NCBI GenBank assembly: GCA_905250025.1
Contig: CAJNOJ010000268.1
Span: forward strand, 62,001 to 126,000
Length of the DNA: 64,000 nucleotides
Source: Adineta ricciae
Taxonomy: Eukaryota; Rotifera; Eurotatoria; Adinetida; Adinetidae
Direction of reading: 5' to 3'
The notes beneath the pieces were generated by a model, which was not told the DNA's origin, made no database searches, and was given only the letters and a program-made list of their open reading frames with translations. Positions 1 through 64,000 of this stretch are shown in pieces. The translations under genes were made by a program, and so were the position numbers. Position 1 is the first letter of the stretch. Each line of letters starts with the position of its first letter.

Positions 1-517
1 AAACATCTCGCGTCGAAACAACGCTCGAGTACGAAATGAAATAATTGCGTCACTTTCTTTGCACCGTACAACATATCAAGAGAAACATGAAACAATCCGT
101 TGGTAATTTCTTTCTTTCTTTTCGAATAGTTGGTAGAAAACAGACATTTCTTCGTTAAATTTGTTTTAGTCAAAAAAGAAAAGAACAGAACTTAAAGAAA
201 TAGACGAAGACAGTGAACAAAGAGAAAAAAAACAGTAAAGGACATAGAGAATCGTCATCAATGTATCAAACGTTGAACATTTGGCTTATTCTATAAACCT
301 TTTGTAGTTTTCTTCTTTCATAACATAGACACGAACACATCGTACATACATATAAATACACGCACACAGAAAAGTATATGTTGTTGATGATGATGTTATG
401 AGAATCTGTTGAATATATATGTCTCTCTCTCGTTTTCACTCACTTCATGTTCATTCAAATACACGAACAAAGAAAAAGAAAGACGAATTTAAAAAGAAGG
501 AAAAAAAAGTAAATGTG
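1..517. other. Non-coding stretch at left edge
   Basis: No exon-like reading frame on either strand. The missing C-terminal exon of the neighbouring E2 gene (about 45 residues after the LLSI motif) was looked for here on the minus strand and is not present. The sequence is A-rich with short CT and ATG/TGA simple repeats. Confidence 0.6.
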
Positions 518-518
518 N
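518..518. other. Single unresolved base (N), probable assembly join
   Basis: An isolated N sits exactly where the coding sequence of the UBE2D-like gene loses homology. One of only two Ns noticed in the window; the other is at 44282. Confidence 0.7.
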
Positions 519-993
<475 letters not shown>

Positions 994-2028
994 TCTCCGC
1001 GACACAATCTACAAATTGAGCCTGATGTAATGAGACGAGTATTTCAATTGTTGTTTAGGAAGTACGAGGAGAAAAGGGGGGAAAGATCTGGAAAGAAAAG
1101 AGAAAAGGTTTTGCTTTCTTTATCTTTACCAATGTGCGTTTTTTCCTTTTGTTATTCATGGAGGACAAGAAGACAACAATGTCGACGAAAAAGAAAGAGG
1201 TTGCGAGAAGCATTTGCTGCCGAACGCAAGTTCGCCTCTAATGGTAAAGAAGAAAAAGAATAAATAGGGGAGAAAAGAAGGCAATAGCGACGACGACGAC
1301 GTCGATGCTTAATGGGGCAGGAGGGGGAAAATCAAGAGAACGAAAGAAAAAAAAAAGAAATCAGGTTATCACGGGGCAATCGATGTCAGATGATTTAATA
1401 TGAAGGAAACAATTATTGCAAAGAAAGGTTTTTTGTTCGTTAATAAAGTGACTTAATTGCGTATGAGCCAGAAAATGAAACGAAGAAAAAAATCTTTATG
1501 AAGGAGAAAGAACAGTCAATTGAGAAAAAACAAAAATGTCAGGACGCCTAAAAACGAAAATGACTCAGGAGGATGTAGATGTTGATATTCAAAATGCGAA
1601 TGGGTATTTTTTCGATGAAACTATCTGGTAAAATGCGTAGGTTTCATATATTTCAAATAGTGTGTGTATTTTTGCTTTCACTTCTTTCTTCCTTCCTCCA
1701 CTAAACGTTTATGTTTGGACGACAACAACGCGCAATAAAGATGCGATGAATCAGATTGCACCTAGCGCTCCGGATAGAATTAGTAAGCAGATGAAAGACG
1801 AAAATATTCGACAATTATGAGTTATTCGAGAGAAAAATGCTGTTTAGAAGACGAATGCATGAATCAACACGAATTTCTCATGGAGGATAAAGGGAAGAAC
1901 TAATGAAGTTTTGGATTTATGACGCCGATCAGCTGGTTATGGTTTCCTTGGCAACAAAACAGTTTTTTGCGAAAAAAACAACAAAAGCAGGCTTGTTTAA
2001 TTCTTTATAAATCTATTTAGTATTTCAG
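994..2028. other. Intergenic, between divergent E2 and OGDH genes
   Basis: Purine-rich AAG/GAA sequence upstream of both genes. Short open frames exist, for example an ATG near 1536 followed by a few codons, but none extends into a recognisable protein. Probably 5' UTR and promoter DNA. Confidence 0.5.
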
Positions 2029-5000
2029 ATGGAACGTCTAGTTTCATCAGTTACACGACCGCGTTTATTAACTGTTCGATGTATCCTAAAACTGACATTA
2101 CCAATCCGCAGTGCGTATGCACCGGCTAAATCCGATGGATTTTCTGTTAATTATCGTGATCAAATGTATAAAGAGTGGTTGAGCAATCCACAATCAGTGC
2201 ATAAAGTAGAATACTAGTTTTTAAAGATGAAAAAAAAGAGAGCTCAAACCAACCGATTGATCCTTTAGTCTTGGGACTTGTATTTTCGGAGTCAAAACCA
2301 AGGAAAATCTTCCATGCCAACCTCTGTTCAAATCTATCCGATACAACCTACAGCGGTGTCTGCGAGTAATTTTCGCATTGATGCCAAAGCTGTCAATGAC
2401 CATATGGCTGTCGCAGCACTTATTCAGTCTTTTCAGGTTTATCGTTTGGATATACATGACTTTTCGGAGAAAATCTTCTTCTGTAGACGCGCGGTCATAA
2501 AGTCGCTCAACTCGATCCACTTGGTATTTCATCGATTGATTTAGATCGCGAAAGGCCCATTGATCTATCGTATCAATTCTTCAATTTTTGTAAATAACTT
2601 CAATAATGCAATTCCTTCATACAGAATTTTCATTGCAGCCGAAGCCGATCTGAACCGGCAATTTGTTCTGCCACCATTCACATTCATCGGTGGCCGCGAA
2701 ACACAACTGTCTTTACGTGAAATTCTTCGCCGATTAGACGTAAGATGTTCTATAAAGTCAAATATGACCACAGTTTTCATTGGTCATTAGTCGAGATCTT
2801 TCTAGTCTAAAAGACATACTTAAACTCAGGTAAATCTATCCTTTGCGCCAGTAGGTTACAGCAACTGTTCTATGCACAATGTACTCTGGATGGGCCACTA
2901 TATTAATCTTTCATTCTCGATTCTCTACGATGCTTCTTCTTTGACTGAAGATTTCGATATCCGAGGTATCGATGAATGCCACGTTTTTTTTCTATTGATA
3001 GTATGTTTATTGTCGAACAATTGGTATTGAATATATGTATATCAACAATCGTGAGCAGTGTAATTGGATTCGAGAACGTTTTGAAGATTCATCGCAGTTC
3101 AAACTGTCAAATGACGAGGTTCATCGTGCAGTTCAACGACTCATTCGAACAGCTCAGTACGAAGAAATGTCATACCAGAAATCAATATTATTTTCTGCAT
3201 AGTTTTGAAAAGTCCTTAGGATCGAAATGGGCGACTGAAAAACGTTTCGGTGTCGAAGGATGCGACATGTTAATACCCGCGATGAAAATGGTCATTGATA
3301 CTGTCATTCAAACCGGTGTCGATACACTTATTATGGGCATGCCACATCGGTGAGATATTCATGTTCATTGTTCGGTCAGAAATTTCTTTTATTTAGTGGT
3401 CGCCTTAATGTTCTCGCCAATGTTATTCAAAAACCACTGGAAGAAATTTTCTGTCAATTTAACAAACATTTAAAACCGTCTGACATATCAGTTAGTACGA
3501 ACTTATCAAAACATTCTTTACCGAAGCTTTCGATATGGTGTTGTAGGAAAGTGGAGATGTGAAATATCATCTGGGCACATGCGTTGAACGTTTGAGTTCA
3601 GTGACAAATTCCAAGATAAAATATGTCTTGCTCGCTAATCCATCGCATTTAGAAGGTAATCGACGCGAGAAAAAGAAAGCACATTTATGAAACATGAAAA
3701 CAAGGGTTTCTTCGGTTTAGCTGTCAGTCCCGTTGCTCAAGGTCGAACTAAAGCCGAACAGTTTTACCGTGGTGACGAAAAAGGTGACAAGGTAATGAGC
3801 ATTTTGGTACATGGCGATGCGGCTTTCGCTGGTCAAGGTGTCGTTTATGAAACATTCCACTTAACGAATCTACCTGCGTACACAACTCATGGGACAGTTC
3901 ATATTATTTGTAATAATCAAGTATGACAAAAACGTTTATCCGTCAGAAATTCAGTATAAATGTTTAGATCGGCTTTACGACGGATCCTCGTGTAGCACGC
4001 TCAAGTCCGTATTGTACTGATGTCGCTAGAGTCGTCAATGCACCGATCTTCCATGTAAATGCTGACGATCCAGAAGCAGTTCTACGCGTTGCAAAAGAAG
4101 CAGCAGAGTGAAGATGTAAATTCAAACGCGATGTTGTCATTGATCTGGTAATTATTTCACTGACCTACTAATTTTTCAATTTTAAAGTAATGTGTATTTC
4201 GTTCGAAGGTGGGTTATCGTCGTTATGGTCATAACGAAGTGGATAATCCTAATTTCACGCATCCATACATGTTCGTGTCTCATCTTTACGTCTGTATCAT
4301 TTGATTCCTGTGCATTGCATTGTAGGTATAAGAAAATCGAAAAGCAGACACCGATATTGACAAAATGGACTGACAAATTGATCAACGAAGGTAGAATTAA
4401 CAAGAGTTGGTACGAAGTATGTATTGATACTGTTCAGTTTGATTGAGGAAGTCTGCTCCATATTCTTTCCAGACTGAGGTCGCTAATTATGAAAAGCGTC
4501 TTGTCGAAGCGCTTGCTAACTCCAAGAGTGTTATCTATGATAAACAGAAAAAATGGCTTGACTCGCCATGGAAAGCTTTCTTTACAAAAACACCTCCTTT
4601 TGCTCATCCAATAACGGGTGTGCCAGAAGAAAGACTTCAATTAGTTGGAAGCAAAGTTCACGAACTACCTGAGAGTTTTACTCTTCACGAACGTTTGAAA
4701 AGTAATTTTGCAACTCGAACAACGATGTTACAAGAACGTAAAGTTGATTGGGCTCTAGCAGAAGCCATGGCATTAGGAAGTCTCTTACTCGATGGTCAGT
4801 ATATCCGTTTTAGCGGACAAGACGTCGAACGAGGCACATTCTCTCACCGTCATCATGTTTTGCATGATCAAGAAAAAGATCTAGTCTTCCATGTACCACT
4901 AAACGAATTAGTTGCAGTACAAGGACATTATACAATATGTAACAGTTCGTTATCGGAATTTGCTGTGTTAGGTTTTGAACTGGGATACGCGATTACAAGT

Positions 5001-6135
5001 CCATGTACGCTCGTCCTTTGGGAAGCACAGTTCGGTAAGAGAATCCAGCCGAATTCTCCCTTGTAATCGCTTTTGTGTTAGGTGATTTTACTAATAACGC
5101 CCAATGTATTATTGATCAATTTCTATCCAGTGGACAGGCAAAATGGGTTCGCCAGAATGGACTTGTGCTTCTTCTACCCCATGGATATGACGGATATGGG
5201 CCAGAGCATTCATCAGCAAGATTAGAACGATTCTTACAGGTACTGTCTGACTTTTTTTGTCTCCACCTAATCTGAAACTATTTCATTCGTTCAGATGTCT
5301 GCTGAAGATGCAGACCAGGTGCCAGATCTCGAAAACAGTGCTCATACAGATCTTTCCATGTACCAATTGGAAAACGCAAACTGGATCATCGCTCATTTAA
5401 CGACTCCTGCAAATTATTTTCATATTCTTCGTCGACAATTAGCACTTCCATTCCGAAAACCATTAGTTCTAATGACGCCCAAGTCTTTACTTCGTTTGAC
5501 TGAATGCCGATCATCGTTTGATGAGATAATCGAAGGTACCAAAATACCCCTGCGAAGCTTTGTTTCTGTTTATATCGCTCTGCTTTTTAAGGAACAACTT
5601 TCAAGCGTATCTATCCTGAAGAAGGTGCAGCCGGGCACAATCCTGATGCCGTGAAAAAGTTAGTTTTCTGCTCGGGCAAAACATACTATGACTTAATCAA
5701 AGCGCGGACAGTACAGGAACTTGAATCGGACATTGCCATTGTCCGTATCGAACAATTATCTCCGTTTCCATTCGATCTGATCGAGATCGAGTTGAAAAAA
5801 TACAAATCAGCAGCAATATGTTTTGCACAAGAAGAGCACAAAAACATGGGACCGGTAAATCAATTTAATCAATCATTCGAAATATCCTATCGATCATCGT
5901 TTTCTTTAGTATTCGTTCTGTAAAGCACGCCTTAATCTTCTTCTTCGTAAGATGAACGACAATCGAGTCGACAAAATCGAGTATGCGTATTTCGTAAGAA
6001 GTCACAGATATTCAAATGTTATTCTATTTTGACAGGTACGCAGGACGTGCTTCAGCAGCAGCAACTGCTACTGGTATCAAATCGATTCATTCGACCGAAC
6101 AGGACAATTATATGCATCAGGCTATGAAAATATGA
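2029..6135 (+). CDS. OGDH: 2-oxoglutarate dehydrogenase E1 (OGDH), with one in-frame TGA
   Basis: Thiamine-diphosphate-dependent E1 subunit of the mitochondrial 2-oxoglutarate dehydrogenase complex (TCA cycle). About 15 exons were joined by eye and give near full-length homology. In order: an Arg-rich targeting peptide ([14 protein letters not shown]), the N-terminal motif [187 protein letters not shown] and the C-terminal [12 protein letters not shown]. Introns are mostly 34-60 nt; one of about 260 nt starts near 2741. The ATG follows a splice acceptor directly. In the exon after NNQ the expected Trp of the AAEW motif is TGA (4109-4111), which would truncate the protein. All other exons keep frame. 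Confidence 0.9.
4109..4111 (+). other. Premature stop codon in OGDH (expected Trp)
   Basis: Reading frame ...[22 protein letters not shown]... Homologues have Trp here (AAEWR), so TGG to TGA is a single substitution. No GT-AG intron could be placed to remove it. Confidence 0.75.
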
Positions 6136-6508
6136 AAATAATCAAGAAATTTAATTAACTGTACTGTTTTCTTCGTCGTCTTTCGCGTCGATTTTCATGT
6201 TTTTTCTTATAAATAATGACAAAATGTATATGAAATCACGAAATATATTGTGTCTCTAATCTGGATGTTCTAAACTATCTACAACGATTTCTTTTCTCTT
6301 TTTCCTCGATTGGAATGTGAACCTATAAGTATATCGGGATAAAAAAAACGACCTCAGAACGAGAGAGAATCACATATCTGAACCACAGACAAAAAAATAT
6401 GATTGAAGAAAAAGAAGAATGTAATTTTGGAATATACAAAAGAAAACTGTTCGTTGTTGTTGTTATTGTTTTTTTATGTATAAAATTGATGATTCGATTA
6501 AACCAATT
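6136..6508. other. Intergenic between convergent 3' ends
   Basis: AT-rich sequence between the OGDH stop and the stop of the minus-strand gene. Only 3' UTR-like sequence is seen. Confidence 0.5.
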
Positions 6509-8173
6509 TTAATCAAAATGGTATCGAGACTTGGAACTCGCTTCGTATGTTATCGGAATGGTTGATGTGTATGAGGGGGTGGGAGGCGCGATAACGTCGT
6601 ATGTGTCACAAACAGCTTCACGGGATCCCGCTGTGTACCGAGTGACGAAATCGTCTCTATCTTGTCGATAATTGGAATAATGATTTAATGCATTGTACGA
6701 TTTGGACGTTGTTGGGCCAAATGCTGAAAGGAAAACAAACGTGACGCAAGTTATTTTTTACTTATTATTTATTATCTTTCTTTTCTATGGGTTTATTAAG
6801 AAAAATAAGAATTAATTTTTATCAAGTAGGCAAAGCAATACTCACTTGAAAAAGTCCGATCATTTCGAGTATCCAACTGAGATACTAGACAAAACAATCA
6901 AATAGATGAGAAATATAATCAAAAACAGAAGTCATTACCATAACGAGAACGTTGGCTGGGTTGTTCGGCTGTAACGACCATCGTACTGGTTTCTATTTTA
7001 TTCAAAACAAACATCGACTAGAGAAAAAGAATGTGTGCCTTTGCTCTTTCAAACCTGTCATTGAATCACGTCGTATCTTTTCGTCTTTTTCGAATCGTTC
7101 AATCACTTGTGTTTCTGTTTACACAAAGAAAGTTAAGCGTAGTGAAATGATCTCATTCGTTGGATTGGTTACCTGATCTGCTCAATGGTCTAAGATCTTT
7201 TGTTGTTGTTCCAACACTTCTTGTAGAAGGTCGAAGAGCTAATGAAAAGCAGAACATAAAAATACCGAAAACAATTCTTTCTGCTTGAAACCTGGCTGAG
7301 CTGTTATTTTGAAATTAAAGTTTTCTGTTGTTACTGTTTCACTCTGTTGAATCTTTCGGGGTGGTGGTGGTGGAGGTGTTGGATCGCGTTGAACTAATCG
7401 GTGAATGAGAAGCGTGACGAAACAAAGCAAAAGATTCTTCTTACTTGGTACAGTACGATCATTGGGTCGATTAAAACTATAGTTGAATTCAAAATGTTCT
7501 TCTCGATGTTCATCAACATATTTTGTACATCGGCCGTCTTATAAAACACTTGAAAATCATATTAAAAAAAGTTCCTTCAATTGTTTACCTGTTGATTCTC
7601 TGTTATTTAGATCATAACACGATGAAGGTCGAGAACGTATTTTAACTTGTCGAACAAGAGGTGATGGTGAACGCACATACGCAACCCCAGTATGAATAGG
7701 TCGACATTGCTCTTCTTCGATTGTTACTGTTTCTAATTGATTATTGATGAAAACATTTGCACGTGTTGATCATAATTCTATCGGAAATCTTCTTACCTAG
7801 TTTTTCAACGAGTAAATCTCCTGATCTACTGCGGATGATCTGTCGGCGCGGTAACGGCGGTGAATAGACAAAATTCGTGTATTGAACGTTCGGTTGATAT
7901 ATACCTAAGATAATTCAATCAAACAGTAACGAAATGGTTTGTTCTCTCGCGGAAATTTACTGTATGATTCGCGTTTGAATCGTCGACCTGATGAGTGACT
8001 TCGAGCATGTGGCTTCTGTATGGCAAAATCACTGTCGACGAAGTTGGAAAACTGACAGTTGCATGGTTCTGTCAACGCAACGGACAACGGTCGGCCATTA
8101 TGATATTGTAAGTAACATTGATTATCCCATCCAAAACTTCCCATTAGACAAGTTTCGTCGTCAATAAGTAAAT
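6509..8173 (-). CDS. Many-exon proline/serine-rich protein of unknown function (5' end not found)
   Basis: Not recognised. About nine short exons on the minus strand splice almost entirely in phase 1 and stay open to a TAA at 6511-6509. In order they read: LLIDDETCLMGSFGWDNQC, QFSNFVDSDFAIQKPHARSH, GRRFKRESY; QPNVQYTNFVYSPPLPRRQI; ETVTIEEEQCRPIHTGVAYV; DGRCTKYVDEHREEHFEFNY; IQRDPTPPPPPPRKIQQSET; ALRPSTRSVGTTTKDLRPLS; ETQVIERFEKDEKIRRDSMT; ETSTMVVTAEQPSQRSRY; VSQLDTRNDRTFS; and a last exon starting TFGPTTSKSYNALNHYSNYR. The product looks intrinsically disordered, rich in Ser, Arg and Pro, with a run of six prolines. The first exon seen begins at 8173 in phase 1, so a further 5' exon is expected; an internal ATG lies at 8144. 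A cytoskeletal or scaffold role is only a guess. Confidence 0.65.
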
Positions 8174-10508
8174 CTAGAGCAAAAACAATTGAACATACTT
8201 GAAGGATGTGATTATCTCTACACAAATATACGTGTGTATGTTATTCGAATAGTATGTATGTAAACACACTCGGAAAGATGTCTGAAAACGTATTGAAAAA
8301 GAAAATAACTTAAAGAAATAGAAAGAGAGGAGGGGGAGAGAGAAAAAAAAGTAATATGACATTTTTTCCTCCTCGAGTCTTGTTGTTGAGAAAGAAACGT
8401 AGAGGTTCTGTTTTTTTTCCCTCTCTTCTCAGTTTGACATTGAATTAAAAAAATTGACGATAGGAGTGTAAATATATATAATATACAATAAGAAGTATTT
8501 TAATGACACGCGCGTGGATGAAGACAGGAAAACATACGATTTTCTGCTTCAGTGTTGTGTATGCTAAATTGATCCTAAATAAATCGATGGTATTTTTTTG
8601 TGGTTTATGTGCGGTTGTTGTGTGAGACATTTTATTATTTTCTCTCTCTCTCTTCGCGAAAGAATTTCTTGATGAAAAGCCATCTAGTTGCCTTTTTATG
8701 AGTAATTAACACGTGTTCTTCTTTGTTTTTTCTCATTCTAACATACCATGCATGCTTTTTTTACTCCATGAGATAAAGTGTAGGTTAGATATCCATGTTC
8801 TTTATGTAATCTACTCAGCCAATAAGAAGATATGTTGATCAATTCGACAACAGATTGTGACTGATGCAAATCGTCAAGGTCAATGTCATTAACACCACGA
8901 ATCTTCGATTGTTACATTCCTGATACATGAAAAAAAAACACATAGGCCTTACTCGATTCAATTCATTATTCAATGTTTTGATGTTATTCCTATTTGCCTA
9001 AAAAAAAATTTGCAAACGAGCGCGTTCTTTTTCTTTTCTTTCTCTTTCTTTTTAACTATTGTTCTATTTTCTAAGCTCTAAGACAGAAAGCCTTATTCTT
9101 TTCATACAAATGATTCTCTTCTTTTTTTTTATTGACGAGACACATGGAATTTACCTTTGAAACAAAGAGTGTATTATATATGATATCGATTTTTGATGTC
9201 AAGACAAGTTTCCTTGAGAGACAGAAAAGGACGTTTTTTCTTCTCATGAGTCGATTCATTCTCTCAGTGAATAAACAAAACAACAACACGATCAATCTGA
9301 GGTTCCCTTTTCTCTCTTACACTATAAACATATTTTAACGATCTTGTCGAAAATAAAATACAGAAAAAGAAAGAACTGAGTGATTTATAAGCGTGCTTCT
9401 GCACACATAAATTGGTGTTTGATCGTGCGCGAATGTTTTTTTGAATAGCTTTCAAGGGTATTCATGTACACACTTCACTGCGAAGACATAGCGACGAGGG
9501 TATTAAGGCCAGAAGTTTAACATCGCGATATATTTGCATAATACAATCAACAACATACTAGTTTGCTTTCTCAGTCGTTTAGATTTGAGATTTTTTTTTT
9601 CTTCAGACTAACTACGGGAGAAAAGAATGCAAATATAGGGAAGCAGCTTACGAGTCGATAAATTCGCTGTCTGAAAGAAAACATTTGTTTTGGAAGGTTG
9701 AATGTATATCCCTGCGCGAATAAATCAACTTGAATATATCGATTGATGAAATAATTAAATATTTATGAATAATTATTTATCTATGCATGAGAGAAGTTTT
9801 AATTAATTGAGTTTGTAAATGAGAATGCCAGAAATACTTGTATAATTAGTTTCTAACGCATCGAGAAAAACGCACGACGACTTGTCGAAAGCGATGAATA
9901 CATCCATTGATCACATAACGTTTCGATAAATTATTATCTAGATAAGGACAACGACATATGTACCACATATATATAAATTCAAGGAAAAAGACATTATATA
10001 TATGCTAAATAGTCGCATTGACTACGAATGTAATAATTAATACGGTCTGTTGCCGTTATGGTGGGATGACAAATCATACAACCTTGTTGGATTAATTCAG
10101 CTTTGCAAATGAACATTACTCTCGAAGGATTTTTCACAATGACTTAGATTGAATTCGATGTCAAAATTGTTTCCGTATGAAGTCTGTCGGTCTCTCAGCA
10201 TAAACATTACATTCAAATTTATAGTTCTGGATGTGTACATGAGGAGGAGTTGTATAGAAATCTGTTTGTTTTTATGAATGTTGAAGTGTATATAACAAAT
10301 AAAAGATAAACGAAAAGAAAATCAAATGAAGGAATGCTAACATGAATAGAGAGAAAAAAATTAATTCGTCTACCACAAAAGGAGAAGAAAGATAATTTAG
10401 ATTTGTTAGATTATTGAGCGGTAGATATAAACCAATTTGTACAACATACGAGAACGAACAAGAGCCATTGTAAGAACAAAGAGAGAAAAGAGCGAGAGAA
10501 GAATTGAA
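8174..10508. other. Gene-poor AT-rich stretch
   Basis: About 2.3 kb holding the presumed 5' region of the minus-strand gene and the 3' UTR of the Brat-like gene. Several short open frames occur, all of low complexity and without start, splice or homology support. No repeat of note was recognised. Confidence 0.5.
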
Positions 10509-12258
10509 TTAATAATAATTTGGATTTATATCACTGCTTGTTGATTCGAGACCTTCGCCGAGTTTGTACACGTAGATTTTGTAATCTTTCGATGCCATCG
10601 CTAATTCATCGTTATATCCAACAGCAACATCGAAACATTGAGAATGTTTCATTAACTAAATATACGCAGAAATATTATCCGAGTGCGAAGGTCGACAAGG
10701 ACTTACTGAATAGTGTGAATATTTTTTATTTCCATCATAATCGTAAGTTGTGATATTGAAATTTTCGTGATTATCAACAACAATCAGTTCACGTCGTGGT
10801 TGATTCTTACAAAAACGAATGATTTTATGAGAAAAACTAGGAAAATAATACCACTTACAATACGACATGCGATAGGATACGAAATTCCAGCACCAATATT
10901 CTTCAAATGTTGCCCGTTATAATCGAAGACTCGAACGAAATGTGACTCATTATCACTAATGTAAAGTTCATGTCGATCATTGACACAGACACTTGTCGGA
11001 AAACTTAAATGATCACGTAAATCACATTGACCCCAGATACGGCCCGAACTGGCGTCATAAATATGAACTAGAACACGAAGAACAGATAATCAGATTTCGC
11101 CCGCACAGAACTTTACCTTTCATAATTTTGGATTCAATAATAATGATTCGACCTTGTTGATCGATACAAATAGCGCGTGGACTTTCGAGATCGTTTCCGA
11201 AACGACGAATGAATTGACCATTACGATCAAAGATCTGTATCATGGGCCGTGGAGAACGTTGAACCATCACGAGCTACATACATAGATTGTTTCGAACAAA
11301 ACTAAACACATCATCGTATCGCTTACTAGGTCATGTCCGGGTAAGACAGCAACACGATACGGATAAAGCAAAGCGCCAGGTCTTGTTCCAGCTTGACCAA
11401 ATTTCATTACGCATTCTCGACGAACAGGATCGAAAAGTTTAACTTGACTTGAATTCGTATCGACAACTGTGATTGTTCCATCCGAAAGAAATGTAATACC
11501 ATTTGGTTCGAGAAATTCATTGATACCACGGCCATAGCCACCAAATTTGTATTCGTCTAAACATACAACGCATGAAAATGATTCAACGTTCGATTTTTTT
11601 AATGGCAAAATTTACATGACGTCGAAATGCGTGGTGGCATTTGATTGTGCTGTGACCGTGAAGAACGACGAACATGCTGATCGGTATGACATGAAGATCG
11701 ATTCGCTGAATAGTGTGTAGCCGTCATAGGTGGTTCAATCTCCATATTAAATTCAGCTGCCGATGGATCAAGTAATGATGATCTTTTCGATCGATGATTG
11801 AATGGCGATGGTTCATAGGAATGATAACCACTTGTGCTGCCGAGTAAATCAGCTGATGACGATCCAGCTAATGCTTCTGAACACAAATGAAAATCTCCAA
11901 TCAACGATTTACGATGGCAATCAAAAGACATACCAAAAGTAATTCCAGCTTGTTCAATCATTGAAAAAATATCATCATGATTATCGACTAGTGGTTCAAG
12001 TGACGTCGATTCACTTAAACTTGTATTCGCACTACTGTGTCGCAGTAAGTAATTATCAACTGATGGTGATAAATTTAACATCTTTGATCGATTGGTTTCG
12101 AAGAGATGTCGATATTCATTCCAAGCATCGTTTTCGTTTTCATCATTGTCAATCGTAATTGTTGGTGCACCTAGAATCCAGTCAGACAATCGAGCTGGTA
12201 TCTTTTGTTGGAAAAAATGCATATTTACTGTTCGGGATCTTCCATCGATGATCATCAT
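10509..12258 (-). CDS. Brat-like TRIM-NHL protein lacking RING and B-boxes
   Basis: NHL beta-propellers of the Brat/TRIM2/3 group bind RNA or proteins; Drosophila Brat represses translation. The first exon (12258 to about 11613) encodes a Ser-rich, probably disordered N-terminus of about 215 residues. Six propeller blades follow over the next exons: YGRGINEFLEPNGITFLSDG with VVDTNSSQVKLFD; LLYPYRVAVLPGHD; IQIFDRNGQFIRRFGNDLE with SPRAICIDQQGRIIIIESK; VHIYDASSGRIWGQ; LYISDNESHFVRVFDYNGQH; LIVVDNHENFNITTYDYDG; and the closing KHSQCFDVAV, MASKDYKIYVYKLGEG. The KHxQCFDVA ... ASKDY signature is what points to Brat. No RING, B-box or coiled coil is visible between 12258 and the next gene. A small upstream ATG frame at 12340 overlaps the chosen start in another frame, so the exact N-terminus is uncertain. 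Confidence 0.82.
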
Positions 12259-13056
12259 CTATCATAGTCTTCTTATTTGTTACATCCGAAAAATGTACAC
12301 GAATTGGTGATGATGATACACACGAATTATTATCATTCATTGTAAGTTGAATATAAAATGGAAACTTTCTCTCGTACAATGAACTGATCACGATCAGAAA
12401 CGATGGAAGTATGATGAAATGAGCTAGTCGAATCTATTTACATTCACTGTTCGAAGGTTACTGTCTTGTTTTTCTTTAACGTTTCATAGATGAGAAAGAA
12501 TCATCCAGGCAGTGATTTCTGTGGACAATACAGACGAAGGAGAAGAAAGATTATACATCGATAGTTATTTTCATTGGATGATACAACAGATGTTGACTGT
12601 CGCATCTTCTACTGATCACAAATGCACTCTATACAACTCTTTTGTTATTACTGCAAACGATCAAATCTCTTGGTGAACATTTGATCATTGATTTCATAAA
12701 GAAAATCTATACGAAAATATTTTCGAATGATATACAATAACCATTGTGACATATATTTTTTGTTGAAAAAAATAGAACCTAATGAATAACAAAAACATCC
12801 TATCAAATAACAGTCTGACCCACGCATAAGAAAATATTGATTTAAAGTATAGCCTTAAATCTGATTGATAATTGATTTCCACTTAAATCTGTTTTCATTC
12901 CATATGATTGGAAATTAGACATGATTTCCTCACCCCTGAGTAGCATATAAAAACACAATGACAATCGATTGTGAAGTCAATTTAAAGTAAGTGATACTTT
13001 CGCAATTGACGAGTCTTCTATCCCCGTGTTTTTCTCAGTAGTTCGTCGAGAAAATC
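12259..13056. other. Divergent intergenic region (Brat-like / CAP)
   Basis: Shared upstream region of two divergent genes. A TATA-like box lies 111 bp before the CAP start codon. No further genes are seen. Confidence 0.5.
12946..12953 (+). promoter_or_regulatory. TATA-like box of the CAP gene
   Basis: TATAAAAA lies 111 bp upstream of the start codon of the secreted CAP gene. Position and match are reasonable for a core promoter; nothing else in the sequence confirms use. Confidence 0.4.
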
Positions 13057-13703
13057 ATGATTCAAGCTTCAACGTTAGCTTTCGTTGTTCTCGCTGTTGT
13101 GTCAGGTAAATCCCAACTAAACGATACCATAGATCAATGCATTCTTTCTCTCTCTCTCTCTGTGTGTAGTCAGCGCTTTCACACCAGCTCAAGTGAAATT
13201 TCAACAAGAGACCTTAGCTCATCATAACCAACTTCGAGCTCGTCATTGCGTTGGTGGCCTTCAACTTGATGACAATTTGAACAAAATTGCTCAAGCATAC
13301 GCTAATAAACTTGCTGCTGAAAATAAATTTCAACACTCACAAAACGGATATGGTGAAAATCTTTACTATATGGGCAGTTCAGTCTCAATCTTCGAAAAAG
13401 TCGCTGGTGAGTAGAAGCAGTTCTGATTTTACATATTGATAATAACTTCCTCTCTGCATATGTATAGGAAGTAAAGCCACCCAAGCATGGTATGATGAAA
13501 TCAAGGATTACAACTACAATCAACCAGGTTTCTCAGCCAAAGTCGGTCATTTCACACAAGTTGTTTGGAAAAATTCGAAACAACTTGGTGTTGGCATTGC
13601 CTATGCTGATGGTGGACGTAAAGCTCTCGTTGTTGCTAATTACTCACCACCAGGCAACTATATGGGTCAATTTCCTCAAAATGTACTTAAAGCTCAATGT
13701 TAA
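13057..13703 (+). CDS. Secreted CAP/SCP-domain protein (GAPR-1/PR-1-like)
   Basis: CAP proteins are compact alpha-beta-alpha domains with lipid-binding or defence-related roles; the exact function here is unknown. Three exons: 13057 to about 13111 encodes a signal peptide (MIQASTLAFVVLAVVSVSAF); the second carries LAHHNQLRARHCVGGLQLDD, AQAYANKLAAENKFQHSQ and GYGENLY; the third has TQAWYDEIKDY, VGHFTQVVWKNSKQLGVGIA and the C-terminal NYSPPGNYMGQFPQNV. The CAP1 motif (GHFTQVVWK), CAP2-like NYSPPGNYMG, and the His and Glu of HSQ...GENLY are all present. At about 185 residues it resembles GLIPR2/GAPR-1, but it has a clear signal peptide whereas GAPR-1 is cytosolic and myristoylated. A polyA signal follows at 13726. 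Confidence 0.9.
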
Positions 13704-13725
13704 GTTTCTAACACATTCAGTTTTA

Positions 13726-13731
13726 AATAAA
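13726..13731 (+). terminator. PolyA signal of the CAP gene
   Basis: AATAAA lies 23 bp after the stop codon, a typical position for a short 3' UTR. Confidence 0.5.
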
Positions 13732-13878
13732 TGAAATTGAATTCAACAGAATTCTTATTAAAATCACATTACGCGATGATTGCCAGATTAATGTTTATTA
13801 CTGTTTTCCTAAACATTCTATAAAGTTAACAAAAAAACGAAAAAAAAAAACAAATTTCTTCTGGCAGTACACAGTAAT

Positions 13879-15780
13879 TTATTGTTTTTTAGCTGTTGCG
13901 TTACGTTTTGTGTCGGTTTCTCGTTCATCAATCGTATCAGCCACTTTTTTACTACCCAACGGTAGATTAGACAATGCTTGTCTTACAGATTTCAATAGTG
14001 GGTAATCATCTTCGTTGATAACTCGATTTCCTACATCATGAAAAAGAATATTTCATAAACTTTCATTAAAATTCGATCGTACCTGATTTTGTCTGTGTCA
14101 AACCATTGATTGTTCCATCAGTGTCTTTATCTAATTCAGCATACGATAATACCAATGCTTTTTGTTCAGCGGTTAATCGTCTAGCAGAATGTAGAGTAGT
14201 TAGAATGAATCGAAATATCTTATTCAACATACGAAGGGACTTTGATTTTGATATGAACATAATGATCACCGGTACCTGGACTATGTAAACGTTTAATACC
14301 TTTACCAATCAAACGGAAACGATGATGGGATTGTGTACCAGGTGGAATCTACAGATAAACGTTTTATTATTTAAAAACAAAATAGGTTCTACTTGCCTGT
14401 AGAACATGATCTTCATAGATTCCTGGTACTTTAATCGCACCGCCAAGTATGGCTTGAACGATGGAAATACCGGCTTCACTATGAATATCTTCTTTATCTC
14501 TTCGAAATTTTTCACTCGATTTCACTCGAAACGTGACGAAAACTTCCGATGAGCCCATGTTAACTCGCATGGTTTGTCCATCTTCCACACCTTAAATTAT
14601 TTCAAACATTTCTTCTCAAACGATAAGTCTCAATATCAAAAGATATTTACCAGCTGGTATTGGTATAGTAACAGATTTCTTCTGTGCAGTTTTGCCTTTT
14701 CCGGAACATTCAAGACATGGTCTTGAAATTGTTTCTCTTCGACCATGACATGTTCGACACGTTGCTCGCATAAAGAACGGGCCAGTTTCGATGGTTTCCA
14801 TGCCCGTTCCATTGCACGTTCGACATTTTTGTGGTTGACTGCCAGCAGCACACCGAGAACCTTTACAGGTTGGACATGTATCGATAATACGAACATTGAC
14901 TTCTTTATTACAGCCACGAACAGCTTCTTGAAATGTTAAGTCAAGCGCTAACTAGAAACGAAAGGAGTTCGTGTGGTAGAAGTGTCGATAAGGGAAAGAA
15001 TTACTTGAGTGATGCCTTGCTTTCCAAATTGATTCTCTTGTGCTTCATTCATCCATTCATGATTACCAAAACCTCCTCGACTAAATGCATCACCAAAAAT
15101 TTTTCGAAATAATTCTTCGGGATCCACCTGAGATTGATAGTATTCGTAGCCGCGAAAATCGCCTTGACCGGCTGGGCCAGTACGACTACCTGCACCAGGA
15201 TATGATGCACCATCGCCTGATCCAAATGGGCTACCACTCATTCCATACGTATCATAGTTTTTTCGCTTTGTTTCGTCGCTTAAAACTTCATAAGCTTCTG
15301 AAACTTCCTGAAATTTTTTCGTCGTCGCAGCATCTTTCTTCTGTGTCGTATCTGGATGATATTCTTTGGCTAACTACATCAAAAAGTAAAGCAATTGAAC
15401 ATTCCCTATACGAACAAAAAAAGAGATTCATACAGAATAATAAGCTTTCTTGATGTCTTTTGCAGTGGCTGTTTTCGGCACACCTAATACGTCATAGTAA
15501 TCTTTTTTATCTCGTTTATTTGATGTATGAAACGAGCGTGTATGTGGTAGTGACAAAACTAAAATTATAAAAGAAATTCGAGGGACTAGTTCTAATAGAG
15601 AGCATTACTAGTTATAGATTTTGATTGTGAGGAATTGAATAGGTTTGTTCGAAACGAATAGCCAAGGACGTTATTATGCGCTAGCCATGAGTTCGACGAT
15701 ATTGTGGATAAAGAAGACGTGGCTAGATATTTGCATACCAATGGAGTTAACCGCACAATACAGTTTGAACAGACTAACAT
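13879..15780 (-). CDS. Mitochondrial DnaJ/Hsp40 co-chaperone (Tid1/DNAJA3-like)
   Basis: Type I Hsp40s stimulate mitochondrial Hsp70 ATPase and hold unfolded substrates. Minus-strand exons give an N-terminal presequence (start ATG at 15780, then [16 protein letters not shown]...), [20 protein letters not shown] and the J domain [20 protein letters not shown] with the HPD triad in AKEYHPDTT, a Gly-rich linker ([19 protein letters not shown]), then four zinc-finger repeats, [24 protein letters not shown] and CLECSGKG. C-terminal beta domains follow ([49 protein letters not shown]), then [13 protein letters not shown] and a Lys-rich tail ending at TAA 13881. Repeats 1 and 3 have Arg in place of the last Gly of CxxCxGxG. 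The start is the first ATG of the open frame that reaches the spliced J domain; it is plausible but not certain. Confidence 0.88.
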
Positions 15781-16243
15781 TCGAATGATGATCAAAATAA
15801 CTAGAAGCAAACGAAAAGCACAGTAATCGATCAGTGATCGGCTCGTTCTTTCCTACATTACATGAGTCTATCCTATCGTAGTTTTCATCATTGGAGAAAT
15901 CATCGAACCAATCCCTTGAAGGATGGTTAATGTACAGAAATCTCTTGATGACATCTACCGGTTTCTTCAACGACTGCAAACGATGGAATGAATGTAACTG
16001 CAGCAGGAGATGCTGTTTTTACTATAGAAGATTTCAGAAGTAAACTACAACGAGTATCTTATAACTGATTGAGAAACGACGACAATGATATAAGATTAGA
16101 AAAGATAATTATAAAAGTATACTGGGTATTGATTACTATTTGAGTGATACAAAGTGCAAGTTTTGTCAAATAATTGAATGACATATATATATAACGAGTA
16201 AGTCTATCTTATCCTAAGTAAACTTTATTGAAATCGTTTGCAG
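15781..16243. other. Divergent intergenic region (DnaJ / GH71)
   Basis: Short AT-rich region between divergent genes. A minus-strand frame at 15674-15979 overlaps the DnaJ presequence exon in another frame and has no support. A TATA-like run lies at 16184-16194. Confidence 0.5.
16184..16194 (+). promoter_or_regulatory. TATA-like run upstream of GH71
   Basis: TATATATATAA begins 60 bp before the GH71 start codon. Simple TA repeats are common in this AT-rich DNA, so function is uncertain. Confidence 0.3.
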
Positions 16244-17941
16244 ATGATCGATGTTAGAATTTCATATATAGTATTTACGACCGTGTACTATAGTATCATC
16301 GTTTCGGCGAGATACAATGATCCCAATTGTGGATGGGCTGATCAACCTTATCGTGCTGTTGGTGATTGGGCTGTTGATGCTGGATCTAGTTCGAATTGGA
16401 ATCCTGCTGAGTCAAAAGGTCTGATGCATGATACGAATGTTCAATCGTGTGAATATGCTGTTGATGTTCATGGACTTCAACCGAATAAATTGTACTACTG
16501 GAAAGTAACGGTTGGAAACTCCTGGGATGTTCACTGGGGTTGTGATGGTCGAGGTGGCCCAGACTGTAAATTCTCAACGTCTACTGGTTCAGTTCGTCTG
16601 AAAATTGTTGGCTCTTTCGCTTATCCTCTTACGGCCGAAGTGATCAATTCACCAACGAATCCTTCGTCTAGTACTTCATCACCAGGTACGTCATCGGGAT
16701 TAGGTAAAAAAGTCTTTGCTCATTATATGGTTGGATTCGCTTATCCATCGGATCAAAACTTCTTTGATGGTCAAATTAAGAAAGCGAAAGCAGCTGGTAT
16801 TGATGGATTTGCTTTAAATGTTGGTATTGATAGCTGGCAACCAGATCGTGTTGCTAAAGCACTTGCTGCCGCTAAGAATAACGGTGATTTCTCGATGTTC
16901 ATCTCATTTGACATGTCTTCTCTTACCTTTGACAACGGTGTACTCGCTCGTTTTCATTTTGCTGCTAGCCATCCTAATTACTTCAAAGTCAATGGTCGAC
17001 CTCTCTATTCGACATTTGCTGGTGAACATCAAGATTTATTTTGGTCAGGTTGGAAAGCTTCCAGCGGATTGAATCCGTACTTCTGTCCAAGTTGGCCAAA
17101 CTATCCAACTGCTAACTTATTACAATCGCATCCTGTTGCTGATTGCATTTTTACTTGGAATGCTTGGCCTGCCGGTAATTCCGGTCCGGGCGCCCATTTC
17201 GACACATCTGGTGATAAAAATTTATTAGCTAGTGCCAGGGCAACAGGTAAAACATACATGGCTCCAGTTGCTCCCTGGTTTTACACTCGTGTTTGGGGCT
17301 CCGGATGGAGTAAAAATTGGATCTATGGCTCAGAAAAACTTCTTCCAGAAAGATGGCAACAGATCGTGTCTCTACAACCAGATTTTGTTCAAATTATCAC
17401 ATGGAATGATTACTCCGAATCTTCTTATGTATGTTCAATTAGCAGTGATTTACCTACAGACATGGGCGGTATTAGTGACATGATCAACATTCCACAGCCC
17501 ATGCATCATGACGCTTGGTTAGAATTATCCAAACATTACATTCAATGGTATAAAAATAACGCACGACCTACTGTCACTCAAGATCAATTCTACTGGTGGT
17601 ATCGTGTTCATCCTAAGAATAATGTCAATGGTGAGACGCCTCAATATCGTAATGATGCACACGACTGTGTTGTCGTACATTCCATTGTTAAAAACACGAA
17701 ACCCAATGGAGGATTCTACACTGTATTGGTTGATTTGAATGGTGTAAAACATAGTTATAGAATTACACAACTCGAACAGACTGAATGCCTTCCGTATCCA
17801 GCGAATCCAGGTTACGTGAGCGTTTCATTAGTCGGTCCCGATGGTAAAATCTGGTGGGCCGAAGGCAAGAATACTCCGCAACAAAATAGTGGCAATAATT
17901 TCAACGCTTTTACCAACATGTACACCTTTCCAAGTCCATGA
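16244..17941 (+). CDS. Secreted glycoside hydrolase family 71 (alpha-1,3-glucanase/mutanase), HGT candidate
   Basis: GH71 enzymes hydrolyse alpha-1,3-glucan, a fungal cell-wall polymer, and the family is mainly fungal. The single exon encodes 565 residues: signal peptide (residues 1 to about 22), an N-terminal beta-sandwich-like module (about 23-125, with NWNPAE, YYWKVTVGNSWD and Cys pairs; resembling starch/pullulanase-type binding modules by inference), a Ser/Thr-rich linker (about 132-147), and the GH71 domain from KKVFAHYMVGFAYP through AAGIDGFALNVG, GRPLYSTFAGE, DCIFTWNAWP and the hallmark ITWNDYSESSY (about 384-394). A C-terminal module follows (YWWYRVHPK ...). The ATG at 16244 is chosen because an AG acceptor precedes it directly. 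It has no introns while its neighbours are full of them, and two polyA signals follow. A role in digesting or resisting fungi is inferred. Confidence in the family is high. Confidence 0.9.
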   Translation: MIDVRISYIVFTTVYYSIIVSARYNDPNCGWADQPYRAVGDWAVDAGSSSNWNPAESKGLMHDTNVQSCEYAVDVHGLQPNKLYYWKVTVGNSWDVHWGCDGRGGPDCKFSTSTGSVRLKIVGSFAYPLTAEVINSPTNPSSSTSSPGTSSGLGKKVFAHYMVGFAYPSDQNFFDGQIKKAKAAGIDGFALNVGIDSWQPDRVAKALAAAKNNGDFSMFISFDMSSLTFDNGVLARFHFAASHPNYFKVNGRPLYSTFAGEHQDLFWSGWKASSGLNPYFCPSWPNYPTANLLQSHPVADCIFTWNAWPAGNSGPGAHFDTSGDKNLLASARATGKTYMAPVAPWFYTRVWGSGWSKNWIYGSEKLLPERWQQIVSLQPDFVQIITWNDYSESSYVCSISSDLPTDMGGISDMINIPQPMHHDAWLELSKHYIQWYKNNARPTVTQDQFYWWYRVHPKNNVNGETPQYRNDAHDCVVVHSIVKNTKPNGGFYTVLVDLNGVKHSYRITQLEQTECLPYPANPGYVSVSLVGPDGKIWWAEGKNTPQQNSGNNFNAFTNMYTFPSP

Positions 17942-17967
17942 ATAGCTTCTTTTTCGTCTCATACGCA

Positions 17968-17988
17968 AATAAAAGCTTTCTGAATAAA
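17968..17988 (+). terminator. Two polyA signals of the GH71 gene
   Basis: AATAAA occurs at 17968-17973 and again at 17983-17988, 27 and 42 bp after the stop. A normal eukaryotic 3' end on a transferred gene suggests it is expressed. Confidence 0.5.
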
Positions 17989-18131
17989 AGTCGTATGAAT
18001 CTATGAATGAAAATATCCATCTGTTTCCAGCGACATCTGTGCTTTTGACCAATAAGTTTATCTATCTTCAAATAGAATATATTATTCGCTTTTTTCTCTT
18101 CAAACTCATTCAGATTTAACTAATTTCAATC

Positions 18132-19877
18132 ATGCTCTCTTCGAAAACAACAAATGTGCCTCAATATCAACCAACTGTTCTAATTACTACTCAACAAGCT
18201 CACCCATGGACGATCAGCGGTTTCAATGGATTGAATGGTAACGTCCTTCTGACATTTAAATGTGATGCACCTGTTGTATCTCATGGTCTTCTATGCTCTC
18301 GAGACCATATCTATGCTGCTGCAATTGATCGTCCATCGATCTATGTTTGGAATGTGAATAGTCGAGTAGGTTCTCGTTTTACTAATCATTGCTTTACCAG
18401 CATTCACCTTTGATTAGAATCGTGATTATAAAAAGATGACAGTTGCCGGACCAGTGAACTGCATGACTTTCATCAGAGATTCGACCGTGTTGGCTTGCGC
18501 TATTGGAAATAAGATATTTCTATACAAAGTAAATTACTCATTCTTACCGAATCTGTTTGGAAAATCTCCATTTTCTAGCTTGATAATGGACAACACTTGA
18601 CAACATTGTCGGCACATATTCGAAGAATCAATTATTTGCTATTCGATGAAGATCAAGATTGTTTAATATCTGCTGGAGAAGATAATCTGATACATCGTTG
18701 GAATATTGAAGAGTAAGCGCATGTTATTCTGTTTCAATCTATGAACTATTTTTCTTTCCATCGAAGAATCAATCTCGATCGAAATATTGATATATCACCA
18801 TCCAAATCCTTTCAAGGTCACACAGGTCCCATTCACGATGTTTGTCAAACATCGATTGGTAAATTTCATTTAATTCTAACTGCATCTAGTGATCTAAGTG
18901 TTCGAGTATGTTCAAAATTTTTTCTTGAAAACAAATCTGATTTTCAAATTTAGTTGTGGGACATTGTGACGGGAAAATGTCTATGCACATTTCTATTTCC
19001 CAATGAAATTCATTCGATCTGTGCATCATCGTTTTCAACAACGATCTACTGTGGAACCGACACAGGCGTAATCTTTGTCGTTCCGTTACGAACATTGACA
19101 ACACAGGTAAATTGGTTGATGAGACTTACCACTTAGGATTTGACATTCTCGTTTCATAGTTTGGTAATTATCAACATCAAAATCCAACAATTACAATTGA
19201 TAATACCAACTCCAAACAATTGACTCATCATCAGTATAAAAATCGAGACTTGTGAAAGATGAAGATTTGTGAAACTCGCTATTATTTCTCCTAGGGGTGC
19301 AGTCATTTCACTTCGGTTGAGTGGTGATGAGCAACTTCTATATTCCGGTAGTTTAGATAAAGATTGTGCCATGTGGGATTTATCATCAGGACAAGTTCGT
19401 TTCAAAAAATCATGTTCAAGTACGAAGAAAAATACTACGCATTCTCGATTTTACCCTTCGGTCTATTCGTAGGTCCTATCACGAATATTATCCTTGCCAA
19501 AATTGATACTGACGATGTTCATGATGGATCAAGTATTTCTATTCCATTTAGTGTCAGTTGAAAGATCAACTGTCGAATATCTCTTTCTAAAATTGTTTTT
19601 TCTAAATAGACTTTTACAAGTGATGCAAATGAAGAAGTCGTTGCGCACACTCTTGCATCACCAAACGGTTCGATGCAAAGACCAGCATGTAATCAAGATT
19701 CATTCAAATTTATCCCATTGGTAAGAGAGACGAACGATCAGATTTCCTAGCTGAACATGTTGAAATCGCTTTTAGCCACCGGTAAATGGAGAATTGGACG
19801 ATTCAGCCGTCATCGCAGCGCCAACATTTGCACAAATGGCACGTTTACTACTTGAACAGCAGATGAATTCATCGTAA
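18132..19877 (+). CDS. WDR18: WD40 protein, WDR18/Ipi3-like
   Basis: WDR18/Ipi3 works with PELP1/Rix1 and TEX10/Ipi1 in late 60S ribosome assembly. About nine exons splice cleanly to a protein of roughly 400 residues. Blades visible: VLLTFKCDAPVVSHGLLCSR with IDRPSIYVWNVNSR; MTVAGPVNCMTFIRDSTVLA with NKIFLYK; QHLTTLSAHIRRINYLLFDE with SAGEDNLIHRWN; SFQGHTGPIHDVCQTSIGKF with SSDLSVRLWDIVTGKCLCT; SICASSFSTTIYCGTDTGVI; and LGAVISLRLSGDEQLLYSGS with LDKDCAMWDLSSGQ. The region SCPITNIILAKID matches the WDR18 segment after its last blade. The C-terminal FAQMARLLLEQQMNSS resembles the short C-terminal helix of WDR18. The assignment rests on blade order and on the GTDTGVIF and PITN stretches; another WD40 subfamily is possible but less likely. 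Confidence 0.78.
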
Positions 19878-20386
19878 ATCGACGACATTGTCTGTGTCAG
19901 ATATTTCGCGTTCTTTAATAAAACGTGATTAGAACTGTATAGAGCAAGCTTCTTGCTTCGAATGACTTGGTAACAATTACCTTGAGATGAATTTTTCGAT
20001 CGATATTTAACAGGTAACAATTATTATCATGTACGGTTCCGCTTGGTGTTCATCGATCAGCAATCAGTCATATGTGTCGCGAACGACAAATATAAAATAC
20101 GTGTTTACTGTACGAAGAGAAAAATGAATGAATTCATCACTCGTTAATATAATATAAAACTCGAGATTTGAAGTGATTCTTAATCGTCATAAGACGCACA
20201 AGGTTGTTCATATCGAGTTTTGTTCTTAGAAGTTAGTTCTCGTCTGAATGATATCGATATAAGAAATATTTTTCTTCATTTTTCTCCTACATTAACGAGA
20301 GTTACCTTGGACAAAAAGAAAACGTGTCGTTCTTGTTTTTTCAATGAAGCTCCGAATAAACATAATAATTTTGTACATTCCTCAAA
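19878..20386. other. Intergenic, 3' end of WDR18 and 5' region of B-box gene 1
   Basis: No gene seen. AATAAA-like motifs follow the WDR18 stop. The last 20 bp before the B-box start resemble the same position of the second B-box gene. Confidence 0.5.
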
Positions 20387-21688
20387 ATGCCTCATCACTG
20401 TGCTGCACACAAATGCACTCGTGCATCTCGTGGTTTATGCGATTGTTGCCAACAAAATCTTTGTCTTCAGCATTTAAATGAACATAACGCCTCACTCATT
20501 TCACAGTTAAATCCATTGACCGATGAAATCAACGCACTTGGTGATCGTCTTAAATCAGTCAACGTTCAACACATTATCGACAAATGCCGTCTGAAACTAC
20601 AGCAGTGGCGTGAGGAATCTCATGAGAAAATCGATCGATTATACATCCAGAAATGTCAAGAATTCGATCAACTCGTCAACGAGAAGACGAGTGAACAGCA
20701 CGAAAAACTCATCGCAATCCAATCGAAAATGACTGAATTGATCAGCGCACAAGAAACAACTCGGCAAGATATCGATCAGCTAACATTAACGATCCAACAG
20801 TTGAACAAGGATATCGATCGAATTGAACAAACACATTTAATGATCATCAGTCGACCTTGTTTACTCAATAATACTTTAGCCTTTACATTAGATGCCATTG
20901 AAAATGAGATCGATTTAGATAATCTTGCACCTGTATGGAAAACAATCGATCGTCCCGATGGCAGTTATGCTTCATTAGCTAGTAACGATCGGTATTTACT
21001 GATTCATCAACAGCCAAATCTTAGCATCCTAGATCAAGATATGAACATAGTCAAACAAATTCCATGGTCACATGACGCGATATATGATATGTGCTGGTCA
21101 ACCACATTGAGACGATTTATTGTCATCGGGGGTAAATTAATCCTAACTGTTAATGAAAGTACACTGTCGGTTGATAATGTTAAACTGTCAAAAGAACGAT
21201 ATTGGCAGTCATGTACATGTTCGGATACATCATTATTTTTGTCTACAAACGAATACACGTCATCCATCGTGGAATTTCGTTTATTACCTTCAATAAAATT
21301 CATCAAAGAATGGAAATATCCAGTGACATGTGCGCAAAATGAGGTTATTAGTGGGATTGTTTATAATGACAGTAAACTAGCTTTAATGATCATGAATGAA
21401 GCGAAGAAAAGTTTACGTATAGTCTTGTGCGATGTCAAAACATTGAATTGTATTTGGTCACGTCAATTAGATATTGTATGTACTCAAAGTATAGCATTCC
21501 GATGTTGCGCACTAACCTGCCATGAATGGTTGGTCTCGGATTTTGAAACCAGACGTCTGTTGCACATTACACAAGATGGTCAAGTGAAAAAAATCGTTCC
21601 ATATAGTGCTATACCTTATCGTGCGAATCTGTTTGGGGACATGTTGGCCGTGTCAAGAAACGACGGTGTTAATTTACATAAACTTTAG
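20387..21688 (+). CDS. B-box zinc finger / coiled-coil / beta-propeller-like protein, copy 1
   Basis: Intronless, 433 residues. N-terminus MPHHCAAHKCTRASRGLCDC followed by CQQNLCLQHLNEHN is a degenerate B-box (Cys/His pairs). Residues about 35-150 form a long coiled coil (DEINALGDRLKSVN, QWREESHEKIDRLY, TRQDIDQLTLTIQQL). The C-terminal 270 residues contain repeating segments (SLASNDRYLLIHQQPNLSIL, SHDAIYDMCWSTTLRRFIVI, ISGIVYNDSKLALMIMNEAK, LVSDFETRRLLHITQDGQV) that look like propeller blades. There is no RING. The architecture is TRIM-like; no function can be assigned. A close paralogue lies 963 bp downstream in the same orientation. Confidence 0.8.
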   Translation: MPHHCAAHKCTRASRGLCDCCQQNLCLQHLNEHNASLISQLNPLTDEINALGDRLKSVNVQHIIDKCRLKLQQWREESHEKIDRLYIQKCQEFDQLVNEKTSEQHEKLIAIQSKMTELISAQETTRQDIDQLTLTIQQLNKDIDRIEQTHLMIISRPCLLNNTLAFTLDAIENEIDLDNLAPVWKTIDRPDGSYASLASNDRYLLIHQQPNLSILDQDMNIVKQIPWSHDAIYDMCWSTTLRRFIVIGGKLILTVNESTLSVDNVKLSKERYWQSCTCSDTSLFLSTNEYTSSIVEFRLLPSIKFIKEWKYPVTCAQNEVISGIVYNDSKLALMIMNEAKKSLRIVLCDVKTLNCIWSRQLDIVCTQSIAFRCCALTCHEWLVSDFETRRLLHITQDGQVKKIVPYSAIPYRANLFGDMLAVSRNDGVNLHKL

Positions 21689-22651
21689 CTGATTAGGGAA
21701 TTTTTCTTCTTTCTCCTTGGTGATTTTTTTCTATTAATCTTTTTCTCGACAGTTTAATATGTACCTATGCACTACTGCTATATGTAGAACTGTTCACTCA
21801 TTCTGATTAGCACATCGACGAGAGTAACAATAACAAGTGAAGTTTGATTCAGAACATTCATGTTGATTTCGAGCCGAACATAAACCTTGATACATATTCG
21901 CGTGTCTTCATTGTGTTTTTTTGTTCATTGAAAGAAATAAATTGTTTTCGAATGCATTTTGTCTCTGATACTTACGTAATTGATTGTCTCATTGTCGTCT
22001 ACGTCCTACACTTACAACAATAGACGGTAGAATTTCTACCGTCAAAATTAATCGAAGAACATGGCCGAAAATAGGTCTGAATTCGTTTTGGATATTATAA
22101 AACACAGAACTTTCATTCGATATGCTTGTAATATCGATATCAGGAAGTCTATGACCTTTGGTTTAGATGTCTAGTTCATGTCTGTCGACCTTCTTGAACA
22201 AGGCTGTACAGTAATAGGAGTGAGCATGATGAGTCAGTACATGAAGATGAAGATAAGGGAATTTTTTCTATATAGGGCATTGGAATAATGGTGATTTTAT
22301 TCACATTTTAGTATTGATGTGTATAGTTTGAATCTTTTTAACCAAGACCTTGCTTTGAAAACGTTACTCCATCTGAATTGTCAATTTTGTATACATGAGA
22401 AATCTGTCTGAGTTTTCTTTTGTTTCACATTGAGAAAGCAAAATTGTTTTCCATGAAAAACCCATCAAGAAACGTTTTTTTTTGTCTATACTAAAAGTTT
22501 CTTGTCTAGCATGAAATGCATTTTGATCTAGATGTGTACGACGTCCTGTACACACTTGATCTATTCTGTCTATGTTCTATAACCTTGATAGAGAAAAAAT
22601 TGTCTTCCTTCCTTCTTTCCACCGAACAAAATAGTTTTGCACATTCATCAA
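21689..22651. other. Intergenic between the tandem B-box genes
   Basis: AT-rich. Contains a polyA signal (AATAAA, 21936-21941) for copy 1, a short perfect hairpin at 22023-22043 and the duplicated upstream sequence of copy 2. No other gene seen. Confidence 0.5.
22023..22043. repeat. Short perfect hairpin
   Basis: GACGGTAGA, then ATT, then TCTACCGTC: 9-bp perfect arms around a 3-nt loop in the 3' flank of B-box copy 1. Function unknown. Confidence 0.5.
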
Positions 22652-23953
22652 ATGTCTCAACAATGTGCAGTACCGAAGTGTCATCGTCAATCACGTTGGC
22701 TGTGTGACTGTTGCCAAGAAAATCTTTGCCTGCAGCATATCAATGAACACAATGCAACACTTATTTCACAATTAAATCCACTAGCTGAAGAAATCAACAT
22801 TCTCGACGATCGTCTCAAATCAATTCATACTCAACATGCGATTGGCGATTGCCGTCGAAAATTGGAAAAGTGGCGCGATGAATGCTACGAAAAGATCGAT
22901 CGATTCTTCGAACAGAAATTTCAAGAACTCGATCGACTTGTTCATGAGAAAGTAGCCGAACAACGTGAAAAAATTGCTCGTGTTCAAACGAAAGTTGCTG
23001 AACTTATCCGTGCACAAGAAACAACACGTAAAGATATCGTTTCCTTAACAGCCACAATCCGTCAACTGGGAAGAACAATCGATAAAATTGAACAAACATG
23101 TTTTACTGTTCACACACGTCCATTAGTTCTTGATAATGCCTTAGTTAGCGTCAAAGAGAAAGCTGATCAAGAGCCTTGTATATCAACACTTTCACCTGTT
23201 TACAAAACAATCAATCGTTCAGCTGGAAGCTATGCTCTAGCTAGTAATGATCGATATTTACTGATCCACCAACAGCCCAATCTGTGTCTAGTGGATCAAG
23301 AAATGAACATCGTTAAACAAACGCTTTGGTCATATGATGCTATCTATGATATGTGTTGGTCAGCAACATTAAATCGCTTCATCGTCATCGAAGAAAATGA
23401 TGTTTTACTCGTCGATGAGAATACAATGACTATCGACAATGTACAAACAATTGAAACGGGCCTTTGGTTATCATGTACATGCTCTAATACATCTCTGTTC
23501 TTATCTACAGGTGAACGAGCATCGTCGATAAAAGAGTACAAACTGTTACCTTCGATACAGTTAATTAGAGAATTGAAGACACCGCATACTTGTTCACGAG
23601 ACGAAGTTATTAGTGGTATTGTATACAACAATGGTCGACTGGCTCTAATCATTGTGAATATCACCAAGAAAACCTTACGAATTGAATCGCGAGATGCAGA
23701 AACATTGAATCGTCTTTGGTCACTTCGATTAGATATTATATGTAATCAAAATCGTAAATTTGGCTGTTGTACGTTGCGTTCAGACGAATGGCTTGTCGCT
23801 GATTATGAAACCAAACGTCTATTGTATATAACAAAAGACGGCAAAGTCAAGAAAGTGATCGACTATACTCCCGAGCCTTATCATGTTAGTCTCTTTGGTG
23901 CGAATATTTTGGCTGTATCAACTAAAAATGACATACGGATGCATAAAATATAA
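22652..23953 (+). CDS. B-box zinc finger / coiled-coil / beta-propeller-like protein, copy 2
   Basis: Intronless, 433 residues, clearly a tandem duplicate of the gene at 20387. Both start with M-x-x-x-C-A-x-x-K-C and share CDCCQ-x-NLCLQH-x-NEHNA, SQLNPL, EEIN, AQETTR, ASNDRYLLIHQQPNL, YDMCWS, EVISGIVYN and DYETKRLLYITKDGKVKK. The start was chosen by alignment to copy 1; the frame is open 15 nt further upstream, but those residues are not shared. The two differ most in the coiled coil and between blades, so both look maintained as proteins. Function unknown; large TRIM-like families are common in rotifer genomes. Confidence 0.8.
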   Translation: MSQQCAVPKCHRQSRWLCDCCQENLCLQHINEHNATLISQLNPLAEEINILDDRLKSIHTQHAIGDCRRKLEKWRDECYEKIDRFFEQKFQELDRLVHEKVAEQREKIARVQTKVAELIRAQETTRKDIVSLTATIRQLGRTIDKIEQTCFTVHTRPLVLDNALVSVKEKADQEPCISTLSPVYKTINRSAGSYALASNDRYLLIHQQPNLCLVDQEMNIVKQTLWSYDAIYDMCWSATLNRFIVIEENDVLLVDENTMTIDNVQTIETGLWLSCTCSNTSLFLSTGERASSIKEYKLLPSIQLIRELKTPHTCSRDEVISGIVYNNGRLALIIVNITKKTLRIESRDAETLNRLWSLRLDIICNQNRKFGCCTLRSDEWLVADYETKRLLYITKDGKVKKVIDYTPEPYHVSLFGANILAVSTKNDIRMHKI

Positions 23954-24294
23954 TCTCTACATGACACGATCTTTTCTCGTAACTCTCCATTTTTTTGCTA
24001 GTAAACGACTTGTTTCATCGATAATCAAAATAGCTTTTTTTTTCTCTTTTTTTCGGAAATCAATCAAATTGCGTAACTCGTTTTCTTTTTTTGAAAGCTC
24101 TTCTTTGAGATGAATAAAACTTTTTACAAATATTTTCCACTAGCTTCATCTCTTTGTTTTTCTGAAGTTCATCTCGAAGGTAATCTAATATATGATTCGT
24201 TTCTCCCGAAGAACAAAGATCGGAATTACCAATAGAAAAACAAACGAACGATAGTAGCGCAGAATCAAAAGCAATTTCAGTAATCATCGTCATC
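23954..24294. other. Intergenic
   Basis: T-rich 3' flank of B-box copy 2. No gene seen. Confidence 0.5.
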
Positions 24295-24776
24295 ATGAAC
24301 AAGACAAAACCAGGTTATCTACTTGATAAATTACTTAAAACTCGTTATCCTCTGACATATTATCTTATTCGGCAACAAGAATTTGGTCGAGTCTTCTCAA
24401 CTAATAATGAATTATTTACTTCTTCTGGTAGATTGTTTGACTGGCATTGTAAATAATCGAGAATTTCTATTTAGAATCCGAAGTAAAACTGATTCGTAAG
24501 CAAAAAGCGTCGTTGTGTGCTGCTTTTGATATATCGGACACAAAAGTTCCTCAAGTATCAAAATGTACGTCATCATAAATCATTCATTTAAACATTGAAA
24601 TTGTTTTCTCTAGTTTATACTTCACAAAACGATTTTAATAGCGATCAAGACTATTATTCTACGCATGGTAAATGGATCAAAAAGAATTCGTCGAAATATT
24701 CATTTTGAATTTAGAGCAAAGTTCTGAAAACGACGAAGAATACGACGCCAGACCGTTACTAAAAAGTAAATGTTAA
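24295..24776 (+). CDS. Small four-exon gene, 112 aa, unknown function
   Basis: Found by joining short exons at GT-AG sites: 24295-24427, 24475-24564, 24614-24667 and 24715-24776, with introns of 47-49 nt, all in phase 1. The product begins MNKTKPGYLLDKLLKTRYPL, has a basic first third (YYLIRQQEFGRVFS), then ESEVKLIRKQKASLCAAFD, and an acidic, polar tail (QNDFNSDQDYYSTH, EQSSENDEEYDARPLLKSKC). There is no signal peptide or membrane segment. The uniform intron length and phase and the single continuous frame argue for a real gene. No homologue is recognised. Confidence 0.55.
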
Positions 24777-25519
24777 TGATTTGTTTACATCTATCGTTAT
24801 CTATTGAGTTGTTGTTCAAGATATCAACGGCAAGCAAAACATCAGACGACATTAATTTATTTTTATTGTAATATGTTTTTTTCAAATAGGAATTAATTCA
24901 TTTCAATTAAAGGCAAAAAAGTCGTTATCTAAAAACGAATCTTTCTCATAATTATATATACATTAATGAAAGGTCAACAGAATCAAATATCAATGTGCAA
25001 ATTATGTACACACTCAACTATTATCACTAAATTTATCATTATTCGTCTGGAATTCTCGAGTCCGAATTATATTTGATAGAATATCGTAATTTATACCTCC
25101 ATAGTTATATTTTTATACTTATCCGAATGCACCTTTCGCTAAACTGTCCTTTTGTATATCATATTCACCTTGTTAGGTGCGCACATAACTGCGTTGTTTA
25201 GATCGATAAGCGAAAGAGGTACATGGTCACTTCCTGACAAAATCAAAAACAATATCAATGAATCATAATATCGCTTCAACTATGCATGATTCGTAATTAC
25301 ATGCGAGTGAGCTCATTACAGTATAAACGCAAACTTTTGCCGTTCTGTTCGTTCACTGACAAAATAAAACGAGAGAAAATGTGACATCAGGAAAAGAAAA
25401 AAGTACATCGCCGTATGTCATAACATACACATTTCTTTTGCTTGTTTTTTCACCAAATAGTACCGAAAGTAGGAGAAAATCATTTTCGTTACTGCCTACA
25501 TCAAAGATAGATTATTTAT
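24777..25519. other. Intergenic
   Basis: AT-rich, no gene or clear repeat seen. Upstream region of the carboxypeptidase. Confidence 0.5.
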
Positions 25520-27091
25520 ATGGTGAGCATGAACTTTTCTGTGATTTATAAACATGTTAGTTTTCCGTAGGTTCAAATTTGGCTGAAACTTTTGCTTGTA
25601 ATAGCGATCTTTTGCTATGTGAATCATGCCATTGACATTCGATACCATACTTATACAGAAATGACAGTCAAATTGAAGAATTTGTCGTCAACATATCCCA
25701 CGAAAGCATCTTTAGTTGAGATCGGCAAATCTCAAGGTGGAAAATCTCTTTGGGCTATGGCACTGAGCGCGTACTCAGCTAATGAACATGTTTTGCTGCG
25801 ACCAGAAGTGAAATATATTGGAAATATGCACGGAAATGAAGTTGTTGGTTTGGAAGTCTTACTCTATTTGATTGAGTATCTGCTAACATCAAATGATACG
25901 CAGGTTCAAAAATTGATGAATAGTACAAGAATCTGGATCATACCATCTATGAATCCTGATGGATTAGAAATATCTCAATATGGTGATTGTACATCGACTA
26001 ATGGAAGGTAATTCATGGAAAAGAAAGTTGAATTTGAGATTTAGATTTTCGTATAGATATACTTTAAATAACATTGACTTGAACCGAAATTTTCCCGATT
26101 ATTATGGTGCAAAATTGGACTCGTCAATTCAAGCTCAGGAAACTAGCGCAATGATATCGTTGCTAGCGAATGTCCCATTTGTACTCTCAGCAAATTATCA
26201 CGGCGGAGCATTTGTTATTAACACACCGTACGATCGATATTGTAAGAGGTCTTTATCCGAATGAAAGTTCATTGAATATTTGATTTGTTTTGAAGACGTT
26301 GGACGTCTATCGACAAGTGATGACGACGATATTTACCAAATGATTGGACATGCTTATGTTAATCGAACAGTTCTTACAAGTGAAGGTTGTATAGGCGATT
26401 TTACAAATACGGGTGACGTTACACGTGGTGCTGATTGGTATGAAATTGTGGGCGGTATGCAAGATTATGGATATTGGAATTATGGTACTATTGAGTTAAC
26501 AATGGAAATTTCATGTTGTAAATATCCAGCAAGCGATACTCTTACGAATTACTGGAATTATAATCGGGATGCTATGATTGAATTGTTATTACAAGCTCAA
26601 AGAGGTGAGGGTTCCGTTATTCTATGGAAGATTTGTTTGTTTTTGACGAAGTGTCATTTAGGAGTCAAAGGTTTGATTCTCAATGAATACTTTGATCCAA
26701 TACCATCTACTCAAGTGATGATCAACAATCGAAAACCTGTGGTTCAAGTAACAAATTTAGGCGAATTTTGGAGAGTGCTATTACCCGGTACTTATATTTT
26801 AAAAGTAAGACAATCCAATGAATATATCAAAATATCTCCATTAAATTCTATTCATCTCAGGTTCTTTATCGAAATAATTTGATTTACAATCAGACAATCA
26901 CTATTTCCGAAACATCATTACCATTAAATCTGACAATCATTATTCCATCGTCTGCTTACTCGGTTTACAATGCTACATCAACTCAGTCGGTGGCAACAGC
27001 ATTATCTCCATTTCATACAGTCTTTTCACACAACGCATCGATACTGTTGTTCTCACTCATTGTTTCTCTGCTTATAAGATCAATAAAATAA
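25520..27091 (+). CDS. M14 zinc carboxypeptidase, N/E subfamily, GPI-anchored (CPM-like)
   Basis: Removes C-terminal basic residues from peptides at the cell surface. The ATG (25520-25522) appears to be an exon of its own: GTGAGC follows at once and the next exon (25571) continues VQIWLKLLLVIAIFCYVNHA, a signal peptide. Zinc ligands are in GNMHGNEVVG (His, Glu) and SANYHGGAFV (His). Substrate and catalytic motifs are IPSMNPDGLE, NNIDLNRNFPDYYG and YGTIELTMEISCCKYP, whose Glu is the general base. WYEIVGGMQDYGYWNYGT is typical of the N/E subfamily. A transthyretin-like domain follows (GVKGLILNEYFDPIPSTQ ... RVLLPGTYILKV). The tail is Ser/Thr-rich and ends in a hydrophobic stretch (ASILLFSLIVSLLI) with only RSIK after it, as in GPI-anchored carboxypeptidase M. 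Family secure; anchoring inferred. Confidence 0.88.
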
Positions 27092-27294
27092 TAGATTTGA
27101 ATCTGAATATATCATATCTCAATAGTTCGCCGAAAATGACATTGATTTGCAAACACACATGGTTAAAACCCATACTGTGTTGCCCTGTTCCATGATAAAT
27201 ATTATCTGTCCTCTTTGATTGCACGGCAGCCATATTTAACCATCGTCATCATTTCAGATGATAATGGAAAAATGTGTGTCATAAGATAAAAATA

Positions 27295-28659
27295 ATGGCA
27301 ACGACGTTGAATATTTATCCTTCGGTTTCTACGACTTGCGGTGGTCGCATAGAACTAGCTGGCTTGGATCTATGGCGAATGGCGCGTATCGATAATGTTT
27401 TTGTGTATCCATCGGTAATTCAAGTCGATCGATTTCAAAAAGCGCTTGCCGATACTCTTTGCCAATGGCCTTATGTTGTTGGTCGGTCTCGTATCGATCT
27501 AAACGAACGTTACTTTATCGAAATGTGTGACAAACCCATTCCAGTAACAGTAAACAAGAATTACGATCTAGTTAAATGGCCATTCAATTCCAATGTCATC
27601 ATTGACTTTTACGAAAATCCTCTTTCAACATATCTTGACGAAGTTCAAGTGTCAAAATTGTTCGTTAATACAGAAGATGAACCGTTGGTACGACTGAAAT
27701 TAACCGAGATTGTCCAAAGCAATGAATGGGTATTAGGTATAAGTTGGGCACATGAACTTGGCGATGCAGCATCGTGTTTGAGCTTTCTCAACACAATTTC
27801 TTGTTTATATCAACAGAAAGAACCATTAATACCGGTTCCTTTGTTTGAACGATGTTTGTGGAAAGAAAATGAAGCTGACCCATCGTTCTTGCCTTTCATG
27901 AAACACTTCCGAGATGCGAAAACTTTCGATGAAATGTGGAAGAAATTCATGGTCGACCAAGAAGCATACGATCAAGTTAATTTATGTTTTTCCGGCGCTC
28001 AGCTTAAACATTTACACGATTTAGCTCCTCAAAATTATCAACTAACAATTCATGACGTATTAATCGCATACATCATACTCACATTGAATACGTCCTGTTA
28101 TTACAATGATGATCGACACCGTGTCCTACGTACGAACACATCGATCAACTATCGTGGAGTATCTGATCGAATTGCTCCAAAGAGTCTAATTGCTAATGCC
28201 GTATTAATGATGTTATCAGAGAATATCGAAGATCCATATTCATTATTGAGTATTGCGAAAACGATTCGTCAATCGATCGTGAAATCACGTGATGAAACAT
28301 TCCTTCAACGTTGGTTAGCGACTGCTGACGATGCAATGAGGAAAATGATGCATAATGATTATCTTGCTGACTTAGGATTTGTTCCGAATGAAATCATCGT
28401 CAATTCAAATTTCAGATACGACTGGGCAAATTTAGTGAATTTTGGTTATACAGATCAATGTCGGTTTCATACAGGATGGTCGGGCGCATTTTACTTGCGT
28501 ATATTTCGTTTGAATCCTATCCTAAATGGAGATGCATGGCTGACAAGAGATCGAAACGGAGCAGAAGTCGTTTTTCGAATAGAAAAACATTTGAAAGACA
28601 AGTTTATGAACGCGATCAAGCAAGACATGGAGGATAACTTTGCACGAATAAAAACCTAG
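27295..28659 (+). CDS. BAHD-family acyltransferase, HGT candidate
   Basis: BAHD enzymes transfer acyl groups from acyl-CoA to alcohols or amines in plant and fungal secondary metabolism; they are not a usual animal family. Single exon, 454 residues. The catalytic HxxxD is seen in SWAHELGDAAS (about residues 148-158), and the strand before it (EIVQSNEWVLGI) fits. The N-terminal domain starts LAGLDLWRMARIDNVFVYPS and contains QWPYVVGR, a region typical of BAHD proteins (PLAGR). The second domain has NTSINYRGVSDRI, equivalent to the usual VDxRxR stretch. The structural DFGWG motif is changed to NFGYTDQ, so it is a divergent member. The start is the first ATG; GTG/TTG codons upstream were ignored. 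It has no introns, unlike its neighbours. Substrate unknown. Confidence 0.8.
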   Translation: MATTLNIYPSVSTTCGGRIELAGLDLWRMARIDNVFVYPSVIQVDRFQKALADTLCQWPYVVGRSRIDLNERYFIEMCDKPIPVTVNKNYDLVKWPFNSNVIIDFYENPLSTYLDEVQVSKLFVNTEDEPLVRLKLTEIVQSNEWVLGISWAHELGDAASCLSFLNTISCLYQQKEPLIPVPLFERCLWKENEADPSFLPFMKHFRDAKTFDEMWKKFMVDQEAYDQVNLCFSGAQLKHLHDLAPQNYQLTIHDVLIAYIILTLNTSCYYNDDRHRVLRTNTSINYRGVSDRIAPKSLIANAVLMMLSENIEDPYSLLSIAKTIRQSIVKSRDETFLQRWLATADDAMRKMMHNDYLADLGFVPNEIIVNSNFRYDWANLVNFGYTDQCRFHTGWSGAFYLRIFRLNPILNGDAWLTRDRNGAEVVFRIEKHLKDKFMNAIKQDMEDNFARIKT

Positions 28660-29945
28660 ACAATGTTCTTTTTTTGAAGTCAAACTAGTAAAAAGTCCGA
28701 CAAAATCATACAGGTCTATGATGTTTTATCTATGCTAAGATAGGAATAAGGATTGATTTCATGGATAGTATGTGTTAATATAAGAGTTCAAACTGCCAAG
28801 ATATGCAGTGTAAGAAAAATCTTCACGTCATGCAGAAATCCATTTCAAGTTGTAACTTTGAAGGAAATTTGAGAAGAGTAAAAGCTCTTTTTGTCAGTAA
28901 CAACTACAAATAGAACGTCAAATTTCAACAAGTAGCGCCCATCTTTTTCTGAAAGAACTAAAATAGTGTCTAAGGAAGTAAAAACAATGAATACGCAGCA
29001 CCATGACCTAACCATCGTTAAAATTCTCCCTCAAACCACCTATTTCCGATGAAAGCCACCAGCTTTATTAGAGAATTCTTGATTAAAACTCACTATTTTA
29101 TGTATCATCAAAGTTGACTTACAATGTCGTGATACTGAGATCGAGTAACGCGTCCCAATTGTCACCGTCTCGCTTTTGAAAGCATTTCGTATCCCCGACT
29201 AGCATCGTTGAGGCGCGATGAACTTTTTGTTTAGTTTATTCATCAGATCATATTTGACCATTTCTAAAAATGCCTTTTACCTTTACACGTTTTGCTGAAC
29301 TGTTGACAAAATCCCTAACGCGAAAAATCTAACAAGAACCGAAAAAATACCTCGTAGAGCAATTTTCTATACATAATCAGAAAGAAAATATTTAGAACCG
29401 AAAATAATAAGGATCAAGCTCTACTTATTCTCATTTTTATCCGCACCTTTCCACTAAGGGCATTAGATCCTACAAAAACATCCACATAACGAGTACCACT
29501 CCTAACTATCAGACTTGAAAATCGAGAAAGTACACTATAAGGACTATGCAAACACCCGTATCTAAAGCTAATCATGGAAAATGAAAAAGTTATATGTTTG
29601 TTCAGTTTAGCGTACCCAATATAGAAATTTATTTCTAACTGTCTTTGCATACGATTTCCCGGAAATCGCTATAACGCATTATATTGTCTTTTATCCTTAT
29701 GATATTTAGCGAGAATATTAGGGGGTTCTTTCATTAACATTTGTTTCTATATCTGACATACTGATGAAGACAACGATGTACGTAGGCGATGTATTGATTT
29801 CTTCTCCTATACACAAAATAACATTTATTGATCGTTGTTATAATTCGCTTGGTATTAATTTATAGGGTGTACAATCATATATCTCACAGGCCGTTTGTAA
29901 AATTATACAAAAGATTTTCTTGAAGTATTTCAATCTTCTGGACTG
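28660..29945. other. Gene-poor AT-rich stretch
   Basis: No supported exon. A minus-strand frame at 29414-29650 has no homology, splice or start support. Confidence 0.5.
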
Positions 29946-30281
29946 ATGGAAATTCCGCGATCTCCTATACGAACTGATCAACCTCAATCAATAGGCACGA
30001 CTTCTATACAGCCGGTAGATAAAATTCAATCTTATACAACTTGGTCTATTATCAATACATTTTGTTGTTGTTCATGTTTTGGTGCTATTGCTTGGTACTA
30101 CTCACATAAAACAAAAAAGCTCATCTACGCCGAACAAATACAAAACGCATTAATTGCGTCGCATACAGCTCGCACTATGAATATCATTTCTACAATAACC
30201 GGTTTAATAATATTCATTTGTGCTTTTTTCGAGCAGTTTCTTCGAGTCAGTCGGATTCCGACTAATAGTCCAAACTATTGA
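29946..30281 (+). CDS. CD225/dispanin-family membrane protein (IFITM/PRRT-like)
   Basis: Short two-hydrophobic-segment proteins of the dispanin family act in membrane fusion and trafficking. Single exon, 111 residues. A polar N-terminus (about 1-30, with PxSP motifs) precedes the CD225 region: YTTWSIINTFCCCSCFGAIA, an intramembrane helix with a cluster of Cys that are likely palmitoylation sites, then the basic loop WYYSHKTKKLIYAEQIQNAL, S..ARTMN, and the second membrane helix (IISTITGLIIFICAFF). Ends with RVSRIPTNSPNY. Intronless. Assignment rests on the helix-loop-helix pattern; fine classification within the family is not possible by eye. Confidence 0.75.
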   Translation: MEIPRSPIRTDQPQSIGTTSIQPVDKIQSYTTWSIINTFCCCSCFGAIAWYYSHKTKKLIYAEQIQNALIASHTARTMNIISTITGLIIFICAFFEQFLRVSRIPTNSPNY

Positions 30282-31155
30282 TCATGTTACCTTCAGCATG
30301 TGTTAGAATCGATTCTTTTAGCAGAATCGGATTTATTTTCTATGTAGTGAATATTTTATCCAATGATTTAGTTTTTTCTTAGTATCGTTGAATCATCATG
30401 AATAAATAAGCTTCTAGAGCAAAAATCCCGATTTTAATGTAATTATTTATATCAAGGATTACTGCACAAATCTCTAATATTTTTCTTTCAACGGATATTC
30501 GTGATTAAAGATCGGCGTGAATCTAGCACAACGAAACAAAGATTTAGCTGAAAAATTTTTTACTAAATAAGTCTTGCCCATGAATAAGTGTTCCATACGA
30601 TGCAGAATTGAATTTTATATCCAATGGACTAGTTCTATGAACGAGGCTTGTTCAGTAAACAAGTTTTAGCTAAATCTTTGCTTCGTCATGCTAGCCTAAC
30701 ATCGATATTCTTATAATATTTACTGCTCTGCTTATGCTAGTCTCCGGAATTCTATGGTTTATTCAACGGTATTCAAGTTCTCATTCAATTCAATCTTCTA
30801 CCACCTCTTTTTCATGCTTTTCTTCGGGTTGTTAACCCTTCGAAATATACAGACGTATCGCTAATTTTAACTCATCCTGTCTTCGACACCGTAATATTAA
30901 ATTAAATTAAATCCTATGTTTACAAGTGTTCATTACTATTAGTTGTTACTCGATTGATGTCAATTATGACCAAAAACAGTTGCCAAGAGTCCGTCACAAA
31001 TCGGCCGCCATCTGGCATTTCTAAATTGCTCGATATCATTCTATTTGTATTCTCAATGGCTTGTCGACGTTTCTCCCTGGTCGAATTGATTCGATTCCAA
31101 AGAGAAACAAAACAGCAGTATCTCCGTACTATTGAAAACTTTTATTTTTGTCCTT
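30282..31155. other. Intergenic, with a foldback element
   Basis: No gene. Contains the inverted-repeat element described at 30523-30694. Confidence 0.5.
30523..30694. mobile_element. Foldback/MITE-like element, 172 bp
   Basis: Begins CTAGCACAACGAAACAAAGA and ends with the near-complement; the right arm read in reverse complement begins CTAGCATGACGAAGCAAAGA. The arms continue with ATTTAGCT and TTTACT-[AG]-AA-[CT]-AAG for about 65 bp each, so almost the whole element can fold into one imperfect hairpin. Most arm differences are transitions. No coding capacity. It lies between the dispanin gene and the TGF-beta gene. Confidence 0.6.
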
Positions 31156-32421
31156 TTAAGAACAACCACACTCCACTACACGCATATTTTCATGCTTTTT
31201 TAAAACTAGATTCGGTCCATCGTAATATAAAAGTATCGTAGGCGAAAATCGTTTCGGTTTACAACACGGTGCAGGAATTGTTCGTGGATATTTTTGATGA
31301 AGGAGATTTTGGATCAGGAAATAAGTGTCCATATTCGATTGACTCTGGCATTTCCCCGAGCAAACATTCATTTCGTACGAACTTGGTTCGAGAATCCACG
31401 AAGACCATTGTAAATCAGAAAACGATGTACGTAATGGACGAACTTGGCAATAGGATGGTTCATCAGGATAGGTGACTAATTGATTATCATAGAATGACGA
31501 TAATTGTCGACGTGACATCGAAGAAGACGATTGGCGGAAATGCAAAGTTAGAAAGCCAGACGAGAGCAAAGCGAATGTTTGTTTTGTGTGATTTACTCGA
31601 AGATAAAATGTCAGTGGGAACGATGTGACATATTGTGTAAGATTAATCTTCAGCCAGTTGGAGTTCGTTCGAAAGGATGCTTTTAAGGAAATATGAAATG
31701 ACGAAGAAACAATATCAAGTGTAGAAAATTCGTGAATTGGTAGAATAAGTTCTGCGTACGATAGATGTTCAAGAGAAGCGTTGTATTGAAAATGGTATGT
31801 GATGTTCGACGATGAAGAATGACGTTGATTTGGTAAACTAATTATAAAATCTGATGTGTCTGATAGATAGAAATTTGAATGTTCGTTATCATCATGTCGT
31901 TTCCGTCGATAAGAACCTTGCTCGTCGTAGATTTGTCGGTACATCGAACGCATGAATGTATGCATAGCTTTTGTTGAACGAGATGGATTCGGATTTGGAT
32001 GATTGGATGGGAGATCAAGGAATTCCTTGTATGCGGACATACGATGATGTTCTTCTGGAGATAAGGTAGTGGTGGTAGTCGCTAAAATTATTTTATGGGA
32101 AGAGTTGAATCGAGAATTGCAAAATGACATACCAGGAGTTGAATGTTTAAGAATTGTTTTTAACGATTGTGGATTAGTAGTCGGCGTTGAGGATGGCCGA
32201 TGTTGATTCGCAGTGAAAAGAACTATTGCGATGATAATAATGATACAGATCGTGGTGAATAATGTTATAATTACAAAAAGACTCAATTTCGATGAAGACA
32301 CTGTTGTTTGTTCTGTATGTTCCATTCCAATTTTTAAAATATGAATTTCGAACAAGAATTCTTCTCCTCTTTCCGTTCTTCTTCTTCTTTCATCGTATCC
32401 AATAAGAAAAACGAATTGCAT
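31156..32421 (-). CDS. TGF-beta/BMP superfamily ligand, with N-terminal signal anchor
   Basis: Cystine-knot growth factor precursor. The C-terminus carries the seven-Cys pattern: YCQVRPLRTSF, DLQWSSWILEPSSYEM, NVCSGKCQSQ, the paired Cys of IPAPCCKPKRFS, ILLYYDGPNLVLKKHENM and the final VVECGCS. A prodomain of about 240 residues precedes it, with a dibasic RRKR site early in it and SRRQ close to the mature region as possible cleavage points. The N-terminus has a strong hydrophobic segment (LFVIITLFTTICIIIIIAIV) about 45 residues from the first ATG, or about 15 from a second ATG at 32325, so it looks like a signal anchor rather than a cleaved signal peptide. A 51-nt in-frame segment (GTATGTC ... 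TTTTAG, around 32080-32130) is probably an intron. Assignment to a specific BMP/GDF group is not possible by eye. Confidence 0.85.
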   Translation of the reverse strand: MQFVFLIGYDERRRRTERGEEFLFEIHILKIGMEHTEQTTVSSSKLSLFVIITLFTTICIIIIIAIVLFTANQHRPSSTPTTNPQSLKTILKHSTPGMSFCNSRFNSSHKIILATTTTTLSPEEHHRMSAYKEFLDLPSNHPNPNPSRSTKAMHTFMRSMYRQIYDEQGSYRRKRHDDNEHSNFYLSDTSDFIISLPNQRHSSSSNITYHFQYNASLEHLSYAELILPIHEFSTLDIVSSSFHISLKASFRTNSNWLKINLTQYVTSFPLTFYLRVNHTKQTFALLSSGFLTLHFRQSSSSMSRRQLSSFYDNQLVTYPDEPSYCQVRPLRTSFSDLQWSSWILEPSSYEMNVCSGKCQSQSNMDTYFLIQNLLHQKYPRTIPAPCCKPKRFSPTILLYYDGPNLVLKKHENMRVVECGCS

Positions 32422-33233
32422 GATTATACGATTTCATCGTTTGACGAATGAGAATCGATAGAGAAAAGAAGGGACGAACATTCTTTCTAATCATGGAATC
32501 TAATTGTTCAAGTGGCCGTGAGATGTTTGTTTGGTTGCTATAAAGCAGCTAATTCTTCTAAGAAAAATGATGCAATTGTACCGTGAGAAACAGATATATA
32601 TGCATTAATCCCTGCATTGACATATTATCGAAATGGACAGGACATTAACAATTCATTTTTTTTCTTAATAGATCGATGAGATCAAGAGTAGCATTGTGTT
32701 GACATGTCTAGTGGAAATTCGAATCGAATTTGTATACAAAGGCAAATCAAAATCAATTGTGTGAACACTACTCTTTAGTTCATCAAGTTAAAAGCAATAC
32801 AAACGACGCTATTGAATTGACTTAGACATTGGATAAGAAAGCAAAGAACGCATTCAATGCCGACATTCTTCTCATACACACTTGCTGTTTTTCTTGTCTT
32901 TCTCTTAATCAATATCTCACTTGAAATAATGAAGTAGCGACGCCAAAACATCAACTAATACTCGAAAGATTACATTCTCATTGATATCCGCTTCCTGAAA
33001 AATCATTTAATTTAATCGTCAAATCATATTGGACATAGATTTTACTTTTAATGTTACAATAAATTGCTCCTTCTCATGAAGTATGACCTACCATCTATGA
33101 GATGTGTTTTAATGTATTCGTGTTGTCCATATCTTGGACTATCAATCTTTTTATGTAGCATATATTGACTATTTTGTACTATGTCATTGATTTGCAGTGT
33201 ATAACTGCGAAAAACTTAGGTCATAATTTTAAA
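32422..33233. other. Divergent intergenic region
   Basis: Upstream of both the TGF-beta gene and the RDLDS-motif gene. No exon seen. Confidence 0.5.
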
Positions 33234-34327
33234 ATGATGACGAAAAGAAGGAACAAACAGGTCTATCTGACGATATTTTTCGTCATTTCACTGACTGTTC
33301 TTATTCAGTAAGTGGATTTCATCCGTCAGTGCGATTCTATTATTAGATCTTAGTAGGTACAATGAACTAAACAATAATAATAAGTACTGTTCGTGTTATC
33401 GATCAGCGTCTACTTATACTAATGATAACCAAATGTCTTTATGTTCAATACGGAGTGCAAACCGTGGATTGAATCAAAAGATAATTTCTATTAGCTTCTT
33501 TGGACCGATTGAAAATCCCGAAATGTTTTCAATGAATAATTCAATCTTACTTCTTGAACAACTGATCAATGAAATGTTAGAGGTTTATCATGATGACTGG
33601 ATATTACGCATTTATCATGATGAAAAACTTCTCGATCGAAACACGATATGTCATTTTGAATGTCTTTACGATTTGATCGATTTCTGTAATGTGACGAACA
33701 TGAATTTAGATTTTATACCGCCAAAAATCTGGCGATTTTTGCCGGCTGCTGATGAAACCGTAAGTGTTATGACTAGTCGTGATCTTGATTCACCTTTGAC
33801 TGAACGGGAGCGTGCTGCAATCGATGAATGGTTATTAACAAATTTGAGTTTTCACATGATGCGCGATCATCCACAGCATAAAGTAAGTGTTAGTGGCAGT
33901 AAAAAACCAAAAAGAAGAGTCGAATCTGATAAATGTACTCTTATATCATTAGGCACCAATGATGGGTGGAATGTGGGCATTTCGAGTCGAATATGATCGT
34001 CAATTTTCACGTCTCATTCGTTCTAAACTATTCAATCAGTCCATCATAACTAGGTATCCTCTCAATACTGATCAACAATTTCTTGCGGATCACGTATGGC
34101 CATATGCCAAATATTACATTATGACTCACGATAGTTACTGGTGTAGCGACACCGATTGGAACAGACATCACCGAGCATTTCCGACACAAAGATTGACAAA
34201 TAATGTGACCAACTATTGCTTTATCGGCTGTCCGAAACCTTGTTGCCTTCATGCGAATGATTTCCATCAACTACCTTGTCCTATCGCTTGTCGACCGAGG
34301 GATCATCAAGATTGGACATTTTGTTAA
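33234..34327 (+). CDS. Type II membrane protein with RDLDS motif, possible glycosyltransferase-like
   Basis: Three exons. The first (33234 to about 33308) encodes MMTKRRNKQVYLTIFFVISL, a basic N-terminus and single membrane anchor typical of Golgi type II proteins. The luminal part carries IISISFFGPIENPEM, LLLEQLINEML, WILRIYHDEKLLD, IWRFLPAADE and then SRDLDSPLTERERAAIDEW, followed by FHMMRDHPQHKAPMMGGMWA. The last exon ends with a Cys-rich stretch (CFIGCPKPCCLHAND, CPIACRPRDHQDWTFC). RDLDS has the Asp spacing of a DxD nucleotide-sugar motif, and RDHP-x-H is strongly patterned, so a glycosyltransferase-like fold is inferred. I do not recognise a named family. Confidence 0.7.
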
Positions 34328-35193
34328 ATACATATGAAATTCAACTAAAAACAATCTCTTGCTATCTATTTTTCTACTTCATAGCCTCTACTGCCAGAAA
34401 CCATATATCTCGCCGCAAAACTATGATTAGATGCCATCTCTTTTGATCGAATTGACTAGGACATTAGTGTGACTGATCGAAGGTACACGGTTCGAATCTG
34501 ATGACGAGCATGTTTTTCTTCATCTATACGAGCTGCTCTCTGCCCTCGGATAGTGCACATCTATTCTAGGTTTCGTATGCAGCTGAAAGAAAACATTCGA
34601 TCAAAATATCTTTACATTAAATTCGCTTGTAATGCTTATGTGATGATACTTTGATCAACAACCATAGAAGTTCTTTTTTTTCTCCTGTCAGAATTCCATC
34701 AAGTCGATGAGAAGTTGTTAGGTATGAAGTTCATAAACTAGTTCATTTCACATGACAACTTCCGTGCTTTTTCTTTCAGATTATATAAAGAAAATGAGTT
34801 TCCTCACCTTTGTTACGTAATTATTTCAAACGAGAAAGAAGAGAACATCATTCTCTACAGATGCCTTCTACTTACTTCATCGACAATTTTTTTTTCCGTC
34901 ATTTTCATAATGTCCAGTAGTATAACGTGAATTTGTTAACTACTTTGACCGTAGGAAAGGAGAAAATGCAGCCTTGGGATGACTTGTAGTTTTTTTTACA
35001 ACTTTGACGTGTGTTTTATTTGATCCCGTAACACAATAAGCTCCGAAGAAAAAAAAAGAAGAAGAAGAACGTGAGACTTCACTATATCGATTTGTTTCAT
35101 TGTCAAGAAACAAAAATCTCACGATAAGAATAGAACAGAGAAAGAAGTTTTTTTTTCTTTTTATTATTGTAAGTTTAAACGCGAGTATACAAA
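34328..35193. other. Intergenic
   Basis: No gene. A tRNA-like B-box (GGTTCGAATC near 34489) occurs, but no complete cloverleaf can be folded. Confidence 0.5.
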
Positions 35194-37302
35194 ATGACAC
35201 TACAGTTACCGATTATCTTCATTGTTTTATTCTTTCGACTCTCCTATTGTTCATATTGGAATGAAATCCCTCAACGATGTATTTATGATCGAATAACCTT
35301 GTTTTCCTGTTGGAACACGACATTTACTCGACCGATTCCGTTGTTCAATGAATTAAAATACACACTCGAAAATCATTACGTGCAAATTCTGTATACAGAT
35401 TTTCAATTACCATTGAATGATCTCTTCAGTTCTGTTGCATCGAATATTGAACAATTGACTTTAATCAACAATACATTCTCATCATCGGTTGTGTACAATC
35501 GATCTACTAAGATTTACTTTCGTCTTCTGCAAACATTGACAATTTCCGATTCGAAAGGTTGGCAATGGTTGCAATTGAATTCATCTTATTATCCTCAATT
35601 AATTCGACTCGATTTGTCGTTCAATCAATTCACCAATCAAACTCCATTGATATTCAACCGGAAAAATTTTCATGTTTTGAAATCTTTGAATTTATCGCAC
35701 AATCGACTCGACTCGATCGAAAATCTAACGGGCGATATTTTGCACAAGCTCGAAAGTTTGATTCTCTCACACAATCCATTGAAAATCATTCGCGATAAAA
35801 TTCACGAATTTCAATCGTTGGTGTTTCTGGATCTTTCAGCCACGTCGATCAAACAACTATTCGATTTGAAATTTTTTCCGCGACTAGAAGTCCTTGTGTG
35901 TCGTTCTTGTCAGAAGATATCGATGAATGATTACGAACAATTCCTGACAAATTGTTCGGATATCAATCATCAATTGACACTTGACCTTTCACAAACAAGT
36001 ATAAAATCAGTGAAGATTTTTAATTCGTGTGTTAAAAATTTGATATTAAATGATCAAAATTCGCTGGATTCAATTTCAACAAATGACTTCCGATCGAATA
36101 CAAACCTCGAAACTATTCATATTCGGAAGATAAACAAGTTGAATTCTATCCATTTGAATGTTTACGACCGTTTAAGATCAGTTGATTTCAGTGAAAATCT
36201 TGGTTTAAAACAAGTGCAACTTCATCTATTATCAGATTATACTTATCTCCAACGATTGAATATCTCTCAGACTTCAATGAACGAGTTTTCGATTGATTTC
36301 AATCAAACAACGTTGAAATATCTTCATATTGATCTTATCGATCTCAGTTTCAATCAATTGGAAACATTAGATTTCCTTAAATATCTCACATTTTATTCCT
36401 TAGATGTAAGTTTCAATCGATTGAAGGTTATTAACATCAATCACATACAATTTCGTCAGGGAATGTATGAATTATCCTTTATGAACTCGTTGAATCTCTC
36501 TTCCAATCAAATAGAGACGATTGAAATCCATTGGATGAATGAATCTCCACATACAATTGATTTGTCTCAAAATAATCTTCAATCTATTGAATTACATGGA
36601 CAATCGACATATAAACTTCTTTTAAACAACAATAGAAATCTTTCCGTCACTCCATCCACGTGTAATATTGATCTACCTACAATACAATATCTCGATTTAA
36701 GTTCCATTTATTTCCAATCCTTGAAAAATCTGATTTATTTACATAATTTATCGAATATTCACACGCTAATTTTGAATGACAATCAACTGGATAAAAAATA
36801 TCGAACACTAAATTGGAATGTCTTCTATCCTTGGCATGAAAACTTAACTCATGTTTCTCTTCGCAATATGTCCATTGAAAACATCGATTCTGGTATCGAT
36901 TTAAGTGATTACTATCATTTATTGACTATAAATTTCTATGATAATGATCTAATCAAATGTGATTGCGGCTTACAACCATTTGTTCAATGGCTAAAGACAC
37001 CGCCGCCGCCATTAGCTGATTTCTACGAACCTTTGAAAAAAGCGTTATCTTTCGATTGTCCCATTTCGTTAATGTACATGTCATGTGGCGAACGGAAATC
37101 TTCATCAATAGTGTTTTACATTCTTCTTACCATAACACTTATTCTCATCATTTCAGCAGTAATTATTACATTAATTTGTTATATGAAACGTAAACAACCG
37201 AAATCTTATCGTGCGATGCCTGTCGATATGGATTCTATGATTTTAAATGAGACAGACATGTTCGAGAAAATTGATGTTGCTTATGAGACAGTCCACGACT
37301 AA
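35194..37302 (+). CDS. Leucine-rich-repeat single-pass receptor-like protein, 702 aa
   Basis: Single exon. Signal peptide (MTLQLPIIFIVLFFRLSYCS). The ectodomain has two Cys near the N-terminus (IPQRC, FSCW) and then many LRRs: LIRLDLSFNQFTNQ, LKSLNLSHNRLDSI, LESLILSHNPLKII, LVFLDLSATSIKQL, LQRLNISQTSMNEF, MNSLNLSSNQIETI, HTIDLSQNNLQSIE, IQYLDLSSIYFQSL, HTLILNDNQL. A C-terminal cap follows (IKCDCGLQPFVQWLK ... FDCPISLMYMSC). One membrane helix (SIVFYILLTITLILIISAVI) leads to a tail of about 40 residues with no TIR or kinase domain but with a Tyr (DVAYETVHD). Many N-glycosylation sites. It resembles Toll-like or slit-type ectodomains; the ligand is unknown. It may be an adhesion or pattern-recognition receptor. 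Confidence 0.85.
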   Translation: MTLQLPIIFIVLFFRLSYCSYWNEIPQRCIYDRITLFSCWNTTFTRPIPLFNELKYTLENHYVQILYTDFQLPLNDLFSSVASNIEQLTLINNTFSSSVVYNRSTKIYFRLLQTLTISDSKGWQWLQLNSSYYPQLIRLDLSFNQFTNQTPLIFNRKNFHVLKSLNLSHNRLDSIENLTGDILHKLESLILSHNPLKIIRDKIHEFQSLVFLDLSATSIKQLFDLKFFPRLEVLVCRSCQKISMNDYEQFLTNCSDINHQLTLDLSQTSIKSVKIFNSCVKNLILNDQNSLDSISTNDFRSNTNLETIHIRKINKLNSIHLNVYDRLRSVDFSENLGLKQVQLHLLSDYTYLQRLNISQTSMNEFSIDFNQTTLKYLHIDLIDLSFNQLETLDFLKYLTFYSLDVSFNRLKVININHIQFRQGMYELSFMNSLNLSSNQIETIEIHWMNESPHTIDLSQNNLQSIELHGQSTYKLLLNNNRNLSVTPSTCNIDLPTIQYLDLSSIYFQSLKNLIYLHNLSNIHTLILNDNQLDKKYRTLNWNVFYPWHENLTHVSLRNMSIENIDSGIDLSDYYHLLTINFYDNDLIKCDCGLQPFVQWLKTPPPPLADFYEPLKKALSFDCPISLMYMSCGERKSSSIVFYILLTITLILIISAVIITLICYMKRKQPKSYRAMPVDMDSMILNETDMFEKIDVAYETVHD

Positions 37303-38089
37303 CTTGAGCATTTCCAGACACACAAAATCATTTTTGCTACGCGAATCTATTTCAACCACTTTTTACCCGTACTTTGCGTAATTGTTTGCACGAAATTAAG
37401 TGCATGAGAAATTCTACTCGGTCCGAAAATCGACGAAATTTTTAAATAAAAAATATGTAAAAAGACATAGAACATGATGATTTTGCTCAAAATTTCATAC
37501 AAAAGCTTTCAAAGTTTCGTTCAACGCTTTTCGAATGTTAAGCCAGAGAAGATTATATAGTTCTGGATGGAGAGGCTTTTTCATCTCCGATGCTTAAAAC
37601 GATGGGTCAAAATTTTTGTGTGACGATCATATAAGAAAAATGCCCTCGATTCGTCCATGGACTATCTCTTGATGACTTGTGTTTACAGATACTTAATAAA
37701 TCTAACGAAGAAGTTTTCGTTCTTTAGGAACAAAAACATGCACTTCAGTTCCATTTCCTCTATCATTCGAAGAAAGTTCAATCAAGTACTCCATCAATCT
37801 TCTCTGTTTACTAACACTATTGTATGAATACACACGTTCACATCCGAAAAATCTCGAGTCGAAATTACATCGACATCTGCTTTACTTTCAAGATGACACT
37901 AGTTGCCAATACTTTGCTTTCGAAGATCAACGCCTCTAGTTACTACTATCCAATGAGAGTTCCGATAGCAACGAGTATTCATTGTGAATTTGAGTTCAAA
38001 CATGTTTTTTTTCTAGTTCTACTAGACGAATCGTATATATATACACTACTGACTTGTATTGTATTCTAGAAGTTTACTCACTAGAGAAA
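37303..38089. other. Intergenic
   Basis: AT-rich, no supported exon. 3' flank of the LRR gene and upstream region of TXNDC9. Confidence 0.5.
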
Positions 38090-38859
38090 ATGGATCAAGT
38101 ATTAGAGCAAAAACTCCGTCAAGCTGCTCAAGCTGTTGAAGAACAAGTACAACGATGTTTGAGTGTAATTAATTCGAAAACGTGTTCTGTTTAGGTCGAT
38201 GCTGAATTGAATCGATTAGACAAGTTAAGTGAGACAGATATCGAGAAAATGCGTGCTGAACGACTGGAGTCCATGAAACAGGAACATAAAAAACGTCAAG
38301 AATGGCTTGCTAATGGTACGTAGTTCGAAAACCTATTCTGACAATCTCTTTACATGTTACTGTATTAGGTCACGGTGAATACGAAGAATTGCCTAGTGAA
38401 AAAGAGTTGTTTGATATAACGAAGAAGAGTGAACGTATTGTTTGCCATTTCTATCGGGATTCGACTATGCGTTGTAAAATCGTCGATAAACATTTGGACA
38501 TTCTCGCTCGAAAACATATCGAAACGAAATTTGTTAAATTAAGTGTTGATCGCGCACCATTTATCACTGAACGTTTGAATATTAAAACAATACCAACCCT
38601 TGCATTGCTGATTGATAATATTGTCAAAGATAAAATCATTGGATTTACCGATTTGGGCAATCACGATGAGTTTTCCACGGAAGTTCTTGAATGGCGTCTC
38701 GGTTGTGGTGGCGTTATCGATTATAAAGGTGATCTGAGTTCACCACCAGATGAAAAAGGAAAAAAGAAATCAATAAATCTCCTCGGAAAGAAAACGAAAA
38801 CAATACGAAATGGAATGGGAGGGCGAGATGATGACGATGAAGAAGAAGAAGAAGATTAA
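38090..38859 (+). CDS. TXNDC9: Thioredoxin-domain protein 9 (TXNDC9/PhLP3-like)
   Basis: Co-chaperone that modulates the CCT chaperonin in actin and tubulin folding. Three exons: [38 protein letters not shown] with [19 protein letters not shown]; and [20 protein letters not shown] onward. The thioredoxin-like domain has [20 protein letters not shown] in place of a CxxC active site (as in the family), then [49 protein letters not shown] and [14 protein letters not shown]. The tail is basic then strongly acidic ([12 protein letters not shown]). About 225 residues, a normal family length. The donor sites GTACAA and GTACGT are 5' splice sites consistent with the frame. Confidence 0.93.
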
Positions 38860-39513
38860 ATCAACGTTAAGATATTCGTTTGTTATGCCATTTTCAATAA
38901 TCTTTTGTTATACATTTATGTGTCTGTATGTGTGTGTGTGCTTTGTTTCTTCGTAGTATGACAATAAAACAATATCAATATCTAATTCAACTGTGGACTA
39001 CTCTCGTTGATAATCAAATAGAATAGACGGAAAGAATGAAGATTGCTTATCTTGCACAGTCTTCTATGTATACTGATAGCTTTGTAAAAATACTTGATAT
39101 CTTTATCCTATGTTCCTTGATCGTTGTATCTACTACTGAATTGGAACGTATTGTTGGAAAATATCAGTATTTGAGACGACAAATACAGAAGATATGACAC
39201 TTACTAATGTAAATGTAAAAAATACCGTTTCTGATGATGCTGATGAATATTTACCGGAAAAAACCCTTCGTTCTGTATTTTCACCATATTTATGGTGACA
39301 AAGATATTGTGTCTGTATTTACGTACGATAATAAACGTTAATATTGCTAAGATAATTCTTTTCCATTTATCTCACCTGTGCTTGGGGCTATCGAAACATT
39401 CTTTATCTTTGAAACATTAATAATTTCTTTGCCTTTCTTCCACAAAGTAACTATGAAATAACTCACTTTGGACTATCCAATATCTAAAATCAGATTCATC
39501 GATTTAAACAACG
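38860..39513. other. Intergenic
   Basis: TG-repeat and AT-rich 3' flank of TXNDC9. No gene seen. Confidence 0.5.
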
Positions 39514-40377
39514 ATGAGAAACATCTCGTCGTACAGAAGTAATCGTCGTTTAAGAAAACCACAGCATCTAGTCACTATCATTCCCAGTACATCTCTTTCT
39601 GCGAAACAAATCACATCGACTGTCAATGCATCAATACCGATCTCTTTCGTTATACATTCTAAAGTTCTGCTTCTATTGATTTGCGTACCGTTGGCTTTAT
39701 TTGTCTTAACACTTATTTTACGCTCAATTCGTAAACGAAAGCAAAATGCAACAGAATTTGTGAATCAAAGATGTTCTACATATAGACAAGGCTTACGTGA
39801 GAATCTGGAGACGATTTCGATTGACGACGAACCATTGATGAAAAAATCGACACCTCATTCAACTGTCAGTACGAGTGAAACGCAGACAGTTGAACCTTCT
39901 ATTATCTACCGGCAACTGGAGAAATCCTTATCTAGGTCTCTTACTCCTCAAGTTCTCTCAACAATATCTATTGATGCTTCGACAAACGTTCATGTCGCCG
40001 ATTCGCAAATAGATCACCAAGATCCATATCAACTGCTCATCGAACGTATGCCATGCATTTTATCTATTGATCATTCGAGAGATTCATTGGTATCAAAAAG
40101 GTCACAGCTTACATCGTCAGCATATCCCGATACCGACGCGAGCACTATCAATTACTCGTCTTTATCCAGTTTAGGTTCTGCTATACGTCGCTATTCAAGA
40201 TTTCTACAACCAGAAACAGCTCATCCACTCTCATCTACTAAACCTATTGATTATAGGTCGTCGTCTACTTCGTCAATATCTGGATGCATTTACCTCTCAG
40301 AAATAATAGCACGTGAAAAACGCACGCCTAGTAATAGATCCGTTCTTTCGACAGATGACGAAGAAAGTTGCATATAA
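39514..40377 (+). CDS. Single-pass membrane protein of unknown function, 287 aa
   Basis: Single exon. A basic N-terminus (SSYRSNRRLRKPQHL) leads to a strong membrane helix at about residues 50-72 (VLLLLICVPLALFVLTLIL) followed by a basic stop-transfer segment (RSIRKRKQN). The remaining 210 residues are Ser/Thr-rich and probably disordered and cytoplasmic, with many SxxS clusters (STVSTSETQTVEPS, YSSLSSLGSAIRRYS, SSSTSSISG). No signal peptide, no cysteine pattern, no recognised domain. Convergent with the ABHD gene, 175 bp apart. Confidence 0.6.
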   Translation: MRNISSYRSNRRLRKPQHLVTIIPSTSLSAKQITSTVNASIPISFVIHSKVLLLLICVPLALFVLTLILRSIRKRKQNATEFVNQRCSTYRQGLRENLETISIDDEPLMKKSTPHSTVSTSETQTVEPSIIYRQLEKSLSRSLTPQVLSTISIDASTNVHVADSQIDHQDPYQLLIERMPCILSIDHSRDSLVSKRSQLTSSAYPDTDASTINYSSLSSLGSAIRRYSRFLQPETAHPLSSTKPIDYRSSSTSSISGCIYLSEIIAREKRTPSNRSVLSTDDEESCI

Positions 40378-40552
40378 ATCACCGAGTCAATATCATGTTC
40401 TTTTCTATATTTTACAAAATCATTGTAACTTTTATGTATCTGCTATTGTATTTATCTACGCAAGTATTACTGTTACAATTTGTCCTATAAATATATACGT
40501 TGGAAAGACAAAAACAATCAATAGTATCGTTTTAAGATCGTTCTTTGGTTCG

Positions 40553-41722
40553 TTACGGCCATTTGTAATTGATTTTTTTCAATAGTGCTTGTATGTATTC
40601 ACCTACAACTATATTATCATATGAAAACGATCTTGGCCACCAACCTTGAAGATAACTAACGTGCCCACCCTCTAAAGTCTTCACAGCAATAATAGATGCA
40701 TTGTTTAGAACTTCTTTAACCGGTAAACCATCAATGGGACATATAGGATCATCAGCTGCGCTTAAGATCAATGTGGGGATACGTATATACTTAATCCATT
40801 CATGCGATGATGCTTCCGAATAATAATGTTCAACATCACGAAAGCCATGCATAGGGACGATGACGTTCTTATCGAACTCTCGTAGTGTTTTTGATCGATA
40901 CGCTGTTTGAAGATTAAGATTAATATCGGAATCGTGTCTAGAAAAATGGTCTTCATGTTGCCGTAAGTATCGAATTAGATTATTCGTCAAACGTCGATTG
41001 TAGATATGAATGTATAACCATCGTTCTAAGTTCTTCGATGATAAATGCATATCAAAACTTGCACAACAAACAATTGCGCCTTGTAAAGAACAATCACTAC
41101 CTTCTTTACCGAGAAATTTTGCAAGAATTCCAGCACCTAGGGAGTAACCAACAGCAAAGATTGGCGTCTCATCACCCACACGAGAACGAATGTACTTCAA
41201 TGATTCTTGCACATGATCAGTATTTGAAGCATTGAACGATTTCGGTGATGTGAGTTTTGATTTACCACATCCGCGTGCATGTGTCACCACACAACATAGA
41301 TCTAGTTTTGAAGTTGCATAAGAAATCATCCAGCGAATATACTCATTATCAGAGCCACCTGTTAGCCCATGTAGAATCAGTAAAACTGGCTGACGAGGAC
41401 GTGGTTGACGGTGCCAATCAATAGCAATTGTTCCACCCTCAGCATCAATCGATAGAAGAACACGTTCAAATGACATCGAAAGTAACGGACGAAAGAGTAC
41501 ACCGAAAACTGTCATGATATGTCCGTTAAATATCCAAGGCGTTGGACGATACTCAACCAATGATGAACATTCACTAATTAAATATTGATTTTCGCGTGTC
41601 GGCTGCATAATGATTGTGGAAGGATATCGTTTGATGATTCGCCATAGTAGTCCAGTGAATGCAACGGTAAACGGAGTAAAAAGCAAGAAAGTCTTATAAT
41701 CAAAGACTGTGTATGGCCACAT
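40553..41722 (-). CDS. Alpha/beta hydrolase, ABHD1/ABHD3 family
   Basis: Membrane-anchored phospholipase-type hydrolases (ABHD3 cleaves medium-chain and oxidised phosphatidylcholines). Single exon, 389 residues. An N-terminal hydrophobic segment (FLLFTPFTVAFTGLLW) anchors the protein. Core motifs: TPWIFNGHIMTVFG, LLILHGLTGGSDNEYIRW (oxyanion region), VVTHARGCGKSKLTSP, the nucleophile elbow AVGYSLGAGILAKFLG, the Asp region ILSAADDPICP and the catalytic His in LEGGHVSYLQGWWP. All three residues of the Ser-Asp-His triad are in place. The length matches the family. ABHD1, 2 and 3 cannot be separated securely by eye; the NGH and HARG-CG motifs fit ABHD1/3. Confidence 0.9.
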   Translation of the reverse strand: MWPYTVFDYKTFLLFTPFTVAFTGLLWRIIKRYPSTIIMQPTRENQYLISECSSLVEYRPTPWIFNGHIMTVFGVLFRPLLSMSFERVLLSIDAEGGTIAIDWHRQPRPRQPVLLILHGLTGGSDNEYIRWMISYATSKLDLCCVVTHARGCGKSKLTSPKSFNASNTDHVQESLKYIRSRVGDETPIFAVGYSLGAGILAKFLGKEGSDCSLQGAIVCCASFDMHLSSKNLERWLYIHIYNRRLTNNLIRYLRQHEDHFSRHDSDINLNLQTAYRSKTLREFDKNVIVPMHGFRDVEHYYSEASSHEWIKYIRIPTLILSAADDPICPIDGLPVKEVLNNASIIAVKTLEGGHVSYLQGWWPRSFSYDNIVVGEYIQALLKKINYKWP

Positions 41723-43115
41723 TCTGTTGTGATTGTGTTAATGAAACAAAACTTCAAATGTTATCGTTTACTATTTGCACTTTAGCATATGGTCAATGAT
41801 TCATGAATTACCTTCTTTGATAAAATATACTAGTTGCTCGACCCCAGCCGACATCTATAATTTCGCGTAATCATTATTGGCATTCTTTACAAAAACAAAG
41901 CAAAAATACATGATTTCATTAGCAGAAGTATGAGGAGCTAATTTAGATAGTTTGTTATGTCGGACTGAAAATTTTGCTTTGTCAAGTGCAACATAGATGT
42001 TTATGATCGTTCTAATTGATTCAAGTTGTTCTGATGTTAGTTTGTCTAGAGAAAAATGTTCTTATCAGTTAATCTTTGCTTATTTATAGAAACAAAGAAG
42101 GAATACCTATAGTGATTTATCAGAATGTTTTTGTTCTCGATAAGTTTTCCTTGCATGTGTAAAAGAAGCCTTGTTTGATCAAATATCATAGATGCATTTG
42201 TCACGATAATGGATTTCAACGAACAATAAGAATAACAATCGAACTATTTGAATCCAGTGTTATTGGAAAAAAAAGTTTTATATGCTTCTGAAAACAAGTT
42301 CAAAGATTGTTCAAAAATCAGCCTAAGTACGAACACATACAGTCGACACATCGTGTGAATGTAAACAGAACGAGCAGACATCTGTTAATAGACTACGAAG
42401 TCTAATCTATACATCTGTGTTGCACGGTAGGTGGCTTCATTCACGATAAGGAAGTCACAAAAATAGGAAAGGTGTAAACAATTTAATCGAATTAGTTCGA
42501 TGTATTCAGACAGAAATAAAAAATAGTTTGTCTTAAAGTACTTAAAGAACACGGTCTTTTCCTTCTACAAATGTCACAGGTCGTTGCCGACGCATTCATA
42601 TAATGACATCAATCAGAATACTTCTGGTTGTTTATAGAGTAACTTTGTCGGCAGATACTAAACGTTTCCATATTGTCTCGATGATGCTTTTGTTTTTCAA
42701 TTTTCTGCTTTCAAAAGACGATTCTTTGATCTATGCCACATTAAACGTGTGATCGAAGACGAAACAAAACAAGTTTGCAAACTCGATCAACACCTTCGTA
42801 ATATTAGATTGATCAAGACAGTGTTGCAGTTTGTTTCTTTTTCCCGCAAGTGCTAATGGATCGAACGGTGACAATGAAGATGAATATATCTATATCGTAA
42901 TGACAGATAAGGTGTGTGACCATTGACACATGATTGGATCCAATCATTGATTAATATTGTCTTCCGGCGCAGACGTTTCACTTCTAACCGAATACAACCG
43001 CAAATAGATGTATGTTAGACTGTTTTTTCAGTGATGTATATTATTGTTGATTCAATATTCGAAAAATTGATTTGTTATTAATGACGAAGACAAAAAAAAA
43101 GAGAAAAGAGAAAAA
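41723..43115. other. Gene-poor stretch
   Basis: 1.4 kb of AT-rich DNA, upstream of the ABHD gene and the 3' flank of the homeobox gene. No exon or clear repeat seen. Confidence 0.5.
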
Positions 43116-43874
43116 TTACAAGAGAGTTAGTTGACCGTTTGCACTTCCATCACAACTATTCTCACTACGCTCTTCACTGAATTGTGAAGCATCGAAACAA
43201 TTGCTATCGTCTTCCGAGGCAAAACCGCTTAGGATATTATCATGAAAATTTGGATGGCGCTGCATACGATGTGAAGGTTGATGATGAGGATTATAGTCAT
43301 TTGTGTACGACGGGTAACTGTCGTTATAAGTTTTCCATGGGCCACCTGGATGGTATTGAACTTCGACGAGTGAAGGTGGTCCTAAGCCCAGATTCATATC
43401 GTTTGGAATGGGCGATGAAGCGACCAATGAAATACCATGATTAAGACTTGACAGAACTTTTTGTTGTTCTTGAGTTTGTTTAGCTAACAAACTTTTCTTT
43501 TTATCTTTACATCCTGAGAAAAAATATCGATATGAGTGAGAAAAAAAAAAGAATTGCTACAATCTTGTTCATCTTACGTTTATTTTGAAACCAAACGCGA
43601 ATAACACGTGGTGATAATTGAGTCATCTCGACAAGCTGCTCTTTCATAAGTGCATCCGGTCGAGGATTTGCACTGTAACATGTACGTAATGTTAACAATT
43701 GTTTTTCGTTAAGTACTGTACGCATCCGTGTGGTTTTGTCCTTCCGCGTATTATTTCCATTATTAGTCGATTTCGAGCCGCCCGAGCCTACTGTTATATG
43801 ATTCGATGAACTTGACGCAGCTGATGAAGACGATGAAGTTGGCGGCGGGCGTAGTGGAATATTGTTATTTAATG
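43116..43874 (-). CDS. Islet-type homeobox transcription factor, LIM domains not found
   Basis: Islet proteins are LIM-homeodomain factors specifying motor neurons and endocrine cells. Two exons: one from 43874 with a Ser-rich linker ([19 protein letters not shown]) and the homeodomain, [53 protein letters not shown]; and a second continuing [20 protein letters not shown] and the Islet tail ([20 protein letters not shown]). The homeodomain and the WFQNKRCKDKK junction are almost the Islet consensus. An acceptor (ATTTCAG) precedes the first exon, so upstream exons are expected. LIM zinc-finger exons were looked for up to 45.8 kb on the minus strand and not seen; an N lies at 44282. The gene is probably cut by an assembly gap rather than truly LIM-less. 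Confidence 0.88.
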
Positions 43875-44189
43875 CTGAAATAATCGAAATCAATTGTTTT
43901 TAGATAGTCACATATGTGATTAAATTCATTCTGACATCTGAAGTAAAAGTGTTGTGATATTGATTTTGACTTTAAATCCCAATAGACAAACAGACATTCT
44001 TGAGTATCACTATGCTATCGAAAACGATTTAGTTCAAAAAAATTTGATTACTCTTTTTTCTCTTTTTCTTTCCTTTTGCTCTCTGATCTCAACGATTGCA
44101 AATATCTCTTATCAATCGACACATGCATTTATTGACTGTATCCGGTTCGAAAGAAACAAAAACGGTATTGACTGATTAGTAATCGTCAT

Positions 44190-44271
44190 CTATAGCGTGA
44201 AAGAGAGCACCCAGACTGATCTGACTTCCGTCTTGGAAAGCATGCCGTCGATTCCTTCCTTCACGCCATAG
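44190..44271. repeat. Imperfect inverted repeat beside the assembly N
   Basis: CTATAGCGTGAAAG at 44190-44203 and CCTTCACGCCATAG at 44258-44271 are complementary over 14 bp with two mismatches. It may be a remnant of a small terminal-inverted-repeat element. Confidence 0.4.
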
Positions 44272-44281
44272 TCACATCCGA

Positions 44282-44282
44282 N
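44282..44282. other. Single unresolved base (N), probable assembly join
   Basis: Lies in the region where the upstream Islet exons are expected. Confidence 0.7.
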
Positions 44283-45870
44283 TTGTTTGGATTGCGTCTA
44301 TTCGAGCGAATATTTTGAATCTGCAAAATGAGCACAATACAACGGCGGCTCCGCCTTTACATCTGGAAAAGAAGTACAGATATAGAAAAAAGAAGAAGAA
44401 GAAGGAGATGAAGAAAAGCTTTCATCTCATTGCCTTCAGGCTGCACGTCATCGAACATTGTACTCGACGTGTGTTCGAAAGTGCTAGTAGTTCGAAAGCT
44501 TCAGGGTACTCTGATCATCATCATCATCATCAACCTCCATTAACACATTCGGACATCTCTCTCTTTACTTCTTATCTATCAACAAACGAAAAATTTATCT
44601 TGATTTAATCAACTTGAAGATCGCAAGAAACAGTCGCTGTGGTTTTCAATGTTCAAATCTCCTTTTCTAGCAAATGAGTTTCATTTGAACAGCGATCATG
44701 TTTCAATAAGCTTGACCATCTGTAAGCATGTGTGTGTGTGTCATTGCTAATCATGAAATGTGACTTATGATATAGTCAAGAGCGGGAGAAAGTCGAACAT
44801 AACACTAATCAGTTGTGTTTAGAAGACAGAAAAGAGCAATGAATAGATGGATTGAATGCCATTACCTATTTTCTCTCTGGCGACCAGATGACAAGTGACT
44901 CCTTGTCCATTCATTTGCCTTGAGGCATATACTTTCAATCTGAGTACGGCATAATGGTTGTTAAGTCGTCCCTTCTTTTTCCTGTCCGATCGAAATCTAT
45001 CGACTCTCTAATGGCCGATAATTACTGTGCTAGTTTGCTCATCATCATCATTACTTATCGAAAATAGATTGATTATTAATGAAGACATATGACAAATGTT
45101 CAAAGATGAGAAGCTTTCTTTTTCGTCTAAAATCAATACACAATGAAAAAAAAAATGCACCCGTTCAGTCGTGCATGTTTCAATGTTATTAGATAAATGT
45201 GTGAAAATCGAATGTTGATGAGGGGTGGGCAAGTTAGTAACAAAACGTCGTCTTTTTCACATACTAATTATTATCCGAGAGGAACCGTATGGCACCCAAA
45301 GCAATCTACTTATAAGCATATACTTTGATTATTGATGCAATGAAACAATGACTATTTAGTTAGCATGCTGAGTTTTAATTTGTAAATAGACGTATGTGTG
45401 CACGTAAAGAGGCGGAGAAAGTGCTAGAACAGGCAATCAGATAAATTAGAAAAACTAGCAAAAGACATTCTATCAGAGCATTGACAAACGATGCTACTTG
45501 TTGCTTTTCAGATGTTAAGCTATTAGATATAATGATCTGTTAACTAATGATTATCAATGAAATTTAAAATAATGCTCATTGAGATACAAGCTATCTGTTG
45601 AATTTGAGTTCCTGATGTATATAATGGGAGGTTATTGACAACGACAATAGCTGACCTCTGTTGATCAATGACACAACGACAGAAAGTGAGCCAATTGGAC
45701 AAAATGTTTCTTTGTGTCAAAAAGGACCTTCTATTCCGATTACCTAATGACGATCAAGCTTGACATAGTTTTTTCTCATGAAATGTAAATAAAATCGATG
45801 TTGAATGAAAAGAAACATTTATGTAACTAACGAGACATGTTTAATTGTAAGGAATTCTTTTGTTTTTCAG

Positions 45871-46683
45871 ATGATACCAGTCCGTCCGGCTAAACGTTTT
45901 CAATCGACTGCAAATGTTAAACCCGAACGATTACGTAAAGGTCTGTTGAAAGGCCAATTTCTCTTTGCACCTGATATCTCTATACCTGAAAACGATGTGC
46001 TACTCCCGACGACAACCGACAAGTAAGGCAAAACAAGAATTTGAATCTTGTTATCGAAACGGATTTGATTTCAATAGTGAAAAATCGTTAATCTTGGCTA
46101 AGAAACTTTTAAATGAAGAAATTCTGTCAAGTCTACGTCGAAGTAAACGTATTGGTATCACTAAGTACAAATCCGCAACATCATTTGATTCCTTCATTGA
46201 AAGTCAATGTGAAGATGGTATTGAAGCACGTGACACTGGAACGGCAAAAGGACGTGGCGTATTTACAACAAAAAAGTTTTATCGGAATGACTATATCGTC
46301 GAATATGCTGGAGAATTATTAACACAGAATGAAGCTAAACATCGAGAAAGTGTATATGGAAGAAATCACAAAATTGGTTGTTATATGTATTATTTCAAAT
46401 GGGGAGAAAAAGTCTTTTGTGTTGATGCAACTGAAGAAACTAATCGACTTGGTGAGTATGAATGAAAGGAAAACGTTTCGAATAGTTTTTGTCGATTTCA
46501 GGTCGACTAATCAATCACAGTCGAAAGAATAGCAATTGTCAACCGAAAGTTTTCGTTATACGAGATCAACCTCGCCTTGTTCTTGTCGCTCTGCGTGACA
46601 TTGAAGTCGATGAAGAACTTTTCTACGATTACGGCGAACGTCGTAAAGATATAATTGATGCATTTCCTTGGCTTAATGAGTAG
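45871..46683 (+). CDS. KMT5A: SET-domain histone H4K20 monomethyltransferase (KMT5A/SETD8/PR-Set7-like)
   Basis: Monomethylates H4 Lys20 in nucleosomes. The ATG follows a TTTTTCAG acceptor directly. The first exon (MIPVRPAKRFQSTANVKPER ...) is basic. The SET domain reads GIEARDTGTAKGRGVFTTKK, YIVEYAGELLTQNEAKHRES, GCYMYYFKWGEKVFCVDATE, ETNRLGRLINHSRKNSNCQP, VLVALRDIEVDEELFYDYGE and the post-SET helix RRKDIIDAFPWLNE. NHS and ELFYDYG are the AdoMet and pseudoknot motifs, and GCYMYYF ... DATEETNRLGRLINHS is diagnostic of KMT5A. Between the first frame and the next there is a frame change near 45995-46025 that fits only a very short intron (31 nt, GTGCTAC ... AAGTAAG) or a one-base indel. Confidence 0.9.
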
Positions 46684-46968
46684 TTTTTGTTTCAAATAGT
46701 TCACTGTCAAATAGATCTGAATGATCTAACCTGAGAAAAAAAAAGAAGAAATCATTACTAGATCTCTTACAAATCCTATTTTTGTTCGTTTTCTTATCTA
46801 TCTGTGCATACACACACACTATATATTTGATACTAGTCAGAATGTTGTGTGTCGTCTTCTTTTTGCTATTGTTCTTCCTTGATATGTACATAAAAGCATA
46901 ATAAATACAGATCAGCACTTTTTTCTTCAATGAAAATATATTTATTTGAAAAAAAAGAGTAAGTAAAT

Positions 46969-47926
46969 TCAATTTTTGACAAGCAGGTGAAATGCAATGG
47001 CTTCAGCAAGACACGTCGGTAAAGATTGTAAGAGGTACATGAAGATACCAGTAACTGCAGGAAAGACAATCTCCGCTTGATTTCGACGAATACCATCCGC
47101 CATTATTCGAGCGGCTTCATTCACTGAAACTCCTCGCGAAACGGATCTTGGATTCGAACCGAGCAGCATTGGCGTTACAATAGGTCCGGGTGAAACAACA
47201 TTGACAGCAATATTATCCTTTGCAAGCATATGTCGAAGATCGAGACCAAATGAAAGTACGCATTGTTTCGTAGCGCCGTAAATAGGTGACATCACTGGTG
47301 CGTAAGCAGCTTGAGAAGAAATAATAACGATCTGTCTTACAGCTTTCAATTCAATTAATGGCATAATAGTATTAATAACACCAGAGACGTTGATTTTGAA
47401 TATATCTCGAACTGCTTTGTCAAACGAATTGTTTTCTGAAAGTTGTCGAAATGAAACACCGGCATTGGCGAAAAGAATATCGATTTGGCCGCATGTTCGA
47501 TGAATATCCGAGAGAATACTTTTCATTTCTTCGCTGTTGGTCACATCACAAGCATATATAAGCAATTTCTTTTGTGAATTCGTATCGAACTGTTCTTTGA
47601 CCTTTTCAAGTTTTTCTTTACTTCGACTGATCATGATAATTATTTCGCATGATGGACAATTTCTACAATAATATTCTACAAGACCTTCTCCTATTCCTAA
47701 ACATACAAAAATCATTCGTTGGCTATTCAACATCGAACTAATTACAATTGAACAGACCCTGTGAAGCTCCTGTGACTACAACAACTCTCGGTTGTTGTGG
47801 CGCATGAACTGTGACATGACGCTTTTTACTGAAATAAAATTTCACAATCAATGCATAGATATAAAACGGGCAATAAAAAAACCACGCAACAATTTTCAAG
47901 AATAAATTATCATCAAACGTCAACAT
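46969..47926 (-). CDS. Short-chain dehydrogenase/reductase (SDR), membrane-anchored
   Basis: NAD(P)H-dependent oxidoreductase of the classical SDR type. Two exons. The N-terminal helix (LKIVAWFFYCPFYIYALIVK) is a likely ER membrane anchor. The Rossmann motif is VVVVTGASQGIGEGL, the junction lying within it (CAG-G / GA-ATA). Further motifs: ACDVTNSEEMKSIL, DILFANAGVSF (NAG), INVSGVINT, the catalytic Ser in IVIISSQAAYAPVMSPI and Tyr-Lys in YGATK, and VVSPGPIVTPML. The C-terminus is hydrophobic (GIFMYLLQSLPTCLAEAI). The start is the first ATG in the frame. The topology and SDR motifs recall 3-ketodihydrosphingosine reductase, but this is not certain; substrate unknown. Confidence 0.85.
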
Positions 47927-48183
47927 GCTGCTATTTGTTTTGAAATTCGAAGATGAAAGAAGTTGATATGTGAACAAATAAAGAATGGCCTGAAAATGAC
48001 ATCTATGACAAACAGCGTTCTGATTGGTGCATTCTATTCTCTCTAATTGTGTGTTCGTCCGTCCGATTTGTGTTTATTTCTTGTTCTTCGTTGTATCGTT
48101 GCGGGTCATTTATTTGATTTGTTCAAATCTGGTGATGTTTTTCACTTTCTAAGAATTAGTCGAAGACTTTCAACGAATTCGTT

Positions 48184-49602
48184 ATGAGTCAAACAAGACA
48201 AATGTCAGGCCTCACAACTTCAACATCTCATTATACATCTTCAAGAACGTCGAATTCGCCATCGATAAAGGCACTTCAACTCGAATATGCCAAACTGCAA
48301 AAAGAACCAGTCGAAGGTTTCACAGTGAAACTCGATGATGATGGAAATTTGTACAAATGGCACGGTAAGAAACAACTTCTTTTCAAGTTTCTTCAACGCA
48401 ATATTTATCATGTGACATTTTAGTCGGAATATTTGGACCTCCAGATACTCTGTACGAAGGCGGTTATTTCAAAGCTGATATGGAATTCCCAACAACCTAT
48501 CCATTTGCTCCACCCAAAGTACATAAATTCAATGAAAAAATTAAAATAATGACATGCGAGAAAAACATGACTCATTATTTACATTTCCTATGAGTAGGAT
48601 CGTATAATTATGTGCGTGTTGTTGGTAGACGAAAGTATTCGCCTACTGTTAAGTCCAGGTCAAGGACACAGATATTTACCTCTTATCGGTACACGTTTTG
48701 ACAACAGAAAGCCTTGATCTGGGTCATGCTTGTTTGACAATGTTAGGAGAACAAAGTTGCTAATTGAACTGAGAAGTCTGTGAAGTTACCTGCAGGAACA
48801 CCTCCGGTGATAGTGAATCGCGAATTTACTGCTCTTACTTGAGTGGTGGGCGAAGGATCTTAGATAAGCACGTTCACTTCCGTTTATGTTATGGAAATTT
48901 TCAACTGATTTTAGGTTCGTTTTCTGACGAAAATGTGGCATCCGAATATTTATGAGTAAGTTTTTCTTTTATTGAATATGTGTTCTTCTTTCATATGGAA
49001 ATTTTAGAAATGGTGAAGTATGCATTTCGATCCTTCATCCACCTACGGAAGACCCCCAATCGGGTGAACATCCAAGTGAACGTTGGAATCCTACTCAAAA
49101 TGTTCGCACGATCCTCATGTCAATAATCAGTTTGTTAAATGAACCCAATTGTTCATCGCCTGCAAATGTCGACGCGAGGTAACGAAGATCTCTTTCATAT
49201 CAACTGATATTCTATTATTTTTCTCCTTGTTAGCGTCATGTACCGAAAATATAAAGAAAACAAAGATAATGAATATGAAACAATCATTAAAAAACAAGTG
49301 AATGAATCACGATTAGTTGCCGAGCAAGAAGGTATTACAATTCCTAAAACTCTTGATGATTATGTTGCACCATCACGTGCTGGTGCACTTGGTTTAAATA
49401 ATGGTAAAAATGGAAAGAAATCAGCTTACAATGCCTTATCGGCTCATGAAGATGATGTCGATTTGGGTATCGATGTAAGTTTTGCATGTTCACATTCCTT
49501 CTGATGAAAGTCATTGTGCGAAATGCTCGAATTTAGGATGACGATGATCAAATGGCCGATATGGCAGATGATGATGATGGATCTTATGATGACAGCGATT
49601 AA
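48184..49602 (+). CDS. E2 ubiquitin-conjugating enzyme CDC34/UBE2R-like
   Basis: CDC34/UBE2R is the E2 that extends Lys48 chains on SCF substrates. Six exons. A Ser/Thr-rich N-terminus, then [80 protein letters not shown] with the catalytic Cys in VCISILHPP, and the acidic loop [20 protein letters not shown] that defines the UBE2R/UBE2G class. The C-terminal extension (KPNCSS...[16 protein letters not shown]) ends in an acidic tail ([20 protein letters not shown]), needed in CDC34 for cullin binding. One intron, about 48519-48914, is unusually long here. It lies directly upstream of an FBXW7 gene on the same strand. Confidence 0.92.
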
Positions 49603-49779
49603 TACACAGACCAAGAGAATATATCCAATGTTTTCTCATTCTGTTTGTCTATGTAGATTTCATTAACATCGCTTAGCTCCTTTTCTTTCTTTCGTAATTA
49701 TTATTTTTTTTGTCATTTATATGTAAAAAATCTAGAGGTGCTCAAGAAATATATATTGTATGTTATAATTAACTCTTGT

Positions 49780-49781
49780 AG
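49780..49781 (+). promoter_or_regulatory. Probable trans-splice acceptor before FBXW7
   Basis: TTAACTCTTGTAG ends 2 bp before the FBXW7 start codon. With only 181 bp after the CDC34 stop, this pyrimidine-AG is well placed as a spliced-leader acceptor in an operon. Inferred from position. Confidence 0.4.
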
Positions 49782-49783
49782 AT

Positions 49784-52260
49784 ATGTCATCAGAATCTGT
49801 GGGAATTCTATCGTCACCGGATCGATCCAGTTCGCCATCATTGATCGATCAACTGACTCAGAATTCCTGTACAGCAACTCAGATATCTACGGACTATCCC
49901 GGTGAAATACTACAGCAAATACGTTCGCCTGGAAAACGACAATTAACAATTGAAGAATCAATCGTAACGACGAATGATTCTAAACGTATTTGTAACAGGT
50001 AAACATCCGTACATCTGAGTGACAGCTACAGTACGAGCACATGGTTTTAAAGAGGTATCATGTTCGTTGGTAGAATAGATTGTCGTATGACTTATGTCGA
50101 GCTGATGACAAGTGTAGCATATGCTCGATCGTCCTTGATTTTACCTTTCAATATTATAGCAACACACTCGTCTGATATCATTTAGATTAGAGTGTTCTAT
50201 ATAAACGAAGGATAAAATTCGTTTAGTTTCTTTTCTTCCGCAGAAATCGAACTTTTCACGCGAACCATGATATTTAGTGGGTTATCATAAGGAACGATTT
50301 TTGTTTCTATTCTGCCTTATGGTCATATTAGCTTCGTCTGACACCTTGCATAAATAGATAATGACGTTTGTCGTCGTTGGATGTCGTAAGAGGTAATCAA
50401 GTTCTTCTGTATATTTCAGTAATCTTCGAGAACAGTGTGATTCCAAATCAACTGCCATTATCACTTCGTCTCCGTCGCCAACATCTTCGAACAATACTGA
50501 TTCCATATCATTTCCGCCATCTTCACCTCTTTCGAGTGAAGTTATCAATTGGCTAGATATCTTTCTGGCCATGTCTAATGAAGATCGGACCCGCGCAACT
50601 GAGGCGTTGATACGTACTTGTTCGACGAATATACTTCAATTGAATCAGATTAAAAATCAAATCGAACCCTATTTTCAACGTGATTTCATTCGTGATCTTC
50701 CTCGAGAATTAGCTTTACATGTATTAAAATATCTGCCCGCAAATGATGTTGCGCGTGCATCGCGTACATGTCGATCTTGGTATGAGACGTGTAATGATAT
50801 CTTGCTGTGGAAACGTATTTGTCAACGAAAAATGATTCCATTGAAAAAACTACGAACGATATTCGATGAAGCAATTGAAAATGAATGGAAACGTTCCTAT
50901 GCCTGTCATAAGCATTTGGAATACGTTTGGCAACATGAACAATTAGTACCTGAACCGGTCGTATTGCGTGGCCATGAAGATTTTGTTATCACTTGTTTAC
51001 AGTTTGACGGTAAACGTATTGTATCAGGATCGGATGATAATACGTTAAAAATTTGGTCAGTAGCAACAGGAAAGGTAATGACTAGCTTACAAAAGATGGT
51101 CACAATACATTGTTTCTTTTCTATGTCGACTAGTGTGATCAAACATTAATTGGACATAATGGTGGTGTATGGTGCAGCGAAATGACAGATGAGCTTATTG
51201 TCAGTGGTAGTACAGATAGAACAATTCGTGTCTGGAATATCGGTACAGGTGTTTGTCAACATATCTTATATGGACATACATCAACAGTACGTTGTCTAGC
51301 ATTACATGGTGATATCGTCGTATCTGGGTCACGTGATGCTACTGTTCGGTACGTTGAAGTGAAACTGACCGAATCTAGAATGATTTCTTTCATGTATGTG
51401 TTCTAGAGTATGGAATATTCGTACAGGTGAACGTCTCCATATGTTAAGTGGTCATACAGCAGCTGTTCGTTGCGTGTGTTATAATGGCAAATATGTTGTA
51501 TCGGGTGCTTATGATCATACTATACGCGTTTGGCTGCCAGACCAAGAAAAATGTGTACATACACTTGAAGGACATACCAATCGCGTCTATTCACTAGTGG
51601 TAAGAGTTCAGTGAGGAGAGCAGGTAAAGTTCATGGATCTCTGTGTCACTTTTAGTTTGATGGTAAACATATCGTATCCGGTTCATTGGATTGTATGATT
51701 CGTGTATGGGATGTTGAACAAGGTACGTGTATACATCAATTAACTGGCCATTTGTCATTAACAAGTGGAATGCAATTACGCGGCAACATACTCGTTTCGG
51801 GAAATGCTGATTCAACTGTAAAAATTTGGAATATCGAATCTGGCAAATGTCTGCACACGCTTGCAGGTATGGTTAACTTAATTTGTTGTTTTTGCCTTTC
51901 GTTTCATGTCTAATCATTGTTTTCTTGTAGGAAGAAACAAACATGCATCAGCTGTAACATGGGTTCAAGTTGTCTTGAATTATGTTGTTAGTTCAGGTGA
52001 CGACGGCACTGTCAAACTGTGGGATTTGAACACAGGCGATTTCATTCGAAATTTAGTTACATTGGATTCAATGGGCAGTGGTGGTAAGTTGAGAAAAATT
52101 CTGTTTTTGAAAGATATCCTTTCATCACTATGCTTTAGGTGTTGTGTGGCGGATTAAATGCACCGACTCGGCGCTAGTATGTGCAGCTGGCAGTCGCAAT
52201 AGCACCGAAGATACAAAAGTGATCATGCTTGATTTCGATCGCACGACGATCTGTTCATAG
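49784..52260 (+). CDS. FBXW7: F-box/WD40 protein FBXW7 (Fbw7/archipelago/Sel-10-like)
   Basis: Substrate receptor of the SCF ubiquitin ligase that recognises phosphodegrons in cyclin E, Myc, Notch and others. About nine exons. A Ser-rich N-terminus ([20 protein letters not shown]), a dimerisation-like helix, then the F-box at about residues 158-205 ([40 protein letters not shown]). The propeller follows: [140 protein letters not shown] and [20 protein letters not shown]. SGSxDxTxRxW repeats carry the Arg residues that bind phosphodegrons. The last exon ends TTICS. The second exon starts at about 50421 after a 420-nt intron. Confidence 0.95.
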
Positions 52261-52682
52261 TGTATGTTTATTCTATTGTCTTTAATTTTCTGTCTTTTAA
52301 AACGTATGTTTAATTCTCATGTCATTTGTCACTGTTGTTGTTGATGGTTCTTGTTCATTTTTCATCTTTTTCCTTTCTTCTCTTTCGTTTCGTTTCTTTA
52401 TTATTCTCAGTGTGTCAACAACTGTTGTCGATCTTCCTTCTTCTCTGTTTCTTCTTTTTTTCATTGTTCTACTTATTTCTTTTTTCTTCTTTTTATATAT
52501 TATTATTATTATTATTCTATTCTCATTTGCACACTATCGTTCGCGCATCACGTCTTCATTTCATTAGTAAGAGAAGAAGCACGCGACAGAAAACATATAT
52601 ATGTATATGTATATACACAAAAGCAAAAATAAACTTCAACTAGTTTTTTTTGAACTCTAGAGTAACAAAACTGCTTGCACAG
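52261..52682. other. Intergenic TTC/TAT-rich low-complexity stretch
   Basis: Pyrimidine-rich DNA with a TTA/TAT microsatellite near 52500. Open frames here are low-complexity Phe/Ser artefacts. A splice acceptor (CACAG) lies directly before the ATG10 start. Confidence 0.6.
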
Positions 52683-53153
52683 ATGATGACATTGACATTA
52701 GAGGAATTCAATCAATGTATATCTGATCTCTATGAACAATCACAACAGATTCATGACCGTTGGCAATTACTAAAGACCTCCAAAGGCTCGTATTTAGTTT
52801 ATTCATTCGTTGATCAAGATCACTTGAAACATGAGTTTCATATTGTCTATAGCGAGAGCTACGCCGTACCTGTTCTCTATTTTAATATTAGTCATTTGGA
52901 TGGCTCGTTATTATCATTGGATGACGTTTGGCAATTATTCACTCATAAGAAAACTTCCAAGATGTACGAAACGATTACACAGCAAGAACATTCAATTCTT
53001 CATCGACCTTTTTTCGTTCTTCATCCTTGTCACACGGAAAACGTTTTAAAACAAGTCGCTGATCAACCGATAAAGAAAAAATTCCTCTTTTGGCTATCTA
53101 TCTATGGTCAATCAGTGGGTTTACCTTTATCAGTTCATTATGCAATCGATTGA
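52683..53153 (+). CDS. ATG10: Autophagy E2-like enzyme ATG10
   Basis: ATG10 is the E2-like enzyme that conjugates ATG12 to ATG5. Single exon, 156 residues from the ATG at 52683 (MMTLTLEEFNQCISDLYEQS), which sits right behind an AG acceptor. Key stretches: WQLLKTSKGSYLVYSF, LKHEFHIVYSESYAVPVLYF, NISHLDGSLLSLDDVWQLF, YETITQQEHSILHRPFFVLH with the catalytic Cys in LHPCHTENV, and FWLSIYGQSVGLPLSVHYA. The TQQEHP-like and HPC motifs are diagnostic of the family. Upstream frame extension to 52650 uses TTG and is not needed. Third ubiquitin-like-pathway gene in a row on this strand after CDC34 and FBXW7. Confidence 0.92.
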   Translation: MMTLTLEEFNQCISDLYEQSQQIHDRWQLLKTSKGSYLVYSFVDQDHLKHEFHIVYSESYAVPVLYFNISHLDGSLLSLDDVWQLFTHKKTSKMYETITQQEHSILHRPFFVLHPCHTENVLKQVADQPIKKKFLFWLSIYGQSVGLPLSVHYAID

Positions 53154-53619
53154 ATTTGTATGTGAAATTTCTATAAAGTGTATATCTATTTTTATGAATT
53201 TCAAAAGATTTGTTCAGTGAATATGCAGCGAAAAGATGATACCTTTTACTTCTCGAACACAAGAGAAGATCTCTTTCGTCGTTTTTGAGTTTAGACATGA
53301 TTTTATAACTTGTTATTTTCGTTTGCAGTGTAGTGAATCATCAAAACACTCGTATTAGTACTGCGAAAAATGATTTGATTCGAAACGATACACTATGACA
53401 TAGATGAATAACAACATATCTTCTATTTATTTTGCCTTGAATATGCTTTCAACTATCATCAACTTATCTTTCTTCTTATCTAAATCGGATGTCAGCGAAT
53501 CGAAATGATAAGTAACAAGTAGGAAATCTCTGTTGACACGCTAACTTTACTTTGTAAAAATCAAATCTTTTTATTCCGAATGAGTACACGAAATACTTCA
53601 CAAACAAACAAGATAATGT
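53154..53619. other. Intergenic between convergent 3' ends
   Basis: AT-rich, no supported gene. Confidence 0.5.
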
Positions 53620-54015
53620 CTATTCTTGGTCAATCATCTCGTTATCGTAATCACCATTACGATCAGGACCAGTTTCCATTCTATTTGGATCTCGTGAACG
53701 ATTTCGATCGCGATTTGTATTAATTTTACTTTCGCTGATAGGATCCCGACTTTCAAATCCATCACCGATTTCATAATTATCAAATGCTTTCCAATCGTGA
53801 ATGTCTGGGCAAAATCGACGCGTGCCGGTATTGCGAAACAACGGAAAGGATGGTTCACATCGTTCCTCTAAAGAAAATATTCACTTTTAAAGACATTAAT
53901 TAGGAGTAGCCCATTACCGTAATCTTCTCGTGCTTCACGTTTTTGTTCCTCGCATTTTGTTGAACCCGGATGAAAGAACGATCGTTTCAGAAAGCGATTC
54001 GCATAGACCGATTCT
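53620..54015 (-). CDS. Secreted-peptide cassette C (two exons, no signal exon of its own)
   Basis: Two minus-strand exons homologous to cassettes A and B. The first (about 54015-53930) reads ESVYANRFLKRSFFHPGSTK and CEEQKREAREDY and is phase 1 at both ends; the second (about 53868-53620) reads ERCEPSFPLFRNTGTRRFCP, DIHDWKAFDNYEIGDG and a long polar tail (TNRDRNRSRDPNRMETGPDR ... NEMIDQE) before a TAG. No ATG with a signal peptide can be spliced in phase from the 230 bp upstream. It may be an alternative 3' end of the gene whose signal exon is at 55243, or a gene whose first exon was lost. Function unknown. Confidence 0.6.
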
Positions 54016-54246
54016 AAAATCAGTTAGAAGAACGAGAATAGTACGCTTGATTTCGAATTCATATTGAATAGGATAACAAAGAACACGTTTACAATCTAGA
54101 ATAATCAAAGAGACAGGAACGAACAGTAAATTAGTGCGCTGACGGCATAATCTGGATTAGGCGAGAACAGAAAACGATGTGTGAAAGAAGATAGATGATT
54201 ATTCTTGAAAAATAGATACAGTATATAGAGGAAAAAACGACATTGG

Positions 54247-54643
54247 TCATTCATCATCATCAACACTTCGTTTGCCTCCAACTCCAGCGGTGATGATTCC
54301 AGCGACAACACCACCGATGATTTTTTCCATACTAACATTTTGTGGAATCAATTTACCCAACGTATCAAGATCAAAACCACCTCCCTCTCCGATTTCATAG
54401 GCATCTAGCTCTTTCCATTCGTTAATATCTGGACAGAAGCGGTTGTTTTTACGATCCCGTTGCCATGGAATTGATGGTTCACATCGTTCTTCTACAGTGA
54501 TCGCAAAATAAGCAGTTAATTAAGAAGCACGCTCATACCGTAGTCTTCTCGGGCTTCACGCTTTTGTTCTTCACATGCAGTCACTCCGGGATGGAAAATG
54601 CCACGTTTGCGACGGAGAAATTCATTGGATGTAGAACGAGCTA
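54247..54643 (-). CDS. Secreted-peptide cassette B (two exons, no signal exon of its own)
   Basis: Two exons: about 54643-54543 (ARSTSNEFLRRKRGIFHPG, VTACEEQKREAREDY) and about 54491-54247 (EERCEPSIPWQRDRKNNRFC, PDINEWKELDAYEIGEGGGF, then VSMEKIIGGVVAGIITAGVG and a short acidic end KRSVDDDE). The internal junction is at the same codon and phase as in cassette C. RRKR may be a proprotein-processing site. A Gly/Ile/Val-rich segment in the tail is amphipathic or membrane-seeking. The first exon is phase 1, matching the donor of the signal exon at 55157-55243. There is no ATG between this exon and cassette A. Confidence 0.6.
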
Positions 54644-54808
54644 TAGTATACAGAACAAAACAGTCAATCAAACAGACTATTCGAAAGTTCGACCAGAAAA
54701 AAAGAAGAAGCAAAATCAATCGGGGGGATGACTAATGCGTGTCACTGTCGAGATATATATTGATGAAATTCGTATAGGAAATATGACAGAAAAAGCAGTG
54801 TTAATTAG

Positions 54809-55243
54809 TTATTGAACTTCATATTTGATGAACGTGGGCCAATTTTTTAATTCTGGACAATATCGTTTTTTCGACGCATTCTTATTTGTTAATCTGATAG
54901 GAACTGATGGTTCACAACGGGATTCGTAAGCTGCTTTGGCTTCACGCTTTTGTTCTTCGCATTTGGTTTTGAATTGTTTGTAAACCCGTTTGTCGACAAG
55001 AAACGAAAGAGCATCGATTTCGTCTATAGACACACACACACACATAGCATCGAAGCGATTAAAGTAAAAGAAATATTCGCAAACGAAAAACGAAACAAAA
55101 TCAACGAATTCTTTTCCCTACAAGTGAAATGAATATTTACCTTGTTCAAAACTATTTTCCTCAGCTGCTTGGGCATATCTCTCGTTGAGAATCATCATCA
55201 AAAGAACAGTACAAACGAGAATAGCAATTGAAAAGGCTTTCAT
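54809..55243 (-). CDS. Small secreted cysteine peptide, cassette A with signal-peptide exon
   Basis: Complete two-exon gene. The first exon (55243 to about 55142) encodes a signal peptide, MKAFSIAILVCTVLLMMILN, followed by AQAAEENSFEQ. The second encodes the mature part: DEIDALSFLVDKRVYKQFKT, KCEEQKREAKAAYESRCEPS, VPIRLTNKNASKKRYCPELK, NWPTFIKYEVQ, stop at 54809. Three Cys (KCEE, RCEP, RYCP). Unlike cassettes B and C, there is no intron between the REAK and RCEP motifs. About 110 residues. No known family is recognised; secreted, probably extracellular. Confidence 0.75.
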
Positions 55244-55593
55244 TTTGTTTCTCTAAAAACAGATTTAGCTTTCTTATGAAAACGAAACACATATCGACAG
55301 ACCCGTACTTCTTGCTACTTGCTATATGTATATGAATAGGATTCGACTGATGTAAATACTTTTCAATCGATATTGCGAAGAGAAAAGACAAGTGATGATT
55401 ATTGATATAAGTGTTGACAAATATATCTAGATAGTATCTATTTCAACCGATGAATAATCATCCGTACTTGAAAGACAAAACGATTGTATCATTGCTTTAA
55501 GGAGATAATCTCGTCGAGAAGACAAGTAGAAGAAATAGAAGAACTTTTTTGTTAGCCAGTATCATTCGGTATTCATACATACAATATTGCATC

Positions 55594-56052
55594 ATGAATA
55601 AAATCTTATTTGGTCTCGTTTGCGCTCTATTCATCATCGCCTTTGTGCATATTGCTCATGCTGATGATGAAAATGATTTCGGTATGTGGAGATTTTTGCA
55701 GATTTTCGTCTGATGTTCGGTTCTATTCTAGAGGCACGAGATGCACAACAATTCTTACAAAAACGTCTTTTTGGTATCCCGTTTCCCCGTGAACAACGTC
55801 GAGAAGCGAAAGAAAAATATGAAGAACGGTAAATTTTTATTGAAGAATTCTCTGATAGGCAACTGAATATACGCACTATTTCAGATGCGAACGAGCTTTA
55901 GGTATCAACAAAGTTACCGGTCTTCAACGATGGTGCCCAAAACTTGAGGTAAAATCAAAAAGCCATTTTTTTCTCAGAAATCTGTGTTTTACTTTGAATA
56001 GGAATGGGACGAATGGCGTAAAGCGACCAGCAGCGATAAACGACGTGGTTAA
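55594..56052 (+). CDS. Small secreted cysteine peptide, divergent member (D)
   Basis: Four exons splice to a protein of about 105 residues: signal peptide MNKILFGLVCALFIIAFVHI and AHADDENDF; EARDAQQFLQKRLFGIPFPR with EQRREAKEKYEE; RCERALGINKVTGLQRWCPK; EWDEWRKATSSDKRRG. It shares with cassettes A-C the acidic [DE]EN-x-F after the signal peptide, FL-x-x-[KR], EQ-[KR]-REA-[KR], YE-x-RCE and an aromatic-CP, and the intron at YE/RCE matches cassettes B and C. The first Cys (CEEQ) is replaced, leaving two. Divergently oriented, 350 bp from the signal exon of cassette A. AATAAA at 56125-56130. Confidence 0.75.
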
Positions 56053-56124
56053 GAGACAATCGCAGCATGTTTCATCTTTATACAAAAAACTTTTTATCTA
56101 ATAAGCTTTTCGGAATAATTGAGA

Positions 56125-56130
56125 AATAAA
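56125..56130 (+). terminator. PolyA signal of peptide gene D
   Basis: AATAAA 73 bp after the stop codon. Confidence 0.5.
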
Positions 56131-56273
56131 TTTATCCCAGTCCTTATCCTCAATATTTCTTTGTTCACTTGTGGTAAAAAGAAGACACGCATAGTTTCAT
56201 ATTTAATCTATCGTCTGTCCAGCATATGAAATAGTTTATTCGTTTATGAAATAAAGACTACAAAAAATCTGTG

Positions 56274-56765
56274 TCAACTATTGTTTAGTTTTCTACGATG
56301 ATCGTCAGTGATACATTTTGATTTCAATCTACCACGTGAACTCTGGTATGAATATTCATAGTACCATGATTGATATTTTCGATTCGAATCTTTCAACTGT
56401 GTGACTTGTTGTTTTGGTTTGAAATGTTTTGGCAATAGCGAATAAGAAACGTGTGGCTGAGCAATCATTTGATCAACTACATTGATCATCTGTTGATTAC
56501 CAGCATACGTTTGATCTCTACACTTAAATGTACAAAATAAATCATCTGACTGATTGTTCGAAGGATGAAATAACTGCAAAAAGAGTACTCGGCTGCGTAC
56601 TTGATTGCTCTGAGCTCGACCGATGGATAGAATCGCTGAATCGAAATCTATAGCATTTCCTTCTTTTTCATCCTTTACGTTCGCTTTTTCTGTGATTGTA
56701 CTCGTATGTGATGGTAGTTGAGATTCACAATATGACATAGTCTGAGTACTTGCATCTACCATCAT
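56274..56765 (-). CDS. Hypothetical protein, 163 aa
   Basis: Single open frame with an ATG at 56765. Contains TMSYCESQLPSHTSTITEKA, FDSAILSIGRAQSNQ, LFLQLFHPSNNQSDDLFCTF, KCRDQTYAGNQQMINVVDQM, KHFKPKQQVTQLKDSNRKY and a basic Tyr-rich end (WYYEYSYQSSRGRLKSKC). No signal peptide and no recognised domain. It may be a short disordered protein; length and composition give only moderate support for coding. Confidence 0.45.
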   Translation of the reverse strand: MMVDASTQTMSYCESQLPSHTSTITEKANVKDEKEGNAIDFDSAILSIGRAQSNQVRSRVLFLQLFHPSNNQSDDLFCTFKCRDQTYAGNQQMINVVDQMIAQPHVSYSLLPKHFKPKQQVTQLKDSNRKYQSWYYEYSYQSSRGRLKSKCITDDHRRKLNNS

Positions 56766-57338
56766 TCAGAGCTCGAATATCTAAACAAGTTAGGTTTGAA
56801 TCAAATAAATAAATTTGTGAAAAAGAATTGATTTATATACGAAACTCTTGCGAAAATTAGTGAAATGTTGAGTAACATTTCTTTTTCTAAACCATGAATG
56901 AAAAACAGGTATTGCATGCTGTTGAGTAAGTATAGCCTACGCTTACGTTAACAAATATGAAAAGGTATATGCAAAACAGTGTTAGTCGAATTATAGAGAA
57001 AGAAGTCGTTTGTTTTCGGTTCGTTTTGCTCGATCATCAATCGCTCTACAGACTACGAAAAACAATGTAATCTGAGAATGATAGTAATTTTGGTGGCTTT
57101 ACATAGCTTTCTTACAGCCTTAAAAAATAGTGATGATATATAGGTAGAGGCGGCACCAGGATTTTCGCCTTAGAAGGCCCACTCTCTAGTGTCTTATGTA
57201 TTTGTAAGAAAATCGTCATTTTTTTTGAAAGTTTTGAAAAATCTGGGGGCTTAGTCTCCTGTAACCCACCCTTGGCACCACCACTATATATAATAGAGTA
57301 ATGGAATGAATTCTAGTATATCTGAGAATATCATCAAT
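56766..57338. other. Intergenic, with a TIR element remnant
   Basis: No gene. Holds the hAT-like short inverted-repeat element at 57145-57286. Confidence 0.5.
57145..57286. mobile_element. Small hAT-like MITE remnant
   Basis: Left end TAGAGGCGGCACCAGG and right end CCTTGGCACCACCACTA are imperfect inverted repeats (TAG-x-GG-Y-GG-Y-R-CCA). The GGCGGC-type end resembles hAT transposon termini, and TATATA lies on both sides as a possible worn target duplication. About 140 bp, no coding capacity. Confidence 0.4.
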
Positions 57339-58033
57339 ATGCATTCATCTTGCATCCTACTATTGTTTTTTATTCATTACTTAATAATCAATGCGGAAGA
57401 TAATTATGTTCAACGAGAAGTGCTGAATGAACGATGTAAATGATTCATGCGTGCTGTATAATCTCACTTTGTATTTATTGAATAGCTGTCGTATATTGTG
57501 GTCCAACTTCAAACCCTTGTCTTAATGGAGGAGCTTGTTTATCAAGCAGCTCAAATCCCGGAGTTTTCGAATCATGCTTATGCGCTACTGGATGGACAGG
57601 TGCTTTGTGTGATTATCCTGACAGTAATATACAAATATTTATCACTGCATCGTCAATTTCTTCCAGTTATTTTTCAGTGTCGATTAGCGCATGTTCGACA
57701 AATCCATGTTATAACGGAGGATCATGTCAAATCCATGCTGGCGGAGGTTTTCGATGTACCTGTCTTCCTAATTTCACTGGATTGCTTTGTGAGGCTAGCA
57801 ATGGTATCGTTTCATTTCTTGCATTGATCGACAAAAAAAAACAGATTTTCTCGTTTTTAGTAGTAGTATCCAGCGTTTGTAATCCAAATCCCTGCGCTAA
57901 TGGTCGCTGTTGCCTGCTGTCTTCGTCAAACACTTTCTTTTGCCAATGTCTTAGGGGATGGGCGGGTACTTTGTGTGACTATCCTACTGGTGAGTTAATA
58001 ATCAAATTTGACCAGTTGTCTATGAAATTCTGA
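57339..58033 (+). CDS. Secreted protein with three EGF-like domains
   Basis: Signal peptide MHSSCILLLFFIHYLIINAE, then EGF 1 (VVYCGPTSNPCLNGGACLSS ... CLCATGWTGALCDYPD), EGF 2 (SACSTNPCYNGGSCQIHAGG, FRCTCLPNFTGLLCEASN) and EGF 3 (VCNPNPCANGRCCLLSSSNT, FFCQCLRGWAGTLCDYPT). Four exons with phase 1 junctions, one EGF per exon, the classic shuffling pattern. EGF 3 has an extra Cys (RCC), so its pairing is unclear. After TGELI the frame runs to a stop at 58033; an alternative splice (GTGAGT to TTGAAG) would give GIRRNATHIY and end near 58074. No membrane segment or other domain. Likely a secreted adhesive or lectin-like modulator. Confidence 0.75.
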
Positions 58034-58254
58034 TTGATTTTGAAGGTATTCGAAGAAATGCGACACATATATAGACTAAGATTATTGCAGATGTACATAT
58101 ACATCTAGTAAAAGAATATCTGATGTTTAATAAATTAAATTATTCCACTCAGTTTCTATTATTCATCAATAAAATTTATTAAACAAAGATTAAAGCACAT
58201 AAGAAATGAAAGTCGATCGATATGTTCAGGCTCTTGACAGTTATGACCGTGAAC

Positions 58255-58857
58255 TTATTTTCTTGTTTCGACTGATAACTGTTTCCATGCTGTCAAATTT
58301 TCTTCCCATCGATGATAGTCATGTGTTGCATTTTGCCAAGTAAGACTTTTCGTAGTAGATAGATTGTCTGTTGTATCGTCAGACTTCACGCCTGATACTC
58401 GCCATGAGCATTGATAAAATGCACAGACCGTTGGTTGGACCGTTGATTCGCATAACGGACATTTCGATGTACTAACGATTGAATTATGAACAACAGCATA
58501 TGTTCCCACTCCTTGATTCATAATAACTTTGTGTTCAAAAGCTTCACACTGTACATTTAAACAAACTCCTTCCAGACATAAGCCAGCAGCTGCTTGACGC
58601 CAAGGTGGACTCGTTGGTCCAACTGGTGGATATTGTATTATAAGAGTTATACCATCGTGAATGGCACTTCGTTGTCGATTGAACGCTTCCTCATCCCACG
58701 TACGAAAAATGACATCACCAAGTGAGTAATCGTAATGTTCCGGATTACCAACTTTCTTCTCAATTATGTTACGAAAATCATCGAGACTGAAATGTGTTGG
58801 TAGTGTGACAGACTTACGACGACCGTCTGGAGTTTCCACATAGAACCCAAGTGGCAT
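58255..58857 (-). CDS. Ubiquitin-like/Cys-rich conserved protein, function unknown
   Basis: Single exon, 200 residues from the ATG at 58857 (MPLGFYVETPDGRRKSVTLP). The N-terminal part (VETPDGRRKSVTLPTHFSLD, DFRNIIEKKVG) reads like a ubiquitin-like beta-grasp. The middle contains a Cys pattern: GLCLEGVCLNVQCEAFEHKV, TYAVV, KCPLCESTVQPTVCAFYQCS, WRVSGVK, suggesting a zinc-binding module (C-x(4)-C-x(4)-C ... C-x2-C ... C-x4-C). The frame is open upstream to an ATG at 58938, which would add a hydrophobic 27-residue stretch. From general memory, similar proteins occur in fungi and amoebae; I know of no function. Confidence 0.65.
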   Translation of the reverse strand: MPLGFYVETPDGRRKSVTLPTHFSLDDFRNIIEKKVGNPEHYDYSLGDVIFRTWDEEAFNRQRSAIHDGITLIIQYPPVGPTSPPWRQAAAGLCLEGVCLNVQCEAFEHKVIMNQGVGTYAVVHNSIVSTSKCPLCESTVQPTVCAFYQCSWRVSGVKSDDTTDNLSTTKSLTWQNATHDYHRWEENLTAWKQLSVETRK

Positions 58858-59323
58858 TGTATATATGCTAGACAAGTAGAACCTAATAGTATAAATAAGC
58901 GCTTGTATTCTATTACTGTAATTTACTTGTTCTGTCATAAGGAGAGGCGTCAAACTGTATCATCGACATCAATGATTGATGAAAGATACAATGTAACATA
59001 AACTCGTGGGTGGCGAAAAGAAGAAAAAATATCAACAAACTCAAAAGGAAATCTTCCGTCTACTGCACATTGAATTACTGATAGAAACTAACATTCCTAA
59101 CCGAAAATGCTTGTTACATGTCATCGTTGTACTTGGAAACTACACAAAACATTGTTTATCAATGAAAAACATCCTTCGTAAAGTATGCAATGCATAACAA
59201 CATGATTTATTTACAATGGTTTCACATACTATACAATTGTACAAAAATATGAGCTGTTCTTTTTTTATTCCAGTAGTTTTTACAAGCACTGTATATACAG
59301 ATTGAATCTATCGAGGGCAGTAA
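58858..59323. other. Intergenic
   Basis: No supported gene. A plus-strand frame at 59006-59197 has no homology or splice support. Confidence 0.5.
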
Positions 59324-59737
59324 TCATAGAGTCTTTCCGCTTGTTGCCTGACAAGTTCGATGCATTTGCTGGGCGATAATATTCAACAATAGGAACATGA
59401 ATATCCACATCGGTAGAAACACAATCCAGTATGGCATATCTCGTTTATATTGCAATTTAACACATAGGAGAACTTCGAATGTGCATGCCGAGAGTAGACT
59501 CAAGAGATAATAGATAATTTGTAAACATGTTTCTTTGGATCTCAACCATCTCTTAATGATAATTAAATAGATAATTATACATAATGAGATGAGATTAAAG
59601 ATCCATAGTGGAATAAAGATTAAAAACCAGGAAATATGTGTCCATGCTTGGTTGATTTTCAATGTGATTGATATAAGAAAAGTTAAGACACAAAGAAACG
59701 AAAGGAGCAAACGACAATTCAGACAACCATCCGTCAT
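59324..59737 (-). CDS. TMEM60-like four-helix membrane protein
   Basis: Single exon, 137 residues. Four hydrophobic segments: LLLSFLCVLTFLISITL, WFLIFIPLWIFNLISLCIII, IIYYLLSLLSACTFEVLLC and WIVFLPMWIFMFLLLNIIAQ. The motif W-x-WFLIFIP-x-WIF, repeated in degenerate form near the end (WIVFLPMWIF), and the CxKL after the third helix (CVKLQYKRDMPYW) match TMEM60 and the related TMEM185 family. Function of the family is not established. Alternative: another small member of the TMEM185 group. Confidence 0.75.
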   Translation of the reverse strand: MTDGCLNCRLLLSFLCVLTFLISITLKINQAWTHISWFLIFIPLWIFNLISLCIIIYLIIIKRWLRSKETCLQIIYYLLSLLSACTFEVLLCVKLQYKRDMPYWIVFLPMWIFMFLLLNIIAQQMHRTCQATSGKTL

Positions 59738-60242
59738 CTATAAAAATAAAAGATTAATGATGACATTGTCTTACCTATTGATGAAGACGACAAGTGAAAG
59801 GAATTGTAGATTTAACTCTGTATATATGTATTTGTATGTATATCGAAAAGAAAAAAAAGTTGACACAAAAAGAAAAGAAAAACGGCGGAGAAACTTGTTG
59901 CGATATCGTCTTCAACACGAAGAGAACTGAATCGAATGGCAGCACATTGGAGAACCCACTGCTTTAACAAATCGGGAAAAACGTCTGTAGAGTAAAGAGC
60001 TAATAAAATTGGGAAAAAACGAAAAAAAAGTAAACGATCGGTTAGCAAAAATGAACGAAAGTGATGTAGAGACAGCGAGAGAGAGAGAAAACACACACGC
60101 ACAAGCAATACAAGTGAGCGAGACATTGTGTCACACGTAGTTATGAAGAGTGCATCAATAAAAAACAAACAAACAAATGAAATCTTTTAAACAATAAGAG
60201 GCAAATCTATGCATTATATTCTCAGTCGAATAGAAAGATTTT
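59738..60242. other. Intergenic
   Basis: 3' flank of the MASK gene. Minus-strand frames at 59812-60168 are low-complexity Ser/Phe/Leu and unsupported. Confidence 0.5.
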
Positions 60243-63200
60243 TTAGCGTGTATAATCACGCGACGGCTGTTGTTGTTGATATTCACACGAGAGAGAAACT
60301 TGCGATTGTTGTTGTTGTAAATAGGGATCGATCGGATACGATTCTAAGTAAACAGAAGGAGAGACAAATGAAGATGAGGCAGAAAGAACATGAGAAGCGG
60401 TCATACGTTTCTGAGCAGATGACCAATCGTTAGCACCAGCGACCGGCATCGGACCATTGATAGCTGATGCAGGTATGTGTCGTTTACGCTCACTACCGAT
60501 CGCAGCTGGTATCATTTTGTGATCGACATTGGCAGTTGACGATGCGGATGAAGAAGGACCGGTTGAATGATTACTATTGGCAAGGATAACATTCGGATCG
60601 ACGATAACTTGAGCCTTAGCTTGTCCATTGATTGAATCGACTGAAAGCGATTGAAAAAAGAAATCTACATGCGTATATTGTTTCAATGTAGTGTATTACC
60701 TGTCTTTAGTGGTACATCATCACTGTTTGAAGGGACTACTGGTTGTGTGTTGATCGTCTCATAGACAACTTTATTTACATTTGACGATGCTGGAATATTA
60801 TTTGGTTGATGTGGTGGTGGCGGCGGCTGTTGTTGTTGTTGTTGTTGTTGCTGCTGCTGCGTTCTTGATATCAAATTTGTATAGTAAGCTGCAACAAGTG
60901 CTGCTGCTTGATTTGGATCTTGTGGCAATTGTCCCTTGGAAGCCAAAATATTAGCGATTTGCAATGTTGTCAGTAATTGTGGTGGAGGTGGTGTTGGCTG
61001 TACCATCTGCTGTTGGTTTAGAGGTGGACGCCAAAAGTGTAACACTTGATTTTGTACATGTTGTTGCATTGCTTCCATATCTACTGGCTGTAATAGGCGC
61101 GGAGGCGTCATCACCTGCGGTGCAATAACCGGTTGTACAGGCAATGGCGGTACTGGCATGGTTGGATTATTTGGATATAACTGTTGTTGTTGTTGTTGTT
61201 GCTGCTGCTGCTTCTGTTCCATCATACGAACAATATTCATAATATTGGCCGATAGTGGTCCGTTGGAAATAGTTGCTTGTGGTGGAAGCGTCGGCGGCAC
61301 TAGTGGTGTTGGCATAAACGGGGACGGTAGGCGATTACAGTGTTGAAATTCTGGTGCGCTCGGATTGAGATTCGATCGACTCCGTGACATATTTGCATAT
61401 GCTGGATTGTTCAACGTCATTGACGATAGTGGGGGTGGTTGTGATGATGATGATGTTGGTTGTATTACTTGCTGATACATTGGTGTACTATTTGCCGATA
61501 ATGTTCGACTGAATTTTGCTCTCATTTGAAGTGGACTGTCTGTACATGATACATCAGTGGTAAGTGGCATGGCTGGACGATGAGCTCCAATAGGTCCAAA
61601 TGGTTGCTGTTGTTGTTGATCAACTGATGTAAACAGTTGTTGAGGTGGAATAAGTTGATTTGTTTGTTGTTTTATTGATGATGGTGATGAAGAAGTCGAT
61701 GAAGCCGTTGATGAGCCTGTGTGACCATTTTGATCAAGACGTACTTTGTTCATCGATGGTGATATTGACTGTTGATGCCGATTCGCGCCAGGTGCACGAC
61801 TCAATTGTGATGTAGGTGAAAGTGAATCATAATTAGTTGAATGAATGATTGGTTGTGGCTGTTGACACTGATGTTGATGATGCACTGGTGTTGTTCCCGT
61901 ACTTGACGGACCACGATAACCAGGAGCAATCTTGGGATCAGGCGGTGGTGGCTGTGAATTTGGCTCATTCACAGTGACAGCAATTGACTCTTGATGAGTA
62001 GCTTTTGTAGGCATATTCATTTTTGCCACATTAGCAAAATTCATTTTCGTTGATGAGCTTAAATTGGATTCATCAGCAGATGTAGTCGGTTCCCTGGTTT
62101 TAGTTAATACATCAACAATTGATGTTGTCAGAATATTCGAAGCAAATGGATTGTATTCACCCGGTTGCGACACGTTTGCTGGAGTAGGTGTAGCAGATGA
62201 AACAACGAGTAAAGAAGACGACGATGCCGAAAGCAGTGCTGACGGTACGGAATCAGATGTAGTGGATAATGTCGATAGAATCGGCATTCGAACACCTGGT
62301 TGTGATGGAATGAGAGGTGTCAACGGTGGATGGACAAGAGTCGTTTCATTTGTTGACGTGTAATCCGCTTTCTGTTGATGATTCGTAGTATAAGGTTTAC
62401 TTGAGGTTGTACCTTGCTTACTTGTGTAACCATAATTACTGTGATTATTACTTGAATTCATATTAGAGTATGAATTGTGGTAAGCTGATGAGGAAGCATT
62501 CAATGTTTTATTATGCACAGAAGGGGATTTTGATGGAATCTGTGGATGATTCCATGCTGTTATCGTCATATTTAATGCTGATGAGTTTGTTGTCGACGAT
62601 GAAGATGCACCACGATTTAAACGGTTCGAGTTCACCCATGTTGCACCAGTCGCTGTTAATGGTTGATATGTTTTGGCTACTGATGATGATGAGGAGGATG
62701 TTGACCGAGTCGAGTTTGTTGTCGCTACTTTTTTACTTGACGAACGACTATTACTCATTGTTGACTTAGAGCTTGGAGTCGATGCATGTGTTTCTGGTGT
62801 TGACAAGTCTGAAAAAGAATTGACAATATGTCATTTAGTGAATTCATCAGAGCAAAAAAGAAGTGGATGCGTGGATAGTTTTATTTACCGTTATTCTGTA
62901 GTCTTGATCCATAATTTGTGCTACTCGCTCTTTGAGTTTTTGTTTTCTCTTCACTATTATTATTTTCGTTTGTAGATGTTACTGTAGTTGATCTTGATTT
63001 CGTTTTTTGACTTTCAGTATTTGATGACAAGAGATTCATTAAGTCCGTGTCTGCATCTTTCAACAGAGCGGTTAACAATTGATATGCATGTTTAATTGAA
63101 TCACCATTCCCTCTATTTACAGAAAATAACGACAATGGAAGAGCAAAGAGATCAACAAGTTATACTTGATTAGAATTGTTTTATCGCCGGCAGCTCGTTT

Positions 63201-63956
63201 GTTTTCGACATCGATCGATGCACCCGTAACTTCCCGTAAAGCATTTAGATTCGATCCACTTCGCCCTACAATGCGTAAATAGTGTTCGTGTGGAATAGTT
63301 ATTTTCTTCTGTTTGCCGATGACTTCTTGCCAGCCGTCGTCCACGATCGGTGCTGTTGCCGTACTGGCTGTTGACGATGTTTCTTGCTGTTTGCTTTTAG
63401 ATGCGAGATTTTCTTGATGTCGTTCAATCTTACGTGTCATTGTACTCGTTTTCTTTTTATTATTACTATTCGTCGGCTGTTTCGAAACTGCCACCGAAGG
63501 AGTTGGCGGCGGAAGGGAAGTAGGTGGTAGTAATGGAGTTGATGTGACGGGTTCAGGTGGAGGAGATTTTCTTGATACTTGTTCGTTCTCGGATGTAAGC
63601 ATTTTCAATCGAAGATCATCATCGACAACAAGTATAGCGACTGCTGTTGTCTCTAATGGTGGAGGGATTCCTTCATGAAATGGCTCTTCGTTTTCATTAT
63701 GTTCTTCTTCGGCTTCTTCGATTTCTTGTTGCTGACGCTGTTCATCAGTTTGTGCTGTCGACTTTTGTTTACCTTTCTTTTTAGCTTTACGTTTCTCACG
63801 TTTTTTTGCAGCTGCAACTTTTCGTGTTTCTTCGCGAGTTTTTTCTAAATCAATTTCTTTCAATAGACTGTTGGCAGCTTTATTTGCTTCGGCCGCCTGT
63901 CGTTCTTTCGCTGAAATAATCTGATCCATACACGCTTGACATTTCTTTAGTAAATC
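60243..63956 (-). CDS. MASK/ANKHD1/ANKRD17-type ankyrin-KH protein, C-terminal half (5' partial)
   Basis: Large cytoplasmic scaffold; Drosophila Mask is a cofactor of Yorkie/Hippo and of receptor tyrosine kinase signalling. Only the part after the ankyrin repeats is in the window; the gene continues past the right edge. The exon entering at 63956 reads DLLKKCQACMDQIISAKERQ, NSLLKEIDLEKTREETRKVA and AAKKREKRKAKKKGKQ, the coiled basic linker typical of ANKHD1. The KH domain follows: WQEVIGKQKKITIPHEHYLR, IVGRSGSNLNALREVTGASI (GxxG loop RSGS) and DVENKRAAGDKTILI, continuing after an intron as GNGDSIKHAYQLLTALLKD. Then a long low-complexity exon rich in Ser, Gln and Pro with two poly-Gln runs, and a final exon to the TAG/TGA at 60243 (YQQQQPSRDYTR). 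Confidence 0.88.
60828..60860 (-). repeat. CAA/CAG repeat encoding poly-Gln
   Basis: Mixed CAA and CAG codons on the minus strand, about eleven Gln followed by Pro. Lies in the MASK-like gene. Confidence 0.8.
61181..61219 (-). repeat. CAA/CAG repeat encoding poly-Gln (second)
   Basis: About twelve Gln encoded by mixed CAA and CAG codons in the same long exon of the MASK-like gene. Mixed codons make slippage less likely than a pure repeat. Confidence 0.8.
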
Positions 63957-64000
63957 CTACGAGAAAATTATTGAAAATAAACAGAATTCAAATGCAAATT

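What the first reader, a model, noticed from the sequence alone, without database searches (positions are those of the whole stretch)
53620..56052. Unrecognised family of small secreted cysteine peptides in a compact cluster
Four related units (three on minus, one divergent on plus) share a core: FL-x-x-[KR]; E-Q-[KR]-R-E-A-[KR]; Y-E-x-R-C-E; then 10-15 variable residues, an aromatic residue and C-P; then W. Units A and D have clear signal peptides. Tails differ completely (acidic, Gly/Ile-rich, Asn/Arg/Asp-rich, Lys-rich). A conserved core with diversified tails suggests a secreted effector, hormone-like or matrix peptide family. I know of no named domain with this pattern.
Basis: partly seen in the sequence, partly recalled or inferred. 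Interest (0 to 1): 0.75.

Follow-up and report, generated by a model that had tools for sequence, protein, structure and literature searches.

The report
Secreted peptide family sharing one start
A small animal genome carries an unnamed family of short, probably secreted peptides, three of which seem to share one signal segment by alternative splicing, and whose leader somewhat resembles the docking tag of the vitamin K carboxylase, an enzyme for which no classical targets are described in fruit flies.

Summary
In detail: four related units lie where stated, and at least ten more core copies sit elsewhere in the genome (14 cores on 8 contigs). The core matches nothing above cut-off in Pfam, NCBIfam or PDB sequences. 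Two things were missed. First, minus-strand units B and C have no signal exon of their own. Unit A's signal exon has a phase-1 donor and the core exons have phase-1 acceptors; a second copy of the cluster (contig C9) also has one signal exon for two cassettes. B and C cores are under purifying selection (dN/dS 0.15 and 0.14), so they are probably translated; one signal exon spliced to alternative cassettes is the simplest reading. Second, the leader motif AxxFL (12 of 14) resembles the vitamin K carboxylase recognition propeptide and is followed by Glu-rich ExxEExC (10 of 14). The genome has an animal carboxylase (37 of 40 named residues identical), and no canonical Gla domain was found. The similarity tests are mixed: strong for paralog C80, at chance for all four window units with clotting-type propeptides alone. 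Secreted processed family: well supported; shared exon: likely; gamma-carboxylation: about one in three.

The parts
55141..55243 (-). Signal exon of the minus-strand gene (MKAFSIAILVCTVLLMMILNERYAQAAEENSFEQ, phase-1 donor GTAAAT); proposed to be shared by cassettes A, B and C
   Evidence: C9 counterpart C9:320097-320001
54809..55023 (-). Cassette A: single terminal exon, core without long tail
54539..54640 (-). Cassette B, first exon (ARSTSNEFLRRKRGIFHPGVTACEEQKREAREDY), phase-1 acceptor, no start codon of its own found
54247..54491 (-). Cassette B, terminal exon, Gly/Ile-rich then acidic tail
53918..54013 (-). Cassette C, first exon (ESVYANRFLKRSFFHPGSTKCEEQKREAREDY), phase-1 acceptor, no start codon of its own found
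53620..53867 (-). Cassette C, terminal exon, Asn/Arg/Asp-rich tail; the only minus-strand AATAAA in 53450-55300 follows at 53575
55594..55681 (+). Unit D exon 1, signal peptide, phase-1 donor
55732..55827 (+). Unit D exon 2, leader motif DAQQFLQKR and first half of core
55884..55948 (+). Unit D exon 3, CERALGINKVTGLQRWCPKLE
56002..56052 (+). Unit D exon 4, tail and stop; AATAAA at 56125

Best explanation
This is a family of small secreted precursor peptides: signal peptide, a short acidic leader ending in A-x-x-F-L-x-[KR], cleavage at the basic residues, then a mature Glu-rich segment with an invariant Cys pair (C ... C-P-x-[LI]-x-x-W) and, in some, a variable tail. On the minus strand one signal exon (55141-55243) is spliced to one of three alternative terminal cassettes (A, B or C), so that one gene makes three different peptides; D is a separate divergent gene. 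The leader most plausibly docks a processing or modifying enzyme; the leading specific candidate is the vitamin K-dependent gamma-glutamyl carboxylase, which would turn some of the conserved glutamates into calcium-binding Gla. Shown: the family, exon phases, no start exon found in the tested spans, purifying selection, presence of the carboxylase. Inferred: secretion, splicing choice, cleavage, disulphide, and (about 1 in 3) carboxylation. The confidence below is for secreted processed family plus shared signal exon, not for carboxylation.
For: 14 cores on 8 contigs with 10 invariant columns. The signal-to-core junction is in phase 1 in 13 of 14 spliced models made by script (C152 was not scripted). 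No ATG-led stretch of 40 bases or more ending at a phase-1 GT in 3 of 3 tested spans: A stop to B, B stop to C, and B' stop to C' in C9; the A-to-B span (167 bases) holds no ATG at all. The C9 copy repeats the layout: divergent D', one signal exon, cassettes B' and C'. dN/dS against C9: 0.137 for C core (69 codons), 0.150 for B core (66), 0.093 for D (98); Fisher p 3e-8, 1e-6, 6e-16. A basic residue pair or an R follows FL within five residues in 14 of 14. Animal carboxylase: E 3.7e-83 to human GGCX in PDB; 37 of 40 residues named in PMC12589487 identical in the C58 copy; VKOR domain over cut-off at 4 loci.
Against: No transcript data. Only C is followed by AATAAA on the minus strand, so A and B would need a weaker signal or the common one after C. 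Without demanding an ATG, hydrophobic open stretches ending at a GT exist in all three spans, and paralog C61 seems to begin with a 2-codon micro-exon (read by eye), so a hidden start for C in the window is not fully excluded. The C9 flanks that were looked at are not shared with the window. The fold model is poor (mean pLDDT 60.4). Signal peptides were judged by hydrophobicity and eye, with no dedicated predictor.
Confidence: 0.6

Rival explanations
1. Same secreted family, but the AxxFL leader is an ordinary propeptide helix (prohormone, matrix or defence peptide) and no vitamin K chemistry is involved.
For: A profile of 7 clotting-type propeptides leaves the four window units at chance (best site at AxxFL in 0 of 4; 23 to 142 of 166 random stretches do as well), and in 6 of 11 tested members the best site is not at AxxFL. 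hhalign against 8 prepro-Gla sequences: 13 of 300 column shuffles do as well and the reversed profile nearly ties. No canonical Gla domain was found in the genome, though that search had no positive control.
Against: With UCMA added to the profile the best site falls at AxxFL in 11 of 11 members, 5 of 11 beyond the 95% level of random stretches; without UCMA, paralog C80 (LDHETASNFLKR beside factor IX LDHENANKILNR) beats all 166 random stretches and 999 of 1000 own shuffles. An apparently intact animal carboxylase is kept.
Confidence: 0.5
2. B and C are genes of their own whose first exons were missed (a micro-exon start, non-ATG start, or a distant exon).
For: Paralog C61 seems to have a 2-codon first exon; a hydrophobic open stretch ending at GTAAAC lies upstream of C at 54092.
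Against: No ATG between A's stop and B; 138 bases and one ATG between B' and C' in C9, with no ATG-led candidate; spans of 138-232 bases leave little room for promoter, leader and signal exon.
Confidence: 0.2
3. B and C are decaying duplicates that are not translated.
For: No start or signal of their own was found.
Against: Strong purifying selection on both cores against the C9 copies (Fisher); open frames and splice sites kept in both copies.
Confidence: 0.06
4. The family is a true invertebrate branch of UCMA/Gla-rich protein.
For: hhalign P 0.0049 and 0 of 300 column shuffles reach it, over DASNFLKR.
Against: Only 11-16 columns align, at probability 7%; Smith-Waterman scores of eight cores against UCMA are reached by 1.5 to 22% of shuffles; the UCMA Pfam model finds nothing in the genome, though that control rang nowhere.
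Confidence: 0.07

Closest known systems
UCMA / Gla-rich protein (Pfam PF17085; sequence recalled)
   Same: Signal peptide, acidic stretch, DASNFLKR-like leader before a basic cleavage site, short Glu/Arg-rich mature part, Trp near the end
   Different: The recalled UCMA has no Cys pair in its mature part and a longer Glu-rich region; only the leader aligns; reported as apparently absent from invertebrates (PMC13204790, one passage)
Propeptide + Gla domain of clotting-type proteins (PF00594)
   Same: A-x-x-[hydrophobic]-L-x-R-like leader and E-x-x-E-E-x-C in 10 of 14
   Different: Upstream Phe is 7 residues before the Ala position in 8 of 14, F or Y is 5 before in 3, never F at the canonical 6; PF00594 does not match
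Conus Gla peptides (recalled, and mentioned in PMC12112360 passages)
   Same: Small secreted invertebrate precursors with a recognition propeptide, in principle
   Different: No sequence comparison made
Calcitonin/CGRP-type genes (recalled)
   Same: Common leader exon joined to alternative terminal exons giving different secreted peptides
   Different: Unrelated sequence, as far as I recall; here the cassettes are paralogous copies of one core

Membership tests
Vitamin K-dependent Gla proteins | Recognition propeptide F-x5-A-x3-L-x4-R (spacing derived from residue numbers in a PMC4537219 passage) | tested here: inconclusive
   A-x3-L in 12 of 14; F spacing 7 in 8 of 14, F or Y at 5 in 3 of 14, F at 6 in none; profile scores mixed
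Vitamin K-dependent Gla proteins | Gla domain PF00594 | tested here: not met
   No match for any member at E<=10; genome search best 16.8 bits at an unrelated place, below the 27-bit cut-off, without a positive control
Vitamin K-dependent Gla proteins | Glu-rich stretch with E-x2-[ERK]-E-x-C (recalled PROSITE core) | tested here: met
   10 of 14; missing in A, C61, C152 and C80D
Vitamin K-dependent Gla proteins | Host encodes GGCX and VKOR | tested here: met
Vitamin K-dependent Gla proteins | Gla residues in the mature protein | not testable with these tools
   needs mass spectrometry
UCMA / Gla-rich protein | Match to PF17085 over its length | tested here: not met
   no hit; searches align only the leader; genome search empty but its control rang nowhere
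One gene with shared signal exon and alternative terminal cassettes | One start/signal exon with phase matching all cassettes | tested here: met
One gene with shared signal exon and alternative terminal cassettes | Transcripts joining the exon to each cassette | not testable with these tools
   no RNA data

The most novel reading that the evidence does not exclude
A protostome family of vitamin K-dependent Gla peptides, made by a gene that splices one signal exon (which also carries the outer Phe of the carboxylase docking site, 7 residues before the Ala position, Ser in B, in all five exon-cassette pairs of C268 and C9) to interchangeable peptide cassettes; these would be natural substrates of a conserved invertebrate carboxylase that otherwise has none known here.
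Probability: 0.3. Interest if true: 0.8.

Novelty: new variant of a known kind. Interest (0 to 1): 0.5.

Why it matters
Drosophila has an active gamma-glutamyl carboxylase that recognises human propeptides, yet no classical Gla proteins are described there (PMC12112360, passages). A compact family of candidate substrates in another invertebrate-type genome makes that question directly testable. The cassette layout would also be a neat natural case of one signal exon serving several peptides.

Tried and rejected
Known domain: Pfam, NCBIfam and PDB sequence searches gave nothing above cut-off. The weak names (Ctf4_C, Anthrone_oxy, Glyco_hydro_67C, Njmu-R1, FSAP_sig_propep, CDC45, Conotoxin, DUF3899) are all at E 0.03 or worse, and are rejected.

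UCMA orthology: considered from the ASNFLKR match and rejected as unproven. Canonical Gla domain: rejected; the hit on C415 reads by eye as an unrelated protein.

Trans-splicing alone to B or C: rejected because neither has an in-frame ATG between its acceptor and its core (sequence).

Results dropped: the B-tail dN/dS is misaligned and not used; the C-tail value (0.52, 39 codons) is weak; the signal-exon value (0.87, 32 codons) shows little constraint. One search is superseded because its UCMA row was out of register. No fold search was run because the model is of low confidence. Weak genome hits C85, C21, C67 and C29 (E 0.25-0.39) were not counted as members: the matched stretch of C85 was translated and lacks the CE...CP core; the other three were not read.

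Full report
What is there. The window is contig C268:62001-126000 of a 130-Mb, 1033-contig genome. It holds animal genes such as a TGF-beta ligand, and the carboxylase found elsewhere in the genome is of the animal kind. The four units lie exactly at 53620-56052. Their spliced models are: A, signal exon 55243-55141 and one terminal exon; B, two exons; C, two exons; D (plus strand), four exons.

Family size. Searches of the whole genome found ten more cores: B', C' and D' on C9, a D copy on C546, a pair on C110/C84, two on C80, and a pair on C61/C152. The count is a lower bound by the tool's own terms. In the alignment of all 14 cores, ten columns are invariant: F-L, E, Y-E, C, R, C-P, W. No match above cut-off exists in Pfam, NCBIfam or PDB sequences. 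On C80 the minus-strand gene starts at 92164 and a divergent plus-strand member at 94050, about 1.9 kb apart, so a head-to-head layout is seen at three places: C268, C9 and C80.

Shared signal exon. B and C have no signal peptide. Scans for an ATG-led open stretch of at least 40 bases ending at a phase-1 GT gave 0 candidates between A's stop and B, 0 between B's stop and C, and 0 between B' stop and C' in C9, while A's own upstream region contains the clear exon 55243-55141 among 13 mechanical candidates. The A-to-B span has no ATG at all. The signal-to-core junction is in phase 1 in 13 of 14 models made by script (C152 not scripted). The C9 copy shows the same economy: one signal exon at C9:320097-320001 and two cassettes. 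B and C cores are under strong purifying selection between the two clusters: dN/dS 0.150 (66 codons) and 0.137 (69 codons), D 0.093 (98 codons), with Fisher p of 1e-6, 3e-8 and 6e-16. Sequences kept as protein are presumably translated, so a shared exon is the simplest account. Against this: no RNA data; only C is followed by AATAAA; if an ATG is not demanded, hydrophobic open stretches ending at a GT exist in all three spans; and C61 seems to start with a 2-codon exon (read by eye), so a hidden start for C is not fully excluded. The low-coordinate flank of the C9 cluster carries two genes that read by eye as bHLH factors, not the ATG10-like gene; these two have no match in the window, and the window's 163-aa ORF has no convincing match in the C9 stretches read (315700-322480), so I call C9 a second copy of the cluster and do not claim wider synteny.

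The leader. In 12 of 14 members the core begins A-x-x-F-L, and a basic pair or an R follows in 14 of 14, as expected for a cleaved propeptide. The residues compared with known recognition sequences in PMC4537219 (passages) are spaced F-x5-A-x3-L-x4-R. In the cryo-EM work the factor IX Phe31 and Leu41 contact the enzyme (PMC12589487, text parts 1 and 2 of 3). The A-x3-L spacing is the same here, but an upstream Phe lies 7 residues before the Ala position in 8 of 14, an F or Y 5 before in 3, and an F at 6 in none. Downstream, E-x-x-E-E-x-C occurs in 10 of 14.

The enzyme. The genome has an animal GGCX on C58 and C68, whose first part (217 residues given, 213 aligned) matches human GGCX in PDB at E 3.7e-83. 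Of 40 residues named in the cryo-EM paper, 37 are identical in the C58 copy, among them the catalytic K218, K217, the Glu-pocket residues N159, H160 and Y395, and the propeptide-contact Y425; the three changes are V254L, G258C and I532V. VKOR domains pass the cut-off at four loci. No canonical Gla domain passes, but that search rang in none of its 14 control genomes, so it has no positive control. The enzyme therefore has no recognised substrate here so far.

Tests of the resemblance, for and against. Profile-profile comparison with 8 vertebrate prepro-Gla sequences aligns ASNFLKR with ANKILNR and YEERC with MEEKC (P 0.011), but 13 of 300 column shuffles do as well and the reversed profile scores 16.8 against 17.3, so it is not convincing. 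Against UCMA the leader alone aligns (P 0.0049, probability 7.2; 0 of 300 shuffles). Scored with 7 clotting-type propeptides only, 5 of 11 members have their best site at AxxFL (C80 12.8, C9B 9.0, C110 5.7, C61 5.3, C9C 4.7; UCMA itself, a known vitamin K-dependent protein, scores 5.7), and 6 of 11, including all four window units, do not stand out from 166 random stretches. The 11 tested leave out C84, C152 and C546D, close relatives of tested members. With UCMA added, the best site is at AxxFL in 11 of 11, of which C9B, C9C, C110, C80 and C61 (5 of 11) pass the 95% level of the random stretches. Carboxylation is therefore a lead, not a result.

Structure. AlphaFold2 on cassette A with 18 rows gave mean pLDDT 60.4 and pTM 0.38, with helices at residues 2-9 (leader), 11-36 (Glu-rich segment) and 62-69. 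This is too weak to search or to judge the Cys pair.

Literature (9 searches). Carboxylase + rotifer + vitamin K-dependent returned 2 papers, both on fish (listing only); bdelloid + alternative splicing + signal peptide returned 3 unrelated papers (listing only); the 10 listed papers of a search for bdelloid secreted peptide families do not contain the word bdelloid (listing only). UCMA is reported as apparently absent from invertebrates (PMC13204790, one passage). [quoted passage not shown] The library is partial, so novelty in print is not proven.

Verdict. A real and, as far as these searches go, undescribed family of secreted, probably cleaved peptides (about 0.85), with a signal exon shared by alternative cassettes (about 0.65) and possibly vitamin K-dependent carboxylation (about 0.3).

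Noticed in passing
window 55493-57321 and C546:9017-11078 (L002): C546 holds a 91% copy that begins abruptly at window 55493, between A and D, and runs at least to 57321, where the fetched locus ends; it covers D and the 163-aa ORF at 56274-56765. D versus this copy shows dN/dS 0.95 (5 synonymous, 17 nonsynonymous), as if one copy were relaxed.
   Followed up: partly
cores in window, C9, C80, C110, C61: The intron inside the core sits at different places in paralogs: after the Y of YEER (B, C), inside ER|C (D), just before CP (C80, C110, C84), and is missing in A and C61.
   Followed up: partly
window 16238-17941 (+): 567-aa open frame with a Glycosyl hydrolase 71 domain (E 3.7e-95), a family I recall mainly from fungi; possible horizontally acquired gene.
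   Followed up: no
window 27274-28659 (+): 461-aa frame of the Transferase family PF02458 (E 2.7e-9).
   Followed up: no
window 31156-32421 (-): TGF-beta family ligand (PF00019, E 1.9e-25).
   Followed up: no
window 52650-53153 (+): Autophagy E2-like (ATG3/ATG10) active-site domain (PF03987, E 1.9e-28) next to the cluster.
   Followed up: no
C9:315700-318714 (L082, L027): Two neighbouring genes that read by eye as bHLH transcription factors flank the second cluster and have no match in the window.
   Followed up: partly
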